Shown: positions 1 to 64,000 of the stretch, in pieces
Numbering within the stretch: the first letter of the stretch is position 1
Layout: every line of letters starts with the position of its first letter
NCBI GenBank assembly: GCA_028278405.1
Contig: JANQEK010000003.1
Coordinates: 62,001 to 126,000 of the forward strand
Direction of reading: 5' to 3'
DNA length: 64,000 nt
Source of the DNA: Nitrospinaceae bacterium
GTDB taxonomy: Bacteria > Nitrospinota > Nitrospinia > Nitrospinales > Nitrospinaceae
Program-made: the position numbers and the translations under genes
The notes under the pieces: model-generated
What the model saw: the letters and a program-made list of their open reading frames with translations, nothing else
Told to the model about the DNA's origin: nothing
Databases searched by the model: none

Positions 1-118
1 AATTGGTTATAAAGACGTCTTCACGCTTGGCGGCGTCCAGAATCACCGTTCCCTCGGGAGCGGAGATGGGTTCTCCATTCAGAGTAAAATTGATCGTTTT
101 TTTGACAACGGTGCTCAT
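1..118 (-). CDS. N-terminus of a 2Fe-2S ferredoxin-domain subunit, NuoG-like (runs off left edge)
   Basis: Only the first 39 codons lie in the window. They start at ATG 118 and read MSTVVKKTINFTLNGEPISA and onward, which is the opening beta-strand pattern of a plant-type 2Fe-2S domain (FTLNG, then PEGTVILDAAK). Complex I NuoG and the related HoxU and HydB/formate dehydrogenase subunits begin this way. An AGGAG lies about 12 nt upstream. The gene follows nuoE by 32 nt on the same strand, so a complex I role (Fe-S electron wire between NuoF and NuoB/I) is the simplest reading. The cluster-binding cysteines lie outside the window, so a hydrogenase or formate dehydrogenase subunit is not excluded. 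Confidence 0.7.
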   Translation of the reverse strand, partial: MSTVVKKTINFTLNGEPISAPEGTVILDAAKREDVFITN

Positions 119-150
119 AACAGCTATGGGCTCCTAGTTTCTATTCACAA

Positions 151-678
151 TTAAAGGGTGTAGTTGTTGCAGATTTCGATGGTTTTTTCTGGATCGATGG
201 TGCCGTACGTATCTTCTCCGATGATGGCCATGGGAGCAGCGCCGCAGTTTCCCAGACAGGAAGCAAATTCCAAAGTGAACAACTTGGTTTCATCAGTTTC
301 TCCCTGGCCGATATTGTATTTTTCCTTCATTTTCTCGGCGATGATGGGCGCTCCCTTAACGAAGCACGCGGTGCCGTAACACAGTTTGTATATATATTTT
401 CCGGGCTCGGTGACGCGGAATTGATGATAGAAAGAGATCACGCCATAAATTTCAGCGCGAGTGATTTTTAATTCGGACATGAGGAGGTTGATGACGTCTT
501 CAGGAAGATAGCGAAACTCATCCTGGAGTTTCGACATCATGGGAATCAAGTATCGCCGGGATCGGCTGGGGAAACTGTCCAGAATCTTGCAAACCGTGTC
601 CATACAGATCTTTTTTTCTTCCGGAGCGGTTTCGGTCGCCGTTTCTTCAGGTGTATTTCCGTTATCTGGAGTGTCCAT
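151..678 (-). CDS. nuoE: NADH-quinone oxidoreductase subunit E (thioredoxin-like 2Fe-2S)
   Basis: The 175-residue protein has the thioredoxin-like 2Fe-2S fold of the 24-kDa complex I subunit. All four ligands are visible: CYGTAC (Cys-x4-Cys), then CLGNC (Cys-x3-Cys) within ASCLGNCGAAP. An N-terminal tail of about 25 acidic residues precedes the helical domain (SRSRRYLIPMMSKLQDEFRYLP). In complex I this subunit carries cluster N1a beside the NuoF flavin in the peripheral arm, on the cytoplasmic side. NuoE-like subunits also occur in NAD-linked hydrogenases and formate dehydrogenases; the next gene, a 2Fe-2S subunit, fits either. It appears to be the first gene of its transcript, about 100 nt downstream of a strong promoter. 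Confidence 0.93.
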   Translation of the reverse strand: MDTPDNGNTPEETATETAPEEKKICMDTVCKILDSFPSRSRRYLIPMMSKLQDEFRYLPEDVINLLMSELKITRAEIYGVISFYHQFRVTEPGKYIYKLCYGTACFVKGAPIIAEKMKEKYNIGQGETDETKLFTLEFASCLGNCGAAPMAIIGEDTYGTIDPEKTIEICNNYTL

Positions 679-1024
679 AAATAGATTCCAAAATAGGGGT
701 TGCCGGGTATCGGAAGCTTGCTAAGACTCCCAATTTTACAAGGATATTCGCGATCCAACTATATCAAACCCAAAACGAAATCCGAAGTATATAGGGGGGG
801 TCCGGCGACTGTCAACTAAATATATGGCTGAAAACAGGGCGCTGAAATCACTCGTTTTTTGCAGAAAAATCCGGTTAACCGTCAATTTTTGAAGGTCTTT
901 TTCAGGGTTGGATTTTAGAGAAATTGGGGTCTGGGGAGGGTTGTGGAAGGCTTTAATGGACCCGGTTCGAAACAATGCGAGGTTGAAAAAAATCAGTAGG
1001 TTACCTTGTTGAATGGGTGAGGAA
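679..1024. other. Intergenic region between the large TPR gene and nuoE
   Basis: These 346 bases hold the nuoE promoter (786-815) and its roughly 100-nt leader. The only open frames are short and lack ribosome sites or recognisable sequence. No clear terminator for the TPR gene ending at 1025 was seen; a GGGTC...GACCC pair around 928-964 has no T-tract after it. Confidence 0.6.
786..815 (-). promoter_or_regulatory. Sigma70-type promoter of nuoE
   Basis: Read on the minus strand, a perfect -35 TTGACA (815-810) is followed after 18 nt by TATACT (791-786). An alternative -10, TATATA, lies at 16 nt. The spacer contains a run of seven C residues. Predicted start of transcription is near 779, giving a leader of about 100 nt to the nuoE ATG at 678. 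The call rests on sequence match only. Confidence 0.65.
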
Positions 1025-3301
1025 TCACTCTTCCAATATAGGGACGGGTACGGAAGGGGATGGTGTGACGGAGACGGGTACAGGGTCTTTGCCTTTCATT
1101 TTGGCCTGGAGGCGGTTCAATTTGAACCGGGCGCCCATGTGGCCGGGATTGAGGCGCAGGGCTTCTTGATAGGATTGGACAGCCAGCGGCAAACGCCCCA
1201 GTCCCTGATAGGCCCATCCTAAAGCGTAGTGGGATTCCGGGTTTTTGGGATTCCGGGCAAGGGCTTTGTTGAGGATGTCCATTGCTTCGTAATACCGTTT
1301 TTCCTCTGCCAGAGCCCAGGCCAGGCTGAGAAGGATACGATCTCCTTTGTGAGGAATTTTCAAAGCGGACTGGAATATTTTAATCGCTTCTTTGTGTCTT
1401 CCCATCAATTCCAACAGCATGCCCAGGCGATATCGGGCTTTCAGGAAACTGGGATGAAGATTGATCGCTTTGACATAGGCGTTGAGCGCCGTTTGGTGAC
1501 GTCCCACGGTGGTGTTGACTTTTCCCAGCTCGTAATAAATTTGAGCGTTGTTGGGAGAGAGTTGCAAAACCTTGTGGTAGGTTGCGATGGCATCATCATA
1601 TCGTTTTAGCTTTAGGTAAATGGTTCCCAGATGGATCCAGATTTTTTGATTGTCCGGCTCCACTTCCAACGCTTTCTTGTATGGGGCAATCGCTTCCTGA
1701 TGCTGGCCCAGTCTCAGATAGTTTTCTGCCATCAATGTATACAGATTGATATTGCTGTTTTCCCGCTGGACCACTTTCTTGAGGTAAAACAAAGCGTGCT
1801 TGGGTTGATGCAATTGTGTGTAAGTGATCCCCAGACCGAGTTCGGCTTCGGTGAGTTCCGGGTTCAGAGACAATGCTTTGAGATAGGATGGGGCTGCTTT
1901 CTTGTAATTTCCCGATTTTTGATAAGCCTCACCCAGATAAAAGTAAGCTTGCGCGACTTTGGGACTCAGGCGCAAAGACTCATTGAGTGCGGGAATCGCT
2001 TCACGGTAATTGTTTTCAAAAAAATGGGCTTTCCCCAACTGAAACCAGAGCTTTGCCGATTTGGGTTTGTCCTTCAATATTTTTTGAAAATCCTGAATCG
2101 CATTTTTGTAATTTCCTAAATGAACATAAGCAATGGCCAGCTGCTCCCGGGCATCCTTGTTTAAAGGTTGAATCCGAAGTACCGCTTCATAGGCTTTTAC
2201 GGCCTGATCGTATTGCTTCAGAGTTAAATGGATTTTGCCCAATCGATAGTAGGCTCGAGCGTGTTTGGGATCAATGTGAACGACTCGACTGTATTCCCGG
2301 GCCGCTTGCTCAAAATTATTCAGTTTCTCAGACGATTGCGCCAGTTTGAAGTGAGCGTTTTTATGGCGGTCATTCAACCGAATGGCTTCCTGGAAATATT
2401 GACTGGCTTTGGAATAGTTGTTTTGGGATCGGTAGGCTTCGCCCAACTGATAATAAGCCTCAGCACTTTTTGGACGAATCCGGATCAATTGCTCCAAATG
2501 GTGAAGAGCTTTCTTATGTTGACCCAAGGCTGAATAGATACGCCCGATATAGTCCAGCGCAGCATCATCTTTTGGATAAACCAGTAAGGCGTCTTTCAGA
2601 AGTGGAAGAGCCCGGCGGGGCTTTCCCTGTTTGAAATAGATTCGTCCAATACCGGAATAGGCTCGGTAAAAATTGGCGTCCAGATCCAGCGCCTGGCGGT
2701 ATTCCTCCAGCGCGTTCCTATATTGTTTCCTGATTTCATAACTTCGACCCAAGGCATACAGCCACTCGGGTTGGAGAGGGTTCAAGTTGAGCGCTTTATT
2801 GTATTCCTGAATGGCGCGTTTGTGTTTGCCTTGCGAGGCATAGGTTTTGCCCAGGGCAAAATACGGCTCGCTGAGGTTCGAGCTGAGGCGGGTGGCTTCT
2901 TTTAAATGATCCAGAGCCGCAGTGTACCGACCCATAATGCGGTATGTGTCGCCCAAACCATACTGCGCTTCGGGATAATTGGGGTCCGTCCGGATCGCCT
3001 CCAAGTAAGCCTCTGCAGCTTGTTCGAACCGTTTTAAGGCCTTGTGGCTTTCGCCGATTTCAAAGTAGGCCGCCGGGAACAGGGGCTCCAGTTTTAGAAC
3101 TTCCTCGAATTCCCGGATCGCATCCTCGTACAATCCCATCTGACGGTAAGCCCGGCCCAATCCGTAATGCGCTATGTGATCCTTGGGGTCTGCTTGGAGC
3201 GCCGCTTTATACTCGTCGATTCTCAGGAAGTCGCCACTGGCGGGAACGGGCAGGTGCCAGGTCAGGAACAAGAGCAATGGAATTAGGATTTTATTTTTCA
3301 T
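1025..3301 (-). CDS. Exported protein of about 20 TPR repeats
   Basis: The 758-residue protein begins with a signal peptide (MKNKILIPLLLFLTWHLPVP, then ASG), so it is predicted to be periplasmic or surface-attached. From about residue 28 to 725 it is almost wholly 34-residue tetratricopeptide repeats, roughly 20 of them, with the usual W/Y-LG-Y-A-P pattern (for example AIREFEEVLKLEP, AYFEIGESH). The last 30 residues are a Pro/Val/Ser-rich tail. There is no catalytic domain; TPR superhelices of this size act as protein-docking scaffolds. The start has ATG directly before the signal peptide. It stands alone between mltG and nuoE, so the partner cannot be named. Confidence 0.85.
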   Translation of the reverse strand: MKNKILIPLLLFLTWHLPVPASGDFLRIDEYKAALQADPKDHIAHYGLGRAYRQMGLYEDAIREFEEVLKLEPLFPAAYFEIGESHKALKRFEQAAEAYLEAIRTDPNYPEAQYGLGDTYRIMGRYTAALDHLKEATRLSSNLSEPYFALGKTYASQGKHKRAIQEYNKALNLNPLQPEWLYALGRSYEIRKQYRNALEEYRQALDLDANFYRAYSGIGRIYFKQGKPRRALPLLKDALLVYPKDDAALDYIGRIYSALGQHKKALHHLEQLIRIRPKSAEAYYQLGEAYRSQNNYSKASQYFQEAIRLNDRHKNAHFKLAQSSEKLNNFEQAAREYSRVVHIDPKHARAYYRLGKIHLTLKQYDQAVKAYEAVLRIQPLNKDAREQLAIAYVHLGNYKNAIQDFQKILKDKPKSAKLWFQLGKAHFFENNYREAIPALNESLRLSPKVAQAYFYLGEAYQKSGNYKKAAPSYLKALSLNPELTEAELGLGITYTQLHQPKHALFYLKKVVQRENSNINLYTLMAENYLRLGQHQEAIAPYKKALEVEPDNQKIWIHLGTIYLKLKRYDDAIATYHKVLQLSPNNAQIYYELGKVNTTVGRHQTALNAYVKAINLHPSFLKARYRLGMLLELMGRHKEAIKIFQSALKIPHKGDRILLSLAWALAEEKRYYEAMDILNKALARNPKNPESHYALGWAYQGLGRLPLAVQSYQEALRLNPGHMGARFKLNRLQAKMKGKDPVPVSVTPSPSVPVPILEE

Positions 3302-3471
3302 GAAAATTCGGGTTGGGTTTATTATTTTATCGGTAATTGGGGAGGAAAAAACAAGCCTTCAATGAGAAACGCTGACGAAATAAAAAAGGAGGAAGTGCAA
3401 TCGAGAAGCAAAAATATACTTAATTAAAGCATTAAGTCTATTGGTATAACTAATTAATATTAAATATATTT

Positions 3472-4521
3472 TTATCCTCTAACCCGGCGGTTCAGTTGGT
3501 ACTTTTGAACGGCCCGGTTGTGGTCTTCGTAATTGGTGGAGAACTGGTGGCTGCCGTTCTTGCGGGAAACGAAATAGAGGTAGTCTGATTGTTCCGGCTC
3601 CAATGCCGCCCGAATGGAATCCAGACCGGGACTGGCAATCGGGCCGGGGGGAAGCCCAAAATGTTTGTAGGTGTTGTAGGGCGAGTCGATAGAAAGATCC
3701 TTTTTACGAATATTGCCGTCGAAATTGACCATGGCGTAGATAACAGTCGGATCCGTTTGCAAACGCATTTTTTTGACTAAACGATTGTGGAAAACCGAAG
3801 AGATCAGCTTTCTTTCCGTTCCAAGCCCGGTTTCCTTTTCAATCAGAGAAGCAAGAGTTACAATTTCGTGAAATGAGAGTTTCCCGGCATTGGTTTGTTG
3901 CATCAGTTCCGGTTTCTGGACACGTTCCTTAAAGGTGTCGACCATAGTTCTTACGATCTTTTTCGCTCCAGCAGCTTTGGAAAACTTATAGGTTTCAGGG
4001 TACAAATACCCCTCCACGCTATTGCCTGATGGAATTTTAAGGTCCTTCAGCAGTTCCTTTTTTCGCGTTTCTGCAATGAACTCTTCCTTGCTCGCCAGTT
4101 CCTTTTTCTCAAGCAATTCTGCAATTTCCGTAATCCGGAAGCCCTCGGGAATCGTGACCGTATAGAGTATAGCCGTGCCGTTGGTCAGGGAATCCAGGAT
4201 TTTCCAGGGTGGAATCGACGGTGAGAAACGGTACTCTCCCGCTTGAATTCGGTTTTGCTTTCCCTGGAAGTAGGTGTACAGGACAAATGCACTGGGTTCA
4301 TCCAGTAGCTTCTTGTCGGCGAGAAAATGGGCGACCTGCCGGAGAGTCATACCCGGTTCAATGTTGACCACCTGTTCGACCGTGCTTTTGCCGGCAGGGG
4401 TATTGCCATAATTGTATAAGAGAATGATAAAGGCAATTCCCGTGACCAGCATCACCGAGAAGAACAGAGTCAACCGCGAACGAAGCCGCTGCCGAAATGA
4501 TTTTGCCGGTTGGTCTACCAT
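3472..4521 (-). CDS. mltG: Endolytic murein transglycosylase MltG
   Basis: The 349-residue protein is a YceG/MltG family inner-membrane enzyme that cuts nascent glycan strands and so sets glycan chain length. One membrane segment lies at about residues 18-37, followed by a periplasmic LysM-like part (EPGMTLRQVAHFLADKKLL) and the transglycosylase domain. The catalytic Glu is E228 in ASLIEKETG, matching E218 of the E. coli enzyme, and further family motifs are visible (LQTDPTVIYA, SPYNTYKHFGLPPGPI). It is the last gene of the nirA-yicC-gmk-hisC-mltG run, 38 nt after hisC. The 170 nt downstream are AT-rich and show no clear terminator hairpin. Confidence 0.95.
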   Translation of the reverse strand: MVDQPAKSFRQRLRSRLTLFFSVMLVTGIAFIILLYNYGNTPAGKSTVEQVVNIEPGMTLRQVAHFLADKKLLDEPSAFVLYTYFQGKQNRIQAGEYRFSPSIPPWKILDSLTNGTAILYTVTIPEGFRITEIAELLEKKELASKEEFIAETRKKELLKDLKIPSGNSVEGYLYPETYKFSKAAGAKKIVRTMVDTFKERVQKPELMQQTNAGKLSFHEIVTLASLIEKETGLGTERKLISSVFHNRLVKKMRLQTDPTVIYAMVNFDGNIRKKDLSIDSPYNTYKHFGLPPGPIASPGLDSIRAALEPEQSDYLYFVSRKNGSHQFSTNYEDHNRAVQKYQLNRRVRG

Positions 4522-4559
4522 TCTAATAGGAGATCAGAAAACGGCGAAAATATCCATAA

Positions 4560-5630
4560 TTATTTGATTATATGTGCCATTTTCTCCAAAAAGGCCATGT
4601 TTTCGTCGGGTGTTCCGATAGTGACCCGCAGGCAGTTTTGGAGGCGGGGATGGTTGCCTAAATCGCGGACCAATATATCGTTTTCCATCAGTTGCTGGAA
4701 GAGGGCAGTAGAATCCTGTTCCACCCGAAAGAGCACAAAATTGGCGTCGGAGGGAAAAACTTTGAGTGATTTGAACTTGGAAAGCTCCTGCACCATCTTA
4801 TTCCGTTCTTGTATCAGCACATCCAGTTGCTTTTGCACAGGAGCGAAGTGATTCAGCAGCCGGTCCGTCAATTTCTGGGATAGGGAGTTGGAGTTGTAAG
4901 GAAGCCTTATCTTGTCGATCTGGTCAATGATGAGGGGATCCGCGACCGCATATCCCACTCGCAGGGCAGCAAGGCCAATTTTTGACAGGCTTCTTAAAAT
5001 GATCAAATTGTTGTGTTTGGGTAATTCAGAAAGAAAACTTTTCCGGGCAAAATCGTGGTACGCCTCATCCAGGACAACAATACCGGGAAAACGTTCGATG
5101 ACCTTCTGCACTTCTGAGGCAGAAAAACAATTGCCGGTAGGATTGTTGGGATAGCTTAAAAAAACGATACGTGCCTGGTTCGTTTCCATAGTTTCAAGAA
5201 ACGGGTCCGCTTTAAAGTCCCATTGGTCATCCAGTGGATGGGTTTGCGATTTTAGGCCCATTCCCTGGGCGATAATAGCGTACATGGCGAATGTGGGGTC
5301 GGGGAAGCCAACGGTTTCGCCCGGTTCACAGAAAACCTGAAGAAGGATCTGGATCAGTTCGTCCGATCCGTTGCCGATAGCCAGGTTTTTGGGAACGACA
5401 TTCAGTCGCTTGGCGAGTGTTTGCTTCAGGGGCCCACAATCAGGATCCGGGTAGCGGTTGAGTTCAGTGGACTTGAAAACCTCTTCGAATTGCTTGAGAA
5501 TTTCCGGGGACGGTGGAAAAGAGTTTTCATTGGCGTGAAGCTTGATTTCACAGTCGACATTCTCCACATGGTAGGCTTTCAGTGACCGTACCTTTTCTTT
5601 GACCAGTTGCATTAAATCCAGATTGGACAT
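4560..5630 (-). CDS. hisC: Histidinol-phosphate aminotransferase
   Basis: The 356-residue PLP fold-type I aminotransferase makes L-histidinol phosphate from imidazole-acetol phosphate and glutamate. Visible motifs are LHANENSFPP at the N-terminus, NNPTG (162-166), DEAYHDFA and the Schiff-base lysine K217 in SLSKIGLAALRVGY. Length is typical of HisC. It starts 2 nt after the end of gmk, so translation is probably coupled. Other his genes are not in the window except a HisN-like phosphatase at 19.7-20.5 kb. A relaxed substrate range (for example aromatic aminotransferase) cannot be excluded from sequence. Confidence 0.93.
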   Translation of the reverse strand: MSNLDLMQLVKEKVRSLKAYHVENVDCEIKLHANENSFPPSPEILKQFEEVFKSTELNRYPDPDCGPLKQTLAKRLNVVPKNLAIGNGSDELIQILLQVFCEPGETVGFPDPTFAMYAIIAQGMGLKSQTHPLDDQWDFKADPFLETMETNQARIVFLSYPNNPTGNCFSASEVQKVIERFPGIVVLDEAYHDFARKSFLSELPKHNNLIILRSLSKIGLAALRVGYAVADPLIIDQIDKIRLPYNSNSLSQKLTDRLLNHFAPVQKQLDVLIQERNKMVQELSKFKSLKVFPSDANFVLFRVEQDSTALFQQLMENDILVRDLGNHPRLQNCLRVTIGTPDENMAFLEKMAHIIK

Positions 5631-5632
5631 GA

Positions 5633-6259
5633 CTAGGAATTCCCCGATTCAATGATTTTCCGGATTTCCGGACAATCGGGTTGATAACGGTTCATCCGTT
5701 TTTTTTCAGCACGGATGATAGAAAGGATCGTTTCCACTGATTCATCGATATTCACATTGGTCACGGCGTAGTCGTAGAGATGGCTTTTGGCGATTTCCTT
5801 TTTACCGACCTCGAGGCGTTGTTTGATTTGGTTATCCGGTTCCGTGCCACGTCCCGCCAATCGCTTTTCGAGCTCTTCCATGGATGGAGGCAAAACGAAG
5901 ATAAAAACTCCCTGATACTTCAGGGTACGCAGCGCTTCCACTCCTTGAACGTCCAGCTCCAGCACAAGATCTTTTCCCTTTTGCAGGGTATCCTCAATAT
6001 TTTTCCGGGAAGTTCCGTAATAATTGCCGTGGATTTTGGCCCATTCCAGAAATTCTCCGTTGTCGACCATTTCAAGAAACTTTTCCTTGGAAATATAATG
6101 ATAATCTACTCCGTCCTGTTCATTTTTGCGCGGCGCACGTGTCGTGTGCGACACAGAAAAATTAAGATCCGGCAGTCGCTTCCTCAAAGCCTGGCAGAGA
6201 GTCGTCTTGCCGGCGCCGGAGGGGGCTGAAATGATGATGGGTAATCCTTCTTGCGTCAT
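5633..6259 (-). CDS. gmk: Guanylate kinase
   Basis: The 208-residue enzyme phosphorylates GMP to GDP with ATP. The P-loop SAPSGAGKTT is at residues 11-20, and the GMP-binding part is seen in SVSHTTRAPR and DGVDYHYISKEKF, with the conserved GEFLEWA and the lid containing RLAGRGTE. Length and motif order are standard. It lies 41 nt after yicC and 2 nt before hisC; yicC-gmk is a very common bacterial gene pair. Confidence 0.97.
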   Translation of the reverse strand: MTQEGLPIIISAPSGAGKTTLCQALRKRLPDLNFSVSHTTRAPRKNEQDGVDYHYISKEKFLEMVDNGEFLEWAKIHGNYYGTSRKNIEDTLQKGKDLVLELDVQGVEALRTLKYQGVFIFVLPPSMEELEKRLAGRGTEPDNQIKQRLEVGKKEIAKSHLYDYAVTNVNIDESVETILSIIRAEKKRMNRYQPDCPEIRKIIESGNS

Positions 6260-6300
6260 AGAAAGGTGAGAAGGTTGAAGTCGACCCGAAGTCGGGCGGT

Positions 6301-7182
6301 TTATTCGATATTCTGGATCTGTTCCCTTATTTTTTCCAAAAGGCTTTTGATCTCGATTACGCTCTGCGAAATTTGAAAGTCGACTGACTTGGAACCGATT
6401 GTATTGGTTTCCCGGTTGATTTCCTGGGTAATGAATTCCATTTTTCGTCCAATGGGCCCCGCCTTTTTAAACAGGTTATCAAATTGTTCCAGATGACTTC
6501 CCAGACGGGTGATTTCCTCCGAAATGTCAGATCGATCCGCCAGCACCGCAGTTTCCTGCGCCAGGCGGGTTTCGTCCAATTCCATTCCCTCGGTCAATGT
6601 TTTGATTTTTTCGTTCAAGCGGTTGCGATATTCTTCCAGGACGACAGGTTGACGTTTCTGTATGCTTTGCATCAATTGACGGATTTCCTGCAACCGGTCC
6701 GCCAGGTCTTTCTGCAAGTTTTTACCTTCCTCCTGCCGCATAGTTATCAGCGCCGAAAGAGCGCTTTCAACCGTTTTCAGCACCATCTCTTCTTGAGACG
6801 AATCGAGAGTCAATGGTTCCGCTTTGATGATGTCCTTTACTCCCAGCAAAGCTTCAAGAGGCATGTCGCCGGACAAGCCGAGTTCATCCTTGATTCGTTT
6901 GAAAGCTTCGAAATATTGAGTCGCGAGACCCAGGTTGGGTTTGATTTCGAGATCGGCTCCGGAATCGTCGTCTTTTTCCAGGCTTAAAAAGAGGTCGAAC
7001 GATCCCCGCGCGCATTTGGACTTAATAAGTTTTTTGAGAGGCAATTCCAGCGCAGCCAGATATTTGGGCAGGCGCGTGTTGATTTCGATAAAACGGTTGT
7101 TGACAGAACGGATCTCCGCCTTACAGGCGAACAGTCCGTTTTGTTTTTCAGACCGGCCGTAACCGGTCATACTGTTAAGCAT
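6301..7182 (-). CDS. yicC: YicC family endoribonuclease
   Basis: The 293-residue protein has the full YicC arrangement: the N-terminal MLNSMTGYGRSE signature with INTRLP, and the C-terminal DUF1732 part ending in GRKMEFITQEINRETNTIGSKS. E. coli YicC is an RNA-binding endoribonuclease linked to small-RNA turnover and stationary-phase survival. The gene lies 17 nt after the nirA-like gene and just before gmk, the usual YicC neighbour. Confidence 0.93.
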   Translation of the reverse strand: MLNSMTGYGRSEKQNGLFACKAEIRSVNNRFIEINTRLPKYLAALELPLKKLIKSKCARGSFDLFLSLEKDDDSGADLEIKPNLGLATQYFEAFKRIKDELGLSGDMPLEALLGVKDIIKAEPLTLDSSQEEMVLKTVESALSALITMRQEEGKNLQKDLADRLQEIRQLMQSIQKRQPVVLEEYRNRLNEKIKTLTEGMELDETRLAQETAVLADRSDISEEITRLGSHLEQFDNLFKKAGPIGRKMEFITQEINRETNTIGSKSVDFQISQSVIEIKSLLEKIREQIQNIE

Positions 7183-7199
7183 TCCGCCTGGAACCTTTG

Positions 7200-15808: not shown

Positions 15809-17038
15809 ATGAATATGAAAAATAATAACTGGCTTTTATATTTTATTTTAGTAGGCATTGTCCTGGGAGGAATTTGCGGGTGGTGGTTTGGTCCTCAGAT
15901 GAAAGTGGTGGATTGGATTGGGGAAATCTTTTTAAATGCCCTTAAAATGCTGGTCATTCCCTTGATCATCTCGTCGTTGATTGTCGGGATTTCGGGTTTG
16001 GGCGATATCACCAAAGTTGGGAAAACTGGGGTGATCACCCTGCTTTACTTTATGACGACGACCGCTTTTTCGGTGGTCATCGGTCTATGCATGGTAAATC
16101 TTCTAACACCCGGAGAATCTGTTGAGATGGTTTCCGAGATTCCTGAAGAGGTTGCCAATAAAGAGCCCATGGGGATTACTGATGTTCTGCAGAGTTTTGT
16201 ATCTTCTAATCTTATCAAATCCATGTCGGAAATGGATATTCTACCCATCATTATCTTTTCTCTTATCTTTGGTGGTATTTTGACCACTTTGGGAGAAAAG
16301 GGCAAAGTCGTGATCAGTTTTTTTGATACGGTGAATGAAGCCATCATGAAAATGGTTCATCTGGTGTTGTATCTGGCGCCCGTCGGAGTTTTTGCTCTTG
16401 TCGCTTCCAAACTGGGAGCCGCCGGCGGCGGAGATGCATTTTGGGCGGAGTTGATGAAGATTGGGAAGTTTGCATTCACCGTCTTGGCGGCGTTACTGTT
16501 TCACGCGCTGGTGGTTCTTCCGGCCATTTTGATACTCGTTACCCGCAGGAGTCCCATCAAATATTTCAAGGGAGTGAGTGCGGCTTTAACGACAGCATTT
16601 TCGACGGCCAGCAGTTCTGCAACTTTACCGGTCACGATCGAATGTGCCGAAGAGAATAACGGCGTTTCTCGGCGAGCCTCTCTTTTTGTTCTGCCTATTG
16701 GCGCGACAGTCAACATGGATGGCACCGCTATGTATGAAGCGATTGCAGCCATCTTCATCGCTCAAATGATTGGTGTGCCTCTGGGATTTTCAGAACAGAT
16801 GATCATATTTGTCACGGCGACCTTGGCCGCTATCGGTGCCGCCGGCATTCCGGAAGCCGGACTGGTGACGTTGACCATGGTTGTGCAGTCCGTGGGTTTA
16901 CCGCTGGAAGGTATTGGCATGATATTGTCAATCGACTGGTTTCTGGACCGTTGCCGCACCACCATCAACGTCTGGGGAGATTCCATAGGCGCGGCGGTGG
17001 TCGATAAACTTGAAGAGCAATACGTGGAAGGAGGATAG
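15809..17038 (+). CDS. Dicarboxylate/amino acid:cation symporter (DAACS family)
   Basis: The 409-residue inner-membrane protein is a GltP/GltT/DctA-type sodium- or proton-coupled symporter. Diagnostic motifs are present: the serine-rich re-entrant hairpin (AFSTASSSATLPVT), NMDGTAMYEAIAAIF in TM7, and IDWFLDRCRTTINVWGDSIGA in TM8, where Asp/Arg residues bind the substrate side chain. The arginine in DRCRTT favours an acidic substrate such as glutamate, aspartate or C4-dicarboxylates. It is followed by a half-size TauE/SafE gene only 4 nt later, so the two are likely one transcript. Confidence 0.93.
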   Translation: MNMKNNNWLLYFILVGIVLGGICGWWFGPQMKVVDWIGEIFLNALKMLVIPLIISSLIVGISGLGDITKVGKTGVITLLYFMTTTAFSVVIGLCMVNLLTPGESVEMVSEIPEEVANKEPMGITDVLQSFVSSNLIKSMSEMDILPIIIFSLIFGGILTTLGEKGKVVISFFDTVNEAIMKMVHLVLYLAPVGVFALVASKLGAAGGGDAFWAELMKIGKFAFTVLAALLFHALVVLPAILILVTRRSPIKYFKGVSAALTTAFSTASSSATLPVTIECAEENNGVSRRASLFVLPIGATVNMDGTAMYEAIAAIFIAQMIGVPLGFSEQMIIFVTATLAAIGAAGIPEAGLVTLTMVVQSVGLPLEGIGMILSIDWFLDRCRTTINVWGDSIGAAVVDKLEEQYVEGG

Positions 17039-17042
17039 TCAA

Positions 17043-17408
17043 TTGGAATGGATACTCTTGATCCTGCTGGGTCTGGCCATTGGAGTTCTGGCCTCCATGT
17101 CCGGCCTGGGCGGGGGATTTCTGGTGGTTCCCGTTCTGCTGTATCTGGGAAAGAAAGCGCAGATGGCGGTCGGGACTTCGTTTATGGTGGTTCTCCTGAT
17201 CGCTATATCCTCGGTGGCGGCGCACTACCGGTTGGGTAATATTGATCTCAAGACCGGGCTAATGATTGCCCTGGGGGGGATTGTGGGAGCTCAAGTAGGG
17301 CCTCTGGTTTTGCAGAGCATGTCGGAGCAAAACTTCAAGCGCTTCTTTGCGGGTATCCTGGTGCTCCTGGCCGTCTGGCTGCTGTTCAATTCTCGCAGCC
17401 CAGTCTAA
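17043..17408 (+). CDS. Half-size TauE/SafE (TSUP) family membrane protein
   Basis: From TTG 17043 the protein has 121 residues and about four membrane segments. It carries one TSUP repeat with GVLASMSGLGGGFLVVPVL and GTSFMVV. Full-length TSUP permeases (about 250 residues) contain two such repeats, so this should work as a dimer. The TTG start is chosen because GGAAGGAGG (17026-17034), inside the end of the symporter gene, sits 8 nt before it. The family exports or imports sulfite, sulfonates and other anions; the substrate here is unknown. Confidence 0.8.
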   Translation: MEWILLILLGLAIGVLASMSGLGGGFLVVPVLLYLGKKAQMAVGTSFMVVLLIAISSVAAHYRLGNIDLKTGLMIALGGIVGAQVGPLVLQSMSEQNFKRFFAGILVLLAVWLLFNSRSPV

Positions 17409-17428
17409 GAGAGCAGCCCTTCCTGAGT

Positions 17429-17872
17429 TCAGGAGCCTGAGCTACCTTCTGTCGTGCGTTCACCTCGTACGATTCTTGCCGCAAAGGGGCCTTCGCCCAG
17501 CTTGTTGATCCAGTTGGAGCGGCCCTTGATCAAATTGAACATCATGGCCCGGTCCTTATTGACGGTATCGGTCCATGTGACGTCGGCGCAATCCGGTTCA
17601 AACACCGGCGGAATATGGATGATATCTCCACCCTTGGCTTTTAAAGAGTGATTCTTATCATAGATGGTTTTAATGTCTTCAAGTTTGCATACCCGCCAGT
17701 CGTTGAATCCCGCATAATTTTCAGTATTCAATTGCTGGGCATAATCCTGGCATTGTTCCAGATTTCTCCATTTTCCCAGCATCTGCCGGGTGTCCTTTTT
17801 CAGCCAGGTCAATCCGGTCAATGAATCGGAGATGGTGTCGTTCCCGTTATCGATGAATCTGCTGTCAGACAT
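17429..17872 (-). CDS. DUF1566 (Lcl C-terminal-like) protein, copy 1
   Basis: The 147-residue protein has the DUF1566 pattern: RFIDNGNDTISDSLTGLTWL near the start, then the central YAGFNDWRVCKLEDIKTIYD and the C-terminal FAARIVRGE. No signal peptide is visible, although this fold is usually extracellular. A paralogue lies at 45990-46469 with matching motifs. The domain resembles collagen-like-protein C-terminal domains and FGE-type folds; no enzymatic function is known for it. Confidence 0.8.
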   Translation of the reverse strand: MSDSRFIDNGNDTISDSLTGLTWLKKDTRQMLGKWRNLEQCQDYAQQLNTENYAGFNDWRVCKLEDIKTIYDKNHSLKAKGGDIIHIPPVFEPDCADVTWTDTVNKDRAMMFNLIKGRSNWINKLGEGPFAARIVRGERTTEGSSGS

Positions 17873-17965
17873 GAGAGCCTCGTAAGGTATTTTGAGATGG
17901 GATTATTATATCAGAATTTGGAAATGTGCAGGCTGTGGCTTAAGTGGATCAGAGCTCGAAGAAAA

Positions 17966-18385
17966 TCAATTCCGGGTAAAAAAGCTCAGGCCCTGGAAAT
18001 GATAATTCAATCCGGGAGGAAACTTGGTTTCAAAAAAACCATTGGCCAGGGGAGGGGCATGGGGTTGAGCAATCACCGAAACATAATCAAAAGGACTGGG
18101 TTCGCAATTTCGAAAGAAGCACCATTTTACGAAAAGCGCTTTGTCCAAATCTCGCTTGAAAACGATCCCAAGAAGATCGGGACCGCTGAAAAAGAACTGC
18201 AGGACAAAATCCGGTGAATTGACCTGAAACGTTTTATTGAGCGGGAGCCGGGTCAAATCCACCGGGTTGTCTATTTTGGTCGCCTGGTTCTGGTATTTCT
18301 TGATAGAGACGTTTTCAAAAGCACAGGCTGGATTGGCCAACTGGGATTCAATACATAAAACCACAACGGCGAACGACGCCCACAA
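17966..18385 (-). CDS. Uncertain hypothetical gene, possibly exported
   Basis: An open frame on the minus strand reads like a secreted protein: a hydrophobic stretch (WASFAVVVLCIESQLANPAC) ending in a plausible cleavage site, then about 115 polar/aromatic residues (IDNPVDLTRLPLNKTFQVNS). No family is recognised. The frame upstream of 18385 runs through the perfect 15-bp terminator at 18384-18421, so a normal start is hard to place; TTG 18385 is only the first option after the hairpin and has no clear ribosome site. It may be a remnant or not a gene. Confidence 0.3.
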   Translation of the reverse strand: MWASFAVVVLCIESQLANPACAFENVSIKKYQNQATKIDNPVDLTRLPLNKTFQVNSPDFVLQFFFSGPDLLGIVFKRDLDKALFVKWCFFRNCEPSPFDYVSVIAQPHAPPLANGFFETKFPPGLNYHFQGLSFFTRN

Positions 18386-18421
18386 AAAAAGCCGATAGAG
18401 TTGAATCTCTATCGGCTTTTT
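18384..18421 (-). terminator. Strong intrinsic terminator after the small exported gene
   Basis: AAAAAGCCGATAGAG (18386-18400) and CTCTATCGGCTTTTT (18407-18421) form a perfect 15-bp stem with a 6-nt loop. A run of seven T follows on the minus strand. It lies 42 nt past the stop of the gene at 18463-18915. Flanking A and T tracts would also allow plus-strand termination. Confidence 0.88.
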
Positions 18422-18462
18422 AATCCAATTTGTCAGGACAATGAGTCCCAAAGCAGTACAGT

Positions 18463-18915
18463 TTACTTCAAAGTCGGATGAATCTCGGCACACATGGAAT
18501 TCGGAACGAGGTTCTCTTTCATGTACCCTTTGCGATTCTGATTCATCTGTTTCCGGTAAGCGTCGGTGGAGTTGTCACCCTGACAGTCGCCGGCTACCAG
18601 TCCGCGAACCTGTGCTTCTTCTACCGTTTTAGCAGCTTTCCAGGACTGGTCGCTCTGAGACGAACCAAACTGCTGGTCTACATTGATTCCAACGTCAGAA
18701 CTTCTGGACAGATGTGCGCGGGATGCGCGGTTGACGGCATCCGTCAGTGCGCGTTGTTTGGCACCCATTTGCATCATAGTCTGACCAACACTCATTACGC
18801 TTTGATCCTGCTGAGCATATTGACCAGGGATCACGTCATCGGCAACAGCGCTGTTTGCACCAAAAGCCAGTACAGCCGCAAAACATACTGCTAACAAAAG
18901 TGCTTTCTTTTTCAT
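18463..18915 (-). CDS. Small exported protein of unknown function
   Basis: The 150-residue protein has a clear signal peptide (MKKKALLLAVCFAAVLAFGA, cleavage near ANSAVA-DD). The mature part is polar and rich in Gln, Ser and Asp (QDQSVMSVGQTMMQMGAKQR), with two cysteines (GDCQGDN and NSMCAEI) that could form a disulfide. I recognise no family. The AGGGGAG ribosome site, consensus-like promoter (19084-19110) and strong terminator (18384-18421) mark a well-expressed single-gene unit with a leader of about 160 nt. Confidence 0.8.
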   Translation of the reverse strand: MKKKALLLAVCFAAVLAFGANSAVADDVIPGQYAQQDQSVMSVGQTMMQMGAKQRALTDAVNRASRAHLSRSSDVGINVDQQFGSSQSDQSWKAAKTVEEAQVRGLVAGDCQGDNSTDAYRKQMNQNRKGYMKENLVPNSMCAEIHPTLK

Positions 18916-19343
18916 TGTTGTCTCCCCTAAAAAAGATTGTACTTAATAGGTAAAACTCATAAATAAATAATTCATCAAAACACAGTGGACAATGAATTAT
19001 GAAATACCAACAGTATCAGGCCTAGGCGGCATCACCACTAAGGGGCCATTTTTGAAGACATTTTGAGTCGTCTTGCACGGGAATTTATAATCTTACAGGT
19101 GATTTGTCAACAGAAAACTCCATTTTGCTCCCGGCTAATTGACTGATCCTATGGAATTTTCAGGTTTTTGGGCATCTTAACGATATTTTTCGCTGTTTTC
19201 CCTGAAAGCGGCCCAAAATTATTTTAACTGATTGAATTTGTTAATTTAAAAACTTTCGGGAAGCCGTTTGAAATTTTTGGGTTCCCGTGTATGATTGCCT
19301 TTTTGAAAGTTTTTCAAAAAACAGCCTTTTTAGGAAGAAACGA
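18916..19343. other. Divergent intergenic region with a long leader
   Basis: About 430 nt lie between the exported-protein gene and the DUF2203 gene. The promoter at 19084-19110 reads leftward, leaving roughly 160 nt of leader (18916-19077) with some GC-rich pairing (GGCCTAGGCGGC around 19019). No ORF, tRNA or known riboswitch core was recognised. The part from 19111 to 19343 is AT-rich and presumably holds the rightward promoter, which I could not place. Confidence 0.5.
19084..19110 (-). promoter_or_regulatory. Sigma70-type promoter of the small exported gene
   Basis: On the minus strand a perfect -35 TTGACA (19110-19105) is followed by TATAAA (19089-19084) after 15 nt. The spacer is short, which weakens the call, but both boxes are good and the gene downstream has a strong ribosome site and terminator. 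Confidence 0.5.
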
Positions 19344-19721
19344 ATGCCGAAAAAGTATTTCACCGTTGAGGAAGCCAACGCCCTCGTTCCGGAACTGAAT
19401 GATTGGGTGCCCCGCCTTCAGGAATTGTACGCGCTCATGAGCAAAGGTTTCCCGGATATCCAAAAAGCTCGCTCCAAAGCCGAATACAGCGGAGGAAGTC
19501 CCTACGGAACGGATTATCTGAAGGTGGCATTAAAAGCCAATCAGATTACCAAGGACCTGGAAAATAGAGGCTGCGTCATCAAAGGAATTGAAATGGGATT
19601 GGTGGACTTCCCGTCGATTCGGGACGGTAAAGAGGTTTATCTTTGCTGGAAAATTCCCGAACAGGAAATCCGGTACTGGCATGATTTGGATACCGGGTTT
19701 GCCGGCCGCCAGCCGATTTAA
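19344..19721 (+). CDS. DUF2203 family protein
   Basis: The 125-residue protein starts PKKYFTVEEANALVPELN, the hallmark of DUF2203, and ends with VYLCWKIPEQEIRYWHDLDTGFAGR, a conserved family C-terminus. ATG 19344 is used because TAGGAAG lies just upstream and the family begins here; a longer frame to 19287 is not supported. The family is soluble, small and of unknown function. The gene converges with the HisN-like gene, with 4 nt between stops. Confidence 0.85.
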   Translation: MPKKYFTVEEANALVPELNDWVPRLQELYALMSKGFPDIQKARSKAEYSGGSPYGTDYLKVALKANQITKDLENRGCVIKGIEMGLVDFPSIRDGKEVYLCWKIPEQEIRYWHDLDTGFAGRQPI

Positions 19722-19725
19722 CCCC

Positions 19726-20517
19726 CTACTTATTTTTTTGACTGCGAGCAGTCCGTATCTTTCTTTGCAATGCCTTGACCAGTTTTGCATTTCCTACCAG
19801 TGCAGATCCTTCGCGGAGGCTGTTTTTGTTTCCTGAAAAATTGATAAAAGCGCCTCCAGCTTCCTGAACCAGAATTTTACAGGGAGCAAAATCCCAAATA
19901 TAGGCCCAGGGATCCACCATGGCATCCACCGATCCACGAATGGCCATCAGGTGTCCAAAAGCATCTGGATAGGTTCTCACCAGTTTGGCCTCGGAATGCA
20001 GTTGGTTCCAGAATCGAAGGCATTTCTTTTCACGAAAACAATACAGGTCGGCCGTGGCCAACACCGAATCCTTCAGCTTCGCATGGGAGGAAACATGCAG
20101 CCGGCGATTTCCCGAGTAGGTGCCCTGGTCCTTCGCAGCCCATACGGTTTCTCCCAGAGCAGGCAGACAGATAATGCCCATTACCGGTTCCCCATGGTGA
20201 AGCAGCGACAGGAGAGTGGCGAACAAGGGTAATCCTTGAATGAACGATCGAGTGCCGTCAATCGGATCCACCGTCCACACCCATTCCTGAGTGGGATTCT
20301 CTTCGCCGAATTCCTCCCCGATGATCCCATGATCCGGAAAGTACCGGAGGATGCTTTGACGCAGCATTTCCTCGGCTTTTTGATCGGCAATGGTGACTGG
20401 ACTTTGGTCCGCTTTTTGTTGTACCGTGAGTTCTTTTTGGAACCAGTTGAGGATTTCCCCGCTAACGGGTTTCAACCATGACAGGGCAATTTCTTTGGCT
20501 TCGAGGAGGTCGTTCAT
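19726..20517 (-). CDS. Inositol-monophosphatase-family phosphatase, HisN-like
   Basis: The 263-residue protein has the metal-dependent IMPase motifs: GEEFGEE (first metal-binding Glu), DPIDGTRSFIQGLPLF and WAYIWDFAPCKILVQEAGG. In bacteria without a HAD-type HisB phosphatase a member of this family (HisN) hydrolyses histidinol phosphate; the SFIQGLP and WDFAP patterns resemble that group. Inositol or 3'-phosphoadenosine phosphate substrates are the alternatives. It is monocistronic here, divergent from the FGE-like gene. Confidence 0.8.
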   Translation of the reverse strand: MNDLLEAKEIALSWLKPVSGEILNWFQKELTVQQKADQSPVTIADQKAEEMLRQSILRYFPDHGIIGEEFGEENPTQEWVWTVDPIDGTRSFIQGLPLFATLLSLLHHGEPVMGIICLPALGETVWAAKDQGTYSGNRRLHVSSHAKLKDSVLATADLYCFREKKCLRFWNQLHSEAKLVRTYPDAFGHLMAIRGSVDAMVDPWAYIWDFAPCKILVQEAGGAFINFSGNKNSLREGSALVGNAKLVKALQRKIRTARSQKNK

Positions 20518-20532
20518 TCGTGTCGTTTAGGA

Positions 20533-20560
20533 TTGCATTCCGGTCATGTTAAACTATAAT
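20533..20560 (+). promoter_or_regulatory. Probable promoter of the FGE-like/spermidine-synthase-like pair
   Basis: A perfect -10 TATAAT (20555-20560) is preceded at 16 nt by TTGCAT (20533-20538), a weak -35. It lies 45 nt before the ATG at 20606. The -35 match is only partial. Confidence 0.45.
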
Positions 20561-20605
20561 CGCTTTGCCATTTTAGCCTTTTATCTCCTTTAAACATATA
20601 AAAAT

Positions 20606-21517
20606 ATGAATAATAAACAGTTAGTCATAGGGGTGATTGCCTGCTTTGCCATTTCCATCATTTTTCTTCTGGTGATCGTCTGGGAAATCAAAAAATCCAT
20701 TGATCATGATGCCAAGATTCGCAAGATGCAGGCGCAAACCCAGCAAGTGATGATTGAGGATAACCGCGATTTCAGTATTTATGAAACCCTCGTCGGTGAC
20801 GATGGCCGGGAAATGATCCTGATTCCCGAAGGCGTGTTTACGCGCGGTTCCGAGTCCGGTGGGTTTGACGAAAAGCCTCAACAGGAGATTTATCTCGATG
20901 CTTTTTATATCGACAAATACGAAGTGAGCGTGGAGTCCTACAATGTGTTCCGCCGCGCTGCCAATTATGTCGAGCCCTCTGTACCTTTTTTTGAAGGCGA
21001 TCACAACATTTTAAAAACCCCCAATTTCCCTGTGGTTGGAGTTTCCTGGAGTGATGCTGTGAATTTCTGTACCTGGGCGGGCAAGCGTCTCCTCAAAGAA
21101 GCGGAGTGGGAAAAAGCTGCCCGCGGCACCCATGGTTTGATCTACCCTTGGGGAAACAATGTTCTACCCAAGCGCGCCAATATTGCAGGAACCGCCGATG
21201 GCTTTCAATATATGGCCCCGGTTGGAAGCTTTCCCATGGGTCGGAGTGTGTATGGGGTTTATGATATGGCGGGAAACGTTTCTGAATGGGTGGACGACTG
21301 GTACGACCAGCACTATTATCAGAAATCCCCAATGCTTAATCCCCCGGGATCTGAAAGAACCAAGAACCGGGTCTTTCGGGGTGGATCATGGGATGCGCGT
21401 AAAGTGGATATCCGTTCCGCCAAACGGTTCGCCGCCACTCCCGGTCGTAAAGACAGTATTGTCGGATTCCGCTGTGGAAAATCGGTCGAAAAGAATCCCA
21501 AGACCAAAAAACCGTAA
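20606..21517 (+). CDS. FGE-sulfatase (SUMF1) fold protein, membrane anchored, copy 1
   Basis: The 303-residue protein has one N-terminal membrane segment (residues 6-28, VIGVIACFAISIIFLLVIVW) and then an FGE-sulfatase domain. The domain is seen in MILIPEGVFTRGS, DAFYIDKYEVSVESYNVF, RLLKEAEWEKAARGT, YDMAGNVSEWVDDWY and FRGGSWDARK, ending in VGFRCG. The catalytic cysteine pair of true formylglycine-generating enzymes, which follows RGGS, is absent (DARKVDIRSAKR), so it is probably a binding or other-role member. Its stop is 3 nt before the next gene, suggesting an operon. Confidence 0.85.
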   Translation: MNNKQLVIGVIACFAISIIFLLVIVWEIKKSIDHDAKIRKMQAQTQQVMIEDNRDFSIYETLVGDDGREMILIPEGVFTRGSESGGFDEKPQQEIYLDAFYIDKYEVSVESYNVFRRAANYVEPSVPFFEGDHNILKTPNFPVVGVSWSDAVNFCTWAGKRLLKEAEWEKAARGTHGLIYPWGNNVLPKRANIAGTADGFQYMAPVGSFPMGRSVYGVYDMAGNVSEWVDDWYDQHYYQKSPMLNPPGSERTKNRVFRGGSWDARKVDIRSAKRFAATPGRKDSIVGFRCGKSVEKNPKTKKP

Positions 21518-21520
21518 CCT

Positions 21521-24355
21521 TTGGAACAGTCTCATTTGAGCCGCTCCCATTTTCGCATTTGGGTATTTCTATTTTTCTTTATCTCCGGTGCCACCGGTCT
21601 TATTTATGAAGTCGTGTGGACCCGCCTGCTCACCCTCGTCCTCGGCAACACCCATTATTCCGTATCCACCGTACTCACCACATTCATGGGGGGGCTGGCT
21701 TTAGGCAGCTTTTTCGGCGGACGGCTCATTGACCGGGGGGGTCGCCCGCTTTTGATCTATGCTTTGCTCGAAGGCGCGATCGGAATTTACTGCTTGCTGA
21801 TTCCCCACTTCATCGATGCTTCCCTGCCGTTGTTCCAGTGGATTTATCTCAACTTTCAGGAATCGTATTCTTTAACCAGTGTTTTCAGATTCGGCGTGTG
21901 CGGGGCGATCCTCCTTATTCCGGCTTCATTGATGGGCGCGACCCTGCCGATTCTCGGAAAATTTGTTTCCGACGACCCGGATGTGATCGGCCGGGACGTC
22001 GGTACTCTGTATGCCGTGAACACATTCGGTGCCGTGGCGGGGGCCTTGACCAGTGCTTTTGTATTCATGAAACTTTATGGAGTCAGCGCCACAATCTGGG
22101 TGGCCGCGGGCTGCAACCTCGCCTTGGCATCCGTCATTCTTATTTTCTTTCGCAATCATTGGGCCCGTTCACTCTCAGTGGAAGAATCGGTGCCTTCCGA
22201 AAGGGAATCCCGGTTTTACACCCCGGAGGTGATTTTGATCCTCGGCGGATTTTGTGTGACTGGAATCGCTTCCCTGATCTATCAGGTAGCCTGGACGCGT
22301 ATTTTTTCCCTGCTGTTAGGATCCTCCGTGTATGCGTTCAGCCTCATACTGACCGCTTTTATCCTGGGGCTTGGTTTGGGAACTCTCGTGTTTGCACGAA
22401 TCGTTGGAAGCTTTGGAGATTTAAAGAAAGTCTTTGGCTGGCTTCAGGTGGGCATCGGCCTGTCGGCGCTGGCGGCGTTGCCTTTTTTCGGGAAAGTGCC
22501 TTTGATCAATCGCTGGGTGTACCTGAACTGGGGTCTCGATTTTTCGTCGATTCAGTGGTCTAATTTTTTAATCATTCTCTCACTGATTTTTGTTCCCACT
22601 TTTCTGATGGGCGCACAGTTCCCTGTGGTGGTGCGTCTGGTTGCAAAAAGTCTCAGGACGTTGGGACACCATGTAGGAACCGCGTACGCGTCCAACACGG
22701 TAGGGACTATCCTTGGTTCTTTAATCGGGGGGTTCCTGTTGATCCCCATTCTGGGAGTACAGAATACGATTCTCTGGGCAGTCTTTGTCAATATCGTGCT
22801 GGGGATTGTTTTACTGTACACCTCCAGCCTTCATGTCAATTTTAAAACGTATGTGCTGCCGGGCCTGTTGTTGATCTGGATCCTGGGAGCCCGTGGCATC
22901 GCCCCGTGGGATAAAGCCGTGATTTCCAGCGGCTCATTTATGCCCTACCGGATCGACGAACTGGAGGGGGCCCTCCAACAAAAAAACAAGATTCTTTTTT
23001 ATAAAGAGGGGATGCACACTACGGTAACCACCGAGTTGTCTATCGACGGCAATATTTTTTTACGAGTCAATGGTAAAACCGACGCTTCGCTGGCACTGGA
23101 CATGCGGACGCAGTTGCTGTCCGGTTATCTCCCTATGTTTTTCAGTAAAAACCCTGAAAACGTTCTGGTCGTGGGGCAGGGGAGCGGTGTGACTCTTGGG
23201 GCGGTTGAACAATTTCCGGCGAAGAGTATCGACTTGGTTGAAATCTCTCCCGCGGTCATTGAAGGGAGCCGGTTTTTTGACCCCTTCAATCACAACGCTC
23301 TGGACGACCCGAGGGTGCGCATCATTTTGGAGGATGGCAGAAACCACATCACGCTGACGGAAAAAATGTATGACGTCATCGTTTCCGAACCTTCCAATCC
23401 CTGGATTTCCGGGGTCGGGGCCTTGTTCACACGTGATTTCTACGAGTTGGCAAATGCCCGTTTGAATCCGGACGGAATTATGTGTATCTGGATGCATACG
23501 AATATGTCTCCGCAGAGTTTCAAGTCGATTTCGCGTGCGTTTCTTTCCGTGTTTCCGAATGTCACCATGTGGGAGTCCATTGTCGGCGACGACTATCTAC
23601 TGATCGGTTCGCACCAACCTTTTTCCCTGCCTTATGAAAAGGTGAAACGGCTACTCGAGAATCCGGTTCGAGGGCGGGAACTGAAGCGGTTGGGAATTTC
23701 AAGTGTGCGGGATTTGATGGGGTTGCTGATCATGAATCAGGACGAGCTTAAAAAATTCAGCGAGGGAGCTCCCATTCATACGGATGACAACTCTTTGCTG
23801 GAATTTGGAGCTCCTGAATATATATACAAAGATGAACGTCAGGTCATCGTACGCCAGATCACTCCTCATTTCCAGAAACTGCCGTCTCTGTTAAGTTTTG
23901 ATGAATTGAGTGCGGAAGAACAAGAAACCGTCAAAAACCATATCCGGACTCTCGAGCGTTCCGAAGTTCAGGTCAAGGAGATCAAACGTCAAGCCCGCAT
24001 CGACCAGTACCTGGATGAAGCCGTGGCTGCAGTTAAACGGGAGGCTTATGAGCGTGCCGCGCGCCAGTATATGAAAATTCTACAGCAGGAACCGGACCAT
24101 GTGCTCGCTTACGTGAATTTGGGAAACGTCTATTCCGCCGTGCAGGAGTTTGAAAAAGCGGAGCAAGCTTATCGGAGGACCCTGGAAATCAACCCTTATT
24201 ATGTTTTTGGATCACTTTCACTGGCTCGACTTTATCTGAAGACTCGTCGTCCGGATCAGGCTGTGACTGTATTGCGAAAAGTGAAGGAGTGGCTTCCTAA
24301 TGATCCTGACGTGACGCGGTTTCTGAGTAAAGCTATGGAAAAAGGGAATCCATGA
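21521..24355 (+). CDS. Membrane-fused spermidine-synthase-like protein with TPR tail
   Basis: This 944-residue protein has two groups of hydrophobic segments (about residues 12-215 and 235-465), each starting with a related stretch (GATGLIYEVVWTRLLTLVLG and GIASLIYQVAWTRIFSLLLG), so the membrane part looks duplicated. A Rossmann spermidine-synthase-like domain follows (about 490-720: VLVVGQGSGVTLG, VEISPAV, LEDGRNHI, SEPSNPWISGVGALFTRDFY), then TPRs (from about 845). Such proteins are common in environmental bacteria; the catalytic Asp of true spermidine synthases is replaced by SEPSNPW, so polyamine synthesis is unproven. Start is TTG 21521, 3 nt after the previous stop. Confidence 0.82.
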   Translation: MEQSHLSRSHFRIWVFLFFFISGATGLIYEVVWTRLLTLVLGNTHYSVSTVLTTFMGGLALGSFFGGRLIDRGGRPLLIYALLEGAIGIYCLLIPHFIDASLPLFQWIYLNFQESYSLTSVFRFGVCGAILLIPASLMGATLPILGKFVSDDPDVIGRDVGTLYAVNTFGAVAGALTSAFVFMKLYGVSATIWVAAGCNLALASVILIFFRNHWARSLSVEESVPSERESRFYTPEVILILGGFCVTGIASLIYQVAWTRIFSLLLGSSVYAFSLILTAFILGLGLGTLVFARIVGSFGDLKKVFGWLQVGIGLSALAALPFFGKVPLINRWVYLNWGLDFSSIQWSNFLIILSLIFVPTFLMGAQFPVVVRLVAKSLRTLGHHVGTAYASNTVGTILGSLIGGFLLIPILGVQNTILWAVFVNIVLGIVLLYTSSLHVNFKTYVLPGLLLIWILGARGIAPWDKAVISSGSFMPYRIDELEGALQQKNKILFYKEGMHTTVTTELSIDGNIFLRVNGKTDASLALDMRTQLLSGYLPMFFSKNPENVLVVGQGSGVTLGAVEQFPAKSIDLVEISPAVIEGSRFFDPFNHNALDDPRVRIILEDGRNHITLTEKMYDVIVSEPSNPWISGVGALFTRDFYELANARLNPDGIMCIWMHTNMSPQSFKSISRAFLSVFPNVTMWESIVGDDYLLIGSHQPFSLPYEKVKRLLENPVRGRELKRLGISSVRDLMGLLIMNQDELKKFSEGAPIHTDDNSLLEFGAPEYIYKDERQVIVRQITPHFQKLPSLLSFDELSAEEQETVKNHIRTLERSEVQVKEIKRQARIDQYLDEAVAAVKREAYERAARQYMKILQQEPDHVLAYVNLGNVYSAVQEFEKAEQAYRRTLEINPYYVFGSLSLARLYLKTRRPDQAVTVLRKVKEWLPNDPDVTRFLSKAMEKGNP

Positions 24356-24376
24356 CGGGTCACGGTTAAAGAATCT

Positions 24377-24405
24377 TTGATACCGGTTCCGGTTGTCTGT
24401 ATACT
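24377..24405 (+). promoter_or_regulatory. Sigma70-type promoter of the TPR gene at 24445
   Basis: TTGATA (24377-24382) and TATACT (24400-24405) are separated by exactly 17 nt; each box matches the consensus at five of six positions. It lies 40 nt before the ATG at 24445, in the short gap after the spermidine-synthase-like gene. Confidence 0.6.
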
Positions 24406-24444
24406 TCCTGAAGCGAATTTTATGAAATTTCTGAGATAAAAATA

Positions 24445-25182
24445 ATGCCTCGCAAAATCAAGATCGTTTGGGTTGTGTGCTGTGTGTGTATTTTCCTGGG
24501 TTTTGGCTTTCTTTCTGCAAAGAACCAAATAAAGGAAAACAGACAGCGAAAGCAAGAAGCTGTTGAAAAAAGCAGGCAGGCCGCCCAGGAAAAGAAAAAA
24601 CGACAGGAAATTAAGATTCAAGTCGGTGGATTAATGAGTAAAGTGCAGGAGCTGAATGCATTGGGAAAATACAACGAAGCGGCGGAAATGGCTGCCAAGG
24701 CGGCGGAAATGGATCCCAAGAGCAGCAGGGTTTATACCTGGTGGGGGCTGTCTTTGGCCAAGTCGGGAAAAATCAAGGAGGCCTATGGCAAGTTCGATCA
24801 ATCCTCCCGCCTGGACCCGAATCAGACCAAAAACTATTATTTTTGGGGATTGACGTTGCTGCTGGAAGGAAAAAATGAAGAAGCGATCGACAAGTTTGAA
24901 AATGCGCTTCTTTTGGATCCCGAAAACAGCAAGGCTTATGCTTCTTGGGGATCGGCTTTAAACAATCTTGGAAGATACGACGAAGCAATTAAAAAACTTG
25001 AGGAGGCCCTGGCACATAATCAGTTCAACCGTTCAGCCTATGGAGTTCTGGTCGATGCCCACTTCCATAAAGGCCAATATCAACAGGCTTGGGAGGTGGT
25101 TGCCCGAGCCCGCAAGAGCAAGATTAACATCAAGAAGGCATCTCTCAAACGTTTGTCCCAAGCCAGCCCTGAGCCGCATTAA
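24445..25182 (+). CDS. Membrane-anchored TPR protein
   Basis: The 245-residue protein has a single N-terminal membrane segment (VWVVCCVCIFLGFGFLSA), then a highly charged coiled-coil-like linker (RQRKQEAVEKSRQAAQEKKK). Four to five TPR repeats follow (about 65-225), with EAAEMAAKAAEMDPK, EAYGKFDQSSRLDPN and EAIDKFENALLLDPE. It most likely displays TPRs in the periplasm as a docking module. No enzyme domain is present. It has its own promoter and may be co-expressed with the MlaA-like gene downstream. Confidence 0.82.
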   Translation: MPRKIKIVWVVCCVCIFLGFGFLSAKNQIKENRQRKQEAVEKSRQAAQEKKKRQEIKIQVGGLMSKVQELNALGKYNEAAEMAAKAAEMDPKSSRVYTWWGLSLAKSGKIKEAYGKFDQSSRLDPNQTKNYYFWGLTLLLEGKNEEAIDKFENALLLDPENSKAYASWGSALNNLGRYDEAIKKLEEALAHNQFNRSAYGVLVDAHFHKGQYQQAWEVVARARKSKINIKKASLKRLSQASPEPH

Positions 25183-25211
25183 TTGCCAACTTAAAAACCT
25201 TCTGTTAGACT
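25183..25211 (+). promoter_or_regulatory. Possible promoter of the MlaA-like gene
   Basis: TTGCCA (25183-25188) and TAGACT (25206-25211) are spaced 17 nt apart, directly after the TPR gene stop and 59 nt before the MlaA-like ATG. The -35 is good and the -10 is mediocre. Confidence 0.4.
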
Positions 25212-25269
25212 GGCTTCACATTTTTCAGTCCTTTTTTCTGGCCCTGAAGTTCCATAATCTCACTTTCAT

Positions 25270-26316
25270 ATGACCTTTAAAGAAACCTGCCAGATAGGAA
25301 AATCTTGGAAGAAGATAAAATATCTTCACGTTTCTTCTCTTGTATTAGCTCTTTTGATCATTCCCGGTTCCGCTCTTGCGACTTATATTCAGGGCCCCAC
25401 GGAAGTTTTGTCTTCGCTTGATTTCGAGACTGAAAGGGAATTTGTTATCAGTTCCAAGAGCTTTTCACAGGAGCATTTGATTCCCATTGATCCTTTATCG
25501 GGAAGGCTTATTCCTTTGGAGCATGAGGAATTCGATGAAGAAAAATTTTTCAGCGAAGTAGAACCGAGCAATTCCGAGATCGATCCCTATTCCGATGAAG
25601 CCATTGAAGAGGAAGATCCTTTTGGCGATAGCCCTGAAGATGATTCTGATCTTGAAGAAGATCCCTTCGCAGAAGACCCCTTTGCCGATGAAGAAAAAGA
25701 GATTGAACACATGTCCGACCCTTTGGAAAGTTGGTTCAACCGGCCGGTTTATGCTTTCAATGATCATTTTTATGAATACTTTATGCGTCCGGTGTCACAG
25801 ACTTATAAAGACATAGTGGCTGAAAATTTTCGGATTATGATCCGGAATCTTTACAATACCGCTACCTTTCCGGGAAGACTGGTTAGTAGTTTGTTCCAGT
25901 TTGAATTTGATAAGGCCGGACGGGTGGTTGGCCGGGTTCTGGTCAATTGTACGTTGGGTTTTCTGTGTGCCGTCGATGTTGCCAATGAGGAGTTTAATAT
26001 CAAACCGGTAGACGAGGATTTTGGTCAGGTTCTGGGATCCTACGGAATTCCTTCCGGGTCTTATCTGGTGCTTCCTCTATTAGGGCCTTCATCGGTGAGA
26101 GACGGTGTGGGTCGGGCGGTGGATGCCGTAATGAACCCATTGTTCTGGCTGGTACCGGATTTTATTAGCGGTGTTGGGGTTACTTCCGGACGGATAGTCA
26201 ACGAAACCTCGTTCTTTATCGAAGATATCAAGGCATTGAAAGAAAGTGCCATTGACCCCTATATCAGCGTCCGCGATTTTTATAACCAGCGTCGCAAAAT
26301 TCTGGTCGATGAATAG
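25270..26316 (+). CDS. MlaA/VacJ-family outer-membrane lipid-transport protein without lipobox
   Basis: The 348-residue protein carries the MlaA domain: DPLESWFNRPVYAFNDHFYEY and the conserved glycine-rich core (DFGQVLGSYGIPSGSYLVLP). MlaA removes phospholipids from the outer leaflet of the outer membrane with porins. It differs from E. coli MlaA (about 250 residues, lipoprotein) in two ways: the N-terminal signal ends in a signal-peptidase-I-like GSALA with no Cys lipobox, and an acidic Asp/Glu-rich insert (about residues 98-155) precedes the domain. No other mla genes are nearby. Confidence 0.88.
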   Translation: MTFKETCQIGKSWKKIKYLHVSSLVLALLIIPGSALATYIQGPTEVLSSLDFETEREFVISSKSFSQEHLIPIDPLSGRLIPLEHEEFDEEKFFSEVEPSNSEIDPYSDEAIEEEDPFGDSPEDDSDLEEDPFAEDPFADEEKEIEHMSDPLESWFNRPVYAFNDHFYEYFMRPVSQTYKDIVAENFRIMIRNLYNTATFPGRLVSSLFQFEFDKAGRVVGRVLVNCTLGFLCAVDVANEEFNIKPVDEDFGQVLGSYGIPSGSYLVLPLLGPSSVRDGVGRAVDAVMNPLFWLVPDFISGVGVTSGRIVNETSFFIEDIKALKESAIDPYISVRDFYNQRRKILVDE

Positions 26317-26446
26317 TCCGGTGCGTCTTCACGATTGACCGTTTCCTCCTTCCTTTTTGGAATAAAATCTTTATTCGTCCTTCCATATTCTGTATGCTTT
26401 GAGTACCTATATCTAATGCAAAACCTTAATTGAGAGAAAGTTCTAT

Positions 26447-28630
26447 ATGGCATCGTCCGAGCACAAAAATCGGCTGACGCAGGAAACCAGTCCCTATCTT
26501 CTCCAGCACGCTCATCAGCCGGTGGATTGGTATCCCTGGGGACCTGAAGCGTTGGACAAGGCGCGGCTGGAGGATAAACCAATATTCCTGAGTATCGGGT
26601 ACTCAGCCTGCCACTGGTGTCACGTCATGTCGCGTGAATGCTTTGACAATGAGGAACTGGCCCGTCAGATGAATGAGCGGTTCGTCAACATCAAGGTCGA
26701 TCGGGAAGAGCGTCCGGAAATCGATGCGATTTATATGAACGCCCTGATTGCTATGAATGGACAGGGCGGCTGGCCCTTGAACCTTTTTTTAACGCCGGAT
26801 CAAAAGCCCTATTTTGGCGGAACGTATTTCCCACCGGTTCCCGGCAACCACCAACCTGGATTCGGAGAAATTCTCCGTCAGGCGTATGATCAATATCACA
26901 CCCAAAAAGAACAGATCCAAAACCGATCTGGGGAAATTCTTCAGAAGATCAATTCGCGGCAGACTCCTGTGGCTGCCAGCGAAAACTCTGCTCAGACTTT
27001 GATCAACGCAGCAGTTCAATTGTTGTCCAAAAAATTTGATGAAACTTATGGCGGATTCGGGGCGGGCATGAAGTTTCCGGAGCCTATGTTGTATTCCCTG
27101 CTTCTTCGGCACTGGGTGCATTCGGAGAGCAACGATGTATTGATGATGGTGGACAAGAGCCTGACGCACATGGCTGAAGGCGGTATGTACGATCAGCTGG
27201 GTGGAGGATTCCATCGGTACTCGACCGATCGGGAATGGCGGGTGCCTCATTTTGAGAAAATGCTCTGTGATAGCGCCCTTATGGCAAGGTTGTATCTGGA
27301 TGCATTCCAGGCCACTCAACAGGAAATTTACCAGGTTATACCGGAAGACATTTTTGAATATGTGGACCGGGAGATGACCTCTCCGGAAGGCGCATTTTTC
27401 ACCAGCCAGGATGCGGATACCGAGGGTCGGGAGGGAATCTATTTCACATGGGAATTGAAAGAAGTTTTGAATCTGCTGGGCCCGAGGCACGCCCAGGTCT
27501 TTGCGAAAATGTATGGAATGACTACTGCCGGACAATTCGAGCGGCGCAATGTCCTGCGGGTGGTGCTGGACATGGAAAAAACCGCTGAGCAGGAAGGTGT
27601 GCCCATCTTTGAAGTTGGACACATCATTAAAAATGGCAGGAAGGCACTGTTGGAGGCGCGCGGCAAGCGGCCTCAGCCTCACCGCGATGAGAAAATTCTA
27701 ACCGGTTGGAACGGGTTGATGATTTCTGCGTTGGCAAGAGGTTTCACCGTGTTGCGTAAGAAAGCCTATCTTCAGCGCGCGGCTACATGCGCCGACTTCA
27801 TTTGGAAAAACTTGTGGCAGGACGGTTCTCTCCTGCGGGTTTACAAGGATGGCCAGGCGCGGTTCAAGGGATGTCTGGAGGACTATGCATGCTTGCTGGA
27901 GGGGCTGATCGCTCTTTACGAAGCTTCTTTTGAATCGCAATGGTTGGCAAAGTCTCAATCGCTGGCCGAATCGATGATTGATCGATTCTGGGACACGAAT
28001 GACGGCGGATTCTTTATGACCGCCAATGATCACGAGCCTTTGGTCGCCCGTCTTAAAAATCCGATGGACGACGCCATGCCTTCCGCCAATGCCGTCGCCG
28101 CTTCAGCCTTGCTGCGGTTGGGGCGCATGACTGGAAACACCTTGTTTGAAGAGAAAGGGCGGCAAACGGTGCTGGCGTTTCAGGGCGAGATGGAACAACG
28201 TCCTGCTGCCTTTACGGCTATGTTGTCCGCCATGGATTTCATGGAATCCTCTCCAATTGAAATTGTGCTGTCCGGTTCCGAAGAGGACAAGGAGTACCAG
28301 AAAATGCAGGAAACGCTTTACCGTGATTACCGTCCCAACCAAATGGTGGTTGTCTATCAGGGAGAGGAGACTGTGAAAGACATTCCTTGGGTGGAGGGAC
28401 GAGGGCCGGTATCGGACCAGCCCACCGCGTATGTCTGCAAGGAAGGGACCTGCCATCCACCGGTGCACACCGCCCATGCTCTCTATAATTTGTTGGGACG
28501 CCCGCCTGAGATTCGTCTCAATATTTTTGACGAAGACAAAAAAATAAAAGACATGGAATCGCAGGAACAAGCCAACTTCCTGAACGCCATGTCCGATATA
28601 TTTAAACATTCCGGGCTGGGTAAAAAATAG
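26447..28630 (+). CDS. DUF255 thioredoxin-domain protein (YyaL/SSP411 family)
   Basis: The 727-residue protein starts with a thioredoxin-like DUF255 domain: LTQETSPYLLQHAHQPVDWY, then SACHWCHVM with a C55-x2-C58 redox pair and NIKVDREERPEID. The remaining about 550 residues are an alpha/alpha-barrel of the six-hairpin type (KILTGWNGLMISALA, DGGFFMTANDHEP). This two-domain architecture is widespread in bacteria and in mammalian SPATA20; the reaction is not established. It is monocistronic, with converging neighbours downstream. Confidence 0.93.
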   Translation: MASSEHKNRLTQETSPYLLQHAHQPVDWYPWGPEALDKARLEDKPIFLSIGYSACHWCHVMSRECFDNEELARQMNERFVNIKVDREERPEIDAIYMNALIAMNGQGGWPLNLFLTPDQKPYFGGTYFPPVPGNHQPGFGEILRQAYDQYHTQKEQIQNRSGEILQKINSRQTPVAASENSAQTLINAAVQLLSKKFDETYGGFGAGMKFPEPMLYSLLLRHWVHSESNDVLMMVDKSLTHMAEGGMYDQLGGGFHRYSTDREWRVPHFEKMLCDSALMARLYLDAFQATQQEIYQVIPEDIFEYVDREMTSPEGAFFTSQDADTEGREGIYFTWELKEVLNLLGPRHAQVFAKMYGMTTAGQFERRNVLRVVLDMEKTAEQEGVPIFEVGHIIKNGRKALLEARGKRPQPHRDEKILTGWNGLMISALARGFTVLRKKAYLQRAATCADFIWKNLWQDGSLLRVYKDGQARFKGCLEDYACLLEGLIALYEASFESQWLAKSQSLAESMIDRFWDTNDGGFFMTANDHEPLVARLKNPMDDAMPSANAVAASALLRLGRMTGNTLFEEKGRQTVLAFQGEMEQRPAAFTAMLSAMDFMESSPIEIVLSGSEEDKEYQKMQETLYRDYRPNQMVVVYQGEETVKDIPWVEGRGPVSDQPTAYVCKEGTCHPPVHTAHALYNLLGRPPEIRLNIFDEDKKIKDMESQEQANFLNAMSDIFKHSGLGKK

Positions 28631-28642
28631 CTTTTTGTGGGA

Positions 28643-29104
28643 TTAAAACTCCATTTCGTAGACATGATACCCGGCATGAGACATCCCCAGCCTTTTGTAG
28701 ACAGCCTGGCCGACCGCATTTTCCTCTTCGACATAAAGTCGTAATCCGCATACATTTTCTGCTTTCCGTGCCTGGGACTCAATGTGCTGGTACAGTTTGG
28801 TAAAAACTTTTTGCCGGCGGTGGTCGGGATGCACATAAACGCTTTGGAGCCACCACAGGTCGCCGTTTCTCCAGTCGCTCCATTCATAGGTCACCATGGC
28901 TTGTCCGATTATTGAATTTTCAGTCTCGGCAACAAAGTATCGGCACTTCTCGGGTTGAAGCAATCCCTGCTTTACACCTTTGTTCACGGTTTCAGAATTT
29001 AATTCCTTTCCTTCAGTTTCCAAAGCCATTTGTAAATTGTATTCGGCGATGATCTGCGCATCCTCCGGACGGCCTTCGCGTATTTGAATGGATGAAAACT
29101 TCAT
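28643..29104 (-). CDS. GNAT family N-acetyltransferase
   Basis: The 153-residue protein has the GNAT fold. It shows an N-terminal IREGRPEDAQIIAEYN, the beta4-alpha3 acetyl-CoA site with WWLQSVYVHPDHRRQKVFTK and the C-terminal LYVEEENAVGQAVYKRLGM. The acceptor is unknown (protein or small molecule). The start overlaps the stop of the upstream flavoprotein gene by 4 nt (ATGA), so the pair is translationally coupled. Confidence 0.87.
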   Translation of the reverse strand: MKFSSIQIREGRPEDAQIIAEYNLQMALETEGKELNSETVNKGVKQGLLQPEKCRYFVAETENSIIGQAMVTYEWSDWRNGDLWWLQSVYVHPDHRRQKVFTKLYQHIESQARKAENVCGLRLYVEEENAVGQAVYKRLGMSHAGYHVYEMEF

Positions 29105-29628
29105 GAGTTGTTCTTCAAGTTTCGGCTCATATGATTCACCAGTTCCTGAATTTTCGATTTCACCTTTTCTCCGGTAAGGACTTGATCCTCAAAATCTTCA
29201 TAACTGCTGTAGACGATGGGTTGCAGTGTGGTGACATGTGATTCGTAAGCCAGGATATTGCTTAAATCCGCAGAGGCCATGTAGGACTGCTTGCCACCGG
29301 CGTTGCAGAGAATGCCCGCAATCTTCTTCTCCATGGCGCCACTGGTGATATCGATAAAATTTTTCAGAGGGCCGGAAACGGAGTAACAATACACTGGCAT
29401 TCCAATGATAAAGGCGTCGGCTTGTTCAATGGCTTTATAAGCTTGTTGCACTTCTGGATGATAGTCTTTGAGTGGGCGGCCGTCGCAAAACTCCATTTGA
29501 ATGTTTCTCAGGTCCAGAGTATTCGCCTTCAACCCGGAACGTTTCAATTCCTCTTCGGTATGACGGACCAATAAGGCCGTCCGCGATTCCTTGTTGAGAC
29601 TTCCCTGAATGAGGATGACTTCAGACAT
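29101..29628 (-). CDS. NADPH-dependent FMN reductase-like flavoprotein
   Basis: The 175-residue protein has the flavodoxin-like fold of the NADPH-dependent FMN reductase family: LIQGSLNKESRTALLVRH as the phosphate-binding loop near the N-terminus, and GMPVYCYSVSGPLKNFIDI as the isoalloxazine loop. Such enzymes reduce free FMN, quinones or azo/nitro compounds. It is the first gene of a two-gene unit with the GNAT gene, and follows rocD by 24 nt on the same strand, so the three may form one transcript. Confidence 0.88.
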   Translation of the reverse strand: MSEVILIQGSLNKESRTALLVRHTEEELKRSGLKANTLDLRNIQMEFCDGRPLKDYHPEVQQAYKAIEQADAFIIGMPVYCYSVSGPLKNFIDITSGAMEKKIAGILCNAGGKQSYMASADLSNILAYESHVTTLQPIVYSSYEDFEDQVLTGEKVKSKIQELVNHMSRNLKNNS

Positions 29629-29652
29629 GATGTCCTTTTTCCCAAATATGAT

Positions 29653-30855
29653 TTACTTCCGACTCAGGACCTCTGCGATACGTTCCAGAGCCCAGTCGAC
29701 TTCCGGTTTCTGGATGATCAGTGGCGGGGCAATGCGTAACACGTGTTCATGGGTTTCTTTGCAGAGCAGGCCTTTGGTTTGCAGAGCCTCACAGAATCGG
29801 CGGGCCCCACCGGCCCCGGGATGCAGTTCGACACCGATCATCAGGCCTCTTCCACGAATTTCCTTAACATGCGGCGAGGAAATTTTTTGCAATTGATCCA
29901 TGAAATAGACACCCAGTTCGGCGGAATTTTCGATCAGCTTTTCCTCAATCAGCACTTTCAATGCTTCCCGTGCCACCGCGCAGGCGAGAGGGTTACCGCC
30001 AAACGTGCTTCCGTGATCTCCCGGTTTGAAGACGCCCAGCACTTCCTTGTTGGACAGCACGGCGGAGATGGGATAAAAACCTCCGGACAACGCTTTTCCG
30101 ATGATGGTCAGGTCCGATTCGATACCCTCGTGCTCTTCCGCGAACAACTTGCCGGTTCGTCCCAACCCGGTTTGGATTTCGTCGAGGATCAGGATGACGT
30201 TGTTGTCATCACAAATGCGGCGGGCATTTTTCAGAAAACCTGTTGGAGGAACAATGACACCACCTTCCCCTTGGATGGGCTCAACCAGAAACCCGACTGT
30301 GTTGGGAGTAATGGCTCGTTCGAGAGCATCGGAATCTCCAAATGGAATGGTTTTGAAGCCCGGAGTGAAGGGGGCATATCCCTGCCGATACTGTTCTTCC
30401 GTGCTGAAACCGACGATAGTCAATGTCCGACCGTGAAAGTTATTGTCGCATACGATAATTTCGGCCTGTCCCTCTGGGACCTGTTTGACCTCATACCCCC
30501 ACTTACGGACTGCTTTAATGGCCGACTCCACCGCCTCGGCTCCGCTGTTCATGGGTAGTATCGTGTGTGAGCGGGTGAGTTCGCATACCTCCTTGTAAAA
30601 AGGGCCCAGTTGATCGTTCCGGAAGGCGCGCGACACCAGAGTCAGTTGCTCGGCTTGCTCTTTCAGGACTTTCAGGATACGTGGATGGCAATGGCCCTGA
30701 TTGACGGCCGAATAGGCCGCAAGACAATCCAGGTATTTGTTGCCCTCCACATCCCACACCCAGATGCCCTCGCCGCGGCACAGAACGACATCTAAGGGCT
30801 TGTAATTATGAGCCCCAAACTGGTTTTCAAGGTCGATAAATTGCTGGGTTTTCAT
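29653..30855 (-). CDS. rocD: Ornithine--oxo-acid aminotransferase
   Basis: The 400-residue class III PLP aminotransferase converts ornithine and 2-oxoglutarate to glutamate-semialdehyde and glutamate. Motifs include [20 protein letters not shown], the PLP site [13 protein letters not shown] and the Schiff-base lysine in [17 protein letters not shown]-terminal [20 protein letters not shown] is typical of RocD. ATG 30855 ([13 protein letters not shown]) is preferred to a TTG at 30864; neither has a strong ribosome site. Acetylornithine aminotransferase (ArgD) is the main alternative but the sequence is closer to RocD. Confidence 0.88.
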
Positions 30856-30981
30856 ATTGCCCAAACGGGGGTTTGATGTTGAAAATGCCGATACCAGAGC
30901 TTATTATATGACATCCAGGGGGGCACGAAAATCTTTCAAATAACAGGTGTTGAAAGGCGATATCCGGAAAATACTATCGAA

Positions 30982-31009
30982 TTGATATTTCAAGTGATTA
31001 TAGTATAAT
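30982..31009 (+). promoter_or_regulatory. Sigma70-type promoter of the PCP_red-Cld-like gene
   Basis: TTGATA (30982-30987) and a perfect TATAAT (31004-31009) are spaced 16 nt apart, 41 nt before the ATG at 31050. This is one of the two best promoter matches in the window. Confidence 0.72.
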
Positions 31010-31049
31010 TTGTGCACACCTTACCAACCTAATTCGTAGAGATTAAACC

Positions 31050-32012
31050 ATGGCGATTGATGACAAAGAACTTGATGAATTGATGCCCGCGACTGAGCTG
31101 AACTGGACGGAAGACGCCAAATCCCGGATGCTGAATGTTCCCTTTTTCGTCCGCAAAAGCGTGGTACGGGGGATCGAACAATACGCCAAGGATAAGAGCA
31201 TCGAAGTGATAGATGATGATGTCGTTTCCCGCGCCCGGCAGGAGCGGGAAGGGGCGGCTATCGCAGAAGCGCAGGCCAAAAGAAAGACTCAGGAACAGGG
31301 GCAAACCGAAGAAGAGAAAAAAGTGCCTCGTCAGTTCGTCAACTTTTCGTTCTTCAAGCTGGACCCGGCGTTCCGCCGTCTGCCTCAGGAAGAGATTGAA
31401 AAGGGTAAAAAAGAGTTGATGGAGGTGTTAGAGGAGTACGATAACCGGAACGATATTATTGTTCTCAGTTACACGACGATGGGTATTCGTGCCGATGCCG
31501 AAATCATGTTCTGGAGAGTTTCCTACCGGCTGGAAAACTTTCAGGAGATGACCACCAAAATGTACCGCACCGGTCTCGGGAAGTATCTCATCCAGACCTA
31601 TTCATATTTTTCACAGACCAAAAAATCCATGTATATGGATATCTTCAATCCGGAGCATGAAGAAGACCGGACGCATATTATTCCCGGTAAGGCCAAGTAC
31701 CTGTTCATCTATCCCTTCACCAAGAAGCGGGAATGGTACCTGCTCACCAAGTTTGCGCGGCAGGGCATCATGGACGAACATATTTTCATCGGCAACAAGT
31801 ATCCCTCGGTCAAGCTGAATACGACGTACTCGTTTGGTATCGACGATTACGAGTTTGTTGTGGCCTTCGAAACCGATTCCCCCGACGATTTTGTCGATCT
31901 GGTAATGGATTTGAGGGAAACTGAAGGCAGCCGGTATACGGAGGAAGACACCCCGATTTTTACCTGCACCGCCATGTCTCTGGAAGACGCGGTGAACAGT
32001 TTGGGAATCTAA
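31050..32012 (+). CDS. PCP_red-chlorite dismutase-family fusion (Cld-like heme-fold protein)
   Basis: The 320-residue protein begins with a PCP_red-like helical module (about 15-63: LNWTEDAKSRMLNVPFFVRK, then VVRGIEQYAKDKSIEVIDDD), shared with the light-independent protochlorophyllide reductase subunit. After a charged linker (64-92) comes the Cld/HemQ fold (about 95-320: FVNFSFFKLDP, KTKK.. and TKKREWYLLTKFARQGIMDE). His244 in DEHIFIGNKYP is the likely proximal heme ligand. The distal arginine of true chlorite dismutases, expected near 256-257, appears to be Leu/Asn here, so neither chlorite dismutation nor HemQ decarboxylation is assured. It is a single-gene unit with promoter and terminator. 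Confidence 0.85.
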   Translation: MAIDDKELDELMPATELNWTEDAKSRMLNVPFFVRKSVVRGIEQYAKDKSIEVIDDDVVSRARQEREGAAIAEAQAKRKTQEQGQTEEEKKVPRQFVNFSFFKLDPAFRRLPQEEIEKGKKELMEVLEEYDNRNDIIVLSYTTMGIRADAEIMFWRVSYRLENFQEMTTKMYRTGLGKYLIQTYSYFSQTKKSMYMDIFNPEHEEDRTHIIPGKAKYLFIYPFTKKREWYLLTKFARQGIMDEHIFIGNKYPSVKLNTTYSFGIDDYEFVVAFETDSPDDFVDLVMDLRETEGSRYTEEDTPIFTCTAMSLEDAVNSLGI

Positions 32013-32042
32013 TTTAAAGGCAGATTAATCGATAGGATAAAA

Positions 32043-32069
32043 GCCGTCCCTTGTGGGGCGGCTTTTTTT
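32043..32069 (+). terminator. Intrinsic terminator of the Cld-like gene
   Basis: GCCGTCCC (32043-32050) pairs with GGGGCGGC (32055-32062) over a TTGT loop, followed by seven T (32063-32069). It lies 31 nt past the stop codon at 32012. Confidence 0.85.
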
Positions 32070-32091
32070 GTGGAAGAAAGTCAACGAGTTG

Positions 32092-32784
32092 TCAGGCCAG
32101 CAACTGACCATATTCCCATCGTCCGGCATAGACTTGTCCGTTTGCCAGAATATGAACTCCCTCTCCATGCGGTAGATCATCTTTAAGTTGGCCCATGTAC
32201 CGGTCGCCGTTTGCGTAGTGGTATTTTCCTTTGCCGTTCATGGAATCCTCCCGGAATTCTCCCGTGTATGAATCGCCGTTGGAGTACACCATTTTTCCCT
32301 GACCGTCAGCCTTGCCGTATTTGAACTGACCCGTATATTTATCGCCGTTGGCGGAGGTGTAGATTCCCATGCCATGCGGTACGCCGTTGATGATCTGGCC
32401 TTCATAGGTATCGCCGTTAGGCCAGGACCGGGTGAAAAAACCGTGCGCTTCCTCCGATTCTTTTGTGGATGAATGAGGACCTCTTTCGGCTTCCCTGTCC
32501 TGGGTTGGGTCTTCGGGTGAAAAAGGCCGCCGTGCGGTTTTCGAGGGTTGCTCATCGGCAAACTTGGAACGTGAGCGGGTTCCGTAGATGTTCTCAAGAA
32601 ATTTGAAAGCCTCGCCGATTTTCTGGAATTTGGCATGGGCTTTTTGTTGAGCCTGCGCGTCCTCTGCGGGAAAGCGATCCGGGTGCCAGCGTTTGACCTC
32701 GGACTTGTAAGCACGCTTGATTTCCTTCCAGGAGGCTCCCGGCGGGAGCTTTAGGATGTCAAAGTACTGCTTCATGGTTTCCAT
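32092..32784 (-). CDS. J-domain protein fused to MORN repeats
   Basis: The 230-residue protein has an N-terminal DnaJ domain (about 5-70) with the signature HPD in KSEVKRWHPDRFPAEDAQ, so it should stimulate a DnaK-type ATPase. A charged linker follows (about 72-108). The C-terminal half is about five MORN repeats of 23 residues, recognisable by NGDTYEGQ, NGDKYTGQF, NGDSYTGEF, NGDRYMGQL and NGQVYAGRW. MORN repeats bind lipids or proteins at membranes. Two in-frame ATGs (32784, 32775) are possible. The gene is isolated, between the Cld-like terminator and accD. Confidence 0.9.
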   Translation of the reverse strand: METMKQYFDILKLPPGASWKEIKRAYKSEVKRWHPDRFPAEDAQAQQKAHAKFQKIGEAFKFLENIYGTRSRSKFADEQPSKTARRPFSPEDPTQDREAERGPHSSTKESEEAHGFFTRSWPNGDTYEGQIINGVPHGMGIYTSANGDKYTGQFKYGKADGQGKMVYSNGDSYTGEFREDSMNGKGKYHYANGDRYMGQLKDDLPHGEGVHILANGQVYAGRWEYGQLLA

Positions 32785-32867
32785 TCGCAGTTCATAGAGT
32801 AAGGCTAATTCTACTATTATCTATGAAATGTTAAAGGAAAATATAAGGTGATTGAAAAAAGGGGGAA

Positions 32868-33752
32868 TTATTCTGCGTCAGCTTCAACCGTGTCGGTTTT
32901 CGTTATCGGCGTATTTTTCATGTGACTCAGCAGATTGCTCAAGTGGTTTCGCAACTCCTTGCGGTGCACCACCTGATCAATGAGGCCATTCTCCAACAGG
33001 AATTCGGAGCGTTGAAAGCCCTCGGGTAGTTTCTGGCGGATGGTTTGTTCGATGACGCGTGGTCCGGCGAATCCGACCAAAGCCTTCGGTTCTGCGATGA
33101 TGATATCGCCCAAAAACGCGAAACTGGCGGACACCCCGCCGGTGGTGGGATCAGTCAAGATAGAAATATAAGGCAATTGGTTTTCCGCTAAACGCTGCAG
33201 AGCGGCGGAGGTTTTTGCCATCTGCATGAGGGAGAGGATGCCTTCCTGCATGCGTGCCCCGCCGGAACAGCTGACGATGATCACGGCCCGTTCATTTCGA
33301 ATGGCTCGTTCGATCGCGCGGGTGATTTTTTCGCCTACCACGGAGCCCATACTGCCGCCCAGGAAAAAGAAGTCAAAAACGCACAACTCCACTTCGTGAT
33401 CACCAATCTTTCCGGTACCGCATACAATGGCATCGGTACTGCCTCCGGCTTTGAGCGCACTTTTTACACGATCCTTGTATTTCTTTTTGTCTTTGAATTT
33501 AATCGGATCGGACGAGGTCAGGTTATGATCCTGTTCTTCGAACGAATCAGGATTGACCAGCGAGGCGATGCGATAGGGTGCTTTCATTCGCAAGTGATGG
33601 TCGCATTTCGGGCATATGTGGACATTTTCAATCAGATCGACTTCAAGAATCTGCTCTTTGCATTTTTTACACTCAATCCACGAGGGTTCTGCGGTTTTGG
33701 GGATTTTTTTCCCCATGCCGGCTTTCGATATGATTCGTTCCAACCAAGACAT
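32868..33752 (-). CDS. accD: Acetyl-CoA carboxylase carboxyltransferase subunit beta
   Basis: The 294-residue protein is the beta subunit of acetyl-CoA carboxylase, making malonyl-CoA for fatty acid synthesis. The N-terminal zinc ribbon is present (WIECKKCKEQ and ICPKCDHHLRM). The carboxyltransferase core has FLGGSMGSVVGEKITRAIE, SCSGGARMQEGILSLMQMAK and DPTTGGVSASFAFLGD. It is the last gene of the ilvN-ilvC-psd-pssA-accD run, 22 nt after pssA. accA is not in the window. Confidence 0.97.
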   Translation of the reverse strand: MSWLERIISKAGMGKKIPKTAEPSWIECKKCKEQILEVDLIENVHICPKCDHHLRMKAPYRIASLVNPDSFEEQDHNLTSSDPIKFKDKKKYKDRVKSALKAGGSTDAIVCGTGKIGDHEVELCVFDFFFLGGSMGSVVGEKITRAIERAIRNERAVIIVSCSGGARMQEGILSLMQMAKTSAALQRLAENQLPYISILTDPTTGGVSASFAFLGDIIIAEPKALVGFAGPRVIEQTIRQKLPEGFQRSEFLLENGLIDQVVHRKELRNHLSNLLSHMKNTPITKTDTVEADAE

Positions 33753-33774
33753 AATTCAAACCTTTCTTAACGTG

Positions 33775-34539
33775 TTATTTATCCTGTTTGGTGAGCGTTT
33801 CACTTGCACTTTGTGGATCGGGACTTCTGAAAAGTGAAACCACAAAATTTCCGGGACCGGCAATCGCATACAGGAAACTAAGAACAAACAGAGCTTCTCG
33901 TGGAATGGTGGCCAGGACATAGATAAACAGGATGACAAACATGAACCGGGTAAAGGTCACCCGTTTTTTAAACTCAAATTTTTTGAATGCCGGGTATTTG
34001 ATGTTGCTCACCATCAGGAATGCAAGCAGGTAAACCACTCCCACCATGATCATGGGATCGAGCCGGGCTTTGAATATATCCTCAAAAGCAATGACTATTG
34101 AAGCGATGACAGCTGCCGCGGCAGGGATGGGAAGCCCTATAAAGTTGTCTCCCGATTTATCGGGTTTGGTGACATTGAAGCGCGCCAGGCGCAATGCTCC
34201 GCAAAGCAGGAACAAGAACGCGGCCATCCATCCCAAACGGCCAAATGGTTTCAATACCCAGGCATAAGCGAGCAGGGCCGGCGCCATCCCAAAGGAAATG
34301 ACATCGGCCAGAGAATCGTATTGCACTCCAAATTCACTGGTCGTTTTGGTCAGGCGTGCCACTCTTCCATCCAAGGCGTCGAAAATAATAGCGACGACAA
34401 TCGCCACAGCCGCTACAAAAAACTTTTCGTTCATGACGGCTATGAAGGCATAAAATCCACAGAACACATTACCCGTAGTGAACAGGCTTGGGAGAATATA
34501 GATGCCTTTCTTGAATGGAACTTTAGGAACCTTTTTCAT
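33775..34539 (-). CDS. pssA: CDP-diacylglycerol--serine O-phosphatidyltransferase
   Basis: The 254-residue inner-membrane enzyme makes phosphatidylserine from CDP-diacylglycerol and serine. The CDP-alcohol phosphotransferase motif D-G-x2-A-R-x8-G-x3-D-x3-D is in DALDGRVARLTKTTSEFGVQ and the following YDSLADVISFG. About six to seven hydrophobic segments follow, as expected for the membrane PssA type. It starts 3 nt after psd, the enzyme acting next, so a coupled pathway to phosphatidylethanolamine is clear. Confidence 0.96.
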   Translation of the reverse strand: MKKVPKVPFKKGIYILPSLFTTGNVFCGFYAFIAVMNEKFFVAAVAIVVAIIFDALDGRVARLTKTTSEFGVQYDSLADVISFGMAPALLAYAWVLKPFGRLGWMAAFLFLLCGALRLARFNVTKPDKSGDNFIGLPIPAAAAVIASIVIAFEDIFKARLDPMIMVGVVYLLAFLMVSNIKYPAFKKFEFKKRVTFTRFMFVILFIYVLATIPREALFVLSFLYAIAGPGNFVVSLFRSPDPQSASETLTKQDK

Positions 34540-34542
34540 TTT

Positions 34543-35172
34543 TTATTTGAGATAACCGATGACACTGCTTCCCCCACTGACGTGATCGCCCAGGGAAACT
34601 TTGATCTCTGCATTTAACGGTAAGAACAGGTCAACTCTGGAGCCGAAACGGATCAAGCCGAACCGCTGCCCCAAGCTATAATTATCACCTTCTTTGGCCC
34701 AACATACAATACGTCTGGCGATTAAACCTGCAATTTGTTTGACCAGAACCTTCTCCCGGCCGGTATGGATGATCATGGAGCTTTGTTCGTTGTCGAGCGA
34801 GGCTTTGTGGCTGGCGGCGTTTAAAAACTTTCCCTTATTGTATTGGACCTTTTCAATGCGGCCCGCAACGGGCGTCCGCTGAACGTGCACGTTGAAAACA
34901 TTTAAAAAAATACTGATTCTCCGGTAGGTCTCGTCCAGCAGGGGGTCTTTTTCCTCAACGATTTCGACCACTTTGCCGTCACCCGGGGAAACAACGACCC
35001 CTTCATCATTCGGAATGGTGCGTTCGGGGTCTCGGAAAAAATTGAGGACGAACAACAGGAGCAGACCGGACACTCCCGCCAGCCAGATCCAGGGTGACAG
35101 AGCAAGCACAACCGTGATAATGAGGAGAGGAATGATGAATCTGTAACCATCGGAAGCGATGGGTATTCTCAT
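34543..35172 (-). CDS. psd: Phosphatidylserine decarboxylase (short, archaeal/Bacillus-like type)
   Basis: The 209-residue protein is of the short Psd type. Features are a hydrophobic N-terminal membrane segment (residues about 12-45), then FFRDPERTIPNDEGVVVSPG, NVHVQRTPVAGRIEKV and the self-cleavage site FGSRVD, where the Gly-Ser bond yields the pyruvoyl group. It converts phosphatidylserine to phosphatidylethanolamine. Length matches the short group (about 210 residues against 320 for the long type). Confidence 0.95.
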   Translation of the reverse strand: MRIPIASDGYRFIIPLLIITVVLALSPWIWLAGVSGLLLLFVLNFFRDPERTIPNDEGVVVSPGDGKVVEIVEEKDPLLDETYRRISIFLNVFNVHVQRTPVAGRIEKVQYNKGKFLNAASHKASLDNEQSSMIIHTGREKVLVKQIAGLIARRIVCWAKEGDNYSLGQRFGLIRFGSRVDLFLPLNAEIKVSLGDHVSGGSSVIGYLK

Positions 35173-35184
35173 GGGGACCCCGGA

Positions 35185-36186
35185 CTACTTCAGTTTTTTA
35201 CCAACGAAGGGCATCATTTTTCTCAAGCGCTCGCCGACATCTTCTATCATATGCTCGGAATCCTTCTTTAGCAAGGCATTAAAAACAGGGCGGTTAGCCT
35301 GGTTTTCAAGGATGAATTCGCGGGCAAAGCTACCGCTTTGGATCTCTGAGAGGATTTTTTTCATTTCCTGTCGGGTCCTGTCCGTAATCAGTCTGCGGCC
35401 GCGGGTGACATCTCCGTAGGCTGCGGTGGTGCTGATCGAATAGCGCATATTGCCGATCCCGCCTTCATAAATGAGGTCGACGATCAGTTTGAGTTCATGA
35501 AGGCATTCGAAGTAGGCGAGGTCAGGGCTGTAGCCGGCCTCGACCAGGGTGTCAAATCCGGCGCGGATCAACTCGGTCACGCCGCCGCACAGCACAGCCT
35601 GTTCGCCGAACAGGTCGGTCTCGGTTTCTTCCTTGAAGGTGGTTTCGAGAACGCCGGCACGGGTGCCGCCAATTCCTTTGGCATAGGCAAGAGCCACTTT
35701 TTGGGCTTTCTTGCTGACATCCTGATAGATGGCCATCAGGCAGGGTACTCCTGCTCCCTGCTCGTAGGTTCGTCGGACCAGATGACCCGGACCTTTAGGA
35801 GCGACCATGAACACATCGACCGTGTTCGGGGGAACAACCTGGCCAAAATGGATGTTGAAGCCATGTCCGAAAGCGATCGCGTCGCCTTTTTTCAAGTGCG
35901 GAGCAATGTCGTTTTCGTACATGGAACGCTGCTTATCATCTGGAATCAGGATCATGATAATGTCCGCAGCCTTCGCCGCTTCCGGAACGGTCATTACTTT
36001 GAGGCCGTCCTTCTGCGCCCGTTTCCAGAAATGGCTTTCCTTTCGCAAACCAACGACCACCTTGATACCGCTGTCGTGCAGGTTGCGGGCATGGGCATGG
36101 CCCTGACTGCCGTATCCGATAATGGCGATTGTTTTTTTCTTAATGAGTTTCAGGTCTGCGTCTTTATCGTAATATATCTTTGCCAA
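35185..36186 (-). CDS. ilvC: Ketol-acid reductoisomerase
   Basis: The 333-residue class I enzyme converts acetolactate to dihydroxyisovalerate with NADPH. The N-terminal Rossmann domain has the [20 protein letters not shown] loop; the helical knotted domain follows with [18 protein letters not shown] and [19 protein letters not shown]. Length is typical of class I KARI. It lies 33 nt after ilvN and 12 nt before psd. Confidence 0.98.
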
Positions 36187-36219
36187 GAGGTTTCTCCTTT
36201 ACGGTCTTTATGCTTCGAG

Positions 36220-36708
36220 TCAATTAATGGATTTCATTCCACGACTGAGGGCAATGCGTCCGGATCGGACGATTTCCTTGATGCCCAGCGGTTGCAGCAG
36301 TTTCATGATTCCTTTCAGTTTGCCCTGGTCGCCTGTGATTTCGACAGTGTAGGTCGATGAACTGACGTCGACCACCTTGGCCCTGAAGATTTCCACGATG
36401 CGCAGAATCTCCTCACGGTTTTTCTGTTCGGCGTTCATTTTGATCAAAACCATTTCCCGATCGATAAAATTCTCTTCGGTCAGGTCGACAACCTTGATAA
36501 TATCCACCAGTTTGTTGAGCTGTTTGGTGACCTGCTCTACTTTTTGATCATCGCCGCGGGTGACAATGGTCATCCGTGAAATGTTGGGATCGTTGGTTTC
36601 CGCCACATTCAGGCTTTCAATGTTGAATCCACGTCCGCTGAACAGGCCGGAAATGCGGGACAACACCCCGAATTTGTTGGATACCAAAACTGAAATTGTG
36701 TGCTGCAT
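36220..36708 (-). CDS. ilvN: Acetolactate synthase small (regulatory) subunit
   Basis: The 162-residue protein has an N-terminal ACT domain (HTISVLVSNKFGVLSRISGL, then SGRGFNIESLNVAETND) that binds valine for feedback control, and the C-terminal IlvH-type domain. The catalytic subunit ilvB is not adjacent here: the next gene upstream is nth on the other strand, so ilvB must be elsewhere or to one side of the window. Confidence 0.95.
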   Translation of the reverse strand: MQHTISVLVSNKFGVLSRISGLFSGRGFNIESLNVAETNDPNISRMTIVTRGDDQKVEQVTKQLNKLVDIIKVVDLTEENFIDREMVLIKMNAEQKNREEILRIVEIFRAKVVDVSSSTYTVEITGDQGKLKGIMKLLQPLGIKEIVRSGRIALSRGMKSIN

Positions 36709-36822
36709 GGTCGCGCTAAGTGCTGAAATTTGGGATTCATTCGGACGCGAGGGTCCTAATGTTGAATCGGGTATACTAACAAAAACTTAAGGGCTTTGCT
36801 ATACCCTAACCCTTGATTTATT

Positions 36823-37476
36823 ATGAATAATCGCATTCTGGCCTCCAGCCTTGCCCGCGTCGAGAAGTTCCTGGGGGATCGAACACCTCCAGCCATGGTG
36901 AAAATCGGTCAAAATACCGATCCTTTCCGGATTCTTGTGGGATGCGTGCTCAGTGCCCGTACCCGGGACGAGGTGACCGAAGCGGCCTGTGCCCGGTTGT
37001 TCCGGCGGATAAAGACCCCTCGTGGACTTCTGAAATTGACATCCCGGCAACTGGAAAAAGAAATCTATCCGGTGGCTTTTTACCGAAATAAAGCCAAAGC
37101 CCTTAAGTTGCTGTGCTCCGATCTGATGGAGCGGTTTGACGGTAGGGTTCCCGAAACACTGGAGGAACTTTTGACATTACAGGGGGTGGGACGGAAAACG
37201 GCGAACCTGACTCTGATCCTGGCCTTCAACGGGATGGGGGTTTGTGTCGATACCCACGTGCATCGGATCGCTAACCGCTGGGGTTATGTCGAAACCGCGA
37301 CACCCGAAGAGACGGAAGCCGTTTTACGAAAGAAACTCCCAAAGAAGTATTGGCAGAAGTTCAACGAATGGCTGGTGGGCTTCGGTCAAACTATCTGCAA
37401 GCCCTTATCGCCACTCTGCAGTCAGTGTCCGGTCGATAAACATTGTCCACGTACAGGTGTGAACAAATACAGATGA
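36823..37476 (+). CDS. nth: Endonuclease III family DNA glycosylase
   Basis: The 217-residue protein is a helix-hairpin-helix DNA glycosylase/AP lyase. The HhH motif is LTLQGVGRKTANL with the catalytic lysine K125, followed by the catalytic D143 in CVDTHVHRIA. The Fe-S cluster ligands follow the standard Cys-x6-Cys-x2-Cys-x5-Cys pattern (C192, C199, C202, C208). It removes oxidised pyrimidines from DNA. It stands alone, divergent from ilvN and convergent with rph. Confidence 0.96.
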   Translation: MNNRILASSLARVEKFLGDRTPPAMVKIGQNTDPFRILVGCVLSARTRDEVTEAACARLFRRIKTPRGLLKLTSRQLEKEIYPVAFYRNKAKALKLLCSDLMERFDGRVPETLEELLTLQGVGRKTANLTLILAFNGMGVCVDTHVHRIANRWGYVETATPEETEAVLRKKLPKKYWQKFNEWLVGFGQTICKPLSPLCSQCPVDKHCPRTGVNKYR

Positions 37477-37488
37477 GTTACTGATACG

Positions 37489-38214
37489 CTAGGTCAGACT
37501 TCCGATGGTTTTTTTCTGGAGAGCAATCAGTTCCTTAATTCCTTTGTTAGCCAGGCTGAGCATGGCATCCATGTCTTTATCGTTGAAGGGTTCTTGTTCT
37601 GCAGTTCCCTGAATTTCGACGAAACCCCCCTTGCCGGTTTTGACGATATTCATATCAACTTCCGCTACCGAGTCTTCGCTATATTCCAAATCGAGAATTT
37701 TTTTACCTTCCAGAATGCCAACACTGGTGGCCGCCACGAAATCCTTGACCGGAATGGTTTCAATCTTCTTTTCTTTTTTCAGTTGTTTCATAGCCAGACA
37801 CATGGCGACGAAGGCGCCGGTGATCGAAGCGGTGCGGGTTCCTCCGTCGGCTTGAATAACATCGCAATCGATCCAGATGGTGCGCTCGCCCAGTTGTTCC
37901 ATGTCGACCACTGTGCGTAGAGACCGTCCGATGAGCCGTTGAATTTCCTGAGTGCGTCCTGAAACTTTGCCGCGGGACGATTCCCGGGACATGCGGGTAT
38001 GGGTGGAACGGGGCAGCATGGAATATTCAGCGGTAACCCATCCCTGGTTTTTGTCCCGCAAGAACGGTGGCACTTTTTCTTCGACACTGGCGTTGCAGAT
38101 GACCTTGGTATCTCCCACTTGAATGAGAACAGACCCCTCGGCATGCTTGATAAAGTTTTTCTTGATGGTTACGGCTCTCATTTGGTTGGGCGCGCGCCCG
38201 TCGCTTCTGGACAT
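37489..38214 (-). CDS. rph: Ribonuclease PH
   Basis: The 241-residue phosphorolytic 3'-5' exoribonuclease trims tRNA 3' ends. The start ([20 protein letters not shown]) and [20 protein letters not shown] are typical, with the phosphate-binding and catalytic region [20 protein letters not shown], and [20 protein letters not shown]. Length is standard. It is single-gene by spacing; no rdgB or other partner is adjacent. Confidence 0.97.
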
Positions 38215-38529
38215 TTAAATCTCCGGATCGTTTACTTGTGGGTTAAGAGAAAGGAATATTGTGAACAAGGCAGGTAAAATAACAGGAATTCAGTTTTTAT
38301 TCAATGAAGCCGGTCCGGTTTACAAGTTATTGATCAAAATCTTTGATTTATCCCGATTTCCCGAGAGTGAGAGGATCGGGAAATGGTCTTTTTCTTCATT
38401 TTTAATGCCCCTTGAGACTCCGTCAGATGGGGTATAAGTCATTAATTTTATTGATTTTAAAAATGAAAGGTCTTAATCTGATGGAAATCAGCCGTTCAAT
38501 TTTTTCCTCAAACAGACCCCGGGAACACT
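38215..38529. other. Divergent leader region between rph and the bactofilin-TPR gene
   Basis: About 315 nt hold the start region of both genes. A 9-bp inverted repeat ATTTCCCGA (38356-38364) / TCGGGAAAT (38376-38384) is followed by a T-rich stretch, resembling a weak terminator or attenuator ahead of the rightward gene. TTGAGA (38412-38417) and TATAAG (38433-38438) at 15 nt may be a weak promoter downstream of it. No ORF or RNA gene was recognised. Confidence 0.4.
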
Positions 38530-40770
38530 ATGGACTCATATTTTCAAGATGGAGTAAAACTCAAGGGAGTTTTACACAGTAAAGGCGTTCTCCACATTGG
38601 AGGGGAATTCGAAGGTGAGCTTTTTTCTACTGATCATCTGGTGATCGGTAAAGGAGGATTCGTCAAGGGTACTATCAAGACATTCGATCTTACCAACATG
38701 GGTAAGGTTAAGGGTGATGTGGCGGCTGAAAACAAAGTGAACCTCAAAGAGGAGAGCGATCTTGAGGGAGACATCTCGACTTATCAGTTGATTGTAGACG
38801 AAGGCTCGAGTTTCGAAGGCCGTTGTAAGATGACCAAGATCAAACCCGAGTCGAAGATTCCTTCCGAGCCCAAGAAAAAAGAACCGGTTGAACCTGTAAA
38901 GGAAATCGATGAAGTTAGCGAAGACATTCGGGCTGCTGCAAAGCAAATCACTCCGGACAGTTTTGAAATCCCGGAAAGTCAACCGAGCTCGCCGAAGCAA
39001 CCCGTTTTTGCATTTCTCTCCAAGATTCCTAGGAAAGGGAAAATCGCTGCTGGAGTGGCTGCCGGTTTGGCTGTTATCGGTCTTGTGGCCATGCAGTTCA
39101 GCGGGCCGAAACCCAACAGCGTTGCTGACCTCCTGAACAAAGGAACCACTTATCTGGAGCAGAAGAAATTTACAGACGCTGAAGGGGAGTTTTTGAAGGC
39201 TTTAAAGGTCTCCCGCAACAATCCCCATGTTTATGCCGGACTGGGTGAAGTTTATCTGCAAAAGAAGGAATGGAACCAGGCTCTGACTCAATTCCAGCGT
39301 TCTCTCGATCTCCAGCCGCAGGAAAATACCTATCGTATCAAGCTTGCAAAAGTTTACTCCGGCAAAGGCCAGGTCAAGGAAGCGACCGACATTTATCAAT
39401 CGGTCATCGATCAGGACCCGCAAAACCCTCAGGCCTTTTACGAGTTGGGAGTTTTGAAGTTGAACAAAGGAGCGCGGGATGACGGCATTGCTGCGTTAAA
39501 AATGGCTTCCCGGGTGGACCCCGGTTACTACAAGCCTCATCAGAAATTAGCGGAATTGTACATGGAGGAGAACAGGGTTCCCGAGGCCATTCAGCAAATG
39601 AAGCAAGCAGTCCGGGCCCAGAAGGATAAGCCTGAACTTCATTTGGTTCTGGCAGAATTACTCATCAAAAACAATCAAGAGGAAGAGGCCGTAGGCGAGT
39701 TTGAACGGGTGGTCGAACTGTTTCCCGAAAACCTGAAAGCTCGGATGAAGGTGGCCGCATGGTATTTTGAGAAGGGCGATATTCCCAAATCGTTGGATTC
39801 CTACCAAGCCGCGGAGGAACTGGATCCTGAAAACGACATTATTCAAACTCAGTTGGGTAGAATATATCTCCTCAACCAGGACAAAGAAAAGGCCGAATTG
39901 GCTCTACGAAAAGCCGTCCAAATCAACGATCAAAACGGGGAAGGATTTTACCTGTTTGGAAAGCTTTTAAGCCAGGATCAAAAGCTGGATGAGGCTCAAA
40001 CGGCACTCGAGACCGCTGTGGAACTGGATCCCAAATTGGGTGGCGCTCATTATGAATTGGGCCGGATTTTTGTGGCGAATAAGCAGGTGGCTTCCGCTGC
40101 CCAATCTTTTGAGAAAGCGTTTAAAGCCGATCCCGAAAACTTGGAATATATGCTGGCATTGGGCACCTCGCAGACGCAAAGTAAAAACCCCAACCGGGCC
40201 GTGGAAGTCCTGTTAAAAGCCACCAAGATGGCGCCGGACAATGGTTCGGTTTCTCATGCGCTGTGCGAGGCTTATAAAAAGAAGGGGTACTACAGAGTCA
40301 GTATTGAACATTGTGAAAAGGCCTTGAAAATTCTCCCGAATTCTCATCCGGTGATGAATCGTTTGGCCTGGCTATATGCAAAGAAAAAAACCAAACTGTC
40401 CAAGGCCCAAAGATTGTCCAGAAAAGCGGTGAAGTCTGATCCGGAAAACCACCGATACCTGGATACATTGGCGGAAGTTTATTATGTCCGCGGGAAAAAA
40501 GACCAAGCCATTGCGACCATTAAAAAAGCTCTGGAAATCGATGCGAACAATCGTTTATACAAGCAGCAGTTGTGGCGTTTCAAGCATATCAAGCTCACTC
40601 CAAAGAAAACAGAGCCCGTCGCTTCCAGCGAACCGGCAGATAATTCTGAAGTGGAAAATACTGTAGAGGAAACTTCGGAAAGTGTCGATATGGAAACCTC
40701 TGAAGAAGTGTCACCGGAAGAAGAAAATCAGGAAACTTCTGAAGTGCAGCCCTTTGCTGAAGAACTTTAG
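38530..40770 (+). CDS. Bactofilin-TM-TPR fusion protein
   Basis: The 746-residue protein starts with a bactofilin (DUF583) beta-helix domain (about 1-105: GVLHSKGVLHIGGEFEGELF, with DHLVIGKGGFVKGTI and AAENKVNLKEESDLEGDIST). A Pro/Lys-rich linker leads to one membrane segment (about 172-190, IAAGVAAGLAVIGLVAMQF). About 14 TPR repeats fill roughly 195-690, followed by a Glu/Ser-rich acidic tail (about 700-746). Bactofilins polymerise into cytoplasmic filaments at the membrane; with one membrane pass the TPRs would lie in the periplasm. The fusion could tie an internal scaffold to periplasmic cell-wall machinery; that is inference. The ATG has weak upstream signals. Confidence 0.88.
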   Translation: MDSYFQDGVKLKGVLHSKGVLHIGGEFEGELFSTDHLVIGKGGFVKGTIKTFDLTNMGKVKGDVAAENKVNLKEESDLEGDISTYQLIVDEGSSFEGRCKMTKIKPESKIPSEPKKKEPVEPVKEIDEVSEDIRAAAKQITPDSFEIPESQPSSPKQPVFAFLSKIPRKGKIAAGVAAGLAVIGLVAMQFSGPKPNSVADLLNKGTTYLEQKKFTDAEGEFLKALKVSRNNPHVYAGLGEVYLQKKEWNQALTQFQRSLDLQPQENTYRIKLAKVYSGKGQVKEATDIYQSVIDQDPQNPQAFYELGVLKLNKGARDDGIAALKMASRVDPGYYKPHQKLAELYMEENRVPEAIQQMKQAVRAQKDKPELHLVLAELLIKNNQEEEAVGEFERVVELFPENLKARMKVAAWYFEKGDIPKSLDSYQAAEELDPENDIIQTQLGRIYLLNQDKEKAELALRKAVQINDQNGEGFYLFGKLLSQDQKLDEAQTALETAVELDPKLGGAHYELGRIFVANKQVASAAQSFEKAFKADPENLEYMLALGTSQTQSKNPNRAVEVLLKATKMAPDNGSVSHALCEAYKKKGYYRVSIEHCEKALKILPNSHPVMNRLAWLYAKKKTKLSKAQRLSRKAVKSDPENHRYLDTLAEVYYVRGKKDQAIATIKKALEIDANNRLYKQQLWRFKHIKLTPKKTEPVASSEPADNSEVENTVEETSESVDMETSEEVSPEEENQETSEVQPFAEEL

Positions 40771-40773
40771 CAA

Positions 40774-41715
40774 TCAGATTGTCCCCATTCCTTTCAATCC
40801 GATATAACTGAAATAGCATAGCAGGAGGAGAATTCCATCCAGTTTTTTTAGCTGATGGCTCCAGCTGATGAGAAGGAGGAGGAAGCAAGTCACTCCGGTG
40901 GTGATCAGCAGGTCAGGATGGATCTGCTCTTGGATGATGAGAGGATGGAGGGTAGCGCTGGCTCCCAGGACCATAAAGATGTTAAAGATGTTACTTCCGA
41001 AGATGTTTCCCAGAGCCATCTCTCCATGGCCTCGTCGGGCGGACAAAAGTGATGAAACAATTTCCGGCAAACTGGTCCCCAGCGCGACGATTGAAATTCC
41101 AATAAACCATTCACTGATTCCCAATTTGCGGGCAATGTTGACAGCGCCATGGACCATCCATTCCGCTCCCAGGATCAATAGAACCAATCCCACCAGAGTC
41201 AGTACGGCTTGATAACCTATTCCCTTGCCGGAGAAAAGAGCAAAGTCATCCTCCAGATCAAGATTTGAATCCTCATCGCTCTTGAGCGCTTTCCAAGCAT
41301 AGATCATCAGGCCCGTCAGCAATAAAATGCCCTCCCAGCGGGTCAGGGTATAATTCCAGGCCAGAGCCAGAATGAGAAACGTGGCAATGAGAAGGGGAGG
41401 GGCTTCAGATTTAAACCGTTTTGGAGCGATGGTGAGAGGGACGATCAAAGCCGTTAATCCAAGGACCAAACCCACATTGGCGATATTACTTCCGATAACA
41501 TTTCCCACGGCTACTTCGGCCTCATCGCGGAAGGAGGCCAGTATGCTGACCGCCAGTTCAGGAGATGACGTTCCGAAACCCATTACCGTTGCGCCAATCA
41601 CGAAGGGGCTGATTTTATAACGATGCGCGATTCTCAGGCTTCCGGTGATCAGGGATTCACCGCCATAATACAATAAGGCAAGGCCTGCCAGCACGTAGAT
41701 GGAATCAATAATCAT
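40774..41715 (-). CDS. Calcium/sodium (CaCA, YrbG-like) antiporter
   Basis: The 313-residue inner-membrane protein has about ten hydrophobic segments with two inverted alpha-repeats, GFGTSSPELAVS with GNVIGSNIANVG, and ALGTSLPEIVSS with GNIFGSNIFNIF. Their Glu/Asn residues coordinate the exchanged cation. Family members exchange Ca2+ for Na+, K+ or H+. An acidic loop (KSDEDSNLDLEDDFALF) joins the halves. It converges with the bactofilin-TPR gene, 3 nt between stops. Confidence 0.92.
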   Translation of the reverse strand: MIIDSIYVLAGLALLYYGGESLITGSLRIAHRYKISPFVIGATVMGFGTSSPELAVSILASFRDEAEVAVGNVIGSNIANVGLVLGLTALIVPLTIAPKRFKSEAPPLLIATFLILALAWNYTLTRWEGILLLTGLMIYAWKALKSDEDSNLDLEDDFALFSGKGIGYQAVLTLVGLVLLILGAEWMVHGAVNIARKLGISEWFIGISIVALGTSLPEIVSSLLSARRGHGEMALGNIFGSNIFNIFMVLGASATLHPLIIQEQIHPDLLITTGVTCFLLLLISWSHQLKKLDGILLLLCYFSYIGLKGMGTI

Positions 41716-41906
41716 AGAAAGCGTTTTATAATTCCCTCGGAACCGATTGGTGGATTGGTATCAGTGTTTTTAAATTGGAAACGGAATGGTTGTGGTCCAA
41801 GAGATGGCAAGAATTGGAATGTAATACGGATCAGTAAGATTGGAATATTCAATCAAACTTAAAGAATCATACAAGAATTGTTGGAAAATTTCATTAAAAA
41901 GCAAAA

Positions 41907-41943
41907 GAAAAACCAGGAACTCCTGCAGGGGTCCCTGGTTTTT
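41907..41943 (-). terminator. Intrinsic terminator after the His/Met-rich small gene
   Basis: AACCAGGAAC (41911-41920) and GTCCCTGGTT (41931-41940) form a 10-bp stem with one mismatch, flanked by A and T runs. On the minus strand it follows the stop of the gene ending at 41966; it could terminate both strands. Confidence 0.8.
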
Positions 41944-41965
41944 GCGTAGCTGTTTTTTTTGGGGA

Positions 41966-42274
41966 TTAACTACCCTCTTTTTTGGGAGCGGACATTCCCA
42001 TTCTTTTTTTCATTCCGCTGCCTTCTTCCATTTTTTTGTGATCGGTCTTTTGCTCACGCATCTTCTTACCGTCACTCCCTTCTTTCATGTGACCTTTGCC
42101 GTCTTTATAATCCATGGAGTGCTTCTCGTCTTTATATTCTCCATGAGAGGATTTGCCCATTTTTTTGCCGGAACCCTCTTCCATATGCATTCCTTTATCC
42201 GCCCACATCAGGCTGGGTATCATAAGCGTGAGAGAGAAAATCAAAGCTGATAAAAGGGTGATTGTCTTTTTCAT
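41966..42274 (-). CDS. Small exported His/Met/Lys-rich protein with a repeated motif
   Basis: The 102-residue protein has a signal peptide (MKKTITLLSALIFSLTLMIP, cleavage near LMWA-DK). The mature part of about 75 residues is extremely polar, with several His and Met residues and three related segments: HMEEGSGKKMGK, HMKEGSDGKKMR and KMEEGSGMKKRMG. It has no cysteine. Met/His-rich exported proteins sometimes bind copper or silver, but no copper gene lies nearby, so that is only a suggestion. AGGAG about 7 nt before the ATG and a terminator at 41907-41943 support a real gene. Confidence 0.8.
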   Translation of the reverse strand: MKKTITLLSALIFSLTLMIPSLMWADKGMHMEEGSGKKMGKSSHGEYKDEKHSMDYKDGKGHMKEGSDGKKMREQKTDHKKMEEGSGMKKRMGMSAPKKEGS

Positions 42275-42445
42275 GAACTACTCCTGGGTTTGGTATGGAA
42301 CCAGATTAGTGGATGTGAAACAGCATCTCTTCCCGGAACCGGGAGAGGTTTACCGGAAATCTTATCAATCCCCGATTAGTCGTATGGTGATGATTAATAT
42401 TACAGATAAAAAGGCGGGTTTTTAAACATATTTTCGGGAGTGAAA

Positions 42446-42477
42446 CAAAAAAAGTCCCCATCCGGAAGGATGAGGAC
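42446..42477 (-). terminator. Intrinsic terminator of the SPOR gene
   Basis: On the minus strand GTCCTCATCC (42477-42468) pairs with GGATGGGGAC (42463-42454) over a TTCC loop with one G-T pair, followed by seven to eight T. It is 19 nt after the stop of the gene at 42496-43587. Confidence 0.85.
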
Positions 42478-42495
42478 TGAGGAAATCCAGAAAAA

Positions 42496-43587
42496 TCAGG
42501 ATTTTTTACGAATCAGGGTTCCCTTATATCCCAGATTTTCCAGTTTTTTCTGGCCTTCGAGGGCATTCGTGTTGGATTCAAATCCTCCGACACGGACGAT
42601 AAACATTCGTAAATCAATTTTCATTTGTTTCAGGCTGGTGAAAATACCCTGCTTGGCGAACCTTTGTTTGAGCGCTTCGGCTCTTTCCTTTGATTTTTCC
42701 TTGCCTAGAACAATTGAGTAGCTCCCGTTGGCATTTTTTTTCAATACGGGGTTCAGTCCCTTGTTCTTCAATTCGTCCATCATGTTCTGAGGGCTCTTTC
42801 TATCTGCAAATCCCCCTATAAAAACTGTGTACATGGCGGAACGGGTTGTTCGGGTCTGAACCAGAGGGGAGAACCCACCCGACATCAGTTTCTTTATCAC
42901 GCGGTCCGCATTGGCTTTCACCGAGAAAGCTCCTACTTGTATGAAAAATTCACTTTGTGCCGTTGTCAGTAGAGGTGCAGGGGGCTTGGAGGGTTTGGCC
43001 GATGCTCCTACGTTGGGTTCAGGTACCGTGTTGAGCGCTGGTTTTGCTGGAGCCGGAGGCGCTTCAACCTCAGGGGTTGAATCGTTCTTTGCCATAGAGG
43101 AATCGTCTCGGGAAGGCGCAACAGGTTCCGGTTTGAGGCTACTAGACGCAGCGTTCTCCGGTTCCTCCAGGTTTTTTTGAATCATGGAGATCACTTCATT
43201 TTCCAGAGGGCTCAGGTTTTCATTTCTGGGCTCGATGACGACCGGATCCGAAGTTTCGGCGGCCGGAGCGGACTCGGTTACCGGAAAGGGAATGGGTTTT
43301 GGGGTAGGCCCCAGCGTGGGCGGTGCCTGTGTCACTTGCGCCTCTTCCATCAGAAATGAGGGCACAGGAATAGTCTGGTTTTGTACCGCCGTGTAGATGA
43401 CATAAAACAATCCCACTCCCACAAGAATCACCAGTAGCATTCTGGTATTATTAGAACGCAATTTCTGATTGATCTCGGCCTGAGCCTCAATCTCTGCGTC
43501 CAGAATCAAGTCGTCGATTTTTTTAATGGTTTTTTTATGTTGGGGTCGTTCACTCTGTTGAGGTTCGTTAAATAGTTTGGAAGACAT
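42496..43587 (-). CDS. SPOR-domain membrane protein
   Basis: The 363-residue protein has a cytoplasmic N-terminus, one membrane segment (about 49-67, TRMLLVILVGVGLFYVIYTA), a long Pro/Ala/Glu-rich linker (70-210) and two SPOR-like repeats. The first is clear (about 212-290: EFFIQVGAFSVKANADRVIK, with YTVFIGGFADR), and a second is at about 290-363 (SYSIVLGKEKSKERAEALKQ, then FIVRVGGFESNTNA). SPOR domains bind denuded peptidoglycan at the division septum, so a cell-division or wall-remodelling role is likely (FtsN/DamX/DedD-like in layout). A terminator follows. Confidence 0.88.
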   Translation of the reverse strand: MSSKLFNEPQQSERPQHKKTIKKIDDLILDAEIEAQAEINQKLRSNNTRMLLVILVGVGLFYVIYTAVQNQTIPVPSFLMEEAQVTQAPPTLGPTPKPIPFPVTESAPAAETSDPVVIEPRNENLSPLENEVISMIQKNLEEPENAASSSLKPEPVAPSRDDSSMAKNDSTPEVEAPPAPAKPALNTVPEPNVGASAKPSKPPAPLLTTAQSEFFIQVGAFSVKANADRVIKKLMSGGFSPLVQTRTTRSAMYTVFIGGFADRKSPQNMMDELKNKGLNPVLKKNANGSYSIVLGKEKSKERAEALKQRFAKQGIFTSLKQMKIDLRMFIVRVGGFESNTNALEGQKKLENLGYKGTLIRKKS

Positions 43588-43869
43588 GGTTTTTTAGGAG
43601 TGAAAGGTTATTGAAGGTGAAACTGTTTTTGCGGATCGTGTTTATGATCGGGAGGGTCGAGCTTTGGCGGATTTAAAAATGCGAAGAGGAAAGAAATCTG
43701 TTAATTTGAGTAGGGCATGTTATCAGGGGTCGCCAAAACCTCCATCCCACTGAAACTGCAGATATTATATCCAGCATCATTTCAGGTGTCAAGCAAAAGA
43801 CATTGTTTTTTAAAAGGTTAGGCCTCAAAATCTGCCTGCTAATTTCAACAAATTTTAACAAATCATCTG

Positions 43870-44784
43870 ATGGCATCTGTTCCTGATCTTTCTGTCAAAC
43901 TGGGCTCTCTTGAGTTGAGCAACCCCGTCATCGCCGCCTCGGGTACTTTCGGATATGGGTTGGAGTTCGCTCCGTTTCTTGACCTCAATCGTTTGGGTGG
44001 ATTGTGCACCAAAGGGCTCTCGTTGAAGCCCCGTTTGGGAAACCCGGTGCCGCGGGTTTTTGAAACGGCTTCAGGTATGCTCAATGCCATTGGCTTGGAA
44101 AATGTAGGATTCGACCGTTTTCGTGATGAAAAACTTCCTCTCCTCCAGAAGTACCGGACCTGCATCATCGCCAACTTTTTTGGAGAAACCGTTCGTGAAT
44201 ATGCAGAGATGGCGAAGCAGCTTTCTTCGCTGGAGCGCATCGATGCCTTGGAAATGAATATTTCCTGTCCGAATGTGGAAGAAGGGGGACTTGCTTTCAG
44301 CTCGAGTCCGCAAATTGTGGAGCAGGTGGTGCAGGCGGTGCGCCCCTCCACCTCTAAATTTCTGATCGTAAAACTTTCCCCGAATGTGACCGATATCTGT
44401 GAAATCGCCCAGGCGGCGGAAGCCGCAGGAGCCGATGCGGTGTCGCTGGTCAATACCTATCTCGGGATGGCCTTGGATATCGAAACGGGCAAGCCTTTCC
44501 TCGCCAATGGCAGTGGTGGACTATCCGGTCCGGCGATCAAGCCGATTGCCTTGAATATGGTGTATCAGGTGACCCGGGCGGTGAGCATTCCGGTAATCGG
44601 GATGGGGGGCATACGGACGGCGAAAGACGCGCTGGAATTTTTGATGGCCGGAGCATCGGCGATTCAAGTAGGCACGGCCAACTTTTTTGACCCTGCCGTC
44701 ACCGTCAAAATCGTTGACGGGATTCAGAACTGGTGCATTTCGAAAGGAGTTAATAATTTAAATGAGATCAGAGGTTCTAAATAG
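43870..44784 (+). CDS. pyrD: Dihydroorotate dehydrogenase, class 1B type
   Basis: The 304-residue protein is an FMN barrel enzyme of pyrimidine synthesis, oxidising dihydroorotate to orotate. The catalytic cysteine is C133 in NISCPNVEEGG, which marks class 1 (1A/1B) enzymes; class 2 has Ser. FMN/substrate motifs include ASGTFGYG, NAIGLENVG, NTYLGMALDI and IPVIGMGGIRTAKDALEFLM. The class 1B partner PyrK, normally adjacent, is not visible here, so it lies elsewhere or is missing. It converges with alr. Confidence 0.94.
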   Translation: MASVPDLSVKLGSLELSNPVIAASGTFGYGLEFAPFLDLNRLGGLCTKGLSLKPRLGNPVPRVFETASGMLNAIGLENVGFDRFRDEKLPLLQKYRTCIIANFFGETVREYAEMAKQLSSLERIDALEMNISCPNVEEGGLAFSSSPQIVEQVVQAVRPSTSKFLIVKLSPNVTDICEIAQAAEAAGADAVSLVNTYLGMALDIETGKPFLANGSGGLSGPAIKPIALNMVYQVTRAVSIPVIGMGGIRTAKDALEFLMAGASAIQVGTANFFDPAVTVKIVDGIQNWCISKGVNNLNEIRGSK

Positions 44785-44790
44785 ATGATT

Positions 44791-45936
44791 TTAAGTTAAA
44801 TATATTCGAGGAACCCGTTTGCCCACTCCACACAAAATCTCGTAAGAAATGGTTTCGGCCTGAGCGGCCATCTCATCCACGGTGATCGTTTCTCCCTCTT
44901 GCTGGCCGAACAGAACGACCTCGTCGCCTTCCTGCACGTCCGAAACATCGGTCACATCAACCATACACATATCCATGCAGATGGTTCCCACTTGCGGCAC
45001 CTTGCGTCCATGAACCAGTACGTTCATCCTGTGGGTCAGGAGCCGCTCCAGCCCATCCGCATAACCAACGGGGAGGGTGGCGATCCGGCTGTCACGCGAG
45101 GTAACAAACTTTTTTCCGTAGCTTACAGGGGACCCTTTGGGAAGCGAGTTGATGCTCAATATCCGGGTCTTCCACTGCATGACCGGGAGCAGGGGGAATT
45201 TCCCGTTTTCCGCGGACAGGGATTCTATAACCGGGGCAAGTCCGGAAGCCGGTAGTGCTCCATACAGGGAAATTCCGGGCCTCACCAGATCGTACTGGCT
45301 TTCCGGGAACTGGAGTAGGGCGGCGCTGTTGGCGCAATGGGTCAGAGGTACGTTGAATTTGGCTTTTCTCAATTGGTTGAGCGAGGTTTGAAAACGCTCG
45401 ATCTGAATCTGTGTGAAGCTGGGATCTTCATGGTCAGCGGAAGAAAAATGCGTGAAGATGGATTCAATCCGGATATTTTTTAACTTCGTGATGGATTCGA
45501 CCAATCCGGGAAGTTGTTCCGGGGCAATTCCGAGCCGACCCATTCCGGTGTCGACTTTGATGTGAACTCCCACGTTCTTGCCCTGAGCGCCTGCCCGTTG
45601 ATCCAAAGCTTCTGCCAGGGACCGATTGTGCAACGTAGTGGTCAGGTTGTGCTGAATCAGGTCATCGATTTCGTCCGGGAAAATTCCCACCAACACATGG
45701 ATGGGAGCCTGGATCCCGTGTTCCCTCAGTTCGATGCCTTCGGAAATAATGCCTACTCCCAGTGTATCCGCACCGGCGTCCAGCACGGCTTGAGTGCAGG
45801 GCAGGGCGCCGTGACCATAGGCGTCAGCTTTGACGACAGCCATCAACTGGACATCGGATTTGAGCAGAGAGCGCAAAGCCTGGACATTGTGACGCAGGTT
45901 CGGCAAATGAATCTCCGCTACGGTGGCCCGGTGCAA
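44791..45936 (-). CDS. alr: Alanine racemase
   Basis: The 381-residue PLP enzyme interconverts L- and D-alanine for peptidoglycan. The PLP lysine K36 is in AVVKADAYGHG, and the C-terminal domain carries SPVSYGKKFVTSRDSRIATL (substrate tyrosine), VGYADGLERLL and VGTICMDMCMVDVTD. Length is typical. It is the second gene in line after the DUF1566 gene (54 nt gap) and converges with pyrD. Confidence 0.96.
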   Translation of the reverse strand: MHRATVAEIHLPNLRHNVQALRSLLKSDVQLMAVVKADAYGHGALPCTQAVLDAGADTLGVGIISEGIELREHGIQAPIHVLVGIFPDEIDDLIQHNLTTTLHNRSLAEALDQRAGAQGKNVGVHIKVDTGMGRLGIAPEQLPGLVESITKLKNIRIESIFTHFSSADHEDPSFTQIQIERFQTSLNQLRKAKFNVPLTHCANSAALLQFPESQYDLVRPGISLYGALPASGLAPVIESLSAENGKFPLLPVMQWKTRILSINSLPKGSPVSYGKKFVTSRDSRIATLPVGYADGLERLLTHRMNVLVHGRKVPQVGTICMDMCMVDVTDVSDVQEGDEVVLFGQQEGETITVDEMAAQAETISYEILCGVGKRVPRIYLT

Positions 45937-45989
45937 GCCGGGCTGGCTAGCGGGTTGTATGTCTGTGGAATTGGAAATAATCTTCTCCT

Positions 45990-46469
45990 CTATTCCCGCC
46001 GGGTGCGCCCGGTGGATGAAGTCCGCCCTTGAACGCTTGCTTTTCCCGCTGTTCGAACCGGCCGGCAGGACATGTTGGCATCATCTTTGGTGGATTTCCG
46101 AATCTGGTATCCGCGGTCGCTGTAAAAGTTGTAAGCCATGGCGTTGATTCCGCTTTCCTCTACACACCAGTAGGTAAATCCGCATCCTTCCGGAAAGGCG
46201 TAGTCGATATGAACGATATCGTCGTTAAAATCATAGTTTTTGCTGTCGTGGTCGTATAGGTTGCGGCATTCCTGACTTTTGGGCAAGCGCCAGTCATCGT
46301 AACCTGCGAATTTCTTTTCGTTCAGCCGCGTGACGAACTTGTTCGCTCCTTTCCAGCTGCACCACTTGCCTTTCTTCTGATAGCTGTCTTGCTTCAACCA
46401 CATCAATTTGTATTTGGTGTCGGTGACAGTACCGTCACCGTTATCCACAAAGCGTTCTCCTTCAGCCAT
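45990..46469 (-). CDS. DUF1566 (Lcl C-terminal-like) protein, copy 2
   Basis: The 159-residue protein is a DUF1566 domain with RFVDNGDGTVTDTKYKLMWL, YDDWRLPKSQECRNLYD and a C-terminal SCRPVRT. It is the paralogue of the protein at 17429-17872: both have the same first 20-residue pattern and W-R-x-C/L core. This copy has five cysteines and, like the other, no signal peptide. The last 20 residues are basic and low in complexity. The function is unknown. It precedes alr on the same strand. Confidence 0.8.
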   Translation of the reverse strand: MAEGERFVDNGDGTVTDTKYKLMWLKQDSYQKKGKWCSWKGANKFVTRLNEKKFAGYDDWRLPKSQECRNLYDHDSKNYDFNDDIVHIDYAFPEGCGFTYWCVEESGINAMAYNFYSDRGYQIRKSTKDDANMSCRPVRTAGKASVQGRTSSTGRTRRE

Positions 46470-46762
46470 TCATCGAATCCGTTTGATTGGTAGTTATTGG
46501 ATGTGTCTTGCGATCTAAAAAGCAATTTATATCTTAACTTAGCTATTATAATTCAATAGTTTTCCTGAAACAAAAATTAATACCCAGGGAACTGCATGGA
46601 TTTTCCCGAAACTTTCCTGCTGCAGGTAAAGGTAAGGATCAACTCTCTGGAATAACGATTGCTGGAATTGGTTGCTTTTGTGGTATTTTGTGGCTTCATT
46701 TTCAACTCAAGATATCCGGGTGGCTCCGGTGGGCAGTTATCGAATATAAGAATAGGAAAGTT

Positions 46763-47095
46763 ATGGCTAAGATTGAAATTCAAAGTTTTTTCTTCGACCT
46801 GTTGCATTGCAAGGACAAGATCATCAGTACATTTGATGAGTTTGATGAAAAGTTTGGGGACGATGAACGAGGCTCTCTGGTTGCGGGTATTCGTGAAATG
46901 GAAGACGCTGACCTGGTTAACCTTCTTATCAATATTCAGCGCATGGCTACAGGTTATGAAGAGATCAAGGAGTTGATGGATGCCGCCGAGGAAGAAGAAC
47001 TTCAGAAGTCCCTGGAAGAAGATGACGACGACGAAGACGATGACGACGATGATGATGACGAAGACGAAGACGATGACGACGACGATGAGAAATAG
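46763..47095 (+). CDS. Small helical protein with 25-residue Asp/Glu tail
   Basis: The 110-residue protein has an N-terminal helical part (IEIQSFFFDLLHCKDKIIST, then FDEKFGDDERGSLVAGIREM and IQRMATGYEEIKELMDAAEE). It ends in 25 consecutive Asp/Glu residues before a final Lys. Start is ATG 46763, preceded by AGGAAAG; a longer frame to 46688 has no such site. No signal peptide or membrane segment. Acidic tails of this kind bind cations or basic proteins; I do not recognise the family. It lies 35 nt before the second FGE-like gene. Confidence 0.78.
   Translation: MAKIEIQSFFFDLLHCKDKIISTFDEFDEKFGDDERGSLVAGIREMEDADLVNLLINIQRMATGYEEIKELMDAAEEEELQKSLEEDDDDEDDDDDDDDEDEDDDDDDEK
47015..47089 (+). repeat. 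GAN-codon trinucleotide tract encoding the acidic tail
   Basis: Twenty-five codons in a row are GAN (GAC, GAT, GAA, GAG), coding for Asp/Glu. Codon-level mixing of GAC and GAT shows it is not a freshly expanded simple repeat, but its 3-nt period makes it slippage-prone and prone to assembly error. Confidence 0.85.
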
Positions 47096-47130
47096 ATTCA
47101 TCGTGCCACGGTCCCTTAGGGTTTTTCTGA

Positions 47131-47979
47131 ATGCTTCTGGATAGAATACGCAATCTCTTCATAATATTTTTTGTTGTTTTGTTATCAGCCTGTGAAAGGG
47201 GGCCGGATTCCCTATCTCCTAAAATAGTTTCCGAGGTGGATGGCAAAACGATGGTGTTGGTTCCCGCCGGAGAATTTATTATGGGGACCAACCGCACCGA
47301 CCCTGAAAACACCCATCTTAAAATCGGCACCGTTAAACCTCTCTACAAAGACCAGCATCCGGAGCACAGCGTTTACCTGGATGCGTTTTATATCGACCAG
47401 CAGGAAGTTACCAATCTGGAATACAAGAAATTTGTCGATGCCACTCAATTTCCCGAGCTTCCCGGCCATTGGGAGGAAGGTAGTTTTCCTAAAGGGACGA
47501 AAGACCTCCCGGTCACCAATGTTACCTGGCGGGAAGCGTTGACTTATGCCCTTTGGGCTGGAAAACGGTTACCGACCGAAGCTCAATGGGAAAAGGCCGC
47601 GCGGGGAACCGATGGCCGGTTGTTCCCATGGGGCGATGAATATCAGAAAGGCTGGGCGAATGTCGGGGTCGATGGTTCCAAGTCACTTGCTCCCGGCGGT
47701 AGTTACCCAAAAGATATCAGTCCTTACAAACTCTTTGACATGGCTGGAAATGTCATGGAATGGACATCAAGCTGGTACCAGCCATACTCCGGTAATAATT
47801 ACCGGTTTAAAAAATTCGGGAAGGAATTCAAGGTGCTTCGCGGTAACGGATTTCAGAAGGGCGGGCATTATTTTCTGGAGGCGTACCGCTATGTCTTTTA
47901 TCGGACCGAGGCGAGACCTGATGAGTATTTCGAAAATGTCGGATTTCGGTGCGTGCTTCCGATCACTTCTCCAGAGTAG
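47131..47979 (+). CDS. FGE-sulfatase (SUMF1) fold lipoprotein, copy 2
   Basis: The 282-residue protein begins with a lipoprotein signal (FIIFFVVLLSACERG; lipobox LSAC). The SUMF1/FGE-type domain shows MVLVPAGEFIMGTNRTDPEN, DAFYIDQQEVTNLEYKKFVD, RLPTEAQWEKAARGTDGRLF, DMAGNVMEWTSSWYQ and FRCVLP. The region after FKVLRGNGFQ has no cysteine pair, so formylglycine-generating activity is unlikely. It resembles the copy at 20606-21517 in domain only; anchoring differs (lipid against membrane helix). It overlaps the convergent DUF2784 gene by 17 nt. Confidence 0.87.
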   Translation: MLLDRIRNLFIIFFVVLLSACERGPDSLSPKIVSEVDGKTMVLVPAGEFIMGTNRTDPENTHLKIGTVKPLYKDQHPEHSVYLDAFYIDQQEVTNLEYKKFVDATQFPELPGHWEEGSFPKGTKDLPVTNVTWREALTYALWAGKRLPTEAQWEKAARGTDGRLFPWGDEYQKGWANVGVDGSKSLAPGGSYPKDISPYKLFDMAGNVMEWTSSWYQPYSGNNYRFKKFGKEFKVLRGNGFQKGGHYFLEAYRYVFYRTEARPDEYFENVGFRCVLPITSPE

Positions 47980-48334
47980 TCTTATTCTTTTCGTTTGATT
48001 TCTTTTTTAGCGGCCACCACCAAAAGGAAGAAAACACCACTGCTGCGAAGATCATGTCGATGATAAAAATCGTTTGAGGGGTAAACCATTCAACATAGAT
48101 GATTCGGTTCAGCCAAGTGGCGAGAAAGGAGCCTTGGTAAGATCCTCCCGACGAGGATTCTTCAATGACGGTGAGAGGGCAGGGTATTCTCAGGATCATC
48201 AACAGAGTGATAAAAGCGAGGACTCCGGCATGGATCAAACGAAACCAGCGGTGATTCGTGATCAGTCCAACCGGGAACCCAATCACCATGTATAAAATCA
48301 CAGCAAAGTGTAAAATCAATACAAATAAAGCCAT
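47963..48334 (-). CDS. DUF2784 family membrane protein
   Basis: The 123-residue protein has three to four membrane segments and the DUF2784 pattern: HFAVILYMVIGFPVGLITNH, IPCPLTVIEES with SGGSYQGSFLATWLNRIIYV. The family is a small bacterial membrane protein of unknown function. The last 17 nt overlap the end of the FGE-like gene on the other strand. Confidence 0.83.
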   Translation of the reverse strand: MALFVLILHFAVILYMVIGFPVGLITNHRWFRLIHAGVLAFITLLMILRIPCPLTVIEESSSGGSYQGSFLATWLNRIIYVEWFTPQTIFIIDMIFAAVVFSSFWWWPLKKKSNEKNKTTLEK

Positions 48335-48374
48335 AGTCCTGTCCTATCTAGAGATAGAGAGCTTCCGGAGTATT

Positions 48375-49226
48375 TTACTCCAGGATGGTGTTATCCAAAA
48401 TGGCTTCTTTAAGCAATGCTTTTGAAGTATTAGCGTCTATCAGATAGGCATCCTTGAGGTTGGCTTTGCTGAAGTTGGCGCCATGAAGGTTGGCTTCGAG
48501 GAGAAAGGCGCTTTTCAGGTTCGCGTCTTCCAGATTGGCGTACGTCAGGTCCGCTCCCTCCAGATTTATTTCTTCCATCTCCAGGCCTTTACAGAAGGAA
48601 TCCTTCAGTTCACACCCTATCATCTCCGCATGCGAGAGTTTGACTCCCTTGAACGTACAGGAGTTGAAGTCCGAGTATTTTAAAACCGCTCCCCGGAAAT
48701 CGGTGTTGCTGATTTTGGAAAACCCGAAGTCGGAGCCTCGGGCATTGATGCCGTTCAGGCGGGAACCAGAGATGTCAGTGGATTTGGCGTAAGCGTACAT
48801 CAAACGGGCAAAACCCAGGTCGCTATTCTGTATTTTTGCGGACGATAGATTGCCGTGGCTCAAATTACAACCGCGCAATTGGCATCCTCGGATTTGTGCC
48901 GAGGCAAAGTTGGAATTTTCGAGATTGGCATTTTTGAATGTGCAATTGATCAGAGTTGCGTCTTCAAAATTTGCATTTTCAAGATTGGAGGAAGTAAAGT
49001 CGACGTTCTTGATCTTTGCGTTTTTAAACCGGGTGTTTTTAAGGTTGGCCTGGGAAAAATTGATGTCTACCAGTTCTGACTTGTTGAAGTTGGATTCCGT
49101 AAAAACAGAAAAGATAAACGATATTCCGTTCAGACTGATACCGTTGAGATCATAAGCCTTGAAATCAGCGCCATCGTGAATATTGCTGTTTAGTGTGAGA
49201 GAAAGGACTTCTTCAATATGTGACAT
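48375..49226 (-). CDS. Pentapeptide-repeat protein
   Basis: The 283-residue protein is almost entirely A(N/D/S)LxN/F-type pentapeptide repeats, about 45 of them, for example FSQANLKNTRFKNAKIKNVD and LEGADLTYANLEDANLKSAF. The fold is a right-handed quadrilateral beta-helix. No signal peptide or membrane helix is seen. Known roles differ (gyrase protection in Qnr/MfpA, membrane or secretion roles in others); nothing here points to one. It precedes the adenylate cyclase gene downstream by 75 nt on the same strand. Confidence 0.88.
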   Translation of the reverse strand: MSHIEEVLSLTLNSNIHDGADFKAYDLNGISLNGISFIFSVFTESNFNKSELVDINFSQANLKNTRFKNAKIKNVDFTSSNLENANFEDATLINCTFKNANLENSNFASAQIRGCQLRGCNLSHGNLSSAKIQNSDLGFARLMYAYAKSTDISGSRLNGINARGSDFGFSKISNTDFRGAVLKYSDFNSCTFKGVKLSHAEMIGCELKDSFCKGLEMEEINLEGADLTYANLEDANLKSAFLLEANLHGANFSKANLKDAYLIDANTSKALLKEAILDNTILE

Positions 49227-49301
49227 TAGGTTTTCCGATTTGGTATCAGAGAAGCACGCATATATAACGTAATATTGACTGCGGGTATCTTCGTCGCGAT
49301 T

Positions 49302-51383
49302 CTATTTTTCCGAAGACGAATCTTTTCCTTTCGAGATGCTCCCCTTTAACGAATTCAGGATATAGGTGTTCAGCCAGAAAAGATTCATGGTGTCTCTACG
49401 GCTTCCCGGAACGAAGACCTTCAAATAGTCAGGGTTATCGAGAACCCGATCAGATGTTTGAGGAAGTATATCTTCGAGACTTCTCTTCATACAATTTATA
49501 CCCGAATACGTTTTGCAGAACAACTCCCCCCAGGAAGTAAGATATATGGTGATCACGCTTCCAATGCGTTCCAGACGCTTGGAAACAAAGTTGGAGTATT
49601 CTTTATGGGTTTTGCATTCGTTAATGTTTCCTATGGTGATTTCTCTGGGAATGGGATTGCCAAAGTCCACAATAAAGAAAACCTGCTGTATGAAAGCGTT
49701 TGCCAACAAGTCTTCATTGGAGATGTCGGAGATATTCACTTGTGCCAGAAAACTGGACAGATCACCGAGAAGAGATTTGAGGTCTTGATCTTTGATCGAT
49801 TGTTGCTCGGCCCGCAACAGAAGCACAGTATCATCATTGTATAAATTGTTGAAACAGGTGAAAGCGATCAGGAATTGCAGTGTGGAGGCCTTTTTAATAA
49901 TATTGTCCGGTGGAATCAGGTCAAGCAAGGCCAGAGTTTTACCGCGAATCAGATACCAGGTTCCCTTGTCAGAAGGACTCGCTTGATGCAATAAAAAAGT
50001 CAGTTCCTTCTCGCTGGTTTCCCCGTCGACCAGTGCAAACAGATTCTCCACCTTGTTTAGAGTTTTACGATAAAAACTGAATAATTTTCTTCCCAGGAGA
50101 TGAGTGTCTCTTTCAGAAATCAGGCTTTCGCCGGGTCCCAGCTTTGAATTGGCTTCCGAGATTTTTTTGTAGGAGTTCATCAATATCTGGTTCATCCGGT
50201 TTCCAAGAGCCACCTTTTTCATCATTTGCCAATCCAGGTACGAATTGAGCTTTTCGACGGTTCCCGGATTCCAGTCCCAGCCATTAATCAGCTCAATCAA
50301 CATTTTCTTGTTGGAGTCCGTGCTTCCATGAGTCAGCTCGTAATTGTTGACCCTGGACCCCGTCTTCAAATAAAACGCGATACGAAGGGCATCGACTTCG
50401 CGTTCGGTTTTGGTGGTCAGGAAATATCGTTCTACTCTCTCGAAGAGGTTTTTATAGGTATCTATTTTTTCGTAAGGGACGCCGGCAAATATTTTTTTCT
50501 TAATGTCGTGACAGAGCAAGTTGGATTTCGTGTTGTTGAACATATACTCTTCCAACAGACCCATTTTGATAAGAGTTTTAAACGGAGCTTTGAACGATTT
50601 GATCAAAGTCCATATGGATCCGCCAAAAAATTCACCCTGGGAGATGTCGTCCACATTACCGATATCCAGAAAATCGTCCGGGTTCAGTAACGTTTGGTTG
50701 GTTTTGACCAGGTGGTACAGCTTTTTATACATATGGTCGTCTGTATTGAGTGGTACGATCCACCAGAAAGGAAATTTCCCGCCTGTAATGACTGCTGTCC
50801 GGTACATTTCCTCTTTTAGCAGCTTTGCCAGGGCGGAGCCGGTGCTTTCCGAGTCACTTTCACCAAAAATATTGTTTTTGACATCAAGGATATCGTTATT
50901 GAAAAAATGAATTTCAAGATTGAAAGTGTTCCAGGTCCACTCTTCAATGGCTTTCAGCTTTTTGTCGAATAACTCCAGTCTTTCGATAGAGACGCTGTTT
51001 TTGTCGACCAGCAGGGTGAAATCCAAGTCGGATTTCTGGCTTTGAGCCATGGAACCCGTGCTTCCCATAAGCAGTACGGTATCGATAAAGGGAGAATGGT
51101 TTTCGCCGCCTCTCATGATGGTTTTTGGAAAGAGACGCTCCGCTGCCATTTGGCATTCGTGATTGATTTTAAAATTGTAAATCCCGCATGGTGTATCGCC
51201 CTCAATATAGCCGGGGAGACCTTTCTGATTGATGTGCAGTAGCCGGGGAATGAGGGTGAAAACGAGACGATCGGTCGGGGAAAGCGTTTCCAGGATGCGT
51301 TGGATTTTGAACTGGTTGTAACGCAGGAATAATTGCCGATTGTTGAAAAGTGTGTTGGAAATTTTAGTTTTAGAATCGTTCAT
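49302..51383 (-). CDS. Class I (CyaA-type) adenylate cyclase homologue
   Basis: The 693-residue protein from ATG 51383 (a TTG at 51431 would add 16) matches the catalytic N-terminal half of the E. coli class I adenylate cyclase. The nucleotidyltransferase signature is GSTGSMAQSQKSDLDFTLLV (GS...DxD, residues about 107-126). It is followed by KAIEEWTWNTFNLEIHFFND, STGSALAKLLKEEMYRTAV and SIWTLIKSFKAPFKTLIKMG. These match the ordered blocks of CyaA; the last 250 residues are more diverged and shorter than the 848-residue E. coli protein. cAMP synthesis is the likely activity, but the C-terminal regulatory part may differ. No crp gene is in the window. Confidence 0.82.
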   Translation of the reverse strand: MNDSKTKISNTLFNNRQLFLRYNQFKIQRILETLSPTDRLVFTLIPRLLHINQKGLPGYIEGDTPCGIYNFKINHECQMAAERLFPKTIMRGGENHSPFIDTVLLMGSTGSMAQSQKSDLDFTLLVDKNSVSIERLELFDKKLKAIEEWTWNTFNLEIHFFNNDILDVKNNIFGESDSESTGSALAKLLKEEMYRTAVITGGKFPFWWIVPLNTDDHMYKKLYHLVKTNQTLLNPDDFLDIGNVDDISQGEFFGGSIWTLIKSFKAPFKTLIKMGLLEEYMFNNTKSNLLCHDIKKKIFAGVPYEKIDTYKNLFERVERYFLTTKTEREVDALRIAFYLKTGSRVNNYELTHGSTDSNKKMLIELINGWDWNPGTVEKLNSYLDWQMMKKVALGNRMNQILMNSYKKISEANSKLGPGESLISERDTHLLGRKLFSFYRKTLNKVENLFALVDGETSEKELTFLLHQASPSDKGTWYLIRGKTLALLDLIPPDNIIKKASTLQFLIAFTCFNNLYNDDTVLLLRAEQQSIKDQDLKSLLGDLSSFLAQVNISDISNEDLLANAFIQQVFFIVDFGNPIPREITIGNINECKTHKEYSNFVSKRLERIGSVITIYLTSWGELFCKTYSGINCMKRSLEDILPQTSDRVLDNPDYLKVFVPGSRRDTMNLFWLNTYILNSLKGSISKGKDSSSEK

Positions 51384-51556
51384 AGATTTCCGGAAAAACG
51401 GCCAAAACAAATTTAATCGTCCCTCTATCAATTATAAGGGTTTGTTTTAGGAAAACCCCATAATTTTGTGCAAAATCGACCTCAAAAAAAGTTAACGTAA
51501 ATCAATTTTTGTATCGGCAAATGGTGCTTTAAAGTTATATAATTTTAAGGTAGTGA

Positions 51557-53134
51557 ATGATCCGTCTGCGGTTTCCAAGAAACTGCTCCCGCCTGATCAC
51601 GATGAGCTGGTTCAAGGAGAAGCTTTCCCTCATCGATACTCTGAAACCCTCAGCTTCTGAATTTTCATTGGAAGAAAAACCCCGTTTACTCAAATCAAAA
51701 CTGTACTGGGTGGGTATTCTGTACTTTGCGGAAGGATTTCCCCTCGGTGTTTTCTATGACGTGTTTCCAGTTCATTTCCGGCAACAGGGAGTGGATTTGT
51801 GGCAAATAGGTTTCATGAGTCTACTGGGCTTAGCTTGGACCTTGAAGTTCTTATGGGCTCCTGCAGTGGATTATTTCCGTCATCACCGGAAATGGATTTT
51901 TGTCATGGATTTTTTTATGGGAATGGTCCTGTTGGCCTTCGCTATCATCCTGGATTTCGGACCGTGGGTTTGGGTGGCCATCGGGTTATTCACGATATTT
52001 TCAGCGACCAGTGATATTGCTATCGATGGTTACACCATCGAGATGCTGGAAAAAAATGAGCTGGGATTGGCCAATGGTATTCGAAATGGCATGTACCGGG
52101 TCGGAATGCTGGGCGCGGGTGTGATTTTAATTCTCAGTGATTATTTATCCTGGAGTTCCACCTACCTGGCTGGAACGGTTATCTTATGCCTTTGCGGAGT
52201 AATATGCCTGTTGGCGCCAAAAGAAAAATCCTATCACACCCGTTCCGTTCATTCGGTCAAAGCAGAATGGACTCTCCTGGTTCAGCATCCTTACGCGCTG
52301 ACACTGGTTTATCTTTTTATTCTGGGTGCGGTACGCCTGGTGGATTGGAAGCTGAATTTTTCTGAAGGGTTACCTTACTTGTGGCCGGGTTTACTTTTGT
52401 TTTCCGGTGTGATTCTTCTACTGAGTCGCAGCGTGGCCCGTTCCAATTCCGAAAACAACGGTTCCTTGCGGGAAAACCTGAATGAAGGGCCTATGTTCGG
52501 TGCCTTGTTCGAACTGGCACAACGTCCTTATATTATTCCAATCATCATTTTTATCCTGATTTACAAACTGGCGGATTCTTCCATGGGATTTATGGTTAAA
52601 CCGTTTTGGGTTGATACCGGGTTTACCGCCACGGAAATCGGTCTGGTCTCCGTTAATATTGGATTGGGCTTGTCCATCGCGGGCGGACTGGTGGGAGGAT
52701 GGTTTACCGATCGCTATGGAATTTTCAAGGGCATCTGGGTGCTGGGTTTGGCACAGGCGATTTCCAACCTGGGGTATGCAGGGGTGGCGTTTACAATTCC
52801 TCAGGCCGTGGAAGGCGTTGAGCTGACCACAAACTATAAACTAATGATGTATAGCGCCAGTGTCGTGGAATCCTTCACCGGTGGTTTGGGTTCCGCAGCT
52901 TTCCTGGCATTTCTAATGGCCATCGTTAATAAAAAGCGTTCCGCTTCCGAGTATGCCCTGTTGTCTTCCATCTTTGCTCTCAGCCGATCGGTGGCCGGTT
53001 GGGCGGGAGGATTCGGGGCCGAGGCCATGGGATATGGGCCGTATTTCACTTTGACGTTCTTCCTGGCATTTCCCGCTTATCTGTTCCTGCCCTGGGTGAA
53101 ACGAATGCTCGAATACACCAAGACCTGGGATTAA
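51557..53134 (+). CDS. AmpG/PAT-family MFS transporter
   Basis: The 525-residue protein has about 12 membrane segments and the peptide-acetyl-CoA-transporter (AmpG-like) pattern: ILYFAEGFPLGVFYDVFPVHFR, then WTLKFLWAPAVDYFRHHRKWI, FSATSDIAIDGYTIEML and MVKPFWVDTGFTATEIGLVS. AmpG family members import anhydromuropeptides for cell-wall recycling; similar sequences carry other solutes. ATG 51557 with AAGG upstream is used; ATG 51602 (SWFKEKLS) is possible. It is followed by an esterase gene 10 nt later. Confidence 0.85.
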   Translation: MIRLRFPRNCSRLITMSWFKEKLSLIDTLKPSASEFSLEEKPRLLKSKLYWVGILYFAEGFPLGVFYDVFPVHFRQQGVDLWQIGFMSLLGLAWTLKFLWAPAVDYFRHHRKWIFVMDFFMGMVLLAFAIILDFGPWVWVAIGLFTIFSATSDIAIDGYTIEMLEKNELGLANGIRNGMYRVGMLGAGVILILSDYLSWSSTYLAGTVILCLCGVICLLAPKEKSYHTRSVHSVKAEWTLLVQHPYALTLVYLFILGAVRLVDWKLNFSEGLPYLWPGLLLFSGVILLLSRSVARSNSENNGSLRENLNEGPMFGALFELAQRPYIIPIIIFILIYKLADSSMGFMVKPFWVDTGFTATEIGLVSVNIGLGLSIAGGLVGGWFTDRYGIFKGIWVLGLAQAISNLGYAGVAFTIPQAVEGVELTTNYKLMMYSASVVESFTGGLGSAAFLAFLMAIVNKKRSASEYALLSSIFALSRSVAGWAGGFGAEAMGYGPYFTLTFFLAFPAYLFLPWVKRMLEYTKTWD

Positions 53135-53144
53135 TGCGATACCT

Positions 53145-53801
53145 ATGAACATCCAGTTTGTCTATCTGCACGGTTTTGCTTCCAGCCCTCAATCCCAAAA
53201 AGCCACGGCTTTTACCAGACGGTTTAAGGAATTGGGTCTGCCATTGGAGGTTCCGGATCTGGAAGGGGATGATTTCAAACATCTGACCGTTTCCCGGCAA
53301 CTCGGAATTATAGAAAAAACCCTGGATTCATTTCCGGGCGTCTCTTTTGGGTTGATTGGAAGCAGTATGGGAGGATATCTGGCTGCTATGACGTCACAAT
53401 TGCGACCCGAAGTAAAAGGGGCGTTCTTGATGTGTCCGGGATTCAACTTCATTCAGAGGTGGCGGACGGCGCTTTCGTCGGAAATTGGAGAGGCTGGTGG
53501 AGATGGCTTGATCCGGGTTTTTAATTATCGTTACAATAAAACCATGGAGTTGGACCTCGGTATTTTTGAGGATGCGGAAAAGTGGGAAGCAATTGAATAC
53601 AAAAGGCCTGTGCCAACCCGGATCGTTCACGGCATCCATGATGATACCGTGGATATTGCAGAATCACGGAATTTTGCGGAGAAACACCCATGGGCCAGCT
53701 TGAAAGAGGTAGATTCTGACCATGGATTGCTTTCCCACCTGGATTGGATTCTGGAAGATTGTGTTGATTTTTTTAGTGTTCAAGGCCTTATATCCATTTA
53801 A
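53145..53801 (+). CDS. YqiA-like alpha/beta-hydrolase (UPF0227-type esterase)
   Basis: The 218-residue protein has the small esterase fold: VYLHGFASSPQSQKATAFTR, the nucleophile elbow GSSMGGYLAAM, Asp in HGIHDDTVDI and His in SDHGLLSHL. These give a Ser-Asp-His triad. The substrate is unknown (short-chain esters or thioesters in homologues). It lies 10 nt after the transporter gene and 50 nt before the response-regulator gene. Confidence 0.87.
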   Translation: MNIQFVYLHGFASSPQSQKATAFTRRFKELGLPLEVPDLEGDDFKHLTVSRQLGIIEKTLDSFPGVSFGLIGSSMGGYLAAMTSQLRPEVKGAFLMCPGFNFIQRWRTALSSEIGEAGGDGLIRVFNYRYNKTMELDLGIFEDAEKWEAIEYKRPVPTRIVHGIHDDTVDIAESRNFAEKHPWASLKEVDSDHGLLSHLDWILEDCVDFFSVQGLISI

Positions 53802-53851
53802 ACTGGATGTTAGGAATCCCGTAATTATGTGACTCAGGATAAGAAAAGCTG

Positions 53852-54556
53852 ATGGCAGATTCTCCCCAGAAAGATCAACAGTACACTCTGCTACTGGTCG
53901 ATGACGACCCGGAAATCCTGACGCTTTTGCAAAGAAAGTTTAAGGATGAGCCCTTCAAGATTTTTACTGCGGCGGAAGGGGCTTCGGCTTTGAGTATTGT
54001 GAAGACTGAAAAGCCTGACTTGATTGTGCTGGACGTAAGGATGCCCGGATTGAGTGGTCTGGAAATTTGCCGCTTTCTCAAAGCAGATAAAAATACTCGA
54101 GAAATTCCTATCATCATACTATCTGCACGGAGCGATGAAATTGACCGTGTATTGGGACTCGAGTTTGGAGCGGATGACTATGTAACCAAACCGTTCAACT
54201 CCAAGGAATTGATTTTAAGAATTCACAATGTCTTGAAGCGGGTTTACAAAGGGGGAGAAAGCACCGATGGTTTCACAATGGGTGATCTGACAGTGGATTT
54301 TCTGAAACACGAAGTGACGGTAAAAGGCCAACCCATTCAACTCACCCTTACAGAATTCAAGCTTCTGTCCTCTTTGCTCGAAACGGTCGGGCAGGTAAAG
54401 ACCCGGGAATATCTCTTGGAGCATGTTTGGGATCATGGAGACGGAGTTTTTTCCCGCACGATTGATACCCATATCCAAAGATTGCGGACCAAACTGAAAG
54501 AAGCCGGTCATCACATCGAAACCGTCCGTGGCGTGGGCTATCGGTTTCAGGAATAA
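53852..54556 (+). CDS. OmpR/PhoB-family response regulator (orphan)
   Basis: The 234-residue protein has a receiver domain (about 10-125) with acidic pocket DDDPEI, phosphoacceptor D61 in VLDVRMPG and the conserved VTKPF lysine. A winged-helix DNA-binding domain follows (about 137-233: LTLTEFKLLSSLLE, then THIQRLRTKLKEAG, GVGYRFQE). The binding targets are unknown. No histidine kinase gene lies beside it, so its partner is elsewhere. It follows the esterase gene by 50 nt. Confidence 0.93.
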   Translation: MADSPQKDQQYTLLLVDDDPEILTLLQRKFKDEPFKIFTAAEGASALSIVKTEKPDLIVLDVRMPGLSGLEICRFLKADKNTREIPIIILSARSDEIDRVLGLEFGADDYVTKPFNSKELILRIHNVLKRVYKGGESTDGFTMGDLTVDFLKHEVTVKGQPIQLTLTEFKLLSSLLETVGQVKTREYLLEHVWDHGDGVFSRTIDTHIQRLRTKLKEAGHHIETVRGVGYRFQE

Positions 54557-54634
54557 CCCTTAGTTTAATTTGGGTTAAGGATATTCGATCAACGTATTTT
54601 CCCTCCTCGTAAAGTTATTGCATCCCGAAAAATG

Positions 54635-54650
54635 TGACACAATTGTGTCA
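54635..54650. promoter_or_regulatory. Perfect 16-bp palindrome, likely operator for the XRE gene
   Basis: TGACACAATTGTGTCA is an exact inverted repeat with no gap, 74 nt upstream of the XRE-type regulator's ATG. Dyads of this size are typical binding sites for a homodimeric HTH protein; autoregulation by the adjacent regulator is the simplest guess. The phosphorylated form of the PhoB-type regulator upstream usually binds direct repeats instead. Confidence 0.6.
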
Positions 54651-54723
54651 TTCCCTTGATTCAGCGTTAACGGACTTTTCATATCTTAGATGCATGTAAC
54701 TAACACTATATTAAGAGGTTATC

Positions 54724-55146
54724 ATGCACAGTCAAAGTAAAAACCCATCGGGAAATCCGGCAACCGTTGGAGGGCGGTTGAAGTATTGGAGAAAAGTTTC
54801 AAGGTTGCGCTTGGTCGATGTGGCCTCCCTGATTCACGTGTCGCAAGGTTCTTTATCGGATTTGGAAAACGACAAATCCCTGCCTTCGGCGGTGACCCTG
54901 ACTGGTCTGTGTCAAAAAACAGATATGAATCTTTACTGGCTGTTGACCGGTGAAGGATCCATGGTCAGTAAAGAGGAAAGATATCAAGCGGAGTCTCAAG
55001 CTGTCAGCAATTTGATGGCTTGGATGCAGGATAAAGATTTTCGTAAAACGGTGATGAAACTCCTGAATATTTTTGAGAAGGGTTCGTCGGCACAGAAGGC
55101 TCAAATTCGCGGTTTTATTGCTGGAGTCGAAGCGGACCACGACTGA
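54724..55146 (+). CDS. XRE-family (HTH_3/Cro-C1) regulator
   Basis: The 140-residue protein has an HTH DNA-binding domain (about 15-70: GRLKYWRKVSRLRLVDVASL, then HVSQGSLSDLENDKSLPSAV, MNLYWLLTGEGSM) similar to Cro/C1-type repressors. The rest is a short helical region possibly for dimerisation. AAGAGG lies 6 nt before ATG 54724. The perfect palindrome at 54635-54650 is a candidate operator. Converges with batE. Confidence 0.88.
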   Translation: MHSQSKNPSGNPATVGGRLKYWRKVSRLRLVDVASLIHVSQGSLSDLENDKSLPSAVTLTGLCQKTDMNLYWLLTGEGSMVSKEERYQAESQAVSNLMAWMQDKDFRKTVMKLLNIFEKGSSAQKAQIRGFIAGVEADHD

Positions 55147-55158
55147 ATTCATTTCGCT

Positions 55159-55914
55159 TCATCCTGCGATATGGGACTTCAGGGCCCAGCCCTTTTTCGC
55201 GTCGAGCAATTCTATTTCATACCAGTTCCCTTTTTCCTTTGAAATAGAAACAGGGGTTCCTCGATGCAGTTGGAATAAAACCACTGAAGAGGTATTCCAA
55301 TCTGAATATACGTCGATTTGCTCGGGAAGGATGACACCCACAGATTGGTGAGAGTCCTTATGCCATCGAAAACCGGTTGAGACCGCAGCCAATACCAGGA
55401 AAGCCAGAAAAATGTTTCGGGCTGACTGAGTGGCGGGTGTTCTATATCGCAACCCTATCCCCACTGAAATCCAAAAAAAGAAGTTGATCCAAAACAAACC
55501 TGTCTTGTGCTCCTCCAAATTGAGGTCACGGGTCCAGAACAGTATCGTCTCCAGCGGGTGGGGATTTCGCCCATCCAATTGGTCCTCCGTTTGACGAATT
55601 GCATATTCAAGATTGGCTTCGACATCTTCGTTTCGCGGTAACAGGTTTTGAGCTTTTATGTAGTGAAGAATTGCCTTCGGAAGTTTATTCATCCGGAAGT
55701 ATGTATTGCCCAGGTTGTAGTGTAAGTGTCCATTTTTCATGCCTTCCGCGATCGCCTGTTCATATAATTCCGCCGCCTCACTAAACCGGTCTTGGTTGTA
55801 CAGCTGGTTTGCCTGGCTGATTTTCTGAGAAACTTGACCCAATATTGTTGCCGGCAACAAAAGAATTCCCATCCAGACAATAAATGATTTTATGTACAGG
55901 CCCCGTGTTTTCAC
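55159..55914 (-). CDS. batE: BatE-like TPR/SH3 protein
   Basis: The 251-residue protein has a signal peptide (VWMGILLLPATILG), about two to three TPRs (residues 35-110, AELYEQAIAEG, LHYNLGNTYFRMNKLPKAI), two membrane segments (about 135-175, WINFFFWISVGIG) and a C-terminal bacterial SH3-like domain (VGVILPEQIDVYSDWNTSSV, then WYEIELLDAKKGWALKSHI). This is the BatE layout of the Bacteroides aerotolerance cluster. Its start overlaps the batD stop by 4 nt (ATGA). It ends the cluster. Confidence 0.82.
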   Translation of the reverse strand: MKTRGLYIKSFIVWMGILLLPATILGQVSQKISQANQLYNQDRFSEAAELYEQAIAEGMKNGHLHYNLGNTYFRMNKLPKAILHYIKAQNLLPRNEDVEANLEYAIRQTEDQLDGRNPHPLETILFWTRDLNLEEHKTGLFWINFFFWISVGIGLRYRTPATQSARNIFLAFLVLAAVSTGFRWHKDSHQSVGVILPEQIDVYSDWNTSSVVLFQLHRGTPVSISKEKGNWYEIELLDAKKGWALKSHIAG

Positions 55915-57749
55915 GATTTTTTCTCCAGTTGGTTCAACAGGTTTCTGACATCCTGGATCATATCCTCAGGGAGGCTTCCATCCACAGGAGCATATTGAAA
56001 GGTTTCATGCTTTTCGAGAAGCTCCTGGGTTGCCTGAACTTCACTCATACTGAAATTCCCTTTCTGCAACTTTTCCCTCACCTCGGTCGATGTGATCGCT
56101 GTTCCCTGGAGGTTCAAAATATTGCCCAGGTATTCGCGGACGATCAATGATAGCTCTCGAGCCATTTCCTTTGGGTCCATGTCCGGCGAAAGGTCGCTCA
56201 ATCGTTTTTGAGCCTGTTTGAAGGCGCCATGACTTCTGGAAAAGGCAATATCGTATTTCAGGCGCTGTTGGCGTTTGTGGAATTGGCCGTAAAGGATAAA
56301 CAGTCCGGCAGGTAATAGCAGTCCTATTCCGTACAATATATTTGAGCCGGTCACAAAGTTTCGGTTTTCAAAAAATTCCGGTCCGGTATGAATTGGCAGG
56401 ATGTCCTCTCCCGTATTTTTGATCGAATTTCCGGTTTTGCCGGCGCTGTCTAAACCCGGTTCAACCACTTTGGGTTTGGATCCATTTTTACCGGGCAAAA
56501 TCGAGAGGAGTAGAGCTCGTGTTTGAATGGATACGTAATCACCTTTTGTCGGATCAAAATAGCTTAGGGGTATGGAGGGAACCTGTAGTTTTCCGGATAT
56601 CAGAGGAACCAGGGCATAGGTATAAACCTTTTTTCCTGAAACAGTCTGGGTTCCACCCGTTTGTTGAAAACTCGATTGGTCTGCATACACTTTAAAATTA
56701 TTTCCCCATCGAGGGGAGGGCAGAGAGAGATCCTTGATATTGCCCTGTCCTGTAACTGCAACTGTCAGGGTTGTGGTGTCTCCTACCTCGATTTCCGTCC
56801 TGCTCAATTCTGACGAGATCGTGAAATCCCCTACCAGATTGGAAAAATTCTGAGGACGATTCTTTTGAGGCAGCGGTAGCACATTGAGAGTGATTGCTTT
56901 CGTTTTTAGTGTTTTATGCTGTAAGCGGCCAAAGTTGTTGAAGACGGAACCTTGGTCGAAAGGATCGAATGGGTCCTGGGAGTGACCACCGCGTGACGAG
57001 TCGACCTTGTCGAGTTCGATAACACTGGCTGGGATTCCTGTTTTGCCGGAACGCAGGGGAAATAAAGCGGTGGAAATCTCATAGGAAAGGTAACGGATGC
57101 CGTTGACGATGCGCGTGTATTGAGCCGGGTCCTTCAGGGTTTGTTCACGGAACCCCGGGAATTGGGTGTCGATCGCTAGATTTCTAATTCTTACACGGTG
57201 ATAGATCCGTAAAGTTGCAGTTATTTGCTCCTGAACGTAAGGTTTCTTGTTGGAAACCACCATCTCTGCAAAAACTTCCTGCGATGTGTCCGGGATAGCA
57301 GAGACTTCTCTCACGATCAAAGTGATGGGCGTGGTCTTGTATTTGCTTCCATCAATTTCCACGGTAACTGGATTGATGGTGAAGTTTCCCGTCTCTTTGG
57401 GAATCAAGACAAAATTGTAGGTAATAGATGAGGATTGATCGCCGTTGATGATTTGAGCGGAAGATGAAGATCCCAGAGGTCTTATTTTGAAAGTATCAAG
57501 AATTGGCAGTTCTGGTGGTGGAGAGTTTTGCGTTCCTTCCACCATGACGGAAAAATAAATGCTGTCTTCGAGTGTAAGTTCCTGTTTGTCGACCGATGCA
57601 GTGACTTGAATATCCGCCGGCCGCGCGGTTCCTGTTGCGAGGAATATCGATGCCAGTATCCACAAAATAGCTCCAGTTGTAGATTTCAATTTTTTGTGGG
57701 ATCGCGGAGAGCGGGGTCTACCAGTCTTTGTCATGGTCCGTAAATACAT
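55911..57749 (-). CDS. batD: BatD family protein
   Basis: The 612-residue protein has an N-terminal signal or anchor (GAILWILASIFLATGTARPA), repeated beta-sandwich-type segments (VTASVDKQELTLEDSIYFSV, then GNFTINPVTVEIDGSKYKTT and VGDFTISSELSRTEIEVGDT), and a C-terminal membrane segment (about 467-485, ILYGIGLLLPAGLFILYGQF). A cytoplasmic tail follows. BatD is the oxygen-tolerance membrane protein of the Bat cluster. ATG 57749 overlaps the batC end by 32 nt; a later ATG 57734 (TKTGRP) is also possible. Confidence 0.86.
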   Translation of the reverse strand: MYLRTMTKTGRPRSPRSHKKLKSTTGAILWILASIFLATGTARPADIQVTASVDKQELTLEDSIYFSVMVEGTQNSPPPELPILDTFKIRPLGSSSSAQIINGDQSSSITYNFVLIPKETGNFTINPVTVEIDGSKYKTTPITLIVREVSAIPDTSQEVFAEMVVSNKKPYVQEQITATLRIYHRVRIRNLAIDTQFPGFREQTLKDPAQYTRIVNGIRYLSYEISTALFPLRSGKTGIPASVIELDKVDSSRGGHSQDPFDPFDQGSVFNNFGRLQHKTLKTKAITLNVLPLPQKNRPQNFSNLVGDFTISSELSRTEIEVGDTTTLTVAVTGQGNIKDLSLPSPRWGNNFKVYADQSSFQQTGGTQTVSGKKVYTYALVPLISGKLQVPSIPLSYFDPTKGDYVSIQTRALLLSILPGKNGSKPKVVEPGLDSAGKTGNSIKNTGEDILPIHTGPEFFENRNFVTGSNILYGIGLLLPAGLFILYGQFHKRQQRLKYDIAFSRSHGAFKQAQKRLSDLSPDMDPKEMARELSLIVREYLGNILNLQGTAITSTEVREKLQKGNFSMSEVQATQELLEKHETFQYAPVDGSLPEDMIQDVRNLLNQLEKKS

Positions 57750-58560
57750 CCTTCATTTTGCCCTGCATTTGGCGTCGGGCGATTTTTTTCAGGTCTTCAG
57801 AAAGCGAACCCAGCCAGCGCTCGGCTTCCTCCGGCGTCATTTGGGTCATTTCCTGAAGGGCATCCTGAACGGCTCGTTCTTCTTTTGCTTTATGTTCCTC
57901 TTCGCTTGAAGGATTGGGAATTGGCGGGGTAGGAGACTTGCTGGAAGAATCGGGTTGGTTACGGGGTTTATGATTAGCGGTTTGTTCGTTCTTCAGCCCT
58001 TCGGGTTTCAGAGTTTTTTGCGGGTTCTCCGGTGAGTCTTGAGGATTGTTGGGACGGTCGCTTGTGGCTTGCTGTTTTAAAATGTTCTCGTCACGCGGGC
58101 CGACCCGACCCGATCCGTGTGCTTCCTTCTGTTGTTTTCGTACCCATTCCAGGTTGAATTTGCTATCCATGTCACCCGAATCCAGTTCCAGCGCCTTTTT
58201 GTAGGCATCGATCGATTCATCCATATAACCCATCCGGTAATAAGCGTTTCCCATATTGTAATAGGATTTTTGCCTTAGAGTAGGTGAAGTTTTTTCAGCT
58301 AGGGCTTTTTTGTAAGCTTCCACCGCTTCATCATAGCGTCCCTGGCGGTAAAGGCTGTTGGCCAGATTATAAGTCACATTCACATTATCCGGCCGTTCCA
58401 GTTGCGATGCCTGAAATTTTGCCGTGGCCTGATCGTATTCCTCTTGGTTGTAATGGGAAATACCCTCCCGCGCTTTGGAGTCAAGCGAATCAGCCAGGGC
58501 TTCCGGAAGCGCTCCTAATGTTGCTATCCATCCGGCAATGATGTAGATCAATAATTTCAT
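57718..58560 (-). CDS. batC: BatC-like TPR protein
   Basis: The 280-residue protein has a signal peptide (LLIYIIAGWIATLGALPEAL), three TPRs (residues about 32-140: GISHYNQEEYDQATAKFQAS, LANSLYRQGRYDEAVEAYKK, AYYRMGYMDESIDAYKKALE), and a Pro/Ser/Asn-rich linker. It ends in a charged helix with MTQMTPEEAERWLGSLSEDL. This matches BatC (TPR partner in the Bat membrane complex). It overlaps batD downstream. Upstream lies the Bax-inhibitor terminator, so it must have its own promoter between 58561 and 58688 or read through. Confidence 0.82.
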   Translation of the reverse strand: MKLLIYIIAGWIATLGALPEALADSLDSKAREGISHYNQEEYDQATAKFQASQLERPDNVNVTYNLANSLYRQGRYDEAVEAYKKALAEKTSPTLRQKSYYNMGNAYYRMGYMDESIDAYKKALELDSGDMDSKFNLEWVRKQQKEAHGSGRVGPRDENILKQQATSDRPNNPQDSPENPQKTLKPEGLKNEQTANHKPRNQPDSSSKSPTPPIPNPSSEEEHKAKEERAVQDALQEMTQMTPEEAERWLGSLSEDLKKIARRQMQGKMKDVFTDHDKDW

Positions 58561-58624
58561 AGGGCGATTTTAACATTAAATCTCTAATGTCGGTTGTTCA
58601 AGAAACTTCAGGGTGAGGGGTCAC

Positions 58625-58663
58625 CAAAAATAAAAGGGTTTCCCGAAAAGAGGGAAACCCTTT
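58625..58663 (-). terminator. Intrinsic terminator of the Bax-inhibitor gene
   Basis: On the minus strand AAAGGGTTTCCC (58663-58652) pairs perfectly over 12 bp with GGGAAACCCTTT (58644-58633), loop of 7, then TATTTTT. It lies between the Bax-inhibitor-like gene and batC. Confidence 0.85.
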
Positions 58664-58688
58664 GGTGTGATTAAAACAGATATTGAAA

Positions 58689-59396
58689 CTAACGCCGCTC
58701 GCCCATGACTCTGAGGAGCATGAGGAACAGGTTGATGAAATCCAGGTAAAGTGACAACGCTCCCCGAATGGCTTCCTTGGTATCTTCATCGGTGCCTTCG
58801 TTGCCCAGGATGTTCATTTCCTTGATCTTCTGAGTATCGTAGGCGGTCAGTCCTACGAAAATCAAAATTCCAGCGTAAGTGACGACCCAGTAAATCGCAG
58901 AACTTTGCATGAATATGTTCACAATAGACGCGAGGATGATTCCGATCAATCCCATAAAAAGGAAACTGCCCCACGAGGTCAGGTCTTTTTTTGTCGTGTA
59001 TCCATAAAAGCTCATTGCTCCGAACATTCCCGCAGTGACCAGAAAGGTGGAAGCCAGAGATGTGCTTGTATAAAGTAGGAACAGTGGCGCCAATGTAATC
59101 CCGTTCAATCCGGCATACAGGAAAAAGACACCCATAGCCTGACTGGCTGACATACTCATGACACGGGCCGCCAGATAAAACACCAAGCCGATTTCAACGA
59201 TTAATAAAACAAAGAATAAGATAGGCTGAGCTACCAGAATATTCAGTATCGTTTCGTTGGTGCTCGTGAACCAGGCCATTGCTCCGGTCAATGCCAGACC
59301 GGCGCCCATCCAGTTGTAGACACGCACCATGAAACGCTGCTGTTCCCCGGCGATGGCATCCTGGCTCATGTATCTCGGTTTGGAATAATCTTCCAT
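58689..59396 (-). CDS. Bax inhibitor-1/YccA family membrane protein
   Basis: The 235-residue protein has seven membrane segments with the family's C-terminal signature (GLTAYDTQKIKEM, then LYLDFINLFLMLLRVMGERR). The N-terminus (EQQRFMVRVYNWMGAGLALT) is the YccA/YbhL pattern. Homologues act as pH-dependent Ca2+ leak channels (BsYetJ) or interact with FtsH. It has a CAGGAG ribosome site and its own terminator, and sits inside the Bat cluster, in the order batB - this gene - batC. A functional link to Bat proteins is inference from position only. Confidence 0.9.
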   Translation of the reverse strand: MEDYSKPRYMSQDAIAGEQQRFMVRVYNWMGAGLALTGAMAWFTSTNETILNILVAQPILFFVLLIVEIGLVFYLAARVMSMSASQAMGVFFLYAGLNGITLAPLFLLYTSTSLASTFLVTAGMFGAMSFYGYTTKKDLTSWGSFLFMGLIGIILASIVNIFMQSSAIYWVVTYAGILIFVGLTAYDTQKIKEMNILGNEGTDEDTKEAIRGALSLYLDFINLFLMLLRVMGERR

Positions 59397-59563
59397 TATT
59401 GAAACTCCTGATAAATTAGTGAGGGAGAATTGATTCGAGCAATATCACTTTAGTAGATAAATAAGATGTCTGGCCTCGGGAGTCAAGGCTATTCAACTGC
59501 TTATTTAACAATAGGTTAAATCCCAACTCTTTCTATTATATCAATTATTTCATTGATGCAGGC

Positions 59564-60550
59564 TTATTTTTCTCGTACCCATTTTTCACCCGCCAGAAGC
59601 AGTAAACCTGCAAATATCAACCATTGAAACCGCTCGGTCCAACGCTTGCGGCGCGAGGATTTTAATTCTTTCTTTTCCACAGACTGCTGTATTTGCTCCA
59701 GATAAATGGTTTGCAGGTCCATGTCGCCCAGAACCGAGCGCACATAGGTGCCTCCGGTATCTACAGCGATTTTCTCAAGGAGCGGTTCGTTGATTTTGGA
59801 CAGGACGATTTCACCGGAGCGGTTGCGCTTGAATCCGCTTCCTGAAGGATCGGGTACTGGAACACCTTCGTCCTGGCCGATACCGATCACGAAGATTTTG
59901 ACTCCTTCCTTTTGTGCTCTTTCAATGGCTTTCCGGACGGTTCCTTCGTGATCTTCTCCGTCGGTGATGAGCAGGAGCGCCTTTGATTTTTTTTCCATGG
60001 AACTGAAGGCTTCGATGGAAGTTTCGATCGCATGTCCGAGAGCTGTGCCTTGCCGAGGGATCAAATCCGTATCCAATGCATTCAAAAACATTTCCGCAGC
60101 CTGGTAATCGAGAGTCAATGGACAGTGGAGAAAACTAGTTCCGGCAAACGCGACTACGCCGACCCGGTCTCCCTTCAGCATGCGAAGCAAGTCCGCGACC
60201 TTGTGTTTGGCCCGGTCCAGCCGGCTGGGTTTGATATCCGATGCCCGCATGCTGGTGGATACGTCCAGCGCGATAATGATGTCCACGCCTCGTTGCTTCA
60301 GGTCTTCCCATTGAAATCCCCAGCGCGGTTGAGTCAACGCGATCATCAAGAGCACAAGACCCCATAACAGAAGTTTGGTTTTTGTGCGCCGTTGCTTCGA
60401 AGCCTTGGGGCTGACCAGGCGGGATAATAGAGACGCGTCTACGAATCGGGCCGATAGGGCTTTTCGTTTCTTTTCTGTCCAGATCAGGAACACGACCAGT
60501 AAGGGGATCAGGATGATCAAATAAAAATAAAGGGGTTCGCCGAATCGCAT
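59564..60550 (-). CDS. batB: BatB-like VWA membrane protein
   Basis: The 328-residue protein has an N-terminal membrane segment pair (about residues 7-24 and 60-76), a VWA domain with MIDAS motif DVSTSMRASD (about 95-104) and threonine/aspartate in LLLITDGEDHEG, and a C-terminal membrane segment (FQWLIFAGLLLLAG). Such proteins bind divalent cations and partner chaperones. It follows batA by 1 nt, so translation is coupled. Confidence 0.88.
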   Translation of the reverse strand: MRFGEPLYFYLIILIPLLVVFLIWTEKKRKALSARFVDASLLSRLVSPKASKQRRTKTKLLLWGLVLLMIALTQPRWGFQWEDLKQRGVDIIIALDVSTSMRASDIKPSRLDRAKHKVADLLRMLKGDRVGVVAFAGTSFLHCPLTLDYQAAEMFLNALDTDLIPRQGTALGHAIETSIEAFSSMEKKSKALLLITDGEDHEGTVRKAIERAQKEGVKIFVIGIGQDEGVPVPDPSGSGFKRNRSGEIVLSKINEPLLEKIAVDTGGTYVRSVLGDMDLQTIYLEQIQQSVEKKELKSSRRKRWTERFQWLIFAGLLLLAGEKWVREK

Positions 60551-60551
60551 A

Positions 60552-61547
60552 TCAGGGCACCCTCCGTAGACGCGTTTGAGTCAGAATCATTTCGGTGAGC
60601 ACCAGAAGCAGGGCCGGGATCAGAAAAAGAGGAAACAGTTCCCGGTATTCCGAATGGTCGATCCATTTGACCTCGGATTTTTCCAGGGAATCGATTTGCG
60701 CATAAATCTGCTTTAATGAATCCGAATCGGTTGCGCGGAAATACTGTCCGCCGGTTTGTTCGGCAATTTTTTTGAGTGAGTCCTCGTCCAGAGAAATATC
60801 CCTTCTCAGCATTCGTTGTCCGAAAGGAGATCTCGTTGCAAAAGGTTTCCGGCGTGTTCCCACACCCACCGTGTAAATTTTGATGCCGTAGGTTTTTGCG
60901 ATTTCCGCCGCTTGAAAGGGAGTGATCGTTTTAACCGTATTCCGGCCGTCGGTCAGCAGAATAATTACCTTTGATTTGGATTTAAGATTTTTGAGCCGCT
61001 TAACGGAGACCCCAATCGCAGAATCGATGGCGGTGGAATTGCCTGCGACACCGATTTCCAACTTGTTCAGGAGGGAGTGTAGGATATCGTGGTCCAACGT
61101 CAGGGGGCATTGAGTGAACGCTTCATCGCCGAACACTACCATCCCTATGCGGTCAAACTCGCGGCTGTCGATGAATTCGCTGACCACGTCCTTGACCACG
61201 GTCAACCGGTCCACTGGCTGATCGTTTTTTTCAAAATCCTGGGCGCTCATGCTTCCCGAAGTATCGATGGCCAGCAGAATATCCACTCCGGCGGACAAGA
61301 TTTCAGTACTTTTATGTCCTTCCTGGGGGCGCGCCAGCGCTGTCACCAGTAAAGCAATGGCGAGACACCTGAGGACCAGGGGGATAGCGGCGAGAAATTC
61401 CACTCCTCTACGGCGCAGGGTTTTCAGGGAATCGATTGATGAGAAGTGCAAAGTGGCTGGACGGTTTTTCAGGGTCCGATAAATGATTACCGGCAGGACA
61501 ACTAAAAGAAGAAACAACCAGGGGTCCTGAAACTGAAAATAGTGCAT
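60552..61547 (-). CDS. batA: BatA-like VWA membrane protein
   Basis: The 331-residue protein resembles batB: N-terminal membrane segments (about 11-25 and 54-70), a VWA domain with AIDTSGSMSAQDF as MIDAS and IILLTDGRNTVKTI, and a C-terminal membrane segment (LFPLFLIPALLLVLTEMIL). Both are found together in Bat clusters next to a MoxR ATPase. There is a 111-nt gap to the upstream DUF4381-type gene. No MoxR ATPase is in the window; it may lie past the right edge. Confidence 0.88.
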   Translation of the reverse strand: MHYFQFQDPWLFLLLVVLPVIIYRTLKNRPATLHFSSIDSLKTLRRRGVEFLAAIPLVLRCLAIALLVTALARPQEGHKSTEILSAGVDILLAIDTSGSMSAQDFEKNDQPVDRLTVVKDVVSEFIDSREFDRIGMVVFGDEAFTQCPLTLDHDILHSLLNKLEIGVAGNSTAIDSAIGVSVKRLKNLKSKSKVIILLTDGRNTVKTITPFQAAEIAKTYGIKIYTVGVGTRRKPFATRSPFGQRMLRRDISLDEDSLKKIAEQTGGQYFRATDSDSLKQIYAQIDSLEKSEVKWIDHSEYRELFPLFLIPALLLVLTEMILTQTRLRRVP

Positions 61548-61658
61548 ATCTTATAGCCTCCTGCTCGGCGCAGGGCCAATTTTGCTGGAGCATTAGGGCG
61601 AATCAAACCGTCATCTTCGCCAACAAAGTTTAAAAGTTACCTGCGGCGGTTCGCCGCT

Positions 61659-62693
61659 TCAAGCCGTCACGGGCGATTTGACCTGAAATTTGGAGGTCAT
61701 TTCCGGTGTGGTGACGCGGATCACATCGCGTATCGCTTCAACATGGTGAAGCGCGGTCTGGAGTTCCACCCGTGCCTTCGCAAATTTAATCTGGTCCGTC
61801 GCCGGAAGTAATGAAAAAATGGCTTGCTTCGAATCGGTATTCAAATCACTGTATCGTGATACATACGCGCCGATTTCTTCTGTGGTCCAGTCCAGAGCAG
61901 GAATGGACAACAAAGAACCCAGGTAACGCCGAAAAATTTCTGATAATTCAAAATAATGTTCTCTGAAGTGTCCTTCTTCGATGAGCTTTCGAGCCATCAG
62001 TTGCTCGAGTTCCGTCAGAGCAATTTCATGTGGCTTTAAATCTGGAGCGGGAATGGATACAGGAGCCGAAGTTTTTTTGGTTTGCTTGAACCACCAAAAA
62101 AATCCCGCAACTGCTGCCAAAGCCGCCAGGCACAAAACAATCCACTTGAGATATCGCTGCCAGTCCAATCCTGCACCGATGATGGGTTTAATGTCCTTGA
62201 TGTCTTTCGGTTCTCCATCCTGAAAAAGAACGGAGCGTATTTCAATAACTGCTTCCGGAGCCTGGAGGATTCCGGGAATTTGTTGCGAGGTGTCATCGGG
62301 TGCGGGAGCTGTAAACTCGACAGGAACTTTGGGGAGATTATAGAACCCAACAGCATCTGCCCGGAACTTGAACCAGAACGTCTCTTCCTGCTGTCCCTTT
62401 ACATCCCTGGGCTCAGAGGTTCCTCGATCGATATATTCGAACCCATTTTCGAAATGAGCGGTGGGGTCCGGTGGAAGGACGTGAATGCCGGACTCGTGTC
62501 GGACGATGATGGAATAGGTGACAACATCACCAATCGTCACCTGGCGTTGATTGATTTGAGTCTCAGCCGAAATGGGAGGCAGGATGTTTGTGTCTGCTGA
62601 AGCTATTAGAGGGGCCAGGCACAACGCCATACCCGCCAGCAGGATTTTCCATCTATTAAACAAAGTAGGGGAAAAGGACTTCATCACACTCAT
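61659..62693 (-). CDS. Exported Bat-cluster membrane protein (BatD/DUF4381-like)
   Basis: The protein (344 residues from ATG 62693; ATG 62684 is also possible) has a signal peptide (ILLAGMALCLAPLIASADTN), a beta-sandwich-type periplasmic part (ISAETQINQRQVTIGDVVTY, with FRADAVGFYNLPKVPVEF) and one membrane segment (about 185-203, WIVLCLAALAAVAGFFWWF). A cytoplasmic helical part follows (EEGHFREHYFELSEIFRRYL). This layout resembles a short BatD with a DUF4381-type tail. The start is two bases after the upstream gene's stop. It belongs to the same transcript as the TPR and DUF58 genes. Confidence 0.8.
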   Translation of the reverse strand: MSVMKSFSPTLFNRWKILLAGMALCLAPLIASADTNILPPISAETQINQRQVTIGDVVTYSIIVRHESGIHVLPPDPTAHFENGFEYIDRGTSEPRDVKGQQEETFWFKFRADAVGFYNLPKVPVEFTAPAPDDTSQQIPGILQAPEAVIEIRSVLFQDGEPKDIKDIKPIIGAGLDWQRYLKWIVLCLAALAAVAGFFWWFKQTKKTSAPVSIPAPDLKPHEIALTELEQLMARKLIEEGHFREHYFELSEIFRRYLGSLLSIPALDWTTEEIGAYVSRYSDLNTDSKQAIFSLLPATDQIKFAKARVELQTALHHVEAIRDVIRVTTPEMTSKFQVKSPVTA

Positions 62694-62695
62694 CA

Positions 62696-63214
62696 CTATC
62701 GGGACGTCTTGGGCCGGCCCCGACATTGTTTCAGTTGAGTTTCCGATTCCTGGAGGTGGGGTGCGTTAGGCTGCGCCGCTTTTGCGTGCAGGAACCAGAC
62801 CACAGCATCATCACATTTGCCGAGTTCGACATAGAGGGTGGCGATATCGAATGATACCCGGGAGCGGGTTTTCAGATCGGCCTCCTGAGTATCCAGAAAT
62901 TTTTGATAGTGTTCAATGGCTTGCGGTTTGAGCCCCTTGTCCTTCAACTTGTCGGCAATGGTCAGCAATTGAGGTCCCCAGGGGACATTGTTAGAGCCCT
63001 TAACAAAAACCTTCTTGATTAGCAATGCGGTGAATATGCCAAAAGCCATTATGGTCACAAACGTTAGCCCGATCACAAAAAACTTGAGTTTGGGGCTCAC
63101 TCCCGCCGTCGGTATCCAGCCCCCGGTTCTTCCCTGGGGTTCCGGTCCACGGTCGATAGGCGGTAGCTTGCGACTTCGCGGATCGTCCACTTCTTTTTCA
63201 TCGGGTGTCGGCAT
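62696..63214 (-). CDS. Bat-cluster membrane protein with TPR-like C-terminus
   Basis: The 172-residue protein has a Pro-rich cytoplasmic N-terminus, one membrane segment (about 44-66, FFVIGLTFVTIMAFGIFTAL) and a periplasmic helical part with one to two TPR-like hairpins (GLKPQAIEHYQKFLDTQEAD, then VSFDIATLYVELGKCDDAVV). No family name is certain. It lies 7 nt after the DUF58 gene and 2 nt before the next gene, so it is part of the Bat operon and probably of its membrane complex. Confidence 0.78.
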   Translation of the reverse strand: MPTPDEKEVDDPRSRKLPPIDRGPEPQGRTGGWIPTAGVSPKLKFFVIGLTFVTIMAFGIFTALLIKKVFVKGSNNVPWGPQLLTIADKLKDKGLKPQAIEHYQKFLDTQEADLKTRSRVSFDIATLYVELGKCDDAVVWFLHAKAAQPNAPHLQESETQLKQCRGRPKTSR

Positions 63215-63221
63215 GGGACTC

Positions 63222-64000
63222 CTAGTGTCTTTTCTCTCTCATTTTAAAGAATCGAATCAGAGGCTGGGTCAACGACTGGTCGGTGCGAACTTCAATGACA
63301 TCCACCCCATTGGCATGAAATAGTTTTTTTCTGTCTTGCTGTTCTTTCATCTTGGATTGAGTCCATTCCTCAACCATTTTCCGGTCACTCGTATCGACCA
63401 ATAGCGTTTCCCCGGATTCCGCATCTTCCAGATACACCCAACCCACGTCCGGTAATTCATATTCCCGTGGATCGGAGATGGATATGGCGATCAGGTCATG
63501 TTTCTGACGAGCCAGGCGAAGGTTTCTCAAAAAACCTTCCGCCTGAAAATCTGAAATCAAAAATGCGACCGACTTTCTTTTTTGGACCTGTAACAAATAT
63601 TCTAAAGGTAGATTCAAATCCGTCCGGCGTCCTTCGGGTACAAAATTAAGAATGGTGCGAATCAGGTTCCAGATATGGGCTCTGCCTTTCTGCGGCAGGA
63701 TATAATGCTCGATCTTGTCAGAAAACACGATCAGCCCGACTTTGTCGTTGTTTTTGATTGCCGAGAACGCCAGCACGGAAGCGATTTCTGCCGCCACTTC
63801 GTTTTTGAGTTTCTCCGTTGACCCGAATTCACCTGAAGAACTGACATCGACCAACAACATGACCGTAAGCTCCCGCTCTTCCCGGAACTCCTTGATGTAA
63901 GGATGCCCCATGCGTGCGGTCACGTTCCAGTCGATCAGCCTTACATCGTCACCCGGTTCGTATTCGCGTACTTCGCTGAACTCCATGCCGCGTCCCTTGA
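63222..64000 (-). CDS. DUF58 domain protein (5' end beyond right edge)
   Basis: The visible part, about 258 residues, is the DUF58 domain: GRGMEFSEVREYEPGDDVRL leads into IDWNVTARMGHPYIKEFREE, VMLLVDVSSSGEFG (VWA-like MIDAS) and FLISDFQAEGFLRNLRLARQ. Methionine 63986 is internal, since the family has residues before it (K-G-R-G) that read on to position 64000. The DUF58 protein usually follows a MoxR AAA+ ATPase in Bat clusters; that gene would be just outside the window. Confidence 0.9.
   Translation of the reverse strand, partial: KGRGMEFSEVREYEPGDDVRLIDWNVTARMGHPYIKEFREERELTVMLLVDVSSSGEFGSTEKLKNEVAAEIASVLAFSAIKNNDKVGLIVFSDKIEHYILPQKGRAHIWNLIRTILNFVPEGRRTDLNLPLEYLLQVQKRKSVAFLISDFQAEGFLRNLRLARQKHDLIAISISDPREYELPDVGWVYLEDAESGETLLVDTSDRKMVEEWTQSKMKEQQDRKKLFHANGVDVIEVRTDQSLTQPLIRFFKMREKRH

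Follow-up and report, generated by a model that had tools for sequence, protein, structure and literature searches.

Bactofilins form filaments in bacteria and as a rule stand alone in the cytoplasm. Canonical bactofilins carry a short N-terminal membrane-targeting peptide with the consensus MFSKKKK, and in BacA of Caulobacter the substitution F130R abolishes polymerisation (PMC12448750). About 3.2% of bactofilins, mainly those of gammaproteobacteria, have N-terminal transmembrane (TM) helices (PMC12448750). A bactofilin recruits the bitopic M23 endopeptidase LmdC via the cytoplasmic tail of LmdC (PMC10945521), and bitopic PbpC is recruited likewise, the PbpC peptide binding bactofilin with a KD of 4.9 uM (PMC12448750). 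On the periplasmic side, NlpI is a TPR protein that scaffolds peptidoglycan hydrolases (PMC7049810), and in the LbcA-CtpA system a periplasmic TPR protein is the scaffold for a protease controlling peptidoglycan hydrolases (PMC11021448).

The gene studied here lies in a window of 64,000 nucleotides of Nitrospinaceae DNA (the whole stretch that was analysed), and its product shares with the canonical bactofilins of Caulobacter and Thermus the fold, the profile match and the polymerisation phenylalanine. It differs in its size of 746 aa, the canonical bactofilins of this survey being mostly of 110-200 aa, and in that it lacks the short N-terminal membrane peptide and continues beyond the domain with a TM helix and a large TPR part. 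Like the bactofilins with N-terminal TM helices it would be membrane-integral; in those proteins, however, the helix precedes the domain, whereas the Nitrospinota helix follows it. LmdC and PbpC also consist of a cytoplasmic part, one TM helix and a large periplasmic domain, but they are separate enzyme-bearing proteins that are bound non-covalently, whereas in the fusion the bactofilin itself would be the cytoplasmic part and a TPR array the periplasmic part. NlpI and LbcA too use a TPR superhelix as a docking surface, but both are lipoproteins without a cytoskeletal domain, and membership of their families is not claimed for the fusion. RodZ, in which a cytoplasmic part that engages the cytoskeleton is followed by one TM helix and a periplasmic domain, binds MreB and is not itself a polymer; it is alike in the outline of its working only, and no sequence relation is claimed.

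Results

The gene occupies positions 38530..40770 of the forward strand as an ATG-initiated open reading frame, and all of its features given below lie on that strand. The original prediction for this frame was a bactofilin joined through one membrane helix to about 14 TPRs and an acidic tail, and the domain order (bactofilin, linker, TM helix, 14 TPRs, tail) was confirmed in every particular by Pfam, AlphaFold2 and the orthologues. In the full-length AlphaFold2 model (31 aligned sequences, mean pLDDT 82) a beta helix at residues 3-101 is followed by disorder at about 110-173, one helix at 174-189, 28 helices within 198-670, a capping helix at 675-686 and disorder at 693-746. Mean conservation is highest for the bactofilin among the domains (0.76), lies between 0.53 and 0.72 for each TPR, and is 0.32 for the linker and 0.16 for the tail.

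The bactofilin beta-helix domain (residues 3-101; 38536..38832) matches PF04519 over residues 5-100 with 77.1 bits against a cut-off of 27.9 (E=1.3e-21), within the region (residues 1-105) to which it had been assigned. Against solved structures, phmmer found Caulobacter BacA at 2.2e-6 and the Thermus bactofilin at 0.0038. Since generic TPR-array matches dominated the Foldseek search with the full model, with the LbcA structure among the hits, the bactofilin domain was modelled separately, and this model (pLDDT 94.7) matched the Thermus filament subunit 6rib with a TM-score by target of 0.94 and an rmsd of 1.0 A, as well as 6ria (0.94), which is the F105R mutant of the Thermus protein, and 2n3d (0.88). 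In the phmmer alignments F95 (codon 38812..38814) is aligned with the polymerisation residue, F130 of Caulobacter BacA and F105 of the Thermus protein, and it is invariant in 24 of 24 diverse orthologues from all sampled families. Since F95 is invariant and no other domain of the chain is as conserved as the bactofilin, we infer that the Nitrospinota fusion bactofilin polymerises. An N-terminal peptide resembling MFSKKKK was not found: the protein starts MDSYFQDG and, with the domain beginning at residue 3, there is no room for a targeting peptide.

The domain is followed by a disordered linker (residues 102-171; 38833..39042), with pLDDT below 50 over most of its length, that is predicted to be cytoplasmic, and then by the single predicted TM helix (residues 172-190; 39043..39099). 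This is the sole strongly hydrophobic 19-residue stretch of the protein, with a Kyte-Doolittle value of 2.11 where the next best reaches 0.65, and in a control four of 2000 shuffles of residues 102-198 reached 2.1; the helix expected at about this position is thus present, and it is a helix in the model as well. The N-terminal side of the TM helix is net positive in 44 of 46 evaluable orthologues, the other two having no positive charge preceding it, and the sequence of the bactofilin-TPR protein contains no signal peptide. Because of this flank charge and the absence of a signal peptide, the bactofilin is predicted to be cytoplasmic and the TPRs periplasmic, which would make the protein a bitopic inner-membrane protein in the N-in orientation and agrees with the earlier suggestion of a filament inside and TPRs outside. 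As the helix lies C-terminal to the bactofilin domain, it is the C-terminal domain that would be placed across the membrane, on its far side.

It could also be argued that the TPRs stay on the cytoplasmic face, by way of a peripheral or re-entrant helix or the opposite orientation, and form a cytoplasmic scaffold at the membrane. There is a precedent in E. coli LapB, a TM-plus-TPR protein that faces the cytoplasm, the LapB model matching the window's protein weakly and far below its cut-off, and the hydrophobic segment is weak in a sister genus (1.28-1.46). With one spanning helix, however, such a placement demands that the N-terminal bactofilin be exported, yet there is no signal peptide; the charge bias is N-in throughout nearly all the orthologues, and in distant families the helix is strongly hydrophobic (up to 2.75). 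We consider cytoplasmic TPRs quite unlikely for these reasons and retain the bitopic, N-in topology as our prediction.

The repeats (residues 198-674; 39121..40551), predicted to be periplasmic, are matched by TPR_2, TPR_19, TPR_16 and other TPR models of Pfam down to E=5.6e-53, and the 34-residue spacing of the model helices gives exactly 14 repeats, the array belonging to the TPR clan. C-terminal to them is the capping helix (residues 675-686; 40552..40587), the best-conserved segment of the array. The disordered tail (residues 690-746; 40597..40767) is acidic as foreseen, with a net charge of -17, but acidity did not hold as a general trait: only the window's genus has the acidic tail, along with one sister genus in which its form differs. 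This tail was added locally and is poorly conserved.

The best curated TPR model was that of PrsT from the PEP-CTERM system (TIGR02917), with E=2.7e-65 but 220.8 bits against a cut-off of 312.2, and the protein was not assigned to this family. The match would suit a protein that acts in envelope or polysaccharide export with its TPRs in the periplasm, and in which the bactofilin, whose fold could act as a clustering module, is a mere oligomerisation tag that forms small clusters and has no cytoskeletal role. The invariance of F95 and the conservation of the bactofilin above that of the TPRs would be unexpected for a passive tag, however, and no export genes were seen adjoining the gene. A passive tag is unlikely in our judgement, and we prefer a cytoskeletal bactofilin that carries the TPR array.

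An orthologue was present in 12 of 12 genomes of the window's family and, in a frame of at least 400 aa, in 58 of the 77 species genomes of Nitrospinota (hand count). These genomes represent eight of the nine families (f1-f4 and f6-f9); the single genome of f5 has a short bactofilin only, and several further orthologues are cut by contig ends. All 48 orthologues checked read bactofilin, then TM helix, then TPRs, Pfam being run on six divergent members, and L075 and L078 also have the TM helix, although an overlong bactofilin match masked it in one scan. The number of TPRs varies among orthologues, with about six in the shortest full-length proteins.

In one genus, g15, a frame change at a T run within the TM codons interrupts the orthologue (L116:2913-5016 and L117:8001-9474), after which the TPR part of L116 continues open in another frame and L117 is further disrupted; a real split, a slippage site and a sequencing error are each compatible with this break. 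Halves separated in this way are also what might be expected if the chain were an artefact of assembly or gene modelling, with two adjacent genes read as one. The frame is unbroken in dozens of separately assembled genomes, however, including the single-contig G008 and G047, and this recurrence refutes an artefact for the family as a whole, leaving it a negligible prospect.

In a tree of bactofilin domains, 25 of 25 fusion domains fell into one clade (support 100/98), and this clade is separate from the bactofilins of Bdellovibrionota and Acidobacteriota as well as from the short and mid-sized ones that the fusion-bearing genomes also encode; the tree was built from 97 columns and its inner order is weak, while the branch of the fusion clade is well supported. 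Since all the fusion domains form one supported clade, the bactofilin-TPR fusion looks old and single and is best seen as one event in Nitrospinota. Two stand-alone bactofilins of genome G014 (L158 and L159) also lie inside the clade, likely through secondary loss or duplication, and the L159 bactofilin is followed by a frame resembling a PAS-type histidine kinase. Among the matches listed for 192 Bdellovibrionota and 80 Acidobacteriota genomes there was no bactofilin-TM-TPR fusion, and none came from a pattern scan of the genome collection with a pattern tuned to the window's protein. The Bdellovibrionota bactofilins among the matches listed were all of 166 aa or less. Acidobacteriota frames of up to 651 aa were rejected as fusions, as in these an ordinary bactofilin at the C-terminus is merely preceded by open frame and there is no TPR.

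Throughout the order the gene lies between the divergent rph (RNase PH; 37489..38214, reverse strand) and a convergent gene of the Na/Ca-exchanger family (40774..41715, reverse strand), both assigned by Pfam and synteny. Since it stands singly between these two, no operon partner is indicated by the context, and the neighbours are uninformative about function. Outside the order the neighbours differ and are mostly envelope genes, such as those for a heptosyltransferase and LpxI (both in f6 and f9) and one for a glycosyl hydrolase of family 3 (in f7), which weakly fits an envelope role. RNA elements, promoters and terminators near the gene were sought and none stood above chance. No M23 gene adjoins any bactofilin gene of the window's genome, the four M23 genes found being on contigs C12, C26, C39 and C1 and the bactofilin genes on C11, C24 and C25, and a module of the bacA-lmdC type was rejected on this ground. 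MreB was present in 12 of 12 family genomes searched, which means that the fusion protein is not a replacement for a lost MreB shape system.

Two further genes of the window, both on the reverse strand, were recorded. Downstream of the exchanger gene, 42496-43587 encodes a SPOR-domain protein (two stretches), and its association with pyrD and alr is conserved across the order. At 32092-32784, adjoining accD, a J domain is followed by four MORN repeats, and similar frames occupy the same position in several family genomes.

On contig C25 (68000-84000) of the same genome a mid-sized bactofilin of 192 aa adjoins an L,D-transpeptidase (YkuD) gene (L047:4861-6639). Over about 80 N-terminal residues, which have no Pfam match, the two proteins are homologous (38% identity, E=1e-13), and this suggests a docking domain common to the bactofilin and the wall enzyme. 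The same locus contains a 440-aa ParA/MinD-like ATPase gene, a short bactofilin and parAB. On contig C24 (L048:7047-8255) a protein of 402 aa that has a hydrophobic N-terminus and weakly resembles a bactofilin over two stretches (E=2.7e-7) is perhaps an exported beta-helix protein.

Discussion

The architecture described here is real and conserved and is undescribed in the open-licence text searched, no account of a bactofilin-TPR chain having been found in its titles, abstracts and passages. We think it reasonably probable that the protein is a bitopic bactofilin of the inner membrane and that its filament holds TPR arms in a periplasmic array, on which envelope enzymes would dock. The N-terminal beta helix would polymerise in the cytoplasm, either alone or with the short bactofilins of the same genome, and the single TM helix would anchor each subunit, substituting for the lipid-binding N-terminal peptide, with the flexible linker of about 70 residues allowing relative movement of anchor and filament. 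Each subunit would bear a periplasmic superhelix of up to 14 TPRs as a protein-docking surface, and the polymer would then display a row of periplasmic arms that could set the sites of envelope-building or envelope-cutting enzymes. In this manner one chain would do a job for which other bacteria use two proteins, a bactofilin in the cytoplasm and a bitopic client, for instance LmdC or PbpC. Docking of envelope enzymes on the arm is proposed by analogy with the periplasmic TPR arrays that serve peptidoglycan hydrolases, or their controlling protease, as a scaffold; the range of partners bound by TPRs is too wide for those of the fusion to be predicted.

The protein may link the filament to the wall or to periplasmic partners, as the original prediction had supposed, and the retention of F95 together with the phylum-wide conservation makes such a physical link more credible. 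More tentatively, it may be a Nitrospinota-specific element, a membrane-spanning filament subunit that joins the bactofilin polymer covalently to a periplasmic TPR scaffold and positions envelope synthesis, a proposal that we would call quite possible but just short of probable. A role in cell shape or envelope growth would be in keeping with such an element.

The route by which positional information crosses the inner membrane from cytoplasmic bactofilin filaments is under active study. Separately bound clients provide it in the cases studied, and a one-piece version, if true, would make the link covalent. A natural one-piece bactofilin that has been kept across a phylum is a clean test object for the link between filament and periplasm. 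Nitrospinota are a mostly uncultured phylum that includes abundant marine nitrite oxidisers, and the gene is a candidate morphogenesis gene for them. Since most of the phylum has the fusion, these bacteria may possess a built-in bridge between skeleton and envelope.
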